64,000 bases of DNA from Arcuatula senhousia. Taxonomy: Eukaryota; Mollusca; Bivalvia; Mytilida; Mytilidae. Where the stretch lies: contig OZ020307.1 of the NCBI GenBank assembly GCA_963971305.1, forward strand, positions 48,977,702 to 49,041,701, in the 5' to 3' direction. A program made the position numbers and the translations under genes. Position 1 is the stretch's first letter, and each line of letters begins with the position of its first letter. Below the pieces are notes generated by a model. It was not told the DNA's origin. It did no database searches and saw nothing but the letters and a program-made list of their open reading frames with translations. This document shows, piece by piece, positions 1-64,000 of the stretch.

Positions 1-1
1 T

Positions 2-1318
2 ATGAATCCAGCAGATAAGGAGAAGACAGCGTTTTCGACACCAACAGGTGGTTTGTATCAGTACGTGACGATGCCCTTCGGTTTGTGTAATGCCGGAGCT
101 ACGTTTCAGAGAATAATTGAAACAGCTATGCAGGGATTACAGTGGCATATTCTAGTTTTATATCTGGATGATATAATAGTGTATAGTAAAAATTTTCATG
201 ATCACGTACAGAATTTGCAACAAGTCTTTCAGCGATTATCGGATGCTGGTCTGAAGCTTAAGCCAACTAAATGTCGGTTTTTCAAACATGAAGTTGAATT
301 TCTTGGTCATTTAGTCTCGGAAGAGGGGATCCGGACGGATCCAGCGAAGATTGACGCCATTGTAAGGATGAAATGCCCAACAAATGTGTCGGAGTTGAGA
401 TCTTTTATTGGTCTGGTATCTTATTACAGGCGATTTGTAAAAGATTTTTCGAAAATAGCTAAGTGTCTTTTTGATTTGCTGCATAAAAATGTTCAATGGA
501 AATGGACAGAGGAATGTGAAGAAGCGTTTTGCGTTTTGAAGAGGAAACTTACCAGTGCACCAATATTGGGTTACCCACAAGTGGACGGAGATACTTTCAT
601 ATTGGATACAGATGCTTGTCAGTCCGGAATCGGAGCAGTCCTTTCTCAATTACAAAATGGACAAGAGCGTGTGATAGCATACGGGAGTCGAACATTGAAT
701 AAAGCGGAAAAGAGTTATTGTGTAACGAGAAAGGAACTTTTAGCGCTTGTGTATTTTATAAAATATTTTAGACATTATTTACTTGGTCGACAGTTTATAT
801 TGAGAACTGATCACGGATCATTAACATGGCTTTATAAGTTCAAAGACCCAGATGGTCAGATTATGCGATGGATACAACAGTTGAGTTGTTATGATTTTGA
901 AATTGTACATAGAAGGGGATTAAAACATAACAACGCAGATGCACTTTCCAGGATAACTATTGAGGACAAAGAATTCTGTAAACAGTGTAATTTACCTTGG
1001 GACTATGAGTACGAAACTTCACACGGGTGTGATACTATTCATGTACCGGAAGACATAAGTGCAGTACAACAGGCTGAAGATCAGCCGATGGACTCCGAAA
1101 ACGTCGAAAGTCGGAAGAGAGGTCCTAAACGAAATGCTCCGCCTAAAGCAAGAGGTCGTAAAAAACCTGAAGTTGACTTGTCACCGGAGGCAATATACCA
1201 ACTGCAAAGACATGACCCAGAGCTAGGTCCGGTACTTGTTTTAAAAGAACGGAATTCGGGGAAACCCTCCAAAGAAGCAATTGAAGGTCTTAGTGCAAAT
1301 TCCAGATTTTGGATATAA
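2..1318 (+). CDS. pol: Gypsy Pol: reverse transcriptase (C-terminal part) and RNase H
   Basis: Partial at the 5' end. The translation starts in the RT fingers/palm; an FGLCNAGATFQR segment precedes the catalytic box YLDDIIVYS at about residue 55. A connection domain follows, then RNase H with the acidic residues visible in DTDACQSGIGAVLSQ, KELLALV, RTDHGSLTWL and NNADALSR. RT copies the element RNA into DNA and RNase H removes the RNA strand, in cytoplasmic particles. A basic linker (SRKRGPKRNAPPKARGRKK) follows. The frame ends at TAA 1316-1318, but the same frame reopens at once with integrase, so the stop is best read as a disabling substitution. Confidence 0.9.
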   Translation: MNPADKEKTAFSTPTGGLYQYVTMPFGLCNAGATFQRIIETAMQGLQWHILVLYLDDIIVYSKNFHDHVQNLQQVFQRLSDAGLKLKPTKCRFFKHEVEFLGHLVSEEGIRTDPAKIDAIVRMKCPTNVSELRSFIGLVSYYRRFVKDFSKIAKCLFDLLHKNVQWKWTEECEEAFCVLKRKLTSAPILGYPQVDGDTFILDTDACQSGIGAVLSQLQNGQERVIAYGSRTLNKAEKSYCVTRKELLALVYFIKYFRHYLLGRQFILRTDHGSLTWLYKFKDPDGQIMRWIQQLSCYDFEIVHRRGLKHNNADALSRITIEDKEFCKQCNLPWDYEYETSHGCDTIHVPEDISAVQQAEDQPMDSENVESRKRGPKRNAPPKARGRKKPEVDLSPEAIYQLQRHDPELGPVLVLKERNSGKPSKEAIEGLSANSRFWI

Positions 1319-2803
1319 CGATGGGAATTGCTTTCCATTAGAAATGGCATGCTGTGTGAATATTGGGAGGACGGTCCGCATAGTTCTAGATGGAGAGTCT
1401 GTGCTCCACGAATAATTCAGCCTTACGTGTTGTGGCAACTTCACGATTCACCTGTATCTGGTCATCAGGGATTAAATCGGACATGGCAGAAGGCAAAGTT
1501 GTGTCCATTTTATTGGAAAGGAATGAGGCAAAGTGTTTTTGATTACGTTAGAAGTTGCGACATTTGTGAAGAAAAGAAGGACCCGAAGTTTACGAAAAGA
1601 CACGAAATGAAATCATATGTGAGTGGAGGAAGATTTGAACGAATAGGAACGGATTTAGCTGGCCCATTTCCGGTTTCGTCTAGTGGGAACGTATATATTT
1701 TAGTGATAGAAGATTATTTTACGAAGTTAACAGAAATATATCCAATTCCTAATATGGAAACAACAACGGTTGCGGAAGTAATGCTGAAAGGGTGGATAAA
1801 AAGGTATGGTTGTCCTTTAGAATTGCATAGTGACCAAGGAAGGCAGTACGAGAGCAAGCTATTTAAGACCTTGTGTGAATATTTAGAGATCGACAAAACG
1901 AGGACGACATCTGGACACCCGAGATCGGATGGTTTAGTGGAACGTTCAAACCGGACAATTAAAGATATGTTGTCGAAATATGTAAGAACGGATCAGAAAG
2001 ACTGGGACAAATGGGTCGATTTTGTAGCTATGGCATATAATTCTACCCCTCACCAAAGTACGGGTATATCACCATATCGGATGACTTACGGTTGTGAAAT
2101 GCGGTTACCCTTGGATGTTGTTGCATGCTTCGAAGATGAAGACTGTAATGAGGAAAATGATTTTGTTAATGAATGCGAATTTGTTGTTGATTTACGAGAA
2201 AAATTGGAAACCATTCATGAAATCGCCAGAACAGCGCTAGGAGAATCTACAGTAAGGCAAAAGAAACAGTACGACAAGAAAGTCCATCGCATGGTGTATG
2301 ACGTGGGTGATTTGGTTAGACGATATCAACCAAAAACATTTAAAAGAGTGAAAAAGAAGCTGTCTAGATTTTGGTCCGGGCCATGGATCATTCAAGAAAA
2401 ATTGTCTGACATTCTTTATAAAATAAAACATTCAGAAAATTCAGTACCAGTAATTGTACATGCGGACAATTTGAAATTATATAGAGGGGAAAGAGAAATT
2501 ATTCTTAAACCAGGTAAACAGCAGACTAAAACTGCATTTGTTGCAGATATTCCAGATTTAAGTGGATTTGATGGTTTAGAAGCAACTGAGACTGAATCCG
2601 CTGGTGACAATTGGTTGCATTATAGTGGGACGGAGCAAGAAATGTCTCCGACAGATCAGACGAAGCCTTTTAATAGTACACCACCTGTAATTCCAAATAT
2701 AACTACAGGAAAGGTCCCGGATGTAGCTCCGACCAGACAGGATGGCCCTAATAGTGTTTCTCCGTCCAAAATATATACATCGAGATCTGGAAGAATCTAT
2801 TAA
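1319..2803 (+). CDS. pol: Gypsy Pol: integrase, continuing in frame after a stop
   Basis: This reads in the same frame as the upstream RT/RNase H part. An HHCC zinc domain is visible (LHDSPVSGHQG, later SCDICEEKK). The catalytic core has D in GTDLAGPF, D in LHSDQGRQY and E in GLVERSNR, with exactly 35 residues between the last two, the D,D-35-E triad. A GPY/F-type module (FWSGPWIIQEKL ... VHADNLKLY) follows, then about 100 residues of low-complexity acidic tail. Integrase joins the cDNA to the host chromosome. No separate initiation is expected; without readthrough this part would not be made. Confidence 0.9.
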   Translation, partial: RWELLSIRNGMLCEYWEDGPHSSRWRVCAPRIIQPYVLWQLHDSPVSGHQGLNRTWQKAKLCPFYWKGMRQSVFDYVRSCDICEEKKDPKFTKRHEMKSYVSGGRFERIGTDLAGPFPVSSSGNVYILVIEDYFTKLTEIYPIPNMETTTVAEVMLKGWIKRYGCPLELHSDQGRQYESKLFKTLCEYLEIDKTRTTSGHPRSDGLVERSNRTIKDMLSKYVRTDQKDWDKWVDFVAMAYNSTPHQSTGISPYRMTYGCEMRLPLDVVACFEDEDCNEENDFVNECEFVVDLREKLETIHEIARTALGESTVRQKKQYDKKVHRMVYDVGDLVRRYQPKTFKRVKKKLSRFWSGPWIIQEKLSDILYKIKHSENSVPVIVHADNLKLYRGEREIILKPGKQQTKTAFVADIPDLSGFDGLEATETESAGDNWLHYSGTEQEMSPTDQTKPFNSTPPVIPNITTGKVPDVAPTRQDGPNSVSPSKIYTSRSGRIY

Positions 2804-3295
2804 TAAAGATAATATAGATAGATAAAGGTCGAAGTTTGCGCCACACCGCGCACCCCACAGTTCCCTTTGATATATCAAACGCGCGGTACTGCGTTGCGAT
2901 GTCTTTAATGCAGATGATATTCGCCGACAAACTAATGAAAATCGAGGGTACATGATAATTAATCTTAGATTATCGATGACTGGCCTTATCAGTGGTGTAA
3001 TAATTAAGTAATTACCTGTAACCTCTTGATGATAAGGTATACGGATGCAAGTAACCAAACACAGCATGAGAAGACCTATTTGCTCAAGTTTATTTGATAA
3101 AAAACTTGTTTTAAAATGATTCGGTTTAGAGTTAGAATTAAAGTCATATTTCTATTTTGATCTTATTTTCTATGGCCAAGTATTTATAGCTCAGAACGAA
3201 ACATTCGCAACCACACAAATCAACCGTTTTTCCCTTTCGGTAAGCCGAAATAAAACACAATTGTGACCATAATTTATTATTCATACGTTACATTT
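2804..3295 (+). other. Trailing region of the Gypsy element, probable 3' LTR
   Basis: Non-coding. It contains a TATA-like stretch near 3183-3190 and an AATAAA at about 3249-3254, spaced as in the U3-R part of an LTR. One possible reading is an LTR from TG at 2952 to CA at 3292, but no polypurine tract or second LTR confirms this. The borders are a guess. Confidence 0.35.
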
Positions 3296-3425
3296 AGTAG
3301 AGGACTTTCTTTTTCAAGATTAGATTAGATTTATTGATTGTTTGCATTGATATAAAGTTTTTGATTTATAAGAATTGAAATAAAATCTTTTATCAAACTT
3401 CCTGTTTCAAATCTTATGTGAAAAT
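3296..3425 (+). promoter_or_regulatory. Proximal 5' flank of gene A, conserved in gene B
   Basis: The stretch before the ATG of gene A aligns by eye with that before gene B (26330-26407). Shared blocks are TTTGCATTGATAT, TTTTGATTT and AAACTTCCTGTTT just upstream of the start codon. The duplication that made the two genes therefore included the proximal promoter/5' UTR. No certain TATA box or transcription start can be named. Confidence 0.5.
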
Positions 3426-3495
3426 ATGTCGACAAAGGGACATTTTCTGTTTTATGTTATTAACCTTTTGATGATTTCTGTAACCAAAAGTAAGG
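3426..3495 (+). CDS. Gene A exon 1: signal peptide
   Basis: Encodes MSTKGHFLFYVINLLMISVT followed by KSK, a short basic start and a hydrophobic core typical of a secretion signal. It ends in phase 1 at the donor AAGG|GTAAGT. Exon 1 of gene B is the same length (70 nt) and alignable (MATKGNFLVCLVNYLMISVT), which supports both ATG choices. Confidence 0.8.
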
Positions 3496-6400
3496 GTAAG
3501 TGCAACACGGTAATTTTATTATTTTTAAATATACACTTTTTATATAGGGATGGCTTTGGATTAAACGAATTATCTTGACGAATTAGAAATACTAGCTAGT
3601 AACAGTTGTTTTTTGAGAGTTGAATACACAATTTAACTTGTCAACCTTTAAATGATATTGTTCAAATTATTTATTCATGTTATATCGTCTTGTTTGCTAT
3701 GTGGCAATAACTTTGAGATTGATCATTGCAGTATGGTAATTTAGCAGTTAAACGTGACAGGTAACGCAATTATCTTAATGAAATTCTGATAAATACATAA
3801 ATCATAAATTACATTTTTTTTTTGAAAATGCATTTATTTATTAGATTAAACGATTGTAAGAAAAACTATTAATTATGGAATGCAAATGAATATGGATTGA
3901 AAATCTATGTGTCAATGTAGTTTATACGAAAGCCGAGAAGGCTCAGCAATAATTCGGAATTCAGAATTTTGAATTCAGAATAAATTATTCGGAAATAGAA
4001 CATAAAGTCAAGAGGAACAAAGTGGTAATCAATTGGAGAAAACCCAGATGGGACTTGTGAAGACATCAACATCCAACTAAAGGACAAGTTGTTTATAAAA
4101 AATGTAATAAATATTTTAATTCTATTTTCTTTTGTTTCTGAGGAATATAGTTCGGAATTCCGAATGCCAAATTCAACATGAGCCTTCTCGGCTTTCGTAA
4201 GTTTATAATATTTTTTTTTCAGCATGTGAAAAAAGCGTTATCAGATCACCGACGAATATATCAATATGTTGCTATAATGAAAAGGAAGTGGTCAAAATTG
4301 TAGATGCATTTCTCGTCGACCAAACCTCTAGGTGTTCGAGTTCTGAATATGAATGCAACATATCACAGAATGTTGTTGACTATCTCAAATATGAATGTGA
4401 TGGAAAAATGTCATGTAACGTTAGCAGAACGCATTTATCAGCACAGCAGCCTTGTATAAATGATCTTGGTTATTTAAACTACAAATACAAATGTCAAAAG
4501 GGTACGTAGTACTTCTAGTAGTAACATGAGAAGCAAAAACAAACTAATAAAGGAACAAAAAGTAATAATACATGTAATGAATAACGTGGATACATATCAT
4601 TTGCTTCAGCTGATATAAATAAAATACATTGTACATGTAAACTGTTTCATTTATTGCCGAAATATTCTAAAATCAATTGAATGTATGTGTTACATTCTTT
4701 TTTCATGTTTTACAATGTAAAATTACTAGCAAAGGGATTGAATGTATATTGATAGATTCTAGTGACGATTTATTATTGTGTTCTTATTCATTTAATTATC
4801 TATTTTTTATATGTGTTTAGAAACCATATATTTAGAGGATAAACACAAATACATGTACATTACAATGTTAATTTTTTGCTAATGTTAAATTATGTTTTAT
4901 ATCATTATAAACCAAAAATCAAAGGCAATATTAAAGCAGAACAGTGCACTTTTAATATCCCTGAAAGCGATGATGAAGATCTAAAATGGTGTGGTTGGAC
5001 AAACTACGGAAGGCAAAACTTCAAATGGAGTAAGACATTATGTACATTAAAAAATATAACAACTATTTGCTGCAGCATAAAAGTAACATTTAAATATTTC
5101 AATTGATTAGATTTATTAAACAAAATCAGCTACGTTATATAACATGCTTAGGCACAGCCAGATTCTCGTTCCTAGATTATGGGTGCTTTCAATTATGAGG
5201 ATGCACTAGTTGAACCTTGGATTCTTTTTCCATTACCTGGTTCGGTACAAGTGTTTTGCATCAAAAGAGGAACCATACAAAACGGTGACAACACAAAATT
5301 CGTCGGTGTGAACTGCAAAATGGAAAGCGAAAGTTTATGAAAACAAATACGTACATCGTATTATATTTTGCTTCTGCATCTTTTTCAGATTTCAGTTACC
5401 ATTAAACACGTTTAGTAACTAGAGTTTTAGCAAATTCTGTCACGAAAAACAGTGTCCATTCGAAAACTTACTTCACAAATCGACTGCCTCTCTTGTAAAA
5501 ATTAAAACTAATGACAAAATACATTTGTAGAGCATTTAACATAAGGTGTCAGTGATTTTATGCACAGCAATTGAGTTTTTATGCCAATATCCTGGCTAGG
5601 ACCATTGTTATAATATGATTTAGTGAAGGTAAAATATGAAAAGGGCGACAAACCAACATAAGTTGCAATCATAGAAGCAGAGGTAACATTGGGGCATCTT
5701 AATGTCAAAGTCCGAAGGCTAAATTTTCAGTTCATTAAGCTCAACAAAAGTTTTCATAGGGACGAAGTTGTCAGATGACTCCTTTTAGGGGTTATGGCCC
5801 CCAAAATAACATTTTTTTTTGTGATTTGGACCTACGGCTACAGAATGGAAACTATAGAAGATAGAGAAAAGCTGTTACTTGCTTTAATGTTCAGCTTATT
5901 TAGCTCTACAAAAGTCTTGATAGGGTCGACATCAAGTGTCCAGGTGAGCGATCCTGGCTCCTGGTTGCCTCTTGTTCTATGTTCAAAATGCACATATTTA
6001 TAATATCAATAGAAATGTTCTAAAATATGATATAAAGGTAATGAAATGAACAGTTCTTTTCAACTTTTGAATAGAGCTGATTTGATCTCATATAAATTAT
6101 TGGCTTGAAATATCCCTACCTGCCTACGCAACCCTTTACTAGAACCCCTGGACAAGTATCATCAAACGAACATGTTTTAAGGGTCGCCCACTTTTAGTAC
6201 AATGGTCATCAACTGATTGAACGTTTCATAGCCATAATAATGATACTTATAATACATACTTAGAATTACATGTATAGGATAAAATCGAAAAGTTTTCTTT
6301 TTATAACAAATTGAACACACACTAGTCAAAACATCAGCGTTATCTACATAGACTAATTATTGATAACCTCTATAATTTCATGTTTTGCTTAAATATTTGC

Positions 6401-9400
6401 TTTTTTATACAAAGTCAGCTCTACAAAGTCGCCCGTTTGCCAATGCAAAGATGTCAGGTTTAGGGGTATTGGTGTTTTATTGCATCTATTTTTGTAAGAG
6501 GAGAGCTATAGGTTACATGTAATTAATGATTTTTTTTACATATGATATGTTTTAGGTGTTATGACCAATAATAGAGTCCTTTAATGGACAACGTGGTTAA
6601 ATCGGGCTTATGGATTTCTCATGTTTTATTTTAGTTGCAGGAGACGTTCCATTTATTCACATAGAAGACACAATTTCTTCATCCTCAAGTGCAAATGTGT
6701 CTGCATTGTTAAAAAGGCATTTTTGGTTCGAACAACTTATAGACATGTGTTTTGAGTTCGAGTACAACATATCTAGTAAAACACATTCATTGATGGTTTA
6801 TGATGGATACCATGGCATGATTGTTGCCTTGGAGAATTCTGAACAGTCAAAACATGGTACAGGACGTTTTCCGTTTGTAGCACATGAAAAAACGGCAAAC
6901 CATTATATCAACATTGTAGTGTCACGAAACGGAATATCATTAACTGACATTATTAGAATTTACAACTACACTATATATGAAAACAGCTGTGAAGGTATTA
7001 TGCGTTTGACTTATAAGTTCAGTGGATTTAAATTGTAAAATTTTAACCTTACAATAAACAATATAATTTTTTGAAGTGAACAACAAATTGCATGTACAAC
7101 CATTGATCACATTAAGTCTTACGGCCACTGTCCATCATTGTTCAGTTTACTACATGTTCTTGATCGAATATCAACGCAGTACCGATGTCCATCTGTATTA
7201 AAACAAAGATACCTCTTACTGTTCATTAAACATCATTGGGTTTGGTCGTCCACAAATTTCAACTGTTAAAGTTTTTTAAAGTAACAAGCTGAACAATTTT
7301 AAAATTTTATAAATTGCTAAGCTGATTAGTTGAACAAATGATTCCAGTAGACATAGTAGAAATATTGTAGTACATACATACATTTATATAATAAGTATAA
7401 ATCTTAGTTAGTGCATACACATTGTTAACACATTTTGTTTTATTTTTTTATATATTTTATACTTTATATGTAAAAAGGAAACAGTAATTGGTGTTTTATA
7501 TAATGTCAATTACATTTTATTGAATTGACAATTTCCATGATTTCTTTATAAAAACATTTGAAATTGTTTGACGACCAGCTCCATGTTAAATGGACAGTTA
7601 TTTATTTATTTATATAGAGTACACAAGTCATTTGTATTTATGTGGCACAAAAAGTAAACACAAAACAAAAAAGACCAAGACTTTAGAACGAAAACTGCAC
7701 TTTTCATGTTGTTTAATCGTAAAACCAAACTTCTTGGGTCATGGTTTTTATTATATCTTATTTTTTTTAAGTCGCCCAAAACGAAATTTTGGAGACCTTT
7801 TGTTTTTACACTGGACAGGTTCTTCGATTTCAATCTTCTAATTATTATATTTTTTTTATCGATTATGAAAGTTTCCGGAATTTCTTATCAACAAAGTTTC
7901 ATATGAACTTTCTGATACTTGGTATATTCATTATTTGAATTTCGAAGTTTGGCATATCGGTTTCAAAATTTCAAAATAGCCGTCATTTCAAAATGGTCGC
8001 CTTCCGAGAACGACCCGGAAAAAAACGAAAAAAAATATACGTCGTAAGATTTCGACCAAATTTAGTATGCAGATAGATTAGGGTCTTACAAGTGTGCCAC
8101 TACTTTCGGAACTTCCGGTTTTAAAATGGCGACCGTTAATAAAAATAATCCAATCTTTACGAAAATGGGTTATCAGAGTAAATCATGATATAGTAAAGTT
8201 CAATTCTGCAATCATAAAAATAATCAATCTTCCGACTTTTAAATGGAGGTTATTTTAACTACACTTCCGCAAGTTTAAATGTAAACTGTCCAACTTGATT
8301 TCAAGGTATATTTTGATAGAAGCAAAGAGGCACCAATGGGACATTCGAGTGTCAAAAGTCAAGAAGGGCAACGACAAAACCGGTACACGCGAACAAGAAC
8401 AGCACGTTAAAAACACAAAACTCAAAATCTACAACGCGAACTCAGGTGGTAACAAGAGTGAACTCAGGTGCTCTGGGATAGTAAGCCGTTCCTGCCTGCT
8501 ATAGCACACCCGTCGTGTTACTAATTTCCTATTCAGTGTGTCAAATCCATTAAAGGGAGATAAATCAAATTTCTACGACAAACCAACATTTCACTAATTT
8601 GAGAGACAGAAATCCCATATTTTTGTGCACGGTGTCTACCGTAAAATTTCTTGAGTAAAAACAGCTACCGTTGAGCAACATAACCCTGTGTCAGCAATTG
8701 CTGTGTCAAATTTTATGATTTGATCTTATAATTGAATGGAATACGATCCATGGCTATTTTGGATGACTTCTGTGTTGGCATCCCAACACAATTATACCTA
8801 GTTGTTTGTTGTGTTATCGATATTGACAACTGAATAGAAATCACCTATAAAAACATACACTCGAAATAAGATACAGGTACAATGTATTTTATGAATAACA
8901 TAACATTTCAATTCAAGATCTACAGGAAAAGGAAACGGCATGTACTACCATCAACAGTACAACAGCCATTCAAATTTGCCCTAACGGAGATATAACAGAT
9001 ATAGTTTTCCAGCCAAACATTAATGAATGCAAAGACCTTTACACCTCTTTAAAGGCAGGAATAGTAGAACATTGTGCTGAGTTTAATTACGATGGTTTAT
9101 GTATTATGGACTTATCTCGTAACATAACGGAAAGACCCGAATGTTTCTGGCAATATGATATGGTCGTAGAATATGTTTGTGAAGGTATGTACAGTTAGTC
9201 CATCTAATAGTAGTAATTTATACCTTATCTGTTCAGGCATCAGTTTTATCTTTATTTATATTAATGGTAACTGAAATACATTTTACTTGCTTAAAAGAAG
9301 AAGGTCAAAAGAATTACAAGAAGTAGCTAATTATTCATTAGTTTATTACGTATTTAAGTTACAAAATATTTTATTTTCTGAATTGTTAACGTTATTAAAC

Positions 9401-12400
9401 CACGGGCACCAATGATTCATTTTTGCAGATAAAATATCAACAGAAAGTTTGACAACGACGAAGTTTCCGTCTCAGTCTGGTAACGTTATTTATGATAAAG
9501 AAATAAGGGAGCGACTCTTTGATTTTCAAGGGTGCTTATGTGAAATTTGAAATAAAAAAACAGGATCAAAACCCAGAAATAAAAAGACAGGACAGTGCTT
9601 TGAATTAAAACAAAAGGTACATGTAGGATGGGATTTTTGGCTGTAAATAGTAGCTTTAAAGATATAAAAAAATAAAACAGGCTTGTTGTTTCCAGAAATT
9701 AACAAAGCAGGACGAAGAATATATCAATACCGCCTAAAATAAAATGGTTTCTCCCTAACAACATATCATTTCAATGGTTTTTTAATTAAAAATATTTATC
9801 ATTTAAAGAAGACTAACATGTAAAAATAGCAATGAAAAAATCTTAAAAATTGTTTTAAATGATATTTATATATTCAACGTTAAAATATGAAACCATGCGT
9901 TTTTATTTAATACTTCCTAAAAGAAATCGTCGGCGCCTAACAACGCAACGGTAATGATACAACCAGCAAGTACAGAAATCTTAACTATCGAGGGGTCATC
10001 AGTTTTTGCCTTTCATTGAACCGATCTGCATGTGCATGTTATGCTTAACCTTCAGTATCTACTATTTTGTTTCTTCAGTTCTTAAAAAAAGATTTAAGCT
10101 ACGCTTAAAGGATTTGGATAAAGATTGTCTTTTTTATTGTTTCGGAGATTTCAATATGCTAATTACTGTGGGTTCATTGTGGTTTGATGAAAAAGGATCA
10201 GTTCGTGGATTCTTAATTTCGTGGTTATGAAGTCTGCAGCATACTAATAATGTTAAATTTCCTTTTCGTGGAGTTAAAATGTCGTGGATCAAAGCCACAC
10301 AAGAAAACCACGAAAATTGACCCAAAGAAATATAATGAAACCACAGTATACTACTTTATTTATTCTAACACATGTGTATTAGGGTTCTATTATCGGATCT
10401 CTGTTTGCAGATAGCAAAGCTTCAAATTGTCATCTGCCAACTAAGTCGACAACAGTATCTGGTAACTTTTAAAGTCGTCTAATGATACGAAATATTGTGT
10501 ATAAAGCTTCGATTAAGCTCTTTCATACTGCTAGGTAAATTGCATTAAATGAGAAATATGTGTTTGTCCTGAATCCAAACTTTTTCTGAAGTTCTGAAGA
10601 AAACCAATGTTTAAAACTTACCCAGTTTTACTCATGTCCTGACATCAAAGACGTGATATTATATATTATTTGATTGACGGCATCTTTTGGTGAAGAATTA
10701 CTAACACCTCATCCTCACCTGCCCTCTTTGTACCCGCTCGCACATAAGGTCCCGACAAACATCCTCAAATTTGGCCTGTCTTTTGTTTTCATTCTTGTCT
10801 GTGCCATTTGATCAATCTCGATTGGTCTAATTTTTTCCTGCTCTTTCGATCCCCTTCACGTTGTTTCTGGCCGACTGACGTTCCTTCTGCCTGGCGGATG
10901 TCATGTAAAGACTGCTCTCTATATCCTCTTACTGTTGTTGAATTGGATAATATTTCCTTTATGAAGCTCTGTATTTTCTATGTTAACCGACCACCTGACT
11001 CTAAGTAACTCCTCAAGCTTTTTTTAATGTTTCCAACTTGTTCTTTTCTCTTTTCCAACAAAATTGACACTATATTCCGTTGGTGAAAATATTCTACAAA
11101 ACATTGCAGAGTATCTATGCCAGTTGTATGTTCAAATGGAATATAACTACTTGGGTTATATTATGTATATTTAAAAGAATTTTTATCAATTCATCTAGCA
11201 TTAATAGTGCAGTGACAATATTATTTAACTTCTTATAATCGGAGTTTAATCAACTGAGTAGACACTGAGCTAGTTTTATATCTTGTTTAGAGTATGTGCT
11301 TCCAAGGTGTTTGGGTGGGGCAGCCATATCAATAAATTCGTAAAATCTGACCACAAACCATAGTTCTGCACCGTGTCGTGAAAATTGTCACGTTCCTTGT
11401 CCGTTTAAGAACCCTGCTGCAGGTCTGGGTAAGAGTAAAATGGTAGGATCCCCATGCAGGAGGCTAGATTGCCCGTCCCTACTTATTACTCATTTTTCCC
11501 AGTGCAGTCAAAACTTTCGTCCACGAAATGCCCTGTGTCCTTCTTTAATCTCCTCCAGCATCATTTCATGTTAAACTTGATTGTATCACCCTTTAATGTC
11601 CATCACCCGAATATAATGCATACATCGTGCTGCTTGGAAGTAAAACAATAACTAAATAACTGAGATCTTTTTTTCAAAAGTTTGTAAAATGGCGATAGTT
11701 CAAACTGTTCAAATCTTTTTTTTTTACATATTTCGTTACTCACCATTGCCAGTGGGATTAAAAAATCATAAATTTATTCATCATTACATGTAACAAATCT
11801 CAATCATTTTAAAAACTCCATTTTTCTTGCATTGCATCATTTATTTGAGAAAAAAGTTATCTAGCAGAATTTCTTATCAAAAGTTTACAAACGTATATTA
11901 TGATTTTTTTTTATAAATTCGTTTTTAATATCTAAAACCAAACTATTTAATAGTAAACAGCAACGGTCCGATAATATATTTTAAAATGCGGCGATGCTTA
12001 ATTCACAAGATAGTAGAAGGTATTTGAATATTTTTGAAAATATGATTGTCTTAAAACAGTATTACCTCGTTTTGTAATATATTAAAACGTTTTAATCCAT
12101 ATACTACACTTAAGGCAATACTAGAGTTTCAGAAGCGCATATGTATGTCAAATATTGGACCCTAGCTAGGCAATGGCGACCCTACTTAAAATAATTTTCA
12201 ATCGGGTGGCAGTTGCCTATCCAGCAATACTTAACTTTCAGGGGGGGGGTGGGCATTGCTTAGTGGGTAATATTTAACTATACAAATGAGCCAGCTTGAA
12301 CACCATTGTTTTTGAAATTATTGCATTTTGATTTAATATTAAAAAAAACGTAAAATAATCACTTTAAATTTGCAAGTCAAACGGGTTATCTACTGAATTA

Positions 12401-15400
12401 AAAGTTTCAACTGATATATCTTGAATAAATCGTTGGCCCCTGCATTTAAAAGAGGTAGATCTTTACTTTTTCGAGTACATTGGTTCAGTCCTATTTTCAA
12501 AGCATTTGACTGTTGTATGCTATAGTTTATTGTCCTCAATGTCTACTGTTTTTTTGTTTTCTTGTGTTTGTTGTTGTGGGTTTTTTCCGAGGGGAGGATT
12601 TTCAGACTTTGCAAACCCTTTATAAAAATCAAAACTTAAAAAATAATTTTAAACAAAATATAGAATATATCTACAAAAATATAATAATGAAGAAATTATC
12701 CAGCTTGACTTCACTGAGTTCACTATCATTTCGTCTCGAGTTCACGTTGCTGAATGTGGATTTGTTGTTATGTGAGTGTGTTTTTTTGTTGTTGTTGTAT
12801 TATTTGTTTAGTTATGATGATTTTTTGTCTACCGATTTTGTCTCTTTGTCTTTTCGGTTTTATAATGTTGGTTACCCCTTTGGTACACCTTTACTTCTTA
12901 TTATCCAGCTTGACTGATGATTCTAAATCATTTTTTATACAATCAATTAAAGACTGAATTTGGTTTAGAAAAATATTTATCAAAAGAAATAAATTTAAAA
13001 AAAAGACATTTATTAACACAATTAAAAGTCAGCGAGATACAAAAATATTAAAAGAGAAAATAGACTATGCTCTGTATGTGAAGTTGTTGATTATGAAAAT
13101 CATTTTCTTCTGTATTGTAACAATAACAAACAATTAAGCCAACTTATGCTTATTAATTTAAATATAATGGCCCTGTCACACTATAACTTTCTAGCCAACG
13201 TGTGCCGACGTTTTAGAATATATTTTCAACACGATGGTGTGCGTTGCGTAAGTTTTGTATACGTTATGAACATGCTACAAACACGTCATCGAACGTCAGC
13301 GTGCGTTGGTGAACGTCGAGTGCGTCGCAAATTTTTCAACATGCTTAAAATTTCCGACGTTCGCCAAGGTGTTAGAAATAAATTATTCGATCGCTAGGCA
13401 TAAATTAGAAGGACGTTATACACACGCTGATGTACGCTATGTGGTCGTTGTGCGCACGTTGAAATGCATTTGACGAACGCTAAGATACATGGAAATGAAC
13501 GTGTCTAGCGATAATGCAGCGCACGTCCAGCGTCAATTTAACGACCAAGAAACCTATTCAACGTGTTAAAAACGTGTACAGAGCGCACAGAGCGTCATTG
13601 TTACAAACGAGTAGCGTATCAACCCCAGCATTTTATAAGTTATATTGAATCACAAGGGGGAAAGTTAATTTCAAAAGCTTCAAATACTAATTCAAACCTG
13701 AAAAAAAAATTTTTACAAAAAACAATGAACAAAGCTAAAAAAATCTTGAATATAACAAGGATAACGTAGATGGTCTGGAATTGAAAGTAATTTTTGCAAA
13801 TTGAAATACACCTGTCGTGTTTTCGGTGGACAAAAATACTCAAATACAACGAGTAACGACAGTCTAACTTCAATACTCATTTGAAATAATGTGTATTTTT
13901 AATATTCATTAAGCACACGCGTTTTTTTTCGCTCTTAAGGACACCCGTCATGCTATCTGCAATCATTTAGGATTAGTCAAGTGCTCTATAAAAAGGATGC
14001 TAGGCAAACTTTACAGACCGGTATTTCTTACATATACTCATTTAGGATTTTGAGAGTTTGTTAACAAGCGCATGCATTCCTTTCTGTATATGATTGACAT
14101 ATCAAAATATAAAATCTACACTATATTTTATTCTTTTAGACTGAGTGCAAAAATCTATTGGTTAAAAAACGGCTTTAGAATAATTATACATTCATATTAC
14201 TAGAACGCTGAAAACCAATATTTTAATAACGAAACTAAATTTACATGATGTGTCTTTAAGTTTTAATTTATACAGCAATACATTTAAGTCAAATCTATTT
14301 GGGTTATTGTGAAATAATACTAAATAACAGACCAGAAATCCTAGGTCTCCCCAGCGAGAGAAAAAATTATAAGTTAGAATAACGCTATGAATGCGTTCTG
14401 CAGTCGTCACACATGCGCTAGGCAACCGTCAAGTACGCCAGACAAACGCTATAGATAAGTTTTGAATAAGTTTGTCGTGCGTTGCAGGTAGTTAGTCTGA
14501 CGCTTTTTGGTCATTCACCGAGATATTTTTTGAAACTTTTTACAGCGACTGCCAACGTGTTCCAACGTTTTAGAACATTATTCGAACGTTCGGCACACGT
14601 TGGCTAAAACGTTGCAGTGTGACAGGGCCATAAATCAAAAAATCGACTTAAATAATCAAATTATACATATCCAACGAATTTTGAATCCCAATTTAGGTCT
14701 AATTCTAATTGTATGCGACTTTATAAAGCAGCCACTGGTACTACGAAAATATGGTCCACATTCGTCTAAATGTTCTCAAAACTACAACTTCATATGTTAA
14801 TGTTCTGTATACTCTGTTGGTTTCTGTATATGTTTTGTATTTGACATGCTTTTGTTATTGTTTCTGCTTTAACCTATCTGGGTATATTTTGCAAATAAAG
14901 ATTTATTAAAGTTAAACTTAAACTTTAACATTTATAAGTTTAGGTTTGTTTTGATATCTATTTGTAGATAGCAAACCTTCAAGTAGTCATCCGTCAACAC
15001 AGTCGACAACAGCAACTGGTAGTTATGAATTAACTTAACCATTTATCAATTCGAATTTTAACATAATATTTTTTTCGTAGGTATTGTAGATTTATTATAT
15101 TTTAGCATTTTCCTTTTTCTAGTACGTTCGTTCAGTCCTATTTTTAAAGCACCCGACTGTTGTATGTTAATTTATGGTCTTCAAAGTCTACTGTTTTTGT
15201 TTTCTTGCATGTTTGTTGTTTTGGTTTTTTCCGAGGGAGGACTTTCAGACTTGAATGCTATTTTTATACTACTCTACTTTAACAAAGTCATGTTTCAAAA
15301 TATGATTGGCTTTGTGTTGTGTCGGGATTATTAAAAGGTAAGTTATTACTTGTAGCACTATTGAATGTTTCAAGTAATGATGTACATGTATTTTTTGCAG

Positions 15401-18400
15401 ACTAAACTCTGAAAAGATCAATCCTTTGTTAAAAGAAGCCTATAATATAAACAAAAATCTACAAAAGGAAGAATTGTACTCATGGTACACCCTTGCTTCC
15501 ATTTTTTTTTAAGAATGTGAATTAGATATCACAGAATTTGAGACTTTTGACAAACCATTATGAAAATTAAATATGACTTAAAAAGTAATTTTTAACAAAA
15601 AATGGAAGATATCTACCAAAATATAATAGTACAGAAATTATCCAGCTTGACTTATAATTCTTAATTATTCTTATACAAACAATTAAAGACTGAATTTGGT
15701 TTAGAAAAACGTTTATTCAAAAATAAACAAGTATTAAAAACAGACATTTAATAACACAATTAAGAGTCAGCAACCACAAATTAAATACAGATTTATGAAG
15801 ATACAGAAATATTAAAAGAGAAAATAGAGTATGCTCTGTATGTGAAGTTGTTGAAGATGAAAATCATTTTCTTCTGTATTGTAACATTAACAAACAAATA
15901 AGACAAGCTATGTTTAATAAATTAAATCTAAATCAAAACAATTACTTAAATTATCAAATTATACATATTCAACGAATTTTGATAATTTAAGTCATTGTTT
16001 TGATTTAGATTTAATTTATTAAACATAGCTTGTCCTATTTGTTTGTATCAAATTATACATATTCAACGAATTTTGGTCCCGTGCGGGGCCCGGGTGGCGA
16101 ATAGGCCCGCAGCAGAGCCTAGCTTGTCGTAAGAGGCGACTAAGGGTCTTGGGATTCTGATGTCGGGTCAGTGCTCAGCCCACAGAGCGACCAAGTGTGT
16201 ACCCTAGGTGGCTGAATAGGGCGGTCCTCGTCCGCGGGGGTTGTCAGGTCTATAATACGGAAACCCTGACCGCCGACCATAGTGGGCCAACGTGTGTGGA
16301 GAGTGCCACGCTCCATGCACGTAAAAGACCCCTTTGTGGACCGCCAAGTAGTGCACCACATAGGCTAAATTTTTCGCCCCTACCCACCTCTCCCCTTTTT
16401 CTGTGGTTCTTCAAAATTAACCGGTCCATTGTTTCCCACTCCACCCCATATTTCATTTATCATCATCATTTCATGTTCATTTTATCATCCTTTTCATGTT
16501 CATCAGCTGTAAATAACCTATATAGCGTTGCACGGGCGTAAAACACCAACTCACTCACTCACTCACTCACTCAACGAATTTTGAATCCCAATTTAGATCG
16601 GATTCTAATTGTATGCGACTTTATAAAGCAGTCACTGGTACTACGAAAGAAGCAGAGGTACCAATGGGGTATCCGAATCTTAAAAGTCCGAAAGGGAAGA
16701 GACAAAAAAAGCAAACACCAATTACAACGGGACAAAAACATACAACATGTAAAACATGGAAACACAAAATAACTGAATATCAATCAACAACGCGAACTCA
16801 AGTCGAAACAAAAGTGAACTCATGTGCTCCGGAAGAGTAAGTAGTTCCAGCCGCTTGCTATAGCACATCCGTCGCGTTGCCAATAGTCCATTCAGCGTGT
16901 CAAATCCGATAAAGGAAGACAAACCAAAACCTTATGACAAACCAACATCTGCACTCATCGGAGTGATCGAAATCCCATATTTGTCTATAAGTGCATGATG
17001 TCTTCCGTAAAATTTCTTGAGTGAAAACAGCAACCGAGGAGCAACATACCCTTGTGTGAGCAATTTTTGCGTCAGATGTGTCGTTCTGCTAAGGAAATCG
17101 ATGTAAGTCCCGCACGCTCTGGAGTAACGAATCAATTGAGATACGTAAACTCCATAAGCTGTAGCGGACGGAATGTTTCTACACAATAAGGGAAAGATGA
17201 CGATTGGAAATTTGAAGTCACCACGTTTGTCATAGAGCCTTGTTGAAAGTCTTCTTTGAGAGTCAATTTCGAGATGTAGATCTTAATATGAAGCAGACTT
17301 CCTAGAATCTGTTGTGTCCTTTATATCAAGCTCCACATCGGTCAAATGTCTCAAAACTATAACTCCATATGTTAATGTTCTGTATACTCTGTTGGTTTCT
17401 GTATATGTTTTGTATTTGACATGTTCTTGTTTTTACTTTGACCCAAATGGTTGTATTTTGCAAATAAAGATTTAATTTATTAAAATTAAACTTAAACTTA
17501 GACATTAATAAGTGTATAGTTTGTTTTATACCTATTTGTAGATAGCAAACTTTCAAGTAGTAATCCGTCAACACAGTCGACAACAGTAACAGGTAATTAT
17601 GAATTAACTTATCCTTTTTTCAGTTCCAATTTTAACATAATATTTCTTTTTCTTTTCGTTGGTATTGTAGATTTATTATCTTTTAGATCTTTACCTTTTT
17701 CGAGTACCTGGTTCCAATCCTATTTTCAAAGCATCGGACTGTTGTATGTTAAATTATGGTATTCAATGTTTTTTTGTTTTCTTGTATGTTTGTTGTTTTG
17801 GTTTTTTCCGAGGGGAGGACTTTCAGATTTGAATGCTATTATATTTTATACTACTTTGCTTTAACAAAGTCATGTTTAAACATATGGTTGACTTGGTGTT
17901 GTGTCGAGATTTTTTAAAGGTTAGTTATTACTTGTAGCACAAGTTTCATTAAAATTCAAGTAATGAATGTATTTTTGCAGAAAAAACTCTGAAAAGATCA
18001 ACTCTTTATTAAAAGAAGCATAAATTATAAACAAAATCTACAACAGGAAGAACTGTACTCGTGGTACACACTTGTTTCAAAAATATTTGAAGAATGTGAA
18101 TTAGATAGATATCACAGAATTTGAGAATTTTGACAAACACTTTATGAAAATTAAGAATAACTTAAAAAGTAATTTTCAACAAACAAATGAATATTTCTAC
18201 AAACCTATAGTAATACAGAAATTATCCATCTTGACTGAAGATTCTAAATTATTGTTATACAAACAATTAAAGACTAAATTTTGTTTAGAAAAATATTGAT
18301 AAAAAGAAAAAAAAGTTTTTAAAACAGACATTTAATAACACGATAAAGAGTCAGCAACCACAAATTAAATATATAGAATTAGGAAGATACAGAAATATTA

Positions 18401-21257
18401 AAAGAGAAAATAGACTATGCTCTGTTTGTGAAGTTGTTGAAGATGAATATCATTTTCTTCTGTATTGTACATGTAACATTAACAAATAATTAAGACAAAC
18501 TATGTTTAATAAATTAAATCTTACTTAAATAATCAAATTATACATATGCAACGAATTTCGAATCCCAATTTAGGACTCATTCTTATTATATGCGCCTTTA
18601 TAAAGCAGTCACTGGTACTTCGAAAATAGGGTCCACATCGGTCAAAATGTTCTCAAAACTATAACTCGATATGTTAATGTTCTGTATACTCTGTTGTTTT
18701 CTGTATATGTTTTGCATTTGACATCTTTTTGTGTTTGTTTTTGCTTAGACAAATATGGGTGTATTTTGCAAATAAAGATTTATTTAACTTAAACTTTAAC
18801 ATAAATAAGTTTAGTTTTGTTCTGATATCTATTTGTAGATAGCAAACCTTCAAGTAGTAATCCGTCATCACAGTCGACACCAGTAACAGGTAATTCATTG
18901 TAATTATGAATTAACTAAAACCTTTTTACAATTCCAATTGTAACAAAATATTATTTTTCTTTTCGTTGGTATCGTAGATTTATTCTCTTTTAGGAAAGAG
19001 GTCAACTTTTTTTATTAACTTCGAATATGAGTTATATAAAACCATGTTTAACGATCGCAATTAATGAAAAAAATAATAAATTATTGTCACACATACTTTT
19101 TTCAGCCAATTCTACGATATCATTGTTAAAAGACTTTAAAGTGACACAACACACAGGTAATTAAATAATTAAGAACTTTATTTCTTTTTTAGGAATGTAT
19201 ATATACTTTTACGTGTAGACCAATTAAAGCAAAAGTTAGCTAGATAAACGTTATTGTTTAAAGATAAAGAAGCAGTAAAAACAAGAACTGAATTTTGGGG
19301 TCCCCTGCCGAGCGAAAAAAAAATCAAAGTCTGATCGCTAAACAGGAAGTTGAAAAGTGACATATCTGAAAACGCACACCACCATATTAAACCCCTGCCT
19401 GAAACTGCATACAAAACAGGCAGTAGGCACGCGACAGATCAGAAAACCCATCCCACCATATGAGACCCCTACCTGGAGCTGCAAACCAAAGGATTAAGAA
19501 GCTGTCCTTGTAAAAATCAGGCAAAAGCCTACAGAAACTGGCACATGATGAATTTTATCCCAGCAAATTTATTGTTTTATATATTGTTGGACTCATATGT
19601 AAAACAAAAATTGCCAGGATTCGTTTGAAAGCAACATGGATGACTTGTGATTCAGCCTTAAAGTTCATGAACAAAGCAACCAAATTTGGCAAATATGCAA
19701 GAGTTATCTCCCTTCTTCTGCATATTTTCAATGCATTCTATATAAATTATATCTAAGTTATCACTCCATTTAACCAAAAATCTGCATTTATTTTGGGGAA
19801 TGGATGTTAAACTGATGTGAAATCAATGAAATTTTTTGAAAAGCAAAATTTGTCATGTGCTAGCTATTGCCTGGGTATGCTTGGACAGCCTCTTAATAGT
19901 ACTAAAGTAGTTGAGAAATCTTTTACGTAAAAAGTGTGACGGATGGACGCACGCACGGACGGACGTTGCGGCGGGGGACAAAAAGAGAAGGACATACATT
20001 CATTCTGCTACATTTTAATATAGTTAACTTCCGAGAATGTCGCATATGAGGAGGTACTTTGTTCCTAATTGCCTCTTTGTTATACATGTATATATAATGT
20101 CGCGCAACTATAGTTACATTGTAACATCATCTATTCGAAAAAATACTTGTATCATATTTTATTTTTAAAATACGGCACTTGAAAATCGGTGAATATATCC
20201 ACCTTTCCCAGAAGCCGTTTGTGTAAAATTATGGATTTTACATATGAATTTTATTTTGTTTAAGAGTAATCAATAAACAGTACTAGTTTTGTCTTATATA
20301 CAGGACTTATTGTTGGAGGCGTCTCGGCTGTCTTCATCTTTGGTATAATTGTAACTGCTGTGATTCTGATGAGGTATGGTCATTATTTATGCGTTTTCAC
20401 ATAGGTGAAACAACATGATCTAGAACGCAGGGATGACGTTCAATACTAGCAACTTGTCTGTAACGCGGCGGGTCTGTTAAAGCGGCAGGCACTTGGCATT
20501 TAGAACTTAATAGAATATTGTTGTTATCGTCAATAATACTTTTACAAGTTGGAGAGCAAGAATTTGTAACCAATCAAGAAAACACAGTGACGCTCTCAAA
20601 ACATGTGAACAGGATTGTGTTAATACCATTTGATATTTTACATTGTCATTAGGATCTGCATGGTTCTAAAGTGAAATCTTGGTATTCTATATTGACTGAA
20701 TGTTATGTTCGAATTAGCGCTGCTAACAGCAACGCAATAACTTCATTTGTAACCAAGTTACTAATTTCAGACGAAGAATCAAGAGAAAGCAAAGCAAAGA
20801 TCATACACAGCTACCAATAAGTAAAGAACACACTCCTTACGGCACTGAAGACCATAATGAGCGTTGCATTAAGGACAACAACTTAACTTATAACAATGCT
20901 TTTAACCTTACCAGCTTACAAAATGAACACGAAATTGTCAAATTCTCAACTACATATGAGGATGTCAAAGATGCGTATGCCATTTCTGAAAAATATAACA
21001 AGCAGGATGAAGGTGAATATAACTATTCTTATACCCCCGAGGGTACATATGATTGTACAAAATTGAATGAAAAGATGGAAAGCGAAAATGTGTATGGTAG
21101 ATCCGTTGATGACGTTTACGATTCTGCTATTCAGCAACCGAATCTACATGATACGTCAGATGTCTATGCCAGATGTGTCGAAGATGTTTATGATTCTACC
21201 GAACACGGACGACCCAAACGTGAAGATTCTGACACGTATGACCATTTTGTTGGTTAA
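3426..21257 (+). CDS. Gene A: lectin/MAM-type single-pass membrane receptor, tyrosine-rich tail
   Basis: Thirteen coding exons: 3426-3495, 4223-4501, 4925-5029, 6641-6994, 8918-9184, 9429-9479, 10411-10461, 14968-15018, 17542-17592, 18839-18889, 19106-19156, 20304-20373, 20771-21257. All introns are GT-AG, and the joined frame is open for 645 codons. Layout: signal peptide (1-23), SUEL/Gal-lectin-like domain (24-116), MAM-like domain (117-269), second SUEL-like cysteine-rich domain (270-358), Ser/Thr stalk (359-460), transmembrane helix (461-483), cytoplasmic tail (484-645) with 14-15 tyrosines. SUEL domains bind rhamnose or galactose and MAM domains mediate adhesion in known proteins, so a cell-surface recognition or adhesion receptor is likely; ligand and signalling are inference. 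Gene B, 5 kb downstream, has the same exon plan. Not recognised as a named gene. Confidence 0.8.
3925..4199. mobile_element. MITE with 6-bp target duplication, next to exon 2 of gene A
   Basis: The ends are inverted repeats beginning TACGAAAGCCGAGAAGGCTC. The element is flanked by the direct repeat AGTTTA (3919-3924 and 4200-4205). The 275-bp body is AT-rich with GGAATTC palindromes and has no coding capacity. The insertion ends 23 bp before exon 2 of gene A, so the target duplication lies in the polypyrimidine/branch region of that acceptor. Confidence 0.8.
4223..4501 (+). CDS. Gene A exon 2: SUEL/Gal-lectin-like domain 1
   Basis: Phase 1-1 exon of 93 codons. The cysteine and hydrophobic pattern fits the SUEL (rhamnose/galactose-binding lectin) fold: VVKIVDAFLVDQTSRC, ISQNVVDYLKYECDGKMSC and PCINDLGYLNYKYKC match the family's central A-strand, V..V...C.G...C and final PC...KYL.V.Y.C blocks. 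The short YGR/DPC sugar-binding motifs of classical family members are not exact, so binding specificity cannot be predicted. It is clearly homologous to 32336-32608 of gene B. Confidence 0.75.
4925..5029 (+). CDS. Gene A exon 3: first part of MAM-like domain
   Basis: A 35-codon phase 1-1 exon. EQCTFN ... LKWCGWTNYGRQNFKW matches the opening of MAM domains (C.FE ... C.W ... DF.W). The acceptor AAATCAAAG is shared in form with gene B exon 3, and the donor is TGGA|GTAAGA. It joins in frame to exon 4, which supplies the rest of the domain. Confidence 0.7.
5030..6640 (+). other. Gene A intron 3
   Basis: No exon needed by the gene model lies here. It contains a 53-codon open stretch at 5179-5340 with protein-like composition, and otherwise AT-rich sequence without recognised repeats. 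Confidence 0.5.
5179..5340 (+). other. 53-codon open stretch inside intron 3, unrecognised
   Basis: Reads MGAFNYEDALVEPWILFPLP and continues through FCIKRGTIQNGDNTKFVG to TGA. The composition looks protein-like, but the phase does not fit the phase 1 splicing of gene A and no counterpart was found in gene B. It may be a relic exon or a repeat-borne fragment. Confidence 0.25.
6641..6994 (+). CDS. Gene A exon 4: remainder of MAM-like domain
   Basis: A 118-codon phase 1-1 exon. The block DMCFEFEYNISSKTHSLMVY matches the central strand of MAM domains, and the end is IRIYNYTIYENSCEG. The motif KHGTGR is shared with gene B. Acceptor TTTTAGTTGCAG and donor GAAG|GTATTA are clear. The length equals that of gene B exon 4 exactly (354 nt). 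Confidence 0.75.
6995..8917 (+). other. Gene A intron 4
   Basis: AT-rich intron. The part 7900-8290 carries repeated phrases such as CAAAATGGCGACC and TTTCAAAATGGTCGCC, a common style of bivalve interspersed repeat. A retroelement 3' fragment occupies 8318-8712. Nothing else is recognised. Confidence 0.5.
8318..8712 (-). mobile_element. 5'-truncated retroelement fragment (family R)
   Basis: Reverse strand. The reverse complement gives the end of an RT open reading frame (around KFYGRH ... DKYGIS, here degraded) and its 3' UTR, ending in ATTGGTGCCTCT. The same family recurs at 12711-12900, 16649-17330, 21424-22385, 29735-30790, 35063-35571, 36795-37046 and 52945-53718. RT motifs suggest a Penelope-like or LINE-type element; the class is not resolved. 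Confidence 0.6.
8918..9184 (+). CDS. Gene A exon 5: second SUEL-like cysteine-rich domain
   Basis: An 89-codon phase 1-1 exon with seven cysteines. It ends PECFWQYDMVVEYVCEG, resembling the C-terminal PC...KYL.V.Y.C block of SUEL domains, but the rest is divergent. Gene B exon 5 has the same length and cysteine spacing. The acceptor is at TTCAAG|ATCTAC, since the in-frame CAG a few bases later breaks the phase. Confidence 0.7.
9429..9479 (+). CDS. Gene A exon 6: stalk module 1
   Basis: A 51-nt phase 1-1 exon encoding DKISTESLTTTKFPSQS plus the split Gly codon. It is the direct counterpart of the only stalk exon of gene B (DKTPTESLSSTKSTSQS). Rich in Ser/Thr, so probably O-glycosylated. Confidence 0.75.
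9480..10410 (+). other. Gene A intron 6
   Basis: AT-rich, without recognised coding sequence. A small palindromic repeat lies at 10163-10351. Confidence 0.5.
10163..10351. repeat. Palindromic MITE-like repeat
   Basis: The ends are inverted copies of TACTGTGGGTTCATT and TACTGTGGTTTCATT; inner segments (TTTCGTGG / CCACGAAA) are also inverted. About 190 bp, non-coding. A TA dinucleotide flanks both ends. It lies 60 bp before stalk exon 7 of gene A. Confidence 0.5.
10411..10461 (+). CDS. Gene A exon 7: stalk module 2
   Basis: A 51-nt phase 1-1 exon, DSKASNCHLPTKSTTVS. It opens the DSK series of modules (exons 7-10) and uniquely contains a cysteine. Confidence 0.75.
11298..11660 (+). mobile_element. 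SINE-like element, old copy (family S)
   Basis: Shares with 39653-40181 the segments AGAACCCTGCTGCAGGTCT, GGATCCCCATGCAGGAGGCT, CATCATTTCATGTT and the tail GGAAGTAAAACAATAACTAA. The head is eroded. Several diverged copies lie elsewhere in this window. Confidence 0.65.
12420..13167 (+). repeat. Tandem unit copy 0, left part, with LINE-type ORF relic
   Basis: This segment is repeated at about 15110-15960 and 17690-18540. It includes a relic reading KRENRLCSVCEVV ... FLLYC, the CxxC...HxxxxC-type ending of many non-LTR reverse transcriptase proteins. Stops and indels show that it is dead. The copies accompany stalk exons 8-10, marking tandem duplication. Confidence 0.6.
12711..12900 (+). mobile_element. 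190-bp retroelement 3' fragment with 15-bp target duplication
   Basis: A piece of the family R 3' UTR (TTCGTCTCGAGTTCACGTTG ... GGTACACCTTTACTTC) inserted into the tandem unit. The target TTATCCAGCTTGACT is repeated at 12696-12710 and 12901-12915. Severe 5' truncation plus a long target duplication is the signature of target-primed reverse transcription. Confidence 0.8.
13168..14630. mobile_element. PIF/Harbinger-like non-autonomous transposon (MITE)
   Basis: The ends are inverted repeats TGGCCCTGTCACACT / AGTGTGACAGGGCCA. The inversion continues imperfectly inward with AGCCAACGTGTGCCGA and TTTTAGAA blocks. A 3-bp direct repeat TAA flanks the element (13165-13167, 14631-14633), the target type of PIF/Harbinger. 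The inner sequence is full of AACGTT/ACGTGC motifs and has no transposase frame. Confidence 0.75.
14968..15018 (+). CDS. Gene A exon 8: stalk module 3
   Basis: A 51-nt phase 1-1 exon, DSKPSSSHPSTQSTTAT. Acceptor TATTTGTAG is identical to that of exons 9 and 10. Confidence 0.75.
15395..15900 (+). pseudogene. Relic of a non-LTR retrotransposon ORF end, copy 1
   Basis: Fragments such as KRENRVCSVCEVVEDENHFL correspond to the C-terminal zinc-binding region of LINE-type reverse transcriptase proteins. The frame is broken. Part of the tandem unit following exon 8. Confidence 0.5.
15891..16044. repeat. Long hairpin: inverted repeat with about 67-bp arms
   Basis: Arms 15891-15958 and 15978-16044 are reverse complements with about two differences, separated by roughly 19 bp. 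It arose by inverted duplication of the unit sequence around GCTATGTTTAATAAATTAAA. RNA from this intron would fold into a near-perfect stem. Confidence 0.8.
16076..16571 (+). mobile_element. SINE-like element (family S2), full copy with target duplication
   Basis: Begins GTCCCGTGCGGGGCCCGGGT and ends in an (ACTC)n tail. Flanked by the direct repeat CAACGAATTTTG (16064-16075 and 16572-16583). GC-rich head, no protein. A related copy lies at 40245-40659. Confidence 0.85.
16649..17330 (-). mobile_element. 5'-truncated family R retroelement
   Basis: Reverse strand. Encodes the end of the RT frame (SATAYGVYVSQLIRYSRACG ... KFYGRHHALIDKYGIS) followed by 3' UTR. It interrupts the tandem unit between CTACGAAA and CACATCGG, so it inserted after the duplication. 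Confidence 0.7.
17542..17592 (+). CDS. Gene A exon 9: stalk module 4
   Basis: A 51-nt phase 1-1 exon, DSKLSSSNPSTQSTTVT. Nearly identical to exons 8 and 10. Confidence 0.75.
17985..18500 (+). pseudogene. Relic of a non-LTR retrotransposon ORF end, copy 2
   Basis: Best-preserved copy, reading ELGRYRNIKRENRLCSVC then EVVEDEYHFLLYC. Same relic as in the other units; no start or catalytic RT region. Confidence 0.5.
18839..18889 (+). CDS. Gene A exon 10: stalk module 5
   Basis: A 51-nt phase 1-1 exon, DSKPSSSNPSSQSTPVT. Confidence 0.75.
19106..19156 (+). CDS. Gene A exon 11: stalk module 6
   Basis: A 51-nt phase 1-1 exon, ANSTISLLKDFKVTQHT, with acceptor CTTTTTTCAG and donor ACAG|GTAATT. It diverges from the DSK series and has an N-glycosylation site (NST). 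Called from its splice sites, length and phase. Confidence 0.6.
19157..20303 (+). other. Gene A intron 11
   Basis: Contains a diverged interspersed repeat (about 19300-20040) with a near-duplicated phrase (CACCATATTAAACCCCTGCC / CACCATATGAGACCCCTACC). It ends in a GGACGGACG-rich part, a style shared with several other repeats in this window. No coding signal. Confidence 0.45.
20304..20373 (+). CDS. Gene A exon 12: transmembrane helix
   Basis: Encodes GLIVGGVSAVFIFGIIVTAV ILM, an uninterrupted hydrophobic run. It enters in phase 1 and leaves in phase 2. The next exon starts with the basic stop-transfer RRRIKRK, so the N-terminal part is extracellular. Confidence 0.8.
20771..21257 (+). CDS. 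Gene A exon 13: tyrosine-rich cytoplasmic tail
   Basis: 162 residues, basic next to the membrane, then acidic. Repeated acidic tyrosine motifs are visible: TYEDVKDAYAI, EGTYD, ENVYGRSVDDVYDS, DVYARCVEDVYDS, DTYDHFVG. TYNN fits a Grb2-type SH2 site. No canonical ITAM/ITIM (YxxL/I pair) is present. The VY...DVYDS block occurs twice, an internal duplication. EGTYD and ENVY are conserved in gene B. Confidence 0.8.
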
Positions 21258-21423
21258 ACAGTTAGATTAGAATTTGTAAATGAATTTGTTTATTTTAAAA
21301 CTATTATCTTTTCAAAGAAATTATCCTTGTGTTACATGCAATGAACAAAAATCCCAAAATCGTTCCTTTCTTTTGTTTTTGATTTTATCTCATACCTTAC
21401 TCCCTGTAGCTAGTACAAGAAAA

Positions 21424-22385
21424 AAAAAAGGCACCAATGGGGCATTCGAGTGTTAAAATTGTGAAAGGCCAACGACAAAACCGTTCAACACGAACAATAA
21501 CAGCACGAAAAAACACAAAACAAAAATCAACCGAACGGAAATCAACAAAGCGAACTGAAGTAGTACCAAGAGTGAACTCTGGAAGAGTAAGCGTTTCCTG
21601 CCTGCTATAGAACACCCGTATTATATTTCTGCCATGTTCACATTCAGTATGTCAAATCCGGTAAAGGAAGACAAAACAAAATTCTTCGACAAACCAACAA
21701 CTTCACTCAATTAAGAAATAGAAATCCCATATTTGTCTACGAGTGCACACTGTCTGTTGTAAAATTTCTTGAGTGAAGACAGCAACCGTGGATCAACATA
21801 ACCCTGTGTAAGCAAGTTCTACGTCAAACGTGACGCTTTGGAATAACGAATCAAAAGTGTCCGAAAACAACATAAGGAGCGGACGAAATGTTGCTTCACA
21901 AGAAGGGAAAGTTGACAATTGGAAAGTTGAAGTGATCGCTTTTGTCATAGAGCTTTGTTAAGAGTCAATTTCGAGATGTAGATTTAAATGTGAAGCAGAC
22001 TTCCTATAATCCGTTGTATCCTTTATCTCAATTTCCTTAGGATATATGGCTTGCGGATATATGAGATGGAGAAAGTCGCAAAATCGAGAAAGGTTCAGTG
22101 AAAGGACATCGTCAATATAACGTAATGTGAGGTTAAAAGGGAGAGCTAGTCTATGATCTTCGTCGGAATCCGCATTGTTTGCTAAAACGCGTCCACCAAA
22201 CTGAACAAATAGGTTGTCGATAAGAAAGTTTATCATTTATTTGGTCTTCTGTATATTTGTCCTTTTTCTTAAACTCATTGATGACAAAGTAAATCTTACT
22301 GTAATCGACTACCAGATATTTGTACCTGAGTTTTCCATTCTTTTTGAAAAAAAAGCCTTTAATCAGCTGTGCCATCCGTAATTTG
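21424..22385 (-). pseudogene. Family R reverse transcriptase pseudogene, 5'-truncated
   Basis: Reverse strand. Includes the catalytic box LRYIDDVLSLN, then HLEID and the 3' UTR that ends at ATTGGTGCCTTT (21430). Frames are shifted several times, so it is inactive. It lies just downstream of gene A. Confidence 0.7.
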
Positions 22386-22799
22386 AGTTATTCATGCAGA
22401 ATAAAAGTGTAAAGAGTGGAGAAAATGAAATAAGTAAAAAACAACAAATACATTTAATGGTTTTTATTCTACTTATCATTAAACTCTTTATTTATGAGCT
22501 TTTTTGGAGTATTGTGCTCTCCCGTTAACTCCATGGCCGGCTTATGGACCAAGATTGTACATGTTGGAAAATATGTATCGTATGGTATCTTAAGAAGTAT
22601 TTTGGTCATTAGCAGCACATGGTTAAAAAATCAAAATGATGTTTGACAAAATGATTTTAAGTTTTAGTATAAATTAATAACATGTATTTTTTCGTTTCTT
22701 TTCAACATTTGAGATTGATCCTTTAAGTTCAGGAGTTTTGTTATTACCTTTATTGACTAAAAATAAATAAAGAAAAATTGGTATGGGTTGACCACCATT

Positions 22800-23610
22800 A
22801 ATAACTAAAACAAATGAGAGCAGCAGCTCACAAATTAATACTCGTGCCTCCAAAAAAGTCTTCTTGCAAAGTTCTTAAATAGGTGTATATCAACATTATG
22901 TAACAAAGAGTGTTTGAAAGTATTTTGAACATCCATCTAGGGGTTTATGAGTTGCTAGGAACAGTTAAATCCATGTTTTGCAGTGGAATACACCAAAAAT
23001 CATTTTAATCAAATTTCAAAGTAGGAGGTGCAAATCTACATTATGTCAAAAGATTATGTAAGAGTATTATGATAATATACACGGTTTTTAAGAGGAGTTG
23101 CGGATAAGAGATAGGTACCCCTTACAGTCAAGTCCATGTTTTTCTATTTACTCCCATCCAAAATAATTTTGATTAATTCCAAAATAAGAGGGGCACATAA
23201 AATTATGTCACAAAAATTGTGTGAAACTTATAGAGGTGTTTAGAAGGAGTTTCTGATAAGGCATAGGTACTCTATTTTAGTGGAACAGCAAAGTCCATTT
23301 TTTGCTCTTGAATCCACTCAAAATCATTTTGATCAAATTCTAAGATAAGAGGTGCAACTTAATATAACAAGGAATTTGTTAAAGTGTAATGAAAATCCAT
23401 CAAGGGGTTTGGATTTGCTATCATGAAAATCCCCAAAAATCCCTTTAACCAAAATAAAAAATGCACATCAGCATTATCTCACAAGCTTTGCAATAGTGTA
23501 AAAGTTTCATGAAAATCCATCAAGGGGCTTGGGAGGAGTTGCGAAAAAAGGATCGGTATCCTGGGGTGTACAGGAAAGAATGACACACGGACGGACGGCC
23601 ATACCTAACA
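22800..23610 (+). repeat. Diverged tandem repeat, about 200-bp units
   Basis: Four imperfect units sharing AAATCATTTTGATCAAAT, GAAAATCCATCAAGGGG and AGGAGTTGCGGATAAG phrases, ending in ACACGGACGGACGG. Confidence 0.6.
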
Positions 23611-23749
23611 ATGAATTACCCCTCCACAACTTTTCAAGAGGAGGGAATAATAATTAAAACATATGATATGAGATAAAATTAAAATACAGCACAAATTTTC
23701 TTACCTTGTCCCTCTTCAAGGAATACAATATATATATGTTACAGGGAAT

Positions 23750-23880
23750 GTGTGTTATATGTGATAACGTGTAATCCCTGGTAAAATTTGGGATTTCACG
23801 TAATCACTACCTGTTTTAGGGAATCATGTAATCTCTAAAATTTCTACAGGTTTCACGTAATCGATGTTTTTTTTTTGAAT
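23750..23880 (+). repeat. Interspersed repeat rich in TTACGTGAAATCCC-type motifs
   Basis: Contains ACGTGTAATCCCT and GGGATTTCACGTAATCACT. The same repeat lies in reverse orientation at 36396-36520. Confidence 0.6.
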
Positions 23881-26329
23881 TTTTTACTAGTTTCCCCTGA
23901 AAATGAAACTGATTGTAAATAAAGCATTTGTATTGCTATTTCTGAGGTTTGACACTTAATAAGTATAGGAATTATTTATCTTAACATAAACACAATTAAG
24001 AATGTATCCTGATATTCTACAATTATAGAACATTAAAGATTGGTTATAACATGACAATGTGTTTTAATGTGTTATAAATTGTACAAAACCATTAAACACG
24101 AATCTGGAATATAAAGACTTATCAATATTTTGGGATTTCCATTTGCTTCTTGAATTGAAATTACAGCATTATTGATGATTGTAGCTCGTTGAGATGTACA
24201 AAGTTTTGGTATTTTTTCTCTTTTCTGATTACCTGTACTCATTATTTACCTCGTGTTAGGCCAACATTGTTTCTGTACATAGTATCTTAAATGCTGAAGA
24301 AAGAAAGTATTATTTGTAGCAAGATGTTATTCTTCAGAATTGTTTTTGCCAACCTCTGTTACCAAATTGAAGTTCAATGGTCGGGTACTAGAGACATTAA
24401 GGAGTTTCTTGTTATGTTTTAGTTACACCTTTACATTAAATAACGTTGTTTTGAATTGAATTATTCACTATTTTATGTAAATGATTTTTCTTTCTGGCTC
24501 ATGATGTTTGGCTTCCTAAAAGAAGAATTTGTTTGGTTCATAGTACTGCGCATGCTGTATCAAATCTACCTACTCAGAGTATAAAAGTACAAAGAAAATC
24601 AGAAATATGCTTTCTGTTAATCACAACCACTTGGTACTTGTTATATAGCTCCCCGATGAAGTCTTATAACGTGGGATTCGATTTCAGATCTGTCGCTCAC
24701 CTACATCCTGTTTAATGAAATCATTCCATTTTTGACTTAGACAGATTTTTATCACATTGTCGTGTTATTTTTGAGTTTTAATTTTTAAATATTTTAACAG
24801 ACATAAAAGTAAAAAAGGAAGCTCCTAGGGAACGCGAAATAAACCTTGAAAATGGTTATAAAAAAACTTAAACGGTAATATTATTTAGCTGAGTCCGGTT
24901 AGAGTAGACCTGTAACAATGACTGGTCCTATAAAATAAGTCACGACTGTTGCAAGTCTTCTTTGGATGCCATGATTTAACGCTAGTAACTTGAATGTCTT
25001 CTAAAGCAGATACGGAAAGAAGTTACTTTATGTTAACTTTTGTCCAGTTTTTATGTGCAACCATTTAGATTTACATCCTGACGTGACGAAAACAACATTA
25101 TATGGTATTTGAAAAGCAAAGAAACGAAATTATCTCCCTTGTTATTATGATTTCATTGACAATTGTTCATAGTTCCTTATAAAACAGCATAGTAAAACAT
25201 AGTGTTCAGTGTAAATTCTATAATTGTAAATTCAAACGACAAAAAGACAATTATATCAAAGTAAACGGGTCAAGACTGTCATTGTATACAAAATCATAAA
25301 TAAAGCAGTGTCGAGGCTTATTTTCTATCTTTTTTATTTTACTCACGGAGACCATTAATCATCTTTCATTTTTTTTTTAATGATGATTTCTTTAATGGAG
25401 TATATCTGTCAGTCAAACGGCCATTACATGGTTTTGTTGCACCACTTTGTTGTATTTTCTCAGGACGTAATCTGATCGTAGACATAGTAGAATTTCTATC
25501 TTTCTGATGGGCATAGATGTTGATTTGACATACTAGCATGCAGCATGTAAGATTTTTTTAAGTTTTGTAAAGGATTTGGTCCACCTTAAATTTAACGATA
25601 TAGCAACCAGGAACTTGTTACTATTTCTTAGCACCTGAGATCACTCTCGTTTCAACATTGATGATTGTGGTTTTGTCGAATATGTGTTTGTGTAATATTT
25701 GTGTGTGTTAAAGATTTAATTTGCTCTCTTGGCCTTTTCAGACTTCCAACATTCGGTTGTTCCATTGGTATATCTTTGCTTCTGTTAAATATTTACTGTA
25801 ACTAAATGATCTAGTTGTTCAAAGTTAATAATGGTAATAACAACATGAACAAAATTACCGAACTTGGAGAATTAATCTCAAATGTCCATAACACTAGACA
25901 AAACAAGGAAGACATACCAAAAAAATGAAGATCGCAATGGTCCTTACTTGGTACAGGCATTTCAAAAGAAATGGTTGGTTAAACCAGGTTTTAAGGCGCG
26001 CCAAATCTCCCTCTTACATGGCGAACCTTTGGTCCGGTAGTTACAAAACACAACAGGTTTGTGAAGAAATACCAGGGATGCTAAGGTGATCATATCAGTA
26101 CATCAACCAGCAAAACACGAATCAAAGCAAGAACTAATCATTTCGTCTAACATGATATTGATTTTTTCTACCAGCGTCTAATATAACGATAATGCTGGGG
26201 CGTTGAACAGTGAGGCATATTAAACATACAATTTTATCGTATTGGTTATGTCGGTAAGCTGAAATGAGAAAATTTATTACCATATTGATGACATTTTGAA
26301 AAAGGACTACAAATTTAAAATATAAGGTG

Positions 26330-26407
26330 AAATTTATGGATTATTTGCATTGATATTAGGATTTTGATTTTCCTGTTTGAAAACTTCCTGTTTGCCTTAT
26401 TTTAAAA
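26330..26407 (+). promoter_or_regulatory. Proximal 5' flank of gene B
   Basis: Alignable with the flank of gene A (3296-3425) through ATTTGCATTGATAT and AAACTTCCTGTTT. Unlike gene A, no LTR lies immediately upstream. Confidence 0.5.
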
Positions 26408-26477
26408 ATGGCGACGAAAGGAAACTTTCTGGTTTGTTTAGTTAACTATCTTATGATTTCTGTAACAAGAAGTGTTG
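26408..26477 (+). CDS. Gene B exon 1: signal peptide
   Basis: MATKGNFLVCLVNYLMISVT followed by RSV; donor GTTG|GTAAGT in phase 1. Same length and phase as gene A exon 1. Confidence 0.8.
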
Positions 26478-29400
26478 GTAAGTATGATATAGTTTGATTT
26501 ATGTTAAAATATTTTAAAACTACAGGTTTATCTATATATGACTGTGTATGTTTGATTTAGGGATAAATTTAGTGAAATAGACCATATAACTTAAAGGAGG
26601 CTCTGATCATTTTTTCCTAAAAAAACTATTTTGACAATATTTTTTTAAAACGAATAAAAATCAGAAGAAGGATTTCTGCGAAATAAAATAATGCTAATAA
26701 TAAAAAAAAGGATTCTGTCGCGACGCCTTCAAAAATAAGTTTGTTTTCCTCGCGCTGTTCTGAAAAGTATTTTCTGGCCAAAAATAACAATTCGCTCCAC
26801 CTTCAAGTTAAATTGTCCATCCCCAACCTTCAGAAAAAAAACTACACTGTAACACAACACAAGGTACTCAACTAATGAAAAAAATATTTTCTACTAGCTC
26901 ATGAATTTCGCGATTTTTTCTATCGGGCGTCGGCTTTTTTGATTCGGAAATCACACAGTCGTAATCTACAGTAAATTATTTACAAAATGAGGTATAACAC
27001 ACCCACCTCAGTTGTCAATCAACGACGTCGCAGCCACTTTTTCCTTGCACAAGTTAGCCATTACATAAATCTCGAAATGAACCAAGTCTTTGAGGTGTGC
27101 ACTGAATAGAGGTAAGTGATTTGATTGGTTGATACTCTGCATTGGATTAAATCCTAAAAATAACATGGAAAATTGAAGGACTTTTTTAGAACTTGAAGTC
27201 AAGATGGAGTCAAAATAAAAATGTGCGATTGAACAGGTATTACTAGCCATAATTTATTGATATTAGGTCAAAGTTGGACTGGAATTAAAGAATTATAAAT
27301 TAAGCTAGCACATGAGGGTAAAACCGCGGTTCTCTAATTTTCATCCGATTGATCAACCTCTCAACCAGTTGTGAAAAAAATATTTATCACCTCTAGAGAG
27401 AAATTTGTTCTCAGCGTAATTGCACGTGCAATTGATGAGCGACCTTTTGCAATTTCTTACCTGTAAACATTAGAGAAAAACCTTCTACAACTTAATTCTC
27501 GATGATTATGGAAGCCTCGCCAATAAAAAACTCAAATTTATTTCTCTCGATGTTAGAAATTCCATAATCAACTCGATCGCGTTTTAGAAGCTATATTTGT
27601 CACTGGAACAACTGGTATTGCTTCATTGAGCATTTCTGTTCAATAATACACTCGTGGTCTGGAGTGGGCGATGGACGTTTTTTTTTTTTTAATAAAATCT
27701 TGTTACAAAAACTAATGAATGATGAACATTACAACAAACAGAAACTTTCTTGTTGAGATATCAATGTTGTCAGCAAAACTCTTTGAACATCTGGAGTATA
27801 TTTGTAGGAATGTAAGGGGGAATGAATTTTTTTTTGCAGGAATTCAGGTCATAGGGACAGGATATTTTTTCAATTACCTCCTATGCTAGACTTACAACAT
27901 GTATTAAAGGTGGACTCTGGCGATTTTTGTTTCAAATCATCCATTTTCTTCAGTGTATTTAGCCATAAAATTGTGTTAGATAATGTCCTTAGATAAGATG
28001 AGCCTGACTTATCTAAAGCTATTAATTATATTCCATAAGGAGACCTTCCTTTGGAAACCCAACAATTGTAAAGCCGTCTACAAAGACCCCTTCCTCTAGG
28101 TGATCCACCCATTAGATTGTTTGCTAGAAATTTTGATAAAGAAATTTGTAATGCCTCCTGCCTGATGGATCATCCTGGTGACAGCAAATCTTATGTGTCT
28201 CTAGATGAAGGGGATAATAACAAATTATAAAAGATAGCAGTCCCTAAAGCTTTGTTTTTTAAAAGAACTGCCCATTAATGCTGGTTAAAAATTAAAGTCT
28301 GAAACTTGTAAATGGACAAAAAAAAATTGTAGATGAAATGTGGGATAATTTAGTCACTGTGAAATTTAAAGATGATAACTCAAATCCTGTTGTTAATATC
28401 AAAGGAGAAACATTCACAGATTATAGCTCACTTGCAAATTAAATAGTCGCAAGTCGACATCAGTTGCCATTAGTATTGTCATATGGTATCACGATTTATA
28501 AGTCAAAGGGTTTGACAATGGACACATTTGAATTTGACTGTTCAAATAAAAACAATCCCAAAGAAGTATTTATTGCTTTTAAGTCCAGCTTATGGCCTAA
28601 ATGACAAAAAGACCATATGTGATAGATTTGCACAAAACATACCACAATTTACAAACATTTCAAATGTTGATGTATTACAAAGGAACACTTTAGTTATTGA
28701 AGAGCAGCAACAACCTTCCAGTTCTTAAGGTACGAAAAGAAAAAAAAAAACATGGTTCAAAAGCTAATAAAAAGCTAAAGGTACACATGCAAAGGAAGAT
28801 TCTGCACAAGAAAGAGAATATAGAGATGACCCTCGTTGTTCCAATTATGATAATGTTAATAACAGTAATGAAGCCTGCACACAATGTGACTTGTGCGACA
28901 AGTGGTATGACAGAATGTACCAAGGTATGAGTGAGAAACAATTCGACCAGATAGTTGAAGACTACTGGTATTGTAACCAATGCTACAAGTAGACAAAACA
29001 GGCATTTTTATGTTATCATCAAAATTCATGCACATCATACAATATTCAGGTCTTAGTTGATACATTAGTATGACCATTTTTTGAATTGCTATGTCATCTA
29101 TGATAAGTTTAACTAACCAATTTTGTTATGTCTTTACAGGCAGCTGGGTTTCTATTATACAAAGTAAAGGTTAGACAAATTACATCTTTTGGCCATCTCA
29201 TTCCTTTACTACTGTTTTCAGAGGATTTTATCTGAGCTGCTACAGGCATTAACTGATATTCATTTAGCTGTGGTGCTATCTTTTTTAATGAATCAATTAA
29301 ATTGGTTTTAAAAGAAATTGGGTCAATATTTTCTTTTTCAGATTCAAAATTATCATTCTTTGATCTACCAGTATTTCTTTTCTTATAGCGTTTATGATCA

Positions 29401-32400
29401 GAACAAGTGTAGCATATACCAGAGATTAAATTTATCTGTACAACTCGTAAACAACCTATGTGTCTTATGACTGCCTCCGATTTATCCTGAAAAAAAACTA
29501 ATTTCTTCAACACATTTTGTACTCGAAGAATATACATCCTTACATGACAAATGTGACACACCGGCAGACAAGGCTTCCAACAACATAGTTTTTGTATGTA
29601 AAGCACATTACTACAAATAAATGATTCAAGAATTAGGAATAGATATGGTAATTCATCTGCTAGTGCTACATACATGTAACTCTTTCATGTCCTCTTTAAA
29701 TAAATATACTTGAAAAGGAACATGAAGAGTTAACTTATTTGTACTGCATACCTACACTTCACAAAAATCCGTACAACGAAAGATATATAGCTGGATCTTC
29801 ATCGTGTTTAATTACAAAATTGTCAGTTCAATTTTAATAATAAGATCTAGTCTGTTTTCAAAGAAAGACAACAAGCATACTGTGACACTATATATAATCG
29901 TAGTGGATTTAGTGATATGTGGATTTTAAATTACTCAAAAGATTTTAGGTAATTTTAAATCCCGGTCATTTCCTGGGGTTCATTCTTTGAAAACTTTCGA
30001 TTTTTCAACTTTGTATGCCACATTGCCACACGAATAACTTAAGTGCAGACTGAAAAAAAAACTTAAAAAGACCTTTTTCGAATTCAAGGAACTTTGTTGT
30101 TTTAGACTATAATTCTTACATTTTTCCAAAACATCTTTTAAAAATAAGATTTGTTACAATTTGGATCAAGTTTGCAGTATTCCTGATTTCCTTATTGACA
30201 ACATACTTGTCACATTAGGAGAAGAGATTTTTCAGCAACAAGTCGGCAATCAATGGGCACAATCTTTACTCCTTTCCTCTCTGACTTGTTTTTATACTCG
30301 TACGAGACTGAATTTCTCCAGGAACTCGTGAGGAAAAAGAATATGAAAGAGGCGAGGCAAAATCATTTAATCTCACTTTCGGATATATTAATGACGTCCT
30401 CATTGGCAACAACTCGTCGCTTGGCAGATGGATTCCTTCCATATATCCCCTAGAACTAGAGATTAAAGAAACCACCAAATTCATTTGCTTTACATCATTC
30501 TTGGAGCTACATCCCGAATTTGACCCGATTGGTCATCTCAGTACAAAAAATTACGATAAATGAGACGATTTTAATATTAAAATTTTCAATTTTCCTAACC
30601 TGGAAAGTAATATACCAAAGCCACCTGCATACGGTGTCTATATTTCACAACTAATAACTATGCCAGGGCTTGTACTCATTTTTCAGATTTTTTTATCCGA
30701 CACCGCCTTCTCCATTACTGATCAACTTTATAAGAAAATACGTCTCATACGATCTCTAAAACAATTCAGCCACTGGTAGAAAAAAAATAATATCATGTTG
30801 ATATATAAGAAATATTTTTGAATAGAGCTCTATGGGATGGGATTTTTCAAATTACAACTTATCACTGCATTTTGCCTAAAATTACTATCAATAGAATGGG
30901 CTAGAGTAGGCAGACAGAAATAGAATATGTAGGTAAACTCTAAACAGGTCTAAATTTATGTTTGGTTTGAAAATAGGAGGATTAGTGAATAAGAGATGTG
31001 TACCCACAGGTGTAGTGGAAGGATTGACGGACAGACAACCCAATCACTATATTCCCCCCTCATTAAGTCAGTTATATGAATATGATAAAATAGCAGAAAA
31101 CTGTTACTGGGCAGTTTCGTATTTGGGGGTGTATCAGATTTCAAAACTTTCAAGTGCTTTATCATTTTGAAGGGACAGTACATGACCCACTTGGACCCCC
31201 TTTGGCCAAAAATGTATTTCTGGTTTCATTTCAAAATACACTTGGTTTAATTGGTAGGTATTTATTTTTTCAACTTCCGTTATTGTTGAGTATATGTTTC
31301 AAACAGTGCTTTTAAAGCATAAATTGCAATAAAAAGGCTAGGGTTGGCATTAAAAAATAGGGTAGGTTACACGGAAACCAGAAAATTTAACGCACATTTT
31401 TTATTTGGCCTTATGGTACTCTTTAGTGTTGTGTATTGTTCTAGGTAAAATCTGGGTTTTTTTTAACGTCTTTCAAAATCTTGAGACGTTGATTTGTAAT
31501 AGCTACCATAGGTACTTTGAAAATAGACTTAAATATAACCCTCCCCCTTTTTGCTTAATTAAATTGTTGAAGAAAAATAAATCATTTCAAATGACATGAA
31601 AATGCCAATAAAATAAAATTTATATATTTGTTTTTCTTTTCAAGCACAAAATTCATTTTTACCGCTTTTACCAACATTACTAGATTTTTGCCTTTTTTCA
31701 CAGTCTTCAATGAAAAGTCGAGACAGCATTTGTTCTATAAATAGAAATTCATTAAATTGTCTAACCCATATCTTTTAGCAAAACCACATTTTATAAGAAA
31801 CATGTTTACACAAGTTGATGTGAGATTGATGTAATGGCTGACTTGTGCAAGGAGAAAATGGCTGTGACGTCGTTGATTGACAACTGAGGTGGTTGTGTTA
31901 TACCTCATTTTGTATATAAATTACTGTGGATTACGACTGTGTGATTCCCGAATACAAAAAGCCGACGCCCAATAGAAAAATCACGAAATTCATGAGCTGT
32001 TAGAAAATGTTGTTTTCATTAGTTGAGTACCTTCTGTTGTGTTATAGTATAGGGTTTTTTTTCTGAAACAGGTGGGTGTGCCTTATGTTAAAGTAAAAAA
32101 AAATGCAGACATTGATTATGTTGTACATATACATGGTTTACAAGTCTCATAAAACAGTTCTGTAATTGAAGAACTAACAATCCCGTACGAATAATTCATT
32201 CAAACAATAGAGTGGCGAGAAATGATTTTTTTACATACATCCTGATTAATTCAAAAATAAACAGCTACACTGTGATATGCTTTTTGAAATTTTATAGATA
32301 CATGACATAATGGTCCAGTGTATTGTTATTTTCAGAATGTAGCGTTGTCAGAATACCCACAAATGTATCAATAGATTGTAGACATGAAACGAAGACGATT

Positions 32401-35400
32401 AAAATAGTTAATGTAACTCTCATTGATCAAACAACTGAGTGTTCGAAATTAAGCCGCAAATGCATTATTTCACAGAGTGTGGTTGACTATCTCAAACAGA
32501 AGTGTGATGGAAGAACGTCATGTCATATAAACAGAACGTACCTATCAGCCAAGCAGTCTTGTATAAACGAATTTGGATATTTTAACTATAAATACAAATG
32601 CAACAATGGTAAATATTCTTTCGATAAGCCCGATAATAAATGAATTTTGCACTAGTTGGTGTAAAAAAATATGTTTAACTGGTTCATTTGAATCACGGAA
32701 AATAGGTCACAAGAAAAAATCACAAGAAATAACGTCAAAATATATTAATTTAGGGTTTTAATGGTTACAGGAGCCTGAATCGCTCACTAGACATATGAGC
32801 CTTAAGTATAGGTTATTTGGGCGAAATCTTTTTGACATTGAATGGGTCATACGTTTTAATAAGGGGTCATCTGACAATATGGTTTAACTTAATGTAGTCA
32901 TGATTGTGCAGAGTAATATTTTCACAATTGAAACCACCTTTTAATAATTTTCTGTCCTTCAACAAAACTGCAATTTACCCCAATGTTCTATTTCTAGCTA
33001 CAGCGGCCATGCTTTACAACCAATTGAAAATCCCCAAATCAGTTCGAGCACCGAATGCTAATTAATAACCATACCAAGTTCAGTTTCAATTGGACTTATG
33101 TCAATGTAATCAGGAAACTGCTGTGAAAAATTGTCGATTTTAGGTTCTAAGGGGAATAACCCCTAAAAGGAAGGGTCTTACAAAGTTGACCTTATTATAT
33201 ATTTTGTAGATCTTGATGTGCTAACATTGTACATTGTAATATGGAGTAGGCATTGCCTAAATGCGAGCATAGCTAAAAGGGACTACGTTTTTTTTGTTCT
33301 AAATGTCGACATTCAGGGATATCGCTATCATTTAATTTCCAATATTTCCATTTGCTTATTTTGGGGCGAGATGGTATGGGGCGATTAAGCTTCGAGACAC
33401 GTTAGTTTCGTACGTGCATATAACCAAGACGAAACGAGCAGCTTATGTGTATTTATTATTTTAAGAATATTATTTTCTTGTAAAAAACGCAATTTATTAT
33501 TTTTTTAAGCATTATTTCTTTTCTTATAAATTATTTTAACATTCACTCCGGACCTGTAAAAATAATAACCCTTTCCGGACCATAAAAAATCTAAATCAGC
33601 ATTAGCAAATTTCTCGCGGAAACAAATACCGTAGAGCTCTCCGCTCGAGCGGGCACTTCGTGCCCGCTTCCGAGCTATGCTCGCTATCAATGTGCAATTT
33701 AAATTTCTCAAGTATCTGATATTGGTTTTAAGATATTTAGCCTAATAGGTAAAAATTAGCTAAAAAACACGAAAAGGGCAATAACTCCTACATGGGCTGT
33801 TGGATCTTCTTTAAAATTTAAGAGCTGGTAGTTCTTGAGGTGTTGATCACTTTTGTTTTCTATCAGAATTTAAAATACTGTCACCGCTTTCGAGTTATTT
33901 TCAGAAACCGCTATTTACCTCTATACACTATTTTTAGCCACAGTTGCATGTTTTACGACTTATCTAAAATCCCCACGTCAGTTCTATGCACCAAATACTA
34001 ATAAACAACTATGCCAAGTTCAATTCCAATAGGACTTAACGTGTCTGAGGATTTAACGTTTTCAATGTAATGAAAAAAATAATGTGAATATCTTCTATTT
34101 TGACATTCCTAGGACAATAGCTCCTACAAGGAAAGGTCATACAACGTTAACCCTTTACATATTTTGTAGATCTCGTTTTGCTTAACAACATGCAATTTAA
34201 ATTTCTCTACTATATTGTATAGTTTTCACAATATTGAGCTTAACAGGTGCAAAATTTGCAAAAAAAAAATCCACAAAAAGGGCTATAACTCTTACATGGG
34301 TTGTAGGATTTTCTTCAAAATTTTAGGGTAGGTAAATCATGAGGTGCTGATCACTTTTGCTTGCCAGAATTTTAATATCTGTGGGCGTTGTTGAGTTATT
34401 TGCAAAAAAACAGCATTCTCCCTATGTTCTATATGTAGCCGAGGCGGCCATGTTTAACGACGAATCTAAATTCCTTACATTAGTTCGAAGCACTGATTGC
34501 TAATGAAGAACTATACCAAGTTTTGTTTCAATTGGACTTATGGTGTCAGAGGAGTAAACGTTTTAAAAAGTTTACGGACAACGGAAGGACGGACGACGGA
34601 CGACGGACACCAAGTGATGACAATAGCTCACATGGTCAGGTTAGCTTAAAACCTTTTGCCACAGTCACACATTCACGGATTTCTAGCCGTCTCAGCTACG
34701 GAAACGATCCGGCATCATCCGTTGTTATCTGTATCACTCCATACTCCATTCGTACTGTAACTTTGTCTTACCGTTCTAATCGTTCGACCTATTTTGAACA
34801 TGTTCAGAAGTGAGCTACGAATTAAACAACCGTAGAGGACCGAAGAACATCCTTTCTAATCCGTATAAGATCGTTCTAAAAACCAATTAATCCGTTTTGA
34901 CTCCGTATGACTACGTAGCAATTCGTCCGCTTTGATCAACTACAATTTAAGTGCGGTACGTAATTCTTACGGTTTGGTGCAACGGATTTACGGACTTTTA
35001 AGGACTTGATACCTTTCTTTACGGATAAGTAAGAATCACAAAGGTTACTTTCCAATTGTCAATTTATGGAGTTTACGTATCTCAATTTATTCGTTACTCT
35101 AGAGCGTGCAGGACTTACATCGATTTCCTTAGTAGAGCGTCAGGTCTGACGCAAAAATTGCTCACACAGGGTTATGTTGCTCTTCGGTTGCTGTCCTCAC
35201 TCAAGAAATTTTACGGAAGAAATAATGTACTTTTAGACAAATATGGCATTTCGATCTCTCAGATGAGTGTAGATGTTGGTTTATGATAGAGTTTTGTTTT
35301 TTTCTTCCTTTACCTGATTTTACACGCTGAATTGACTGATTGCAACACGAAAGGTGTGCTGTAGCAGGCAGGAACTGCTTACTCTTTCCGGAGTACCTGA

Positions 35401-38400
35401 GTTTACTCTTATTTCGACTCGAGTTGTTGATTGATATTCAGTTATTTTGTGTTTCCATGTTTTTCATAATGTCTGTTTTTGTCCCGTTCTTGTTGGTGTT
35501 TACTGGTTTTTGTCTCTGCCCTTTCGGACTTTTGACATTCGGATACCCAATTGGTACCTCTGCTTCTGTACTTCCAATGTTTTGATTTAAATGCTACAGA
35601 TGAGAGGTTACTCCTTGAAATATCGATATATAGCATATCCAAATTACTCGTTTATACTGTACCCGCGTTTTGATATTTGTAATTTTGAAACCACTGGGCA
35701 ATTACCGCTGCTGGTGAATCAAAGGTCCCGGAAAGTAATCACAAGAATTAGGCGTATGATAGCTATTAGATTATTTAGAGTGAAACGCCCTTAAAATTAA
35801 AATTAAATTGTGTACACAGAGTCATAGTCCAAGTGTAACCAAATAGTGATATATCAGACCTGTGTGTATAAAACCTTGAACTTAGTTTCATTCCAGCTTG
35901 CTTCTTAACTATTTAGTAGGCTTGTTTCTGGTGTAACAGTTCTTTATACCCTTGGAAGATTAAATTTGATTTGATAGTACAATGAACCACACATATTTTA
36001 CTATTGTGAAAACCAACCATCATGGAAATCGCGTTAACATAAAATAGATAATAATACAAAAGGACGTTATGAAATGGAAAAGGGTGTCTAAAAACATAAA
36101 CAACACAAATAAACAAATGTCTGTATGGGCCTACCATTTAACTTAAAGGTGGTCCTAAAAATATTTTAATATGACTTTCTGTGAAAAGATAAATATTTGG
36201 GAGCAGACGTTAAGAGGTTTAGTTTCATATACTTAATACATGTAAAATATCCTCTTATATACTGTACATATGCAGCAGCAACAACTTCATATTAATATAC
36301 ATAAATTTATTTAAGATTGGTCTAACATGAGGTAAATAGCAGTGGCATAGCTAGGGTATTATTGAAGTGTACTCGTGAGTCGGCTTTAAAAAATAAGGGA
36401 TGACGTGTATTTTCTAGGGATTATACGTATTCCCTTAAACGGCCAGTGATTACGTGAAATCCCCAATTTTAAAGGGATTACACGTAATCTCTAATTACGC
36501 ACATGTCCTGTAGCATATACATATTTGAAAAGTGATTTTTCTTTACATTATTAATGTGTTTTTCTTTGTTTTAAAATCAAGGTATGATAGCAGAACAATG
36601 TCATTTTAATAGAAATAAAATTGACCTATGGTGTGGTTGGACTAGTTACGGAGATCAAAATTTTAGATGGAAACGTAGTAAGACTTCTATTTTAATATTT
36701 TTTGTATGTTCATGCGTTGATTTCTAAGTCACAACATGAATGATTATATAATATTGGTTTCAGCATGTACATTTATAACAACATATATATGATTGCATCA
36801 AAAAGGCACTAATTGGGCATTCGAGTGTCAAAAGTCCGAAAGGGCAACGACAAAACCGGTACACGCGAACAAGAAAAGCGTGAAGAAACACAAACCACAA
36901 AATCAACCGAATTGAAATCAAAAACAAGAAGTCAAGTCGTAACAAGAGTGAACTCAGGTGCCCCGAAAGAGTAAGTGGTTCCTGTCTGCTATAGCACACC
37001 CGTCGTGTTGCTAATTTCCAATTCAGTGCGTCAAATCCGATTAAGGATGTTTAATATGACTTAGTCGTAGTTAGTCTTAGTATTAATGAAATTTGTGTTT
37101 TTTTTCTTGTCCCATTTAAAACTTATAAAAAAAACAGAAATACCCGTTTTAAACCCATATTGGTATTCATATTTTGAAACTTCTGCTGGTGGGCAACAGG
37201 CCCCCGAGGATAATCACAAGTCTTATTGACAGTCTTGTCTGACACCAATTTAGCAATGAATGGTAATAATTGTGTGGCTGTTGTTTTTTAACACCGGGTT
37301 TCATTCCTTGAACTATACATGGTCGATTTTATCGATGTTGGATTTAGGATTTTTCTGAAATATTTTTTTCTGTGCTAGTGTTAAGTTTATTAAAGAAATT
37401 AGGAGTAAGTTGTGAAGTATTTCATTTTAATTCTGTGATGAGAGGTTTTTTCCGTGAAATATTTATATAGAGCATAACCAAAGTATTGTTTATATTTGCA
37501 TTTTTTAACCGATGGGTCGATAACCACTGCTGGTGAAACACAGTTCTCCAAAGGAAATCACAAACCTGGTCGTCAGACTTGTCTGATACGAGTTAACCAA
37601 TTAAGTTAATATTTTTTGGCTGTGAAATTTCCGATCGTTAAATACAAAATCGTGTGAAACACCAGGTTCCAATTTTGTACTGCACATGGTCGATATCTTC
37701 AGTACTTGACTTTACTTTACTGTTAATATGTAAAATGGTTTTGAGCACTTTAAGTACAATACTGTTTATCCTTTACCTTCCAAAATTTCGATTTAAATGA
37801 TGCTGCTGATGAGAGATTACTCCTTCAGGGTTTTTTTCCAGGATTTTGAGGACTTAAGTCACTTAAGGGGTCGACCAAAATGTTTGACCTCTTAATCCAT
37901 AACCATGTATGCTTCTTGCAGTCTGGTTGAAGCAAAAATGCTGATATATGCTAGCTATAGCTATGTATTTTCAGTACCATGAACAGGACACAGATTACCA
38001 CAGTTATCATGGTCAATAAAATATATTTAAACATTTGTTGAATGAATTTGACTACTTATATAAAAAAAAGATCACTGTCAGAATACTTTTTTGTTAATGT
38101 ACTGCAAATTCTTTGCCATTAATATTTTAGGCCAAAAAAAACAAATGATAACACGCCCACATTTTTACATACTAAGTAAGGACAAATAAGTATTACTCAT
38201 CAAGTTTTAAATGCTCATGGAAGCATAAAATCTTCATTTGAAGAAGCAGTTCTGTTTTTGTTTTATTATTTTTATAGCGGTACATGTAACTATAAGTGAC
38301 TGGTGGTCCCAAAAATTTTACAGACAACAGAACAGAACATCCTATATCTCATATATGTCCTTATTACTTTTGATTTTGATATATAGCATTTATGCATTAC

Positions 38401-39649
38401 TTATTTAATAATTTGGATAATTTTTAACGAAAAAAAAGAGAACATTGACTTTGTTTTTCTTTTTTAGGTTTTGGAGACGTTCACTTCATTCAAATAGAAG
38501 ACAGACTTTCTTCAAATTCACATGAAAACATGTCTGCATTGTTAAGAAAAAGCTTTTCATTTGAATCACGTGGAGATATGTGTTTTGAATTTGAGTATTA
38601 CATATCTTGTAAAACACATTCTTTGTTGGTTTTTGACGAATATCATGCCATAAATATCACCCTAACAAATAATGAACAGCCAAAACATGGGACAGGACGT
38701 CTTCCGTTACAACATTCTCACGCATCACCAACTCAATCCTTATTGGTTTTCCGAAACACAACTGCATTTACTGGTGAGATAAGAATTTTCAACTACACCG
38801 TTTTTGAAAATAATTGTGAAGGTATGAATCTGCAAAAAACAATAAAAATAAAATTAGTCTTTTTAAACATTAAAAATGGGTACTAAAACATTAAGACACA
38901 CGTACACAGATGGAATTGAGAACATATCTACATTAATTGTTAATTGTGCGATTAAATAATAAATCGGCTTTCATAAATTATGTGCACAATATTTTTTTGT
39001 ATAAAGGACAACTATGATTTACACAAATTGTCTTTTTTTTTTGTTAAATACACTTTTTATTGCGTTAATATTTTTTTGTACTGAAAGAAAAAAAATAGCT
39101 ACTGATGATAAGAATACATGTAGATTTATACATTTATTATCACTTCTTCTGCAAATCAACAATTTCAAAAAACGGCTTTCTACATGTACATGTACGTACA
39201 TTTTTGTCATATCTTCGTGTTGTTGCTCTTACCGAGCTATATCATATATTGCTGCATCTAAATTTCTTTTCTCAAAGAATTACAGGATGAAGAATTTCAA
39301 TGTGTAGATGTAAACAGGTCAACATCCATACGCGTACCTCTAAAATGTAACGTTACAGAAATTTCTTTTCATCCAAATATTAAGGAATGTCAAGAAGTGT
39401 ACCAGTCACTGAACGACAAAATAACAAAAAGCTGTGCCGTCCTTGTCGACCAAGAATTATGCGATACTGCCTTCTCTCTTGGACTTGTAGAGAGTCCCGC
39501 TTGTTTTTGGAAGTATGACATTGCCTTGGAATATGTTTGTGAAGGTAATATGTAAATTTAGATGTTAGGTTTCTGAATAAGTTTAAAAGATGTCAAAATT
39601 TAAGCATAGATTATATTCTGCATGTACCATTACTGAATCGAAAATCACA

Positions 39650-39680
<31 letters not shown>

Positions 39681-42600
39681 TTGCTTTACTCCCAAGCAGC
39701 ACGATTTCGGCTATATCCGGGAGATTAACATGAAAGTGGTGATACAATGAACATGAAATGATGATGATGAAGTGGAGGAAATTGGGACACAAGGCCAATC
39801 GGGTAGGAGAGTTTTGACTGCCACTGGAAAAAGGAGTGATGGGTAGGGACGGGAAATTTAGCCTCCTGCATGGAGATCCTACGGGTCCTACTCTTACCGA
39901 GACCTGCAGCAGGGTTCTTTAACGTGCGAGGAACGTGACATTTTTCCCAACACGGTGCACCACTATGGTTTGCGGTCAGGTTTTCCGCATTATCGCCTGA
40001 CGACCCCGCATCTCTCAATGTCAGGGCTGCCCCATTCAACCACCTGGGACACACAACCCAGTCGCTTTGTGGGCAAAGCGGCCTGACCCGATGTCAGGTT
40101 TCTGAGCGCTCTTTAGTGGACTTTTACCGACAAGCTTAGCTCTGCTTCGGGCTTATTCGCCACACGGAACCCGCACGGGTTGAAAATCACAATAAATTAA
40201 AATAGATTAGAATAACGACGCCAATACACATATCATGTCCGTGGTGAGTGAAGGGGTGAGTTGGTGTTTTACGGCCGTGCAACGCCTATAAGTTTTTTCA
40301 CAGGCAATGAACATGGATCGGGTGATACAATGAACATGAAATGATGATGAATGAAATATGGGGATGGGATGAGAAACAAAGGAAGGGTAAATTTTGAAGA
40401 ACCACAGGAAAAGGAGAGAGGTGGGTAGGGGCGGAAAATTATAGCCTATGTTGTGCACTACTTTGCGGTCTTTGGGGTCTTTGGGGTCTTTTATAATTGA
40501 CATAAAATGAAGCGTGACATTCTTCACACAAGTTGGCCCACTATGACAAACCCCGCAGACGAGGTCCACCCTACTCAGCCACCTAGGTTACACACTTGGT
40601 CGCTCTGTGGGCTGAACACTGACCGGCCGACGTTCGACACCAAGGCCCCGCACGGGATTTCATGTCCATGGCATTGTACTTAAAATATGTTATTACTTAT
40701 ATATATACATAAGTTTTAATTGTTTTATACAAAAAAAAATAAGATTGCTTTGAAGTAATAAGAATAATAGCAAGATAAGAATATGATATTTGATTTAAAT
40801 CTATAGAGAACAACCTTCAAACATGACTTAATTGCAAGTCTTACCCATTTGCATGTGTTTACTGAAAATATATCATTGACTATTGTTTTGATGAATGAAT
40901 CTTCACAACACTGTAATACTGGAAACCACATTCAATGTGTGGGAGCGAAACCGGAACTTGGTACTAGTTGAAGCGAGACATGTCAAATGACAAACGCCAC
41001 TGAAGGTAAGAAATTCTATTTTTTGCTTATGTAACAAGCTTTTTCGAGTTGAAGTTGAAATCGATTGACGCATATGTTAATTGACAAGTTGTGTGTCTTT
41101 TAACAGAGTCGTACGAAAGGGTTTTATATGAAAACGAGTTAAAAAATGTTGACCTGGTACTGGTGAAAAGTGAGATCACGACATCAAACAACATAATATT
41201 CAACGATTTAACGCATATCTGGTAGAACCAATTGATAAATTTTGAATAAAATGTTTTACTAAAAATAAAAATATAAGAAAAGACGACCCTGGGGCTGAAA
41301 TGACGCTTAAATCGTGGAAACAAAATCGAATCGGTGTACGGCAGCTTTTTGTTTTTCAAGTCATACGATGTACGGCAGCTTGAAAAAATTAGCGTACGGC
41401 AGCTTGTAATATCAATAATTAATTTTTGACATTTTAGCAATATATTGGTGCTTTTAGCTGTGATTAAAATAAAAACATGATTGTTTATCTTAGACAATTT
41501 TTTTCTGTGTATGGAAGGAATATCAAATACATATTTTGGTTTATATTTCTCTGGCATAACAGCATGCAAGCCAACTGTCCATATCTATATTTGATAATTA
41601 ATTTTGCAACTTCTGGTCTGCTTGCGCCGTCACTTGATTGAGCGATGTACTCTATAGATGTAGATGTACTGGATGTGGATAACGTATCACAAAACGAAGT
41701 TAACATGTAACTCCATGTTTATATCATTTAAATCTTTCACATTTCAGATGAATTCATCAATGTTGTCGGTTGACCTATCAGGGGAGGAAGAGGTGTTCAG
41801 GCGGGTTTACAACTGCACGTCATGTAATTATTACACGGACAGCAAGAGTAACCTTAACAAACATACGAAGCGAATGCACGAAATCCGAAATCAAAAAACA
41901 AGCATGTTTATTTGTGAAACTTGTGGCAAAGTTTTGAAGAGTCAATTTGGTTTGCAACTGCATGTAAAAAACAGCCACACCAAGGAATACAGATACATAT
42001 GCAACATTTGTCAAAAGGGGTACAACCAAAGAATTCCGTTTCGGTACCATGTAGCATCCCACTCAAATGTTGGACAAGATAAATGCAAGGCATGCAGAAA
42101 AGAATTTAACTCAAGTGGGTCTCTAAAAAGGCATATGGAAACGTGTCCCTCCAGTAAAAGCAACACCCGGCCACACACCTGTCCTATTTGCCAATCATCT
42201 TTCAGTAGAAAATACAGGTTAGACGAACACTGCCGTGGAAAACACGGAGATAAAAAATATGGCTGCTCCTCATGTGGAAAAAGATTTGGCTGGCGTTCTT
42301 CGCTTAAAGCTCATTTAAAAGTCTGTAAAGCATCCAACTAGATGAAGACTTATTAATATTCTTCATGACTGTTACTACGCAGGGAGCGTACACCAGTGTT
42401 TAACTACTTTGTTTTGAAGATACTCACGCATTCTGTACTGTTTATGTAAAATTGTTTCATGTCTAATAAGACAATCAATGTAATGTTAGGGGGCTAGGGA
42501 TATTATTGTTTCCTTTAGAAAATCCTATGAAAATATTTGTTATATCATTTTACACACAGAATATTATGGTCAAAATATTGATTTTAAAGTAAACATGGTA

Positions 42601-45600
42601 AACTAAGTTTTAAAAAATCCCTAGTCCCTAAACAGGTACCTTCATTTTATTTATATTTTTTTCATTTTTTATGTTTAATTTATTATTAAGACTCAGGGAT
42701 TTGAGTATGTTGATTTTTTTATATATAATTTTTTTTTTCTATTAAGAATTTGCTCAATCATTTTTTTATTTTTTTATTTTGTTTTTGTTAATACAAAAGT
42801 AATAAAGTTATTTGTATATTATGAAAATTTTGCATTTCGTATCCTGGTGCCATTACCATATTTTATCTCGCCTACGAAGTAGAGCAGTGCATATGGGTTA
42901 AGTAGTAGCTTAGCTTATCCCAATCTTTTAACCTAGAACTTATGTTTCCGGTTAAGTGACTTTGACAATTTTAAAAACTATCATATAAAAGCAATTTTAA
43001 GGTTTTATGTCCCCTTCAAATAATAAGAACTGTGATTCATAGGTTATTGAAACTTGATATGCATATGCCCCAGTAGTATATTAACACAGTTGGTCCCCAT
43101 ATTGACCTTGAACTTGATTTTCTGGTTGAGTGCCAATTTTCTGTTACATAAATAATAGAATAGTGAAGGTTTTATCTCAGAAACTTGAAGTAGGTTAATG
43201 AAACTTCATATGTGGTTGTGTCAGATCTAGATCTTAATGAGCTTCACAATTTGACAAAATATAACTGTATTAGCCCTCGTTCGTTCATTCCAAATGCCAG
43301 GGGGTCGGGAGGTGGTTGTTTACCTTTCTATACCAAAGAATGTTTCGATGTTTTAATGGGTTTCGTTGCAGTTTCTGTGTTTTATTTTAAGTTTTTGACG
43401 TGTGAATGTTTGTCGATTGTCTTTTTTGTCAGACTTCTCTGATCACGTATATATCGTAGTTGGCGGCACCGGAACTTGTGGTAAGTATACCCCCACTCGA
43501 CCATTCAGAAAACAGGAAGTAGATGACCAACTGACCTGGAAAGAGGAGGCACGGTACAACTCATCATGCTAAAGCTGTATACCAATTTGAAATCAATCCC
43601 TTCTGTAGAAGCCGAGAAATCTGTTACAAAAAATTGTCTATTTTTTTTTACCCATAAAAAGTCTAGGTTGGCTCGGAAAAAAGGAAGTAGATGATGGACT
43701 GTTGAATCTGTGTACCAAATTTAAAACCCATCCATCCAATAGAAGCCGAGAAATCTGTTACGAAAAATTTCACATTTCAAATTTTTTACCCTAAAACAAG
43801 AAGTAGATGATGGACTGGCCTGGAAAGAGGAGGCATGGTATAACTCATCATGCTGAAGCTGTGAAACCAATCCATCCAGTAGAAATTGAACCGGACGGAC
43901 AGACGGACGGACAAGGTGATTGCAATATAGCCCCCTCTCTTACGAGTGGGGGTATAAAAAGTAATAAGTACGTTAATAAATTACATTTTGTGCATTTTTT
44001 CATCAATCCAGAACCCAAACTCACATACATGACAACATACAAATTCCAAAGCGGATATAAAAACAGTTAATTTTGTACAGCTGAAGTAATCTCTCATCGT
44101 CACTGTATTGGAAGGCAAAACAAGACGAAAGTATTCAAACCTAAAACGTTCGAACAGATAAGCCAAATGTATTAACACAGAGAATTAAAACATAATGTTA
44201 AGAAGTTAGGAGATGTATGAAACAAGAAGTCCCAATAGATATTTTGAAATTGTGCGCCCTCCCGTTTGAAAATTTCAGTATCCGCCACAGCAGTGTATAA
44301 ATCAGCATTGGTCCTTATTTCGTACTAATAGCTTAAAATAAAATGGTAGGTTAAACCGGCTTTACAGTGCAAAACCTTTCACATCCAATGCTTAAGATTA
44401 TTTGAGTAAGATTTTGAATCCCTGAATTTTTTATTGTGCACTTCAAAATTCTTTCGGGCATCATGAACTATGACAACACAAATTGAGAAAAATTTCGGAA
44501 ACATTAAAGAAAAAGTTTCAGAAAAGCAAAACAACATCAAATTGCAGCTTCATACCATGTTTTATAATACAAATTATCAAAACGGGCCCCAATAGACAAA
44601 GTGCATTTTCAAGAAGTTATCTTGCATACATTTGTAAGTACCATTTGAAAAACAAACGAATGAAAAGTATTCGTACCCCCAAAAGTGCTGTATACATGCA
44701 AATGTGACTTAGAAGACAAAAAGAAAAAACATATCAAACAAATTGTTAATACTGTAATCAAAGTATGAAAACGTATGTCAACATAAATCAAATTTACAGT
44801 TTATAAATTAGTCGATCTCGATGCCTAATCTCTTGTGGGGCAATATCTTGCTTTCGTCACATTTGTGATGTTGCCGCACAGGAGCAACTCCCCTTGCAGC
44901 TTCGTCTGGCTTTGCAATAGTTACCAATCTTCGTTTAGGTTTCCGTTTTGCTCGTTCAATACTGTCAAACATGTGATCCCTAAAAAGTAAAAAAAGGTAC
45001 GTTAATTTTTGAGTACAAAAGCTCTTAGTACAGTAATAATTTTGTACTTTTATGTTGAGTCATCAATGATGTACTAACAGTAAAGCTTAAATGGAAAAAG
45101 TAGTTAATAAAACCATTTTTTTCACTGTTTTTTTTTTCAAATAGGCTAGTAAGATTAAAAAAAAATGTTTTCTTTTAAAGTGACAATGTCAAAAAAAGAA
45201 TGATGAGCAGAGATATAATAAATCGCGTATGTACTATGTTAATACGCTGTGATATCGGTCAAGAAATTCATACATGTACGTCCAGCTTTTTACAGTCAAT
45301 ACCGATCTAGCATTGTATCGACCTGATTCAAAGGCTATATTTTTTGTACAGTTAAGATACATGTGTGTAATGACGTGACACGTTTCTGGACTATATTATG
45401 TACAAGTTTAATTAAAAAAAACATTGATAAGAATGATAAATACTACAAAATTTCATGATTAGTTATGAAGGTTGAAATTAATAATTAATGCCATTTGGAA
45501 AATGTTCCCTTACACATGCTAAACATGATATGATGATTAATGAAAAGAATACAATTGAAATATTGTCTGTATAGCCACCGCCCACAAAATAGCAATAACT

Positions 45601-48600
45601 TGTGCACAATAATCTTACTTGACTGATATTCTGTGTACTATTGTCGGGTAAATATTGGGAGCATCGACTTCCATTCTCTCATCTGTATGTTGAAGGGAAT
45701 TTACTGGATACACTTTGGCTCTGGAAGTGTTCATATAGAAAGGACGATTTGGCATAAGCCTAGTGTGATTCATTTGACACGCCGATTCCAAAGCTAAAGG
45801 AATATCTTCGGCTTTGATTACTCCTGACCCTTTAGGATCCAAGTCCTGAAACTCACCAAAGAAATTTTCGGCCTCTAAACTCCCAAGTGACCGTACATTA
45901 AATCGGCCAGATTTTACATAAGGGTGTAACTGTATTCTACGGTCTATGTTTGTTAAGTATCCTTGAAACATTATATTAGGAACTCCTCTAATGTGAGACC
46001 CATAAGGCGGAAAGTTTATTAAAGATACATCCTCTAATATCCAGTTGCGAAGTACTAATCGTCTACGACATCTTTCTATGGCCGGTATACCTGGAGAGTC
46101 CTCCGATTCATGAAATTCACGCATGATACGACAAAATGTGGCCTCCTTTTTGTGTCCTAATCGTTCCATTTCCGTTTCGACATCTAATGAGAATGTTTCC
46201 ATTGCAATCGAGTCACTCTGCTTGTCTACGAGATCTTCAACATGTGAAATTTTAAGGTTCGTACTGTTGTTTTTTGCGACGTCTAGCCATGCTTCCTTTT
46301 TAATTCCTCTCTCTGGGAATCCATCTTTGCACACTTTGATTCTACAATTCGTTAGTAGATGATGAGGATCTAAGAAGGAAAATAAGTAGGATAATGTCGA
46401 AGGATTGTACTCAGGCCTCGAAAACCATATTACATCACCAATGTCATCTACAAAGGTAGGATTATGAAAACAACTCTGCATCCTCCAATTCTTAATTTTA
46501 TCTTGAAATGTATTTTCAGCTACCACAGCATTTAGAAATTTTTTAGGAAGTGACCTCACAGCTTTGCGACAGAGATTGACCAGAGACTCAGGCTGTTTTT
46601 TCTTTTTAGCTTTTAATGGGGGAGATATTCGCGAACTTGTCGTTGCCTCAACCATGACATTCACAATTTTAGGTTTAGCCCAGGATTTGCAGACATGAAG
46701 AGATGAATTGGCATGTTCTTCTCTGAATACGTCATAAAATACCAAAATTACTTTCTTAGTTAACTTAGACATGAGGTCTTTGTTGCACATTAGTCTCTGA
46801 AATTCTTCAAACGTTTGTGGATATTTCTTTGACCATTCTTGGCGTTTTTGTACATTTTGGAAGATTTTAAGAAGACTATCTCTATTTATTATGTTTTCAG
46901 AATCGACATTTTCAGTTGTCGGTAATTGTTCTTCCATTTGCATATCGTCAACAACATTACTAACTCAAAATTTTAAAGATTAGGTTCTGCTTGTTCCACA
47001 AAAGTCTCTACTTGAAGAATATTACTGGTTTCATTACTAATACCTATAGTATCATCGCTTAAATTCTCATTCTCTTGTTCGTACAGTCGGTCTAAGGCGA
47101 GGTCATTAGAAATATCTACCCGCCTTGAACTACTTGTAGAATTTTCCAAAGACGACAGAGATTCAACAGCCGAGTGATCGATTCCAGCTATTACTGCAGT
47201 TGGTAGATTTGACATAGCTTGGTTTACATTAATGGTTTCATTTTCATCGTTGTCGATCGTCTTTGTCTTTTTCTTTTCTTTCTTGCAAATTTGCAAATAT
47301 GATACTAAATTGGAGGACATTCGATAAAGTTTTTGATCGTCTTTTAAACCTACTATTATACCTGATTCACTTCGTTGAAAACACAAATTTTCTGTAACTT
47401 CTAAATGGCTCGTAACTTTAACTAGTCCTGTCGCAAAAATTTCGTCATGAAGGGATTTCGCCTTTCGGGCCTGTATTTCACATAAATGTTTCTTTTGTAA
47501 CTCTAATATGGTTAATGGCTCTTCATGTTCATCGTGGAAAGCTAGCCTTGCCCACTGTCCATCGTATGAAATGACAGGACAATATATTCCATAACGAAAG
47601 AGAGTTTCAAGCACATCTTGTAGCATTTTCCTCATTTGGTCTGCTCTCATACTGTATCCCTTAAAGGCAAAAGCTACAGGACATGCATGAGGCATTTCTG
47701 CCTTGTATGTCCTGTCAAGGTCGGCGAGCATAAAAACCAAGACTTCTGTCGCTCTTGTTGTGCAAATCTTATGACATTCATTGATGACATCTTCACATTT
47801 CATAAAAACTCTTATAATTTCATCTAGGTAGAGATTGGATTGTGCTAAGTCAATGCATCCTTTATGATAAATTCGCATGTCCGAATCATTAAACGAAAAA
47901 TGTTGACAAGGTTCGGCCGTGCAAGATGACAATTCAGCAATGAAACAAAATCTTTTTATTGAATCTCTTATATCTTGGATATTCGGATTTGTCACTTTGG
48001 GTATACATTTGTAATCAACAGTTTTAATAATGTTGTAAATTTTCCCCCATAAACTGGCATCAAATGAGACCTCCATAACCGTCATTGATTGGTCTGAATA
48101 TGACAAATAAAGAAGTTTGTCAACACCTAATGAATTCATTTCACTTAATACTTGACACACATAGTAGTGTGGGATATTGTAGTGCACAGGGGTTGTAAAA
48201 GTTTTATCGGGAAAAGGGCATTTTATTTCTATACCATATATAGGTTTTTCATCACTTTTCCGCCTTAAGCTTCCGTCCGGACTAACAACCAAAACTGTTT
48301 TGTCCCCTTCTTTTTCTACATAACATCCTTCTTCGTAAAAGGCTAAATTTGGAGCAAAGGCAGGTAGGTACTTTGAAACCAATGTTGCTACGGCGTTTAG
48401 TTCATTTTTGCTTCCATGATCAAATTTTTTCTGTAATTCGCTCGGGATTTCTTTTTCTGGTATATCTCCAGCTTTAATAAGAAGGTGCTCACGTTGTTTT
48501 TTTAACCCATCCAGACCTATTGCAGTATTTATGCTACTCCCTGTGACGTTGGATTTTTTACGTTCGTAAAACCAACCATCAGATCTTTGTTTTATCAAAG

Positions 48601-51600
48601 AAGGGGTATTCAAACTATTGCCGGTAAGGCAAACCATATAACCCTGCTTGTTTAATGAGATTAATTTCTCTGTATGAAAATGTGATCCGGTATTGTTGAA
48701 ATACGCAGCAAACATACACAAAGCATCATTGCAATTCATTATGACCTCAATAGTATTTTCTATTTGATAAATTGTTGTTTTGATGCTACTGATAACCATT
48801 GAGAATTGGCTATTTTTCCAATCAGTTTCACATTTGTCTTGAAGTTTTTTCAAAAACAGAACTTTTTTCACCTTCAGTTTCCTAAGATCACTTGTTCGTT
48901 CGCTTAGTATTGTTACAGTCTTTCTACATCCAGCTAAAATAAGCTCCTTGTCATGTTCGCTGCAAGACATCACTTCGCAATGATTAAAGGACAATAATTT
49001 TTGCAACAGTTCCTTTAGTTCTCGCACATGGTCTAATTCACTAGTAAGTCTAGATTGTCTTTCTTTAAATGTCGGAGAATCCTCATAACCCCAAAGATCA
49101 ATTTCTCCTTTTGAACTTGGATTAATCTTTTTGCCATCTACACAAAGTTTATACGTTTTTGAATGATTGGGATCACATGCTGCCAAAGAGGCAATCATGG
49201 CATTCATAATACCAGGCGATTTTCCGTCCACAAAAGTTTTTTCATCCTCTAGCATTTTTCTATCAGGAACGACAAAGTTAACTTTTGATAAATGGGAACC
49301 AGACTCAGCATTTCCACCAGTACATTTTGGACCGCCCATATACCTTAAAAATCGTCCGTGAAACAAACGTAAACCGGTTTTCCAAAATAGCTTGATTTCA
49401 TTCGAGTATCGCATGTTATAAATTCCGTCACCAGTTCCATACCACCTTACAACATCTAAAAATAGCAAAAATGCTATATTGTCTAAAGGAAACACACCAT
49501 CTTTAACCAGTTTATGAAAGAGTACGTACTCGTTAAATTTACCTACTTTTTTCAGTTGTTCTACAACGGAGGGAAGCAGTGATATTATTTCCGAGTGTTC
49601 ATTGTCATTATCGTCGAGATATAAATCAGCTGCACCAGTTTCATTTGCTGTTTCAACATTTGCCACTATACCATTATGGTTTGATTTTGTAATTTTGCCA
49701 CAAGGACTATCTTTAACAACATTATTACATCTGGAAATGTGAATTGTGTTTGAAGTTTCATTTATTGAAATTGTTCTCCCTTGTTGCCGGCATATTTCAG
49801 GAATTATTTTAAAGTTATTCACTTTGATGTTGCTTTCCTCCTTTCGGGAAAATTTAAGTGTTTCTTCAGGGTGTGATTCAATTAAATGTGTCACTATTTC
49901 CGAGAAGGTTTGTTTGCATGTATCTTTACAGTATATGCACATGTAAACTGTATTCATGGCATGTCCTGCAAATAATAAAAAAAAATAGGATATCAATTAG
50001 GATTTTTTATGCAGAATGCTCTTAAACGTTCTTAAATGTTAATTTGTTTTGTTGTTGAATGTATTTTTCAATACAGTACAAAATTAGTTTCAATATATAC
50101 AGTACAAAATCAGTTTAAAATGTCCACGATCATGTTATTTACAGACAAAATCCTCTGAATAAGAGTTCATAGACCTTTATATAACTTGTGTCTTGCGGTA
50201 AAATGCGATATGGAACTACAAAATTGCAACATTTTAGAAATCTCCACAAGCTGCCGTACACTAAAACAAATTATGAATTTGCAAGTTCCCGTACATTTGT
50301 ATAACAAGCTGCCGTACACTGATTCGATTTTGTTTCCACGATTTAAGCGTCATTTCAGCCCCAGGGTCGTCTTTTCTTATATTTTTATTTTTAGTAAAAC
50401 ATTTTATTCAAAATTTATCAATTGGTTCTACCAGATATGCGTTAAATCGTTGAATATTATGTTGTTTGATGTCGTGATCTCACTTTTCACCAGTACCAGG
50501 TCAACATTTTTTAACTCGTTTTCATATAAAACCCTTTCGTACGACTCTGTTAAAAGACACACAACTTGTCAATTAACATATGCGTCAATCGATTTTAACT
50601 TCAACTCGAAAAAGCTTGTTACATAAGCAAAAAATAGAATTTCTTACCTTCAGTGGCGTTTGTCATTTGACATGTCTCGCTTCAACTAGTACCAAGTTCC
50701 GGTTTCGCTCCCACACAGTGACATTGAAACACAAAAAAATAAACATTTTAGCATAATACAAAAACAATATACCACCCTCCTAGTTTTATGTGCCTATGAA
50801 TTACAATGTGTATATGTATTTGCAGATAAAACACCGACCGAGAGTCTGTCTTCGACAAAGTCAACGTCCCAATCTGGTAGTTGTAATATAATATGTAATA
50901 CTAGTATATTTTTTCATAAAATAAATTACAAACTTTTGTACATACATGACATACATTGCTATTTTGTAAGTATTTCCAAATTTGCTACTTTCCTGATCAA
51001 GTTTGTTTAGTAATAAGGACAGTTCTTTTTGAAAATTTCCATACGGTTACCAAGAATTATTACTAACAAAAACTGTCAACCTAGTAAAAACTTTGTTTAT
51101 TGTCACATGTAAAAATGCTCCTTCTGTCAATTTTCATGTCACAATTTTAGGTTGCTGGTTGTAATCGCTTCAACTGTCTTATCATCTAGCATTTCGAGCT
51201 GACAAAGAATTAAAAAAATAAATATTAATTTGAATAGACTTATATTACATTTTAATTTGTAGCGAATACATGTATGTTTGATTAATTAAACATGAGAAAA
51301 TGGAGGTCTGCAAAATGAACTTTTTGTATATTATTTTACTAGGTGTAATCATTGGAACAGTCCTAGGAACATTTATATTACTGTGTGTATTGGTAGCAGT
51401 TGTGATTTTAATCGGGTATGTTAAATGTAAATAGCAAAATATCTGGTTCACTAATAACATGATGCAATTTGACCCTAAACGGAGTAATTTCTTGAAAACA
51501 TTTTGGCAGCTCATTAAAGGAAATAACAAAATGTCACTCTTTTATGTCCTTGAAATATGGATATTTCATATTCATAATCGTGTTAATTTATTCGACCTAT

Positions 51601-52395
51601 TTGCTGTTGTTGATTTTTTATTTTAACAAACAAAATTACAAACAACATAAACAGTTTGGTGTATGGTATTTAGCTTTGATCTTTGGTATGTTAATGTAAT
51701 ATCATGAGTTGATGTATTGCGTACCAAAGGCTTTATCATACTCTAGTCTATGAAATACTTCAAGGAGTAACATATCATAAGCATCATTTGAAAAAATAAA
51801 CACTGAAAGGTAATTTTATAATATCCAAATAATTTTAATTGATATATTAATATTATATTAAAATAGCCATTAAAACTGGGAATTTGAACCCAAATCATGC
51901 AAGGCTTGTCTAGGCCATTATTTTTTCTATCCCTTAGGCGCTTGGACAAAGTATCGCGTACTGTATTAACGTGACCCTCTTTTTATTTTCATCTTTAATG
52001 CATGCATCCAATTTATGTTCTTCATGCAAACATTGGAAAAGGTTCTACTCAGTATCGTTTGAACTCAAAACTGTCAACTACTTACTAGACATTTTTAGAT
52101 TGAGCTTTTCAATTCTTTTAGACGGAGATTTCAAAAAAAACACAGTGACGGTAATATTTCAACTGATGATCATCATGACCATTACGAAAGTTGTGTACCA
52201 GACAACCTACACAATGAATACACCCTTACTACACCTTCCACAACTAGCATTTATGCCAATTGCGAAAATGTGAAGACCATTTCTAACGAAGATAACACCA
52301 TAGAAGAAAAGATGTACCAATATCCCCATAATCAAGAGGGTACATATGATAGTATGAGAATAAACGACTATGAAAATGAAAATGTGTATGAATGA
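26408..52395 (+). CDS. Gene B: tandem paralogue of the lectin/MAM membrane receptor
   Basis: Eight coding exons: 26408-26477, 32336-32608, 36582-36677, 38468-38821, 39278-39544, 50826-50876, 51343-51415, 52122-52395. All introns are GT-AG, and the joined frame is open for 485 codons. Layout: signal peptide (1-23), SUEL-like domain (24-114), MAM-like domain (115-264), second SUEL-like domain (265-353), one 17-residue stalk module (354-370), transmembrane helix (371-394), cytoplasmic tail (395-485). Exon phases match gene A throughout, and exons 1, 4 and 5 have identical lengths. It differs by a very short stalk and a shorter tail. Introns 1 and 5 are swollen to 5.9 and 11.3 kb by DNA transposons. 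Function (surface recognition and tyrosine-based signalling) is inferred from the domains. Confidence 0.8.
26831..27072 (+). repeat. Left inverted end of the 26.8-32.1 kb element
   Basis: Reverse complement of 31822-32065; includes TGAGGTATAACACACCCACC and CACAAGTTAGCCATTACAT. Confidence 0.75.
28080..28570 (+). pseudogene. Pif1-type helicase relic (C-terminal part)
   Basis: Across three frames the translation gives pieces typical of the C-terminal half of Pif1-family DNA helicases: RLFARNFDK, LMDHPGDS, LMLVKNL, then MWDNLVTVKFKDDN and finally SRHQLPLVLSYGITIYKSKG with LTMD, the motif VI region. Stops and frameshifts separate the pieces, so it is inactive. It belongs to the element 26831-32065. 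Confidence 0.65.
28571..28992 (+). pseudogene. PHD-finger-like tail following the helicase relic
   Basis: The frame running to the stop at 28990-28992 reads CTQCDLCDKWYDRMYQG and then WYCNQCYK, the CxxC...W...W.C..C layout of a PHD finger; the usual His is not obvious. Upstream is a Lys-rich stretch with frame breaks. Pif1 plus a PHD-like end suggests one transposon-encoded protein. Confidence 0.5.
29109..29675 (-). pseudogene. Transposase-like fragment
   Basis: 188 open codons on the reverse strand. A coiled, charged middle (EKENIDPISFKTNLIDSLKK) precedes GMRWPKDVICLTFTLYNRNP, resembling the segment before the catalytic core in THAP/P-type transposases. No DDE residues are included, and no clean start. 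It is convergent to the helicase relic within the same element. The assignment is tentative. Confidence 0.4.
29735..30790 (+). pseudogene. Family R reverse transcriptase pseudogene nested in the element
   Basis: Broken frames cover the longest part of family R in the window: YCIPTLHKNPYNERYIAGSS, GTIFTPFLSDLFLYSYE, then FGYINDVLIGNN where the catalytic IDD has become IND. The end reads PPAYGVYISQL. The PKLHK-like box and GT...PL.ADLF.Y.YE resemble Penelope-like elements; LINE type cannot be excluded. Confidence 0.65.
31822..32065 (-). repeat. Right inverted end of the 26.8-32.1 kb element
   Basis: Reverse complement of 26831-27072; ends TTTTTTTTCTG. Confidence 0.75.
32336..32608 (+). CDS. 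Gene B exon 2: SUEL/Gal-lectin-like domain 1
   Basis: Phase 1-1 exon of 91 codons. IKIVNVTLIDQTTEC, ISQSVVDYLKQKCDGRTSC and SCINEFGYFNYKYKC parallel gene A exon 2 closely. Acceptor TTATTTTCAG; donor AATG|GTAAAT. Confidence 0.8.
32960..34610 (+). repeat. Long-unit tandem repeat, three diverged copies
   Basis: Units near 32960-33180, 33770-34170 and 34400-34610 share ATGTTCTATTT.TAGC, GGCGGCCATG-like, CCAAGTT.A.TTTCAATTGGACTTA and CTCCTACA.GG phrases. The array ends in GGACGGACGACGGACGACGG. A segment around 33640-33690 contains a perfect short hairpin, GCGGGCACTTCGTGCCCGC. Confidence 0.6.
35063..35571 (+). mobile_element. 5'-truncated family R retroelement fragment
   Basis: Forward strand. 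YGVYVSQFIRYSRACRTYID through KFYGRNNVLLDKYGISIS, a stop, then the 3' UTR ending GGTACCTCTGCTTCTG. Confidence 0.7.
36396..36520 (-). repeat. Interspersed repeat, inverted copy of 23750-23880
   Basis: Contains GTGATTACGTGAAATCCCC and GGGATTACACGTAATCTCT. Confidence 0.6.
36582..36677 (+). CDS. Gene B exon 3: first part of MAM-like domain
   Basis: 32 codons, phase 1-1. EQCHFN ... LWCGWTSYGDQNFRW matches gene A exon 3. The donor is CGTA|GTAAGA; this choice keeps phase 1 and joins in frame to SFGDVHF of exon 4. Confidence 0.7.
36678..38467 (+). other. Gene B intron 3
   Basis: Carries a family R 3' UTR fragment (36795-37046, reverse strand) and two diverged copies of a repeat with the phrase TGCTGGTG...ATCACAA (about 37160-37260 and 37400-37620). 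Nothing coding was recognised. Confidence 0.5.
36795..37046 (-). mobile_element. Family R 3' UTR fragment
   Basis: Reverse strand, matching the UTR at 8318-8560 and 53430-53718 (GGAACCACTTACTCTTTCGG, TTTCGGACTTTTGACACTCG). Confidence 0.6.
38468..38821 (+). CDS. Gene B exon 4: remainder of MAM-like domain
   Basis: 118 codons, phase 1-1. DMCFEFEYYISCKTHSLLVF, KHGTGR and IRIFNYTVFENNCEG align with gene A exon 4 with no length change. Confidence 0.75.
39278..39544 (+). CDS. Gene B exon 5: second SUEL-like cysteine-rich domain
   Basis: 89 codons, phase 1-1, seven cysteines. Ends PACFWKYDIALEYVCEG. Acceptor TTTTCTCAAAG; the same length and cysteine spacing as gene A exon 5. Confidence 0.75.
39653..40181 (-). 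mobile_element. SINE-like element (family S) with 13-bp target duplication
   Basis: Reverse strand: head CCCGTGCGGGTTCCGTGTGG at 40179, tail (CTAA)n seen as (TTAG)n from 39653. The target GAAAATCACAATA is repeated at 39640-39652 and 40182-40194. Confidence 0.85.
40245..40659 (-). mobile_element. SINE-like element (family S2), target duplication
   Basis: Reverse strand; same family as 16076-16571 (CCCGTGCGGGGCC head, ACCCCTTCACTCA tail). The flanks TCATGTCCGTGG (40233-40244) and TCATGTCCATGG (40660-40671) match with one difference. Confidence 0.75.
40933..41347 (+). repeat. Left terminal inverted repeat, with promoter/first exon
   Basis: Reverse complement of 50306-50720. Includes ATG at 40987, the splice donor GAAG|GTAAG at 41006, and at its inner edge the subterminal motif GTACGGCAGCTT (41336-41347), repeated at 41370-41381 and 41394-41405. 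Confidence 0.9.
41748..42341 (+). CDS. Six-finger C2H2/C2HC zinc-finger protein carried by the transposon
   Basis: 197 codons from an ATG that directly follows a good acceptor (CTTTCACATTTCAG). An in-frame ATG at 41664 would add 28 residues. Fingers in order: YNCTSC...HTKRMH, FICETC...HVKNSH, YICNIC...HVASH, DKCKAC...HMETC (C2HC), HTCPIC...HCRGKH, YGCSSC...HLKVC (C2HC). Likely binds DNA; it could recognise the subterminal repeats or act as a regulator (inference). The first exon in the left inverted repeat would splice here, but its ATGs are out of frame, so they would act as short upstream ORFs. An AATAAA at 42801-42806 is a possible poly(A) signal. Confidence 0.75.
   Translation: MNSSMLSVDLSGEEEVFRRVYNCTSCNYYTDSKSNLNKHTKRMHEIRNQKTSMFICETCGKVLKSQFGLQLHVKNSHTKEYRYICNICQKGYNQRIPFRYHVASHSNVGQDKCKACRKEFNSSGSLKRHMETCPSSKSNTRPHTCPICQSSFSRKYRLDEHCRGKHGDKKYGCSSCGKRFGWRSSLKAHLKVCKASN
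42342..44807. other. Non-coding middle of the transposon
   Basis: AT-rich 3' flank of the zinc-finger gene, then a molluscan-type repeat: tandem units of about 150 bp at 43500-43930 sharing GGAAGTAGATGA, GAGGAGGCA.GGTA.AACTCA and AGAAGCCGAGAAATCTGTTA, ending in GGACGGACAGACGGACGG. Probably a later insertion between the convergent genes. Confidence 0.55.
44808..44979 (-). CDS. Last exon of the second transposon protein
   Basis: Minus strand. Acceptor CTTTTTAG at 44980-44981, then DHMFDSIERAKRKPKRRLVT through HKRLGIEID and TAA. The phase (completing a Lys codon) fits the donor at 45618, giving a 498-residue protein with 45619-46943. Strongly basic, possibly a nuclear localisation or DNA-binding tail. 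Confidence 0.75.
45619..46943 (-). CDS. Second transposon protein: putative C-terminal half of a DDE-like transposase
   Basis: Minus strand, first exon of a 498-residue product (45619-46943 joined to 44808-44979). Without splicing the frame would end at 45615. Visible: SYLFSFLDPHHLLTNCR at about residue 185 and LGSLEAENFFGEFQDLDP at about 350, with SHVEDLVDKQSDSIAMETFS between. D.PHLLK.R followed by a late E...FF is the order of the last part of the catalytic core in P/THAP-type transposases, so a transposase role is plausible, though not proven. It starts 29 bp after the stop of the nuclease protein, suggesting a shared transcript or alternative splicing. Not recognised as a named family. 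Confidence 0.6.
46973..50666 (-). CDS. Transposon protein: C2H2 finger, transposase-like segments and YqaJ nuclease domain
   Basis: Minus strand, two exons: 50648-50666 inside the right inverted repeat (MTNATE), and 46973-49965; joined frame 1003 residues. Acceptor ATTATTTGCAG. N-terminal C2H2 finger (YMCIYCKDTC...HLIESH). At about 280, LCVDGKKINPSSKGEIDLWG resembles the first-Asp strand of an RNase H-like transposase. At about 465-690, a YqaJ-type PD-(D/E)XK nuclease: SDGWFYERKKSNVTGSS, KNELNAV, VSPDG, YGIEIKCPF, YYVCQVLSEMNSLGVDKLLY. At about 800, GIYCPVISYDGQWAR resembles the second-Asp strand. The nuclease thus seems inserted within a transposase core whose last part is in the next gene. 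The tail is Ser/Asn/Glu-rich and disordered. Confidence 0.75.
50306..50720 (-). repeat. Right terminal inverted repeat, with first exon of the nuclease gene
   Basis: Mirror of 40933-41347. On the minus strand it supplies ATG at 50666, the six codons MTNATE and the donor at 50647. Subterminal motifs (reverse complement of GTACGGCAGCTT) lie at 50306-50317 and 50248-50259, with a variant at 50283-50294. The outer tip on the plus strand is CACAGTG. Confidence 0.9.
50826..50876 (+). CDS. Gene B exon 6: single stalk module
   Basis: 51 nt, phase 1-1, DKTPTESLSSTKSTSQS. It lies only 106 bp beyond the transposon end; acceptor ATTTGCAG is intact. Confidence 0.75.
51343..51415 (+). CDS. Gene B exon 7: transmembrane helix
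   Basis: GVIIGTVLGTFILLCVLVAV VILI, fully hydrophobic; phase 1 in, phase 2 out, as in gene A. Acceptor ATTTTACTAG, donor CGG|GTATGT. Confidence 0.8.
51416..52121 (+). other. Gene B intron 7
   Basis: AT-rich, no repeats or coding signal recognised. Confidence 0.5.
52122..52395 (+). CDS. Gene B exon 8: tyrosine-rich cytoplasmic tail
   Basis: 91 codons to TGA 52393-52395. Starts with RRFQKK, then HYESC, EYTLTT, SIYANCENV, KMYQYPHNQEGTYDSMRIND and YENENVYE at the very C-terminus. EGTYD and ENVY match gene A. No canonical ITAM/ITIM. The gene ends right after the ENVY motif, where gene A continues with two further tyrosine blocks. Confidence 0.75.
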
Positions 52396-52483
52396 AACAG
52401 TGGAGATTTGTACTATTCTTTTCGGCAAAACATTTAAATGATACGTTAGATTTCTATAGTTAATGTGCGAAAAATTAAGAATA

Positions 52484-52715
52484 GGACCCGTAGGATCCCC
52501 ATGTAGGAGGCTAAATTTCCCGTCCCTACCCGTCATTCCTTTTTCCAGTGGCAGTCAAAACTCTCCTACCCGATTGGCCTTGTGTCCCCATTTCCTCCAC
52601 TTCATCATCATTTCATGTTCATTATATCACCAATTTCATGTTCATCTCCCGGATATAGCCGAAATCGTGGTGCTTGGGAGTAAAGCAATAACTAACTAAC
52701 TAACTAACTCTATGA
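52484..52715 (+). mobile_element. SINE-like element (family S), 5'-truncated
   Basis: GGACCCGTAGGATCCCCATG through GGGAGTAAAGCAATAACTAA with (CTAA)n tail; 90 bp after the stop codon of gene B, so possibly in its 3' UTR. Confidence 0.75.
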
Positions 52716-52944
52716 TACTACTCACATTATATTAAATTATGAGGAGTTTGAAACGTGTGACCCTATTTTTTGTAAGTTTATAAATATAAAAACTTTTTTT
52801 TCAAATTATATATCTCTGAGAACAAACTTTTATAATAATAATGACCAGATCAGTATTATATCTAACAAAATACAGCTGAAGCAATGCAAAACATTTATTC
52901 ATGTGCAATCATTAAAACGACTTCTTACAATTTCTTCTAGACAA

Positions 52945-53718
52945 AAAAGACCATAGACTAGCTCTCTCTTTCAACCTCACGTTCCGTTTTATTGATGAAG
53001 TCCTTTCACTAAATAATTCTCAATTTGGTGACTTTCTCCATCTCATATATCCCCAGGAGCTTGAGATAAAGAACACAACGGATTCTATGAAGTCTGCTTC
53101 ATATTTAGATCTACATCTCGAAACTGACTTTCAAGGAAGACTTTCAACAAGGATCTATGACAAACGTGATGACTTCAACTTTCCAATCGTCAACTTTCCC
53201 TACTTGTGTAGCAACATTCCGTCCGCTCCAGCTTATGGAGTTAACGTATCTCAATTGATTCGTTACTCCAGAGCGTGCGGGACTAACATCGATTTCCTTA
53301 GCAGAGCGACACGTCTGACGCTAAAATTGCTCACACAGGGTTATGTTGCTCCTCGGTTGCTGTCTTTGTTTAATAAATTTAACGGAAGACATCATGCACT
53401 TATAGACAAATATGGGATTTCGATCTGAGTGCAGATGTTGGTTTGTCATAGGGTTTTGTTTCGTCTTCCTTTACCGGATTTGACACGCTGAATAGACTAA
53501 TGGCAACGCGACGGGTGTGCTATAGCAAGCAGGAACTGTACCTGAGTTCACTCTTGTTTCGACTGAAGTTCGCGTTGTTGATTGACATTCAGTTATTTTG
53601 TATTTCCATGTTTTACATGTTGTCTGTTTTTGTCCCGTTCTTGTTGGTGTTTACTGGTTTTGTCTCTGCCCTTTCGGACTTTTTACATTCGGATACCCCA
53701 TTGGTACCTCTGCTTCAT
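52945..53718 (+). pseudogene. Family R reverse transcriptase end, 5'-truncated
   Basis: Reads LTFRFIDEVLSLNN (catalytic IDD changed to IDE), SASYLDLHLETD, DKRDDFNFPIVNFPYLCSN, IRYSRACGTNIDF, GRHHALIDKYGISI and stop, then the 3' UTR ending GGTACCTCTGCTTCATG. Inactive. Confidence 0.75.
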
Positions 53719-56700
53719 GCAACTAATTGAGGCTCCGAATGTGAAATACGGACAGAAGGACTAAAACATAATTGGATACTTGTTATCATCACCAAATCGA
53801 TGATTTTAGCGGAATACAACAAGGGGGTGTAAGACAACCTGGGTAGGCAATCATATCTTTGAAATCCCGGTACCAAACCAGGACAATGTGTCAGTCTTGT
53901 TTTGTCTTTCCTATCGGACTTTTGTAATTGACTCTTTTTGTTCGATGGTTTTGTTGATACCTTAATGCATGTTGATTGTGGCACCTATTTTATTTTCAAT
54001 TATAGCTTCTTTAATTTAAACTTTTAATTTCAAGGAAATAATTTGATACCATAGGGGGTCTGAGGAGGGGTATTTTCATACCCCCTTAAATGATGTAAAG
54101 GATATAAGCTAGTTATATAAGTTAGTTAGTTAGTCAATTATTGCTTTACTCCTACTCCCAAGCAGCACAAATTTGGCTATATCCGGGAGATGAACATGAA
54201 AGTGGTGATACAATGAACATGAAATGATGATGAAGTGGAGGAAATGGGGACACAAGGCCAATCTGACTCCCACTGGAAAAAGAAGTGATGGGTAGGGACG
54301 GGAATTTATCCTCCTGCTTGGGGATCCTACGGGTCTTACTCTTACCGAGAGCTGCAGCAAGGTTCTTTAACGTGCGAGGAACGTGACATTTTTCCCAACA
54401 CGGTGCACCACTATGGTTTGCGGTCAGGTTTTCCGCATTATCGCCTTACGACCCTGCATCTCTCCATGTCAGGACAATAATTGAGAATTTTAACTTTGAA
54501 TCTGTATGTTGAACTCTAAATAAGGACAGTAACTCTTAGTATGATATCCTTTTTTGGCAAGCATTACATGTGGATGAAGCCGAAAGTTTCAAATTACGTT
54601 CGCTAGCGTACATGTACCTTGTGTCTTCTGCAGCAGAATAAAATAACATGTTTAAGTATACTTTGATATCCTGCAGAACAGCGTTACATGTAATGTCATC
54701 AGTTAATAGACAGCCTTTATACAATATAAAAGTTATACGTTAATGTGTTTACATATTGAATTTATGTTATCGCTTCATTAGCAGAAAGGAAGATATGCAT
54801 GAATAGATAAGTGACCACTTTAGGGTCATTTACCTTTAAAGGAGTCGTCTGACAACTTAAACATACAAACCTTTTTGTAGATACATGTATTATCAAGTTA
54901 AAATTTTAAGCAATCAACAGCTTTTCTCTTTCTGCTTTTGATTTGAAGACGCATAAGACACATCAAATAACAAAATAACAAAAAGCTCAATATAACCTTT
55001 GTTGACGGAGCTATGCATTGACATATGCAGCTCAATAAAGAAATATTGTTAAATACACTTAAATGCAATCTTTTTACGAGCAAACAATGAACGCATTTGT
55101 CATAATTTTAATCCTCGGCCCCTTTGCACAACAAATATGTTACCTTTCTTTGTTCATTGTTTAATTTTTGTATAAACCGTATGGCTGTCGGTATGCTTAT
55201 TACTTTATAGTACAAAAATGTATAAATTTGTTACTTTTTCATAAGTATAGTGATATTATCTTTTCTCTTATTGTCTATTGTACTTTATAATGTTTGATGT
55301 TCAAATTTGGGCTTTCTGTATTAAAAAAAAACCTTTGAACTTTGAACTTTGTAATTTTCCAAGAAAAATGTAAACGGATATTGTAGGGTTTTTGGCACTT
55401 ACTGCAAGTAGAGAAGTAAAAGAATATTTCTGTATAAACAATTGCAAGCAATGTTGTTTAAAGCTACAGTGTTATAACTTGATCGTAGCTCTTCGGGTCC
55501 TTTACTTCATTCAATGAGATATGAACCTGTGATGTTGTAAATTGTTGAATATTTTCGTTATAGTATCCTCTTTTCGTTATTTTTAAGGTTTTATCTAAAT
55601 GATATTAGTAACATGCTTTATAAATGTAGGTCAAAAATCTGTTCTTAATTTATTCGGATGAAAAATTTAGAGGATTCGGATCCCAGATTTCCCGTCAAAT
55701 TTTAAAATGGTTAATCTTTAAAATATGATTTTTTTCATGAATTTTACTTTTAGTTTTTCTATTATGATTGGCAGCCAAAACTCTCTTCTTCGATTGGCAT
55801 TGCGTCCCCTTTCCTCCACTTCATCATCATTTCATATTCATTGTATCACCACTTCCGGATAAAGCCGAAATACTAACTCATATTATAATGATTGACAAGT
55901 TTGAGGGGCATTTAATTACTATTATCCCCTTTTTATACCCCGCAACACGCAATTGCGATGAATTATGTTATACCCTCATTTTTTTCCTGTGTTTGTACGT
56001 CCGTCCGTCCTCCGAAGGTTTCAAAATGATAACATGAAAACGCGTCAAATGATTTGAATGATATTTTGCAAAGCTGTTAAGTGCAAGAAAATGCAGGTCA
56101 AATTTAATTTTCAGGATGATCCGAAAAAAGTTATCGAAGATTTGCCACTTTGTAAATTTTCTAAATTTGAAAACGATGAAATTTTCTGGCCTAAGAAAGA
56201 TAACTATTTTTTCCGTCTCTGTATATATTGATAGTATATACATTATATATTATACGTCAAATATATTGTTGAATATCGTGGCGGGGTTTAATTTAATGTC
56301 CCATTGGATGCCTTATCTTTATTAATGTCTTAAATCATCTACTGAAAACAAAATAAGGACCAAAATTAGCTTATAAAACCGCAGCTAGTTATTAACTTTG
56401 TGAGGGTTGTATAATAAAATAACATAAAATACTCTCCTTAACATTTTATTTGTTTTTTTTTCTTGAACATTTGATATTTTTGTTTCTAGAAACAGGGAGT
56501 ATATTAATTATAGAACTTAATAAGGAACATTTTTTCTGAAGGTCAGCATAAATTTGGTGTTTATTGGTTATTAACTTAGGCTGCCCATCAGTTATTGATG
56601 AAGACAATTTTAAAACACTTGACGTTCGAGGACATTTTAAATAAGTTTACTTCCGAGAGAGGGTGGTTATCAAACGATGATCATAGGATTTCAAAAAGAG

Positions 56701-57170
56701 CTTAATGGGAAAGTTCACATTCTATATCTTTATGATCTTCAAGTGGTTAAAAATACATGTATAATTCTGGATTACATGTACATATTTCAAGCTTATTATG
56801 TCAACATGATTAAAAGAAGACAGAAGAAATAAAACATGATGGGTTAAGGTAGATTTTACATGTAGCTGAAAATGTTGAAAAAAAATAAGGAACACCAAAC
56901 ATGGATGCCAACGCTATGCCCAAACAAAAAGGAAAGTAGATATCTGACAGATCTGAAAAATGCTAAGAACATACAATTTGTCCTACTGAACAATCCTAAT
57001 TTCAAATTATTTTCATTTACGATTTTGAGAAAAGCTTGACGGAAACCCACAACTTTAATATCGACCCAGTCCTAAACAGGAAGTAGACGTCTGACAGCTG
57101 TGAACGTTTCACTAGTAAGCCATAAATAGTCTGAAATGGCCAAACAAGATACTTTTTAACTGAACAAATC
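53719..57170. other. Intergenic, mostly unrecognised
   Basis: AT-rich sequence. Contains a SINE copy at 54115-54480, a SINE trace at 55770-55870 (TCCTCCACTTCATCATCATT) and repeats with CGTCCGTCCGTCCTCCG near 56000. No gene was recognised. Confidence 0.45.
54115..54480 (-). mobile_element. SINE-like element (family S), head truncated
   Basis: Reverse strand: (TTAG)n, TTGCTTTACTCC, ATATCCGGGAGATGAACATG, GTGACATTTTTCCCAACACG; stops at CATGTCAGG. Confidence 0.75.
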
Positions 57171-57410
57171 TTTTCCGATTCTCGTTCAGATAATTTTAGA
57201 TATTCAGTTTATATTCAGATCAATCATCATTACAGTCGGTTCAGATCCGTTCAGACAAATTCAGTTTGCTCAGACAATCGTACGTTAATTAGTGTTAAGA
57301 TCTGTCAAGACTACTTCAGTAATTATCGGATCGATAACATTTAATTGAATTTAGATTCGTTTGGACCGTGTTAAGATGTGTTCAGATAATAAGAGTTACA
57401 TCCCTTTGTA
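57170..57410. repeat. Degenerate GTTCAGAT-rich repeat
   Basis: Many direct and inverted variants of TTCAGATC / GTTCAGACAA within 240 bp (GTTCAGATAATT, GGTTCAGATCCGTTCAGACA). Non-coding; origin unknown. A comparable CCGTA/ACGGAT-rich patch is at 34660-35050. Confidence 0.4.
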
Positions 57411-57912
57411 CTATCAAGATAACTCGAATAATTCAAGCCATATCCGTATTTGCATACTTCTGTAAAACAAGTAGCGACTACAGGGAGGGAAATAAAACGA
57501 CTGAATTATTCAGGTAAGGTCTACAGATTTCGGGCATTTATATTGATAAGATTCTTCGATTACTTTCATTTTAAATTTAGTCATTACTTGTTACTTTAGT
57601 GGGTGGAGCCGTGCGTGATGTCAGCTTAAATTTAATTTAATGAAATCCTCGCGATCTTACACGAGTTAAATTATATTTATATTTTTTATTGCGAATGTAA
57701 ATCATAATTATATTAAATGCATGCATGCGTCTTTGAACAACTAGAACGTAAACGATTCCAATCATTAGTAATTTAAATCATATTGCTTGATTTTTGAACT
57801 CGGTTCTTGTTTCGTGTCAATGCATGTGCGCTAATGAAATCATTTGACTTAAAACAAAGTTGTAGAACGTCAACTTTATGTTTTATTTTATTTCGTGACC
57901 TTCTTCTGTTAA

Positions 57913-60546
57913 AGTGCAACTAAAACGCCTATAACAACTTTATTTCATTTTATAGATCTTAATTTTCTAAGATCAAAGCAAAAAACCCGACTTGATTCCG
58001 ATGAAAAATAACAAAGATATTGACAATTTAGTGTTAATTTCTTAAAATCTCACCTTTATAACTTCCGCTTTCGCGTAACTAATTCCACTGATTGTGCAAC
58101 GTCAGAGGGGGAACCGATAAATTTGTTTACACTAGTTACAATAGCAAACGGTAGTTTATCTTTACAATTTATTAGTAATGAAATGATAATTAATGCATCC
58201 AGAAATGAAATATGTTATATAAAACATGTAAAATATATGTTTAATCACCAAAACTTTATTCAATATAATCGTGATAATTGTTGAATTGTAGATGAAAAAG
58301 TAATAAAAGAAAATCGTAATTTGATAAAACAAGCCTCTTTTTTAATGATACTGATTATCTGTTGCATGAAATGAAGTTTTGAGGAAGAAGCACAGACACG
58401 TGTGTGTCCATTCTAAATTTCCTTGGCTTTCAGATATTTTCGGTGTAACCGACACTAAAAGTATTACATATTAATTTACAGGAAGCTTAGACATCACAAG
58501 TTATAATTAGATTAGCATTTTGGCATTCACTAATTCAACGTTATTTCATGGTTTCCTATACTCTAGCATAGACGTGTACCCGTTTGTCTGTTCTCGCTAT
58601 TTTTATGGCCCGACCACGTATGTGGATCGGCCATATAGTTTTACCCTTGTCCGTCCGTACATACGTCCGTAACACTTTGCTTAAAAGTTCTTGATTGAGG
58701 TCAATTACTCGGATACTAGATGTTGAGGGTCAATGATATTCCACCACTAGATGTGTCTTGGGTAGCACTACACCATCCTCTAGTAAGTCGCAGTGACCTA
58801 TATTTTAAGCATGAACGACTTTGGTTAAGTTCTAGGTTAAGGTCCATAACTCTGATACATTTTAAGCACGGGAGGGCCATCTGTGACTCATACACACATT
58901 TTTAGTTTAATGGTGGATTTTTAGGAAAGTTTGACAGATGAGGCCACGCCAAATAATTCATAATTTTTCGGACAATTCATGAAAAAAATAAGCTGCAAGC
59001 GGGCGAAATGTGTATGCCCATCTACGAACGTATTGCCTATAAGTGTTTGGGCGCATCCACCTGTTCGTTCGTCCGTACCAAATGTTACGAGGTGAAGCAT
59101 TACGATTCAATTCAATTCTTTATTTGGTCCCACTGGTGGCATATTACATATAAAAAAAATGACAAAAACGGACCAGAACTATACAGTAACATTAGAATAA
59201 CAAGATAATTAAGTAAAAAAAATGAATACACTTTTGTGATGTGTTTGTATTATTGTTTACAACTATAACAATTAAAGATGATAAATAAGCATAGTACATA
59301 TTTGTGTTTACTTTGTATATGGCAAAACCACAGCCCAGAGAAGATCTATCATGATAATCTGATGTTATTTTAATAACAAAAGAAATGGATACTTTTTACT
59401 AATTAAATATATTGAAGAACTTTTAAATTTTACTTTGTCTGTTTGCAGAGGGCACCAAGGGACTATGCTCTAGGATATGCGTGATGTTTTTAACATGTTT
59501 TATTTAACTGTAAACGTAATAAAATTTTAGACGCTAACTATAAACATTATATGCCCACCAACAGTATGAAGCCATTTATTGCAAATACTGTGGACTCAAG
59601 GAATTTATTTATTTTATTTTATTTAAATCTATATTTTATGTTATTATGTTTCTATTTCAATACGATAATACAACACTGAATTTGAGAAGATGCTCGAGTT
59701 TGAAATTACTTGTCCCCAAATTGTTAATTGCCCCCCTATGGTGACATATTGGTTGTCTAATTTCGTTTAACTTCACACCTGTGTTTGTTTGTTCGTCGCA
59801 AAAGGTATAGTCCATACTCAGCATGGGGAAATAATTAAGGTACCGGTAATTATCATAAGGACTGGAATCCTGAAACCATCCAATTCCGACATAGGCCTGC
59901 ATATTAGACATATATGATTTAAATTAACACTTTGGACCATAAAGACAACACAACTGTTTAAAATTGATATGTTCCTTTGATTGCATCATGTATGTGTACT
60001 GATTGCTGCAGTAAAAACTTTCAATTTTGTGGAAATCTGACAAACATAATTGCTTAAATCATAGGATTAAACCAAGGAATTCGAGTACTTTAATTCCTTG
60101 ATTTAACATTTTATACAAATTTTAAAAGGTCTAAACTACATTCTTGTGACGGCCTACCTTTTTAAAATATTAAAATGTATTGTTAAAAACTGGAAAATGT
60201 ATATATATGTTTGTTAGGGTATTTCTTAAATATTAAAAAAAAAATTGCCACCAAAATTATTTATATTTTATTGCGGATATCTTTAATATCCCCTTTCAAA
60301 AACACATTTCTACTATACTAGCAAACGATTTCGGTTCCCCCTTGTGCGTCACTTCCGGTTTAGCTCGCATGTAATTCTTTTCCGGAAATATCGTTGATTA
60401 GATTTTGAAAGGTGCGAAATTTTGCACTTCAAACACTCATATCTCCGTTATTTGTCAACGGATTTTGATCCGATTTTTTGCATTGATCTTAGAAAAATAA
60501 ACACTTTTAAATAAGATTAAGTTGTTATGACCGTTTTAGTTGCACT
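57913..60546. mobile_element. TTAA-flanked non-autonomous DNA transposon, 2.6 kb
   Basis: The ends are inverted copies over about 250 bp: AGTGCAACTAAAACG at 57913 and its complement ending at 60546. Shared inner blocks are ATAACAACTT, TTTTCTAAGATCAA, GGGGGAACCGA and a GCAAACG block. TTAA flanks both sides (57909-57912, 60547-60550), as in piggyBac or Kolobok. No transposase frame is present; the interior holds other repeats (CGTCCGTCCGTACATACG near 58645). Confidence 0.7.
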
Positions 60547-60550
60547 TTAA

Positions 60551-61900
60551 AGACCGGCTTGTATTTAAATATAAATGCTATAGATGTTGTTTATATACCA
60601 TAACTACGTACACTAAGTCTTTATCTTCTGTGAATATACAAACAGGAGTATCCAACATAAACGCGACAGGCAATGGTGGTCGTGTGTTACTCTATAATTA
60701 CCGGTACACTAATTAAATACTGTAAACAGTTAAACCAAAGAACATGTTGGGATGCAAGAACATTAAAAAATGATGATTTTAAATCTTTTATATACAGTTC
60801 AATATCAAATATAAATTGTTGCGAGTAAAACAGTGCGGGACAGTCACTGCTTCGGACCCTGCACCTTTAAACTTAAGTTTCGTCTATAAAATGTTTACCA
60901 CAGAAAAGCGACAGAATACACAACTACCGCAGCTAACTGCAGCATGCTATATAATAACTCATAAAACATGAGGACGTTAATAGTAAGACAGATACACATC
61001 CGAACATTTAGACTCGGCATATTCATTAAATGGATTATTGCACAATATATCCGCGGCTGCATTGCATTGTGTAAACTTTTATCAAGATAAATGTTTTGAT
61101 TTAATTGCGATGGAAGATCCTAGAACCCCCTTCCCTTTTCCCCCAAACAATTTTTAATTCATATGCAGATTTTTTTTCAAAACTGGCCTGGAAACCCCCG
61201 CCCTTTATGTTGACCCGTCCCATCTACTATTTAAAGTCAAACTTTGATAATAAATGATTTATTAGTATTCATTTTATATATCAACATAAAAAGATAACCC
61301 CCATTCGTTCCTGTTCTTCAAATTGAAGGCAACGCATAAGACATTTTTTGGCGGTTCCGCTACCCGCAACCCCTTTTTAGGATCCGCCACTGCAGGTTTA
61401 ACCAGTTGAATTAAATTGATAGCCTAAATATAAAAAATTTTTAATAAAACGCTACACGTGTACGTTGTAATCAATTTATTGAGTAATAGCAGGCTTGTCA
61501 TCCAAGGAGAATATTACCGGCTATATATAATCTACCGCTGGCAAACTGAAGACAGTCCAAAAAAATAACGGTGTATGATTTTGAAAAGGAGAACAAAATG
61601 AGAAAAACGTAGACAACAGACTAGGTTTAGACTGATGCTTACCATTTCTACCTTTTGTCCTATATTCTATTGTGAATAGTCACGCACGGGTAATTGTTTT
61701 TAACTGTCTCCAGTTTGCAAGTGTGAACGATAGCCTGTAACAGCCTGTGACCAAGGTTTTAATGAAAGCTACTTATGGTAGTTTTAAAATCTTGGTTGGA
61801 GACATACAGCTAGTTATGGATGTTGGCAGAGTATGCGTATTCGGCCGCTGGTCACAGATATATTATTATCCAATTGTTGAGACAGATGATAAACGTCACA
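60551..61900. other. Unrecognised intergenic sequence
   Basis: AT-rich, no convincing frame, splice pair or repeat family. Confidence 0.4.
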
Positions 61901-61904
61901 TATC

Positions 61905-62230
61905 CGTGCGGGACCCGGAAGGTGAATAGGCCCACAGTAGCGCTAAACTTGTAGGAAACAGTCCACTTAAAAAGGCTCTGAAACCTGACATCGAGTCAGG
62001 CCGCTTAGCGCATAAAGCGACTGGGATGTGCGCCCAAGTTGGTTGAATGGGGTAGCCCTGTCATAATGAATACCGGGGTCGTCAGGCCATAATGTGGAAA
62101 ACCTGAACGCAAACCATAGAGGGCCAATGTGAGGAGAGTGCCACGCTTCATGCTCCACATAGGCTTAATTTTTTGCCCCTACCAACCTCTCCCTTTATTG
62201 TTGTCTTTTACAGTTACTTTGTTTCTCACC
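61905..62230 (+). mobile_element. SINE-like element, diverged copy
   Basis: Head CCGTGCGGGACCCGGAAGGT, then CCTGACATCGAGTCAGGCCG and GAGAGTGCCACGCTTCATG, matching segments of families S and S2; tail not preserved. Confidence 0.65.
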
Positions 62231-62691
62231 CATCTCCGTTTTTCTCTCTCAGTGTGTGTGGGTTCAACTAAGATTCAGCATTGTATTTTCCAAAGATAAG
62301 GGTTGCTTATGTGAAACTGGGTAAAGGATTGGCTATATCCCACACAGTTAATTGTTCCACCTAGTATGAACTCATTTCAGGTAAGGGTTCTTAATTGTCA
62401 GTCACCATAGGTAAGGGTTCCAGATAATTGGAATTTTTGGGGAAGGATTTCGTCACCCTTCTTGGTACATTGGTCTATATATATTGCGTTGAGGGTACAT
62501 TGGCCTGTCTTGTGAGTTGGTTCGTTTTCCTTCTGGTTTGTGATCGTACATAGGCCCGTTTTGCAGGACATACATGGGTCTGTGTTTTGGGTGCGGTGTC
62601 TACACAATTCATAAAAAAGCAACAAACAAACAAACAAATGAACGCCAAATGTCAAAGAAGCATCCCCCCAAAAAAATGTGTTAATATTTAA

Positions 62692-62743
62692 AAATAATAA
62701 TAACAATAATAATAATAATAATAATGATAATAATAATGAATAA
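62692..62743 (+). repeat. (AAT)n microsatellite
   Basis: Imperfect run of AAT/ATA triplets with single C and G interruptions. Confidence 0.9.
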
Positions 62744-64000
62744 TTTGAGGTTCTTATATACCGTTTTTCACAACAGTTTAGTCGTCTCAAAGCGGTTCAT
62801 AAATTAACTTATTATTCGTGGTTTTTTGGGCCGTACGAACTATAATCATTTTAACCTCCTAGTGGAGTATATGCAGTCAAATCAAATTTATTCAATAAAC
62901 TAGTATATGAAGTTTATGGCTGAGCCTATACTGAACCCCCTTCCATTAATTAATACATGTATTAATAAATTACAACTATGCTGCTTTTACATTCCTTATA
63001 ATTTTCTTTTTTAATTTCACGCACATTTCTATGTTGTGTCTTCCTTGTTTGGTCTTTTCTCTCATTCATATGAAATGATCCTCCAATGATTCTTTATCCA
63101 ATACTTGGGAGTGAGTGGGTTGATCCATAGATATAATATACACTAGAAAGCACTCGCGAATTCGCGGGGAAAGTTGCCTAAACATTTCAATCGATATAGA
63201 CCTGGGAAATCAAAGTCTATAACTGAAAAACCTGAATGCTGACAATAATGGGCTTACATAAATACAGACGCACATAAATTAAATATTTTTCTTTTGGTTG
63301 GTCACCAAGTAGTGTTTCCGTCCATTTCCATATTTCAAGTGGTCTTCAACACTCATTGTTCCTTAGTTTACCACAGCACAGTGACCTCCTGATATATTTC
63401 TCATCAATTTATGTTCTTACATTATCTCTTTATTGTCTATCGCCCATATATAACCTTCATTGTGTCCTTAATGTCTATTGCCCATATATAACCCATATTG
63501 TGCAACTAACTGACTCACTCTTATAATGTACTCACTGATTGCTCATTTACCCGGCCCGTTCCCGTACTGTTTTTTTATTTTTTTATTTTGCCTATCAAAA
63601 ATGAAAGGATGATAAATTTATGTTTATTTTCGTGCAACGTTTTCGACGGTCTATTTTGGATGCTTTCGTGATTCAGTTTGATTTCTCACGTTTTCGTTAT
63701 AGTTTTGTCTGTATTTTTGCCCCGTGTTTCGTGTTGGAAAACATATTTCTAGTGTCCCCTATCATTAAACATATTAAAAGAGGAGGAGGTAAACACCAAC
63801 TAACCCAGTCACTCAATAAAAAAATATTGTACCACTGTTTTGCTCATTTACCCGTACTGGTACTGTTTTTTATTTTCATTTTGCCTAACATAAAAATGAA
63901 CCATAAAAAGTGAATCATTTCAATTCAAGTCATGTTCATTTTATCATCTCCTAAATGTTCATCGATCCTATGTGGCTATGTGTAGCATTCTTGTTTTTAG
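62744..64000. other. Unrecognised right end of the window
   Basis: Contains a direct duplication (about 63538-63605 and 63836-63900, sharing GCTCATTTACCC and TACTGTTTTTTATTTT) and a SINE-tail trace near 63930-63990 (CATGTTCATTTTATCATC). No gene was recognised. Confidence 0.4.

Follow-up and report, generated by a model that had tools for sequence, protein, structure and literature searches.

The P element superfamily makes target duplications of 7-8 bp (PMC7776569, PMC4168063), and the P element transposase leaves a 17-nt stagger when cutting its ends (PMC7776569). Domain insertions after strand 5 have been described in several RNase H-type transposases, including a GTP-binding domain in P and insertion domains in Hermes, Tn5, and RAG1 (PMC7776569). 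CAC ends and a 5-bp stagger count among the features that mark RAG-like transposons, and the Transib and RAG-like (RAGL) elements combine CAC ends and a 5-bp duplication with two convergent genes (PMC7204232). Some DDE transposons also carry nucleases. ISL2EU, of the PHIS superfamily, has a YqaJ nuclease in a separate ORF and an AT duplication (PMC4482050; also PMC9179366). KolobokP and KolobokD, from molluscs and other animals, have acquired His-Me or DEDDh nucleases, and a nuclease inside the DDE core is not described in the excerpted text of that source (PMC9587614). Genes with YqaJ domains have been reported in mollusc genomes as an expanded family (PMC7826175) and as a contracted family (PMC10225492).

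We analyzed a 64-kb stretch of DNA, referred to as the window, which contains an element of 9788 bp (40933-50720). Comparing the window with itself revealed inverted arms at 40932-41350 and 50303-50721 that are 99% alike. The terminal inverted repeats (TIRs) proper have 99% identity over 418 bases, which bears out the 415-bp inverted ends noted in a sequence-only reading of this DNA. The ACATT direct repeat noted there is likewise exact, and exactly 5 bp long, on both flanks. In the window copy, CAA stands at the left end and CAC at the right. Its features are as follows.

40928..40932, no strand: left target-site duplication ACATT, identical to 50721-50725.
40933..41350, plus strand: left TIR, end CAATGTG, from the inverted-repeat match.
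41337..41405, plus strand: TACGGCAGCTT, three exact copies, at the inner boundary of the left TIR.
41664..42341, plus strand: gene for a C2H2 zinc-finger protein of 225 aa, with six fingers by pattern, from a profile match; convergent with the transposase.
44808..44979, minus strand: 3' exon of the transposase gene, predicted to be spliced on, with the conserved tail ...RQHHKCDESKILPHKRLGIEID; el4 and el6 have a similar tail without a break.
45619..46943, minus strand: second half of the transposase, with a helical region, strand 5 with DPHH, a helical insertion, and E359, from the ORF, motifs, and relatives.
45867-45869, minus strand: third catalytic residue, E359 in SLEAENFF, in the second frame.
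46944..46975, minus strand: frame break, a premature stop and a small length difference; the sister copy has a continuous frame.
46973..49957, minus strand: first half of the transposase, with an N-terminal C2H2-like finger, a helical region, strand 1 (D287), the nuclease, and strands 2-4 (D812), from the ORF, profile, and predicted fold.
47561..47746, minus strand: RNase H strands 2-4, residues 751-812, ending at the second catalytic Asp D812 (47561-47563), from PF21787 and the predicted fold.
47912..48664, minus strand: YqaJ / lambda-exonuclease-type nuclease region, residues 445-695; Pfam match 475-621 at 48134-48574.
49127..49156, minus strand: RNase H strand 1, residues 281-290, with the first catalytic Asp D287 in VDGKKI, from the predicted fold and relatives.
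50248..50316, minus strand: TACGGCAGCTT, two exact copies in inverted orientation, close to the inner boundary of the right TIR.
50303..50720, minus strand: right TIR, end CACTGTG, from the inverted-repeat match.
50721..50725, no strand: right target-site duplication ACATT, identical to the left copy.

The six-finger C2H2 gene, the predicted 3' exon, the subterminal repeats, and a weak TNP-like RNase H match at residues 743-816 were absent from the earlier reading.

For the single transposase of this element, the predicted fold is a P-type DDE core with a YqaJ nuclease nested between the first and second core strands. The YqaJ-type nuclease named in the sequence-only reading was recovered by Pfam in the first frame, ORF1, at residues 475-621 (E 1.3e-10), and both the nuclease fold and the E, D, E-x-K, Q active site of YqaJ and lambda exonuclease were found. 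As that reading had anticipated, structure prediction placed an RNase H-like core of P type, with its D, D, and E, around the nuclease. A search of BFVD at E<=0.001 gave 12 hits, 4 without a name and the named ones all YqaJ exonucleases or phage-type endonucleases. Searching the PDB with the ORF1 sequence gave no match, and the family profile retrieved there only the mimivirus R354 nuclease (E 3.2e-4). No match was obtained by tblastn against phages. Unlike lambda exonuclease, LHK-Exo, and phage YqaJ, which are stand-alone phage enzymes, the nuclease here is part of a transposase. The modelled core folds as in the P element and THAP9-type transposases and would be expected to work like one. 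In P the GTP-binding domain lies between strand 5 and helix 4; the model has a helical insertion there of about 170 residues, which may correspond to it, and its superposition on the P element structure extends through chain 200..569. In contrast to these, the present element makes a 5-bp duplication, has its nuclease between strands 1 and 2, is longer by about 320 residues from the second Asp to the Glu, and has a second, zinc-finger gene. It also lacks a detectable THAP domain: the THAP model at E<=1 was found neither in 26 family members, of which some lack the N-terminus, nor in window ORF1, which has a weak C2H2-type match in Pfam.

To examine the conservation of both active sites, we aligned all 83 related proteins returned, counting at each column only those with a residue there. 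The first Asp is present in 66 of 66 (the remaining 17 of the 83 are gapped or too short at that column), the second Asp in 76 of 77 (the exception is P0080), the His in 56 of 56, and the Glu of the DDE core in 50 of 50. The first nuclease Glu is found in 78 of 79 (the exception is P0055), and the Asp, Glu, Lys, and Gln of the nuclease in 80 of 82 each, the exceptions being P0065 and P0066. All six key residues are aligned in 38 of the 51 chains spanning the first Asp to the Glu; the other 13 comprise P0065 and P0066, with substitutions, and 11 that are gapped at one or more key columns. The same key residues occur in 11 elements of the window's own genome (el3-el6 and el8-el14). For near-identical pairs dN/dS was 0.23, 0.26, 0.16, and 0.34, with 0.59 in the closest pair (10 changes); the nuclease stretch alone holds 0-7 changes per pair. 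By these codon comparisons, silent changes exceed replacement changes in the near-identical pairs. We infer that both active sites work. P0065 and P0066 keep intact DDE residues while their nuclease Asp, Glu, Lys, and Gln are replaced, and so appear to be natural nuclease-dead forms. They are possibly domesticated genes, or useful controls.

Nucleases of the lambda type require a free double-strand end and digest the 5'-ended strand. We consider it fairly probable that the protein is a P-type DDE core with a nested YqaJ nuclease, in which the DDE core likely excises the element and joins its ends to a target with a 5-bp stagger, and the nuclease likely trims the 5'-ended strands at breaks. Cut-and-paste with this target stagger would be expected because of the fold and the conserved DDE residues. 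A single protein would then both cut out DNA and trim its ends. Trimming of the 5' strand is the activity we favour, on either the transposon ends or the donor break; it would expose the 3' strand ends of the transposon, or might resect the donor gap toward homologous copy-back.

A less likely explanation keeps the same nested protein and gives the nuclease no role in the chemistry of transposition, so that it would be a structural spacer or act on competing DNA, for example by degrading unintegrated ends. The nuclease may indeed be dispensable, because P0065 and P0066 retain the DDE residues but not those of the nuclease, and in the model the module is joined through long helices and could be a loosely tethered add-on. 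However, these nuclease residues persist in 80 of 82 relatives that have a residue there, in a family mostly about 30-40% identical to its modelled member, and also in the 11 elements of the window's own genome, which argues against this explanation.

We searched the element's own genome (1.04 Gb, 1803 contigs) and found at least 47 matches to the transposase among those listed (45 candidates scored of 479), with many frames of 1300-1600 aa without stops. Thirteen further loci were taken, chosen by high score and long frames, and 12 of them had both ends inside the stretch. The set analyzed therefore comprises 13 elements, the window copy and el3-el14; a sister copy, with TIRs at C7:10949003 and C7:10969718, has its left end outside its stretch. 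The 13 elements are 9.0-15.3 kb long. CAC stands at both ends in 12 of them, the exception being the left end of the window copy. The target duplication is exactly 5 bp, perfect in 12 elements and one base off in el7, and pairing the left and right flanks of different elements gave only 1 match in 156. The el3 element sits in a repeat: when its flanks are joined, at least 40 other loci match through the joint with 83-92% identity (the 40 scored among 57 candidates). In all six copies inspected, the host repeat is uninterrupted and the duplication is single, reading AAACA in five and differing by one base in the sixth. This sequence comparison demonstrates a paralogous empty site for the el3 insertion. 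The same test was uninformative for el6, with a single match across the joint, 70% identical.

The elements el4-el7 are 14-15 kb copies with long non-coding stretches, transposases that are 96-100% alike over the aligned stretches, and CACAGTG ends. CACAGTG is the heptamer of the RAG signal.

The zinc-finger gene lies on the strand opposite to the transposase in all 13 elements (in two frames in el8) and is convergent with it in 12. Only in el14 is it divergent. Its ORFs are alike between the window copy and el3-el7 and el9-el11. The protein could be an accessory end-binding factor. TACGGCAGCTT occurs in five exact copies in the window, each lying at or close to the inner edge of one of the two TIRs, whereas shuffled sequence held a mean of 0.39 copies and none of 100 shuffles reached five. 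Among nine elements examined, five-fold subterminal repeats were found only in the window element and el12. The copies of TACGGCAGCTT in the window are possible binding sites of the transposase or the zinc-finger protein.

The CAC ends, 5-bp duplication, and convergent gene pair could also have been inherited from RAG-like elements by a transposase of RAG/Transib lineage that acquired a nuclease. We regard this as very unlikely. The modelled fold appears nearer to the P element, and RAG/Transib was not favoured as the closest fold; the present element also differs in its nested nuclease and in a partner that is a C2H2 finger protein, with no RAG2-like gene. Membership of ISL2EU, also a DDE transposon with a YqaJ nuclease, was rejected on the 5-bp duplication and on the gene layout, the nuclease here lying in a single chain with the transposase. 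Because a P-like fold without a detectable THAP domain is combined with RAG-like ends and layout, and with a YqaJ nuclease unlike the separate ORF of ISL2EU, the present element is possibly a DDE transposon superfamily of its own. Tentatively, and with some doubt, we can extend the favoured reading to a new animal superfamily, in which a P-type transposase acts with a 5-bp stagger on RAG-like termini, from CAC up to the full CACAGTG, and the lambda-type exonuclease in its core couples excision to 5' resection, directing donor gaps into homologous copy-back, so that the element would multiply by its own repair enzyme. If true, placing an entire second nuclease between strands 1 and 2 would represent a novel way of building a recombinase, CAC ends and a 5-bp stagger could accompany a P-type core, and control by a transposon over the resection of its own donor break would become testable.

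The nuclease might instead not be nested, with the VDGKK strand forming part of the nuclease module, after which an RNase H core with another first Asp would begin. In line with this, PF21787 (TNP-like RNase H) matches only the part after the nuclease (ORF1 743-816, E 0.004, a weak match below its cut-off), and the first-Asp segments alone gave no match to Pfam. However, the matched part starts at profile position 62-65 of 137 (four rows), as expected of an interrupted domain. In addition, the superposition on the P element structure starts at model residue 38, ahead of D66. Together with the invariant Asp at the VDGKK column, these observations make a nuclease outside the core highly improbable, and the nested arrangement remains the predicted one.

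In the window copy the transposase is spread over two frames. ORF1, given as a 1003-residue minus-strand protein in the earlier reading, is present with a somewhat different length, 1007 aa from a TTG (46973-49996) or 994 aa from the ATG at 49957; the second minus-strand ORF (45615-46943) has 442 aa. The motifs are in the order first described, with VDGKKI at 286, GEIDLWG at 297, VSPDG at 571, EIKCPF at 590, VCQVLSEM at 613, and VISYDGQW at 808 of ORF1, and DPHH at 192 and EAENFF at 357 of the second frame. Both window frames are matched within a single chain in 29 of 48 related proteins, such as P0001 (1516 aa; 45% identity to the first frame and 55% to the second). All catalytic residues fall in one frame in 11 of the 12 further elements; the frame of el7 is broken in two, and el8 has the N-terminal part in another frame. 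The sister copy, 98% identical to the window copy, has an uninterrupted frame at the junction that in the window copy carries the stop and length difference; it is itself interrupted at another place. No strong splice donor was found between the two window frames, and an intron joining them was rejected because the sister copy reads open through the junction. Given the single chains, the single frames, and the open sister junction, the catalytic core divided between two separate proteins that the sequence-only reading drew from the two frames was rejected as extremely improbable, while its placing of the nuclease inside the RNase H-like core stands as predicted. By the same sequence evidence, then, the window copy is broken and comes from a family that also has intact members. 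With a stop between the halves and a left end that is one base off, this copy is probably not autonomous. The predicted exon at 44808-44979 has acceptor-like and donor-like sequences at its joints and is predicted to supply the conserved transposase tail.

Named relatives come from Pinctada, Mytilus, Solemya, Mya, Ruditapes, Batillaria, and Owenia, a set of molluscs and one annelid. One relative, P0076, is labelled as a protein of a Candidatus Thiodiazotropha MAG and is likely host DNA in a symbiont assembly.

A search with the window TIR gave at least 40 matches among those listed (40 scored of 157 candidates), including its own two and the two of the sister copy. Inverted TIR pairs about 79-80% like those of the window were found about 4-7 kb apart at C4:18170867-18174636, C14:10810716-10815781, C9:29584045-29589194, and others, and are probably non-autonomous derivatives of the same element. 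Short direct repeats with units of 70, 52, and 29 nt occur at 43505-43862, inside the window element between both genes. Outside the element, an inverted pair of 237 bp, 94.5% identical, lies with one arm on each side (39660-39896 and 52476-52709).
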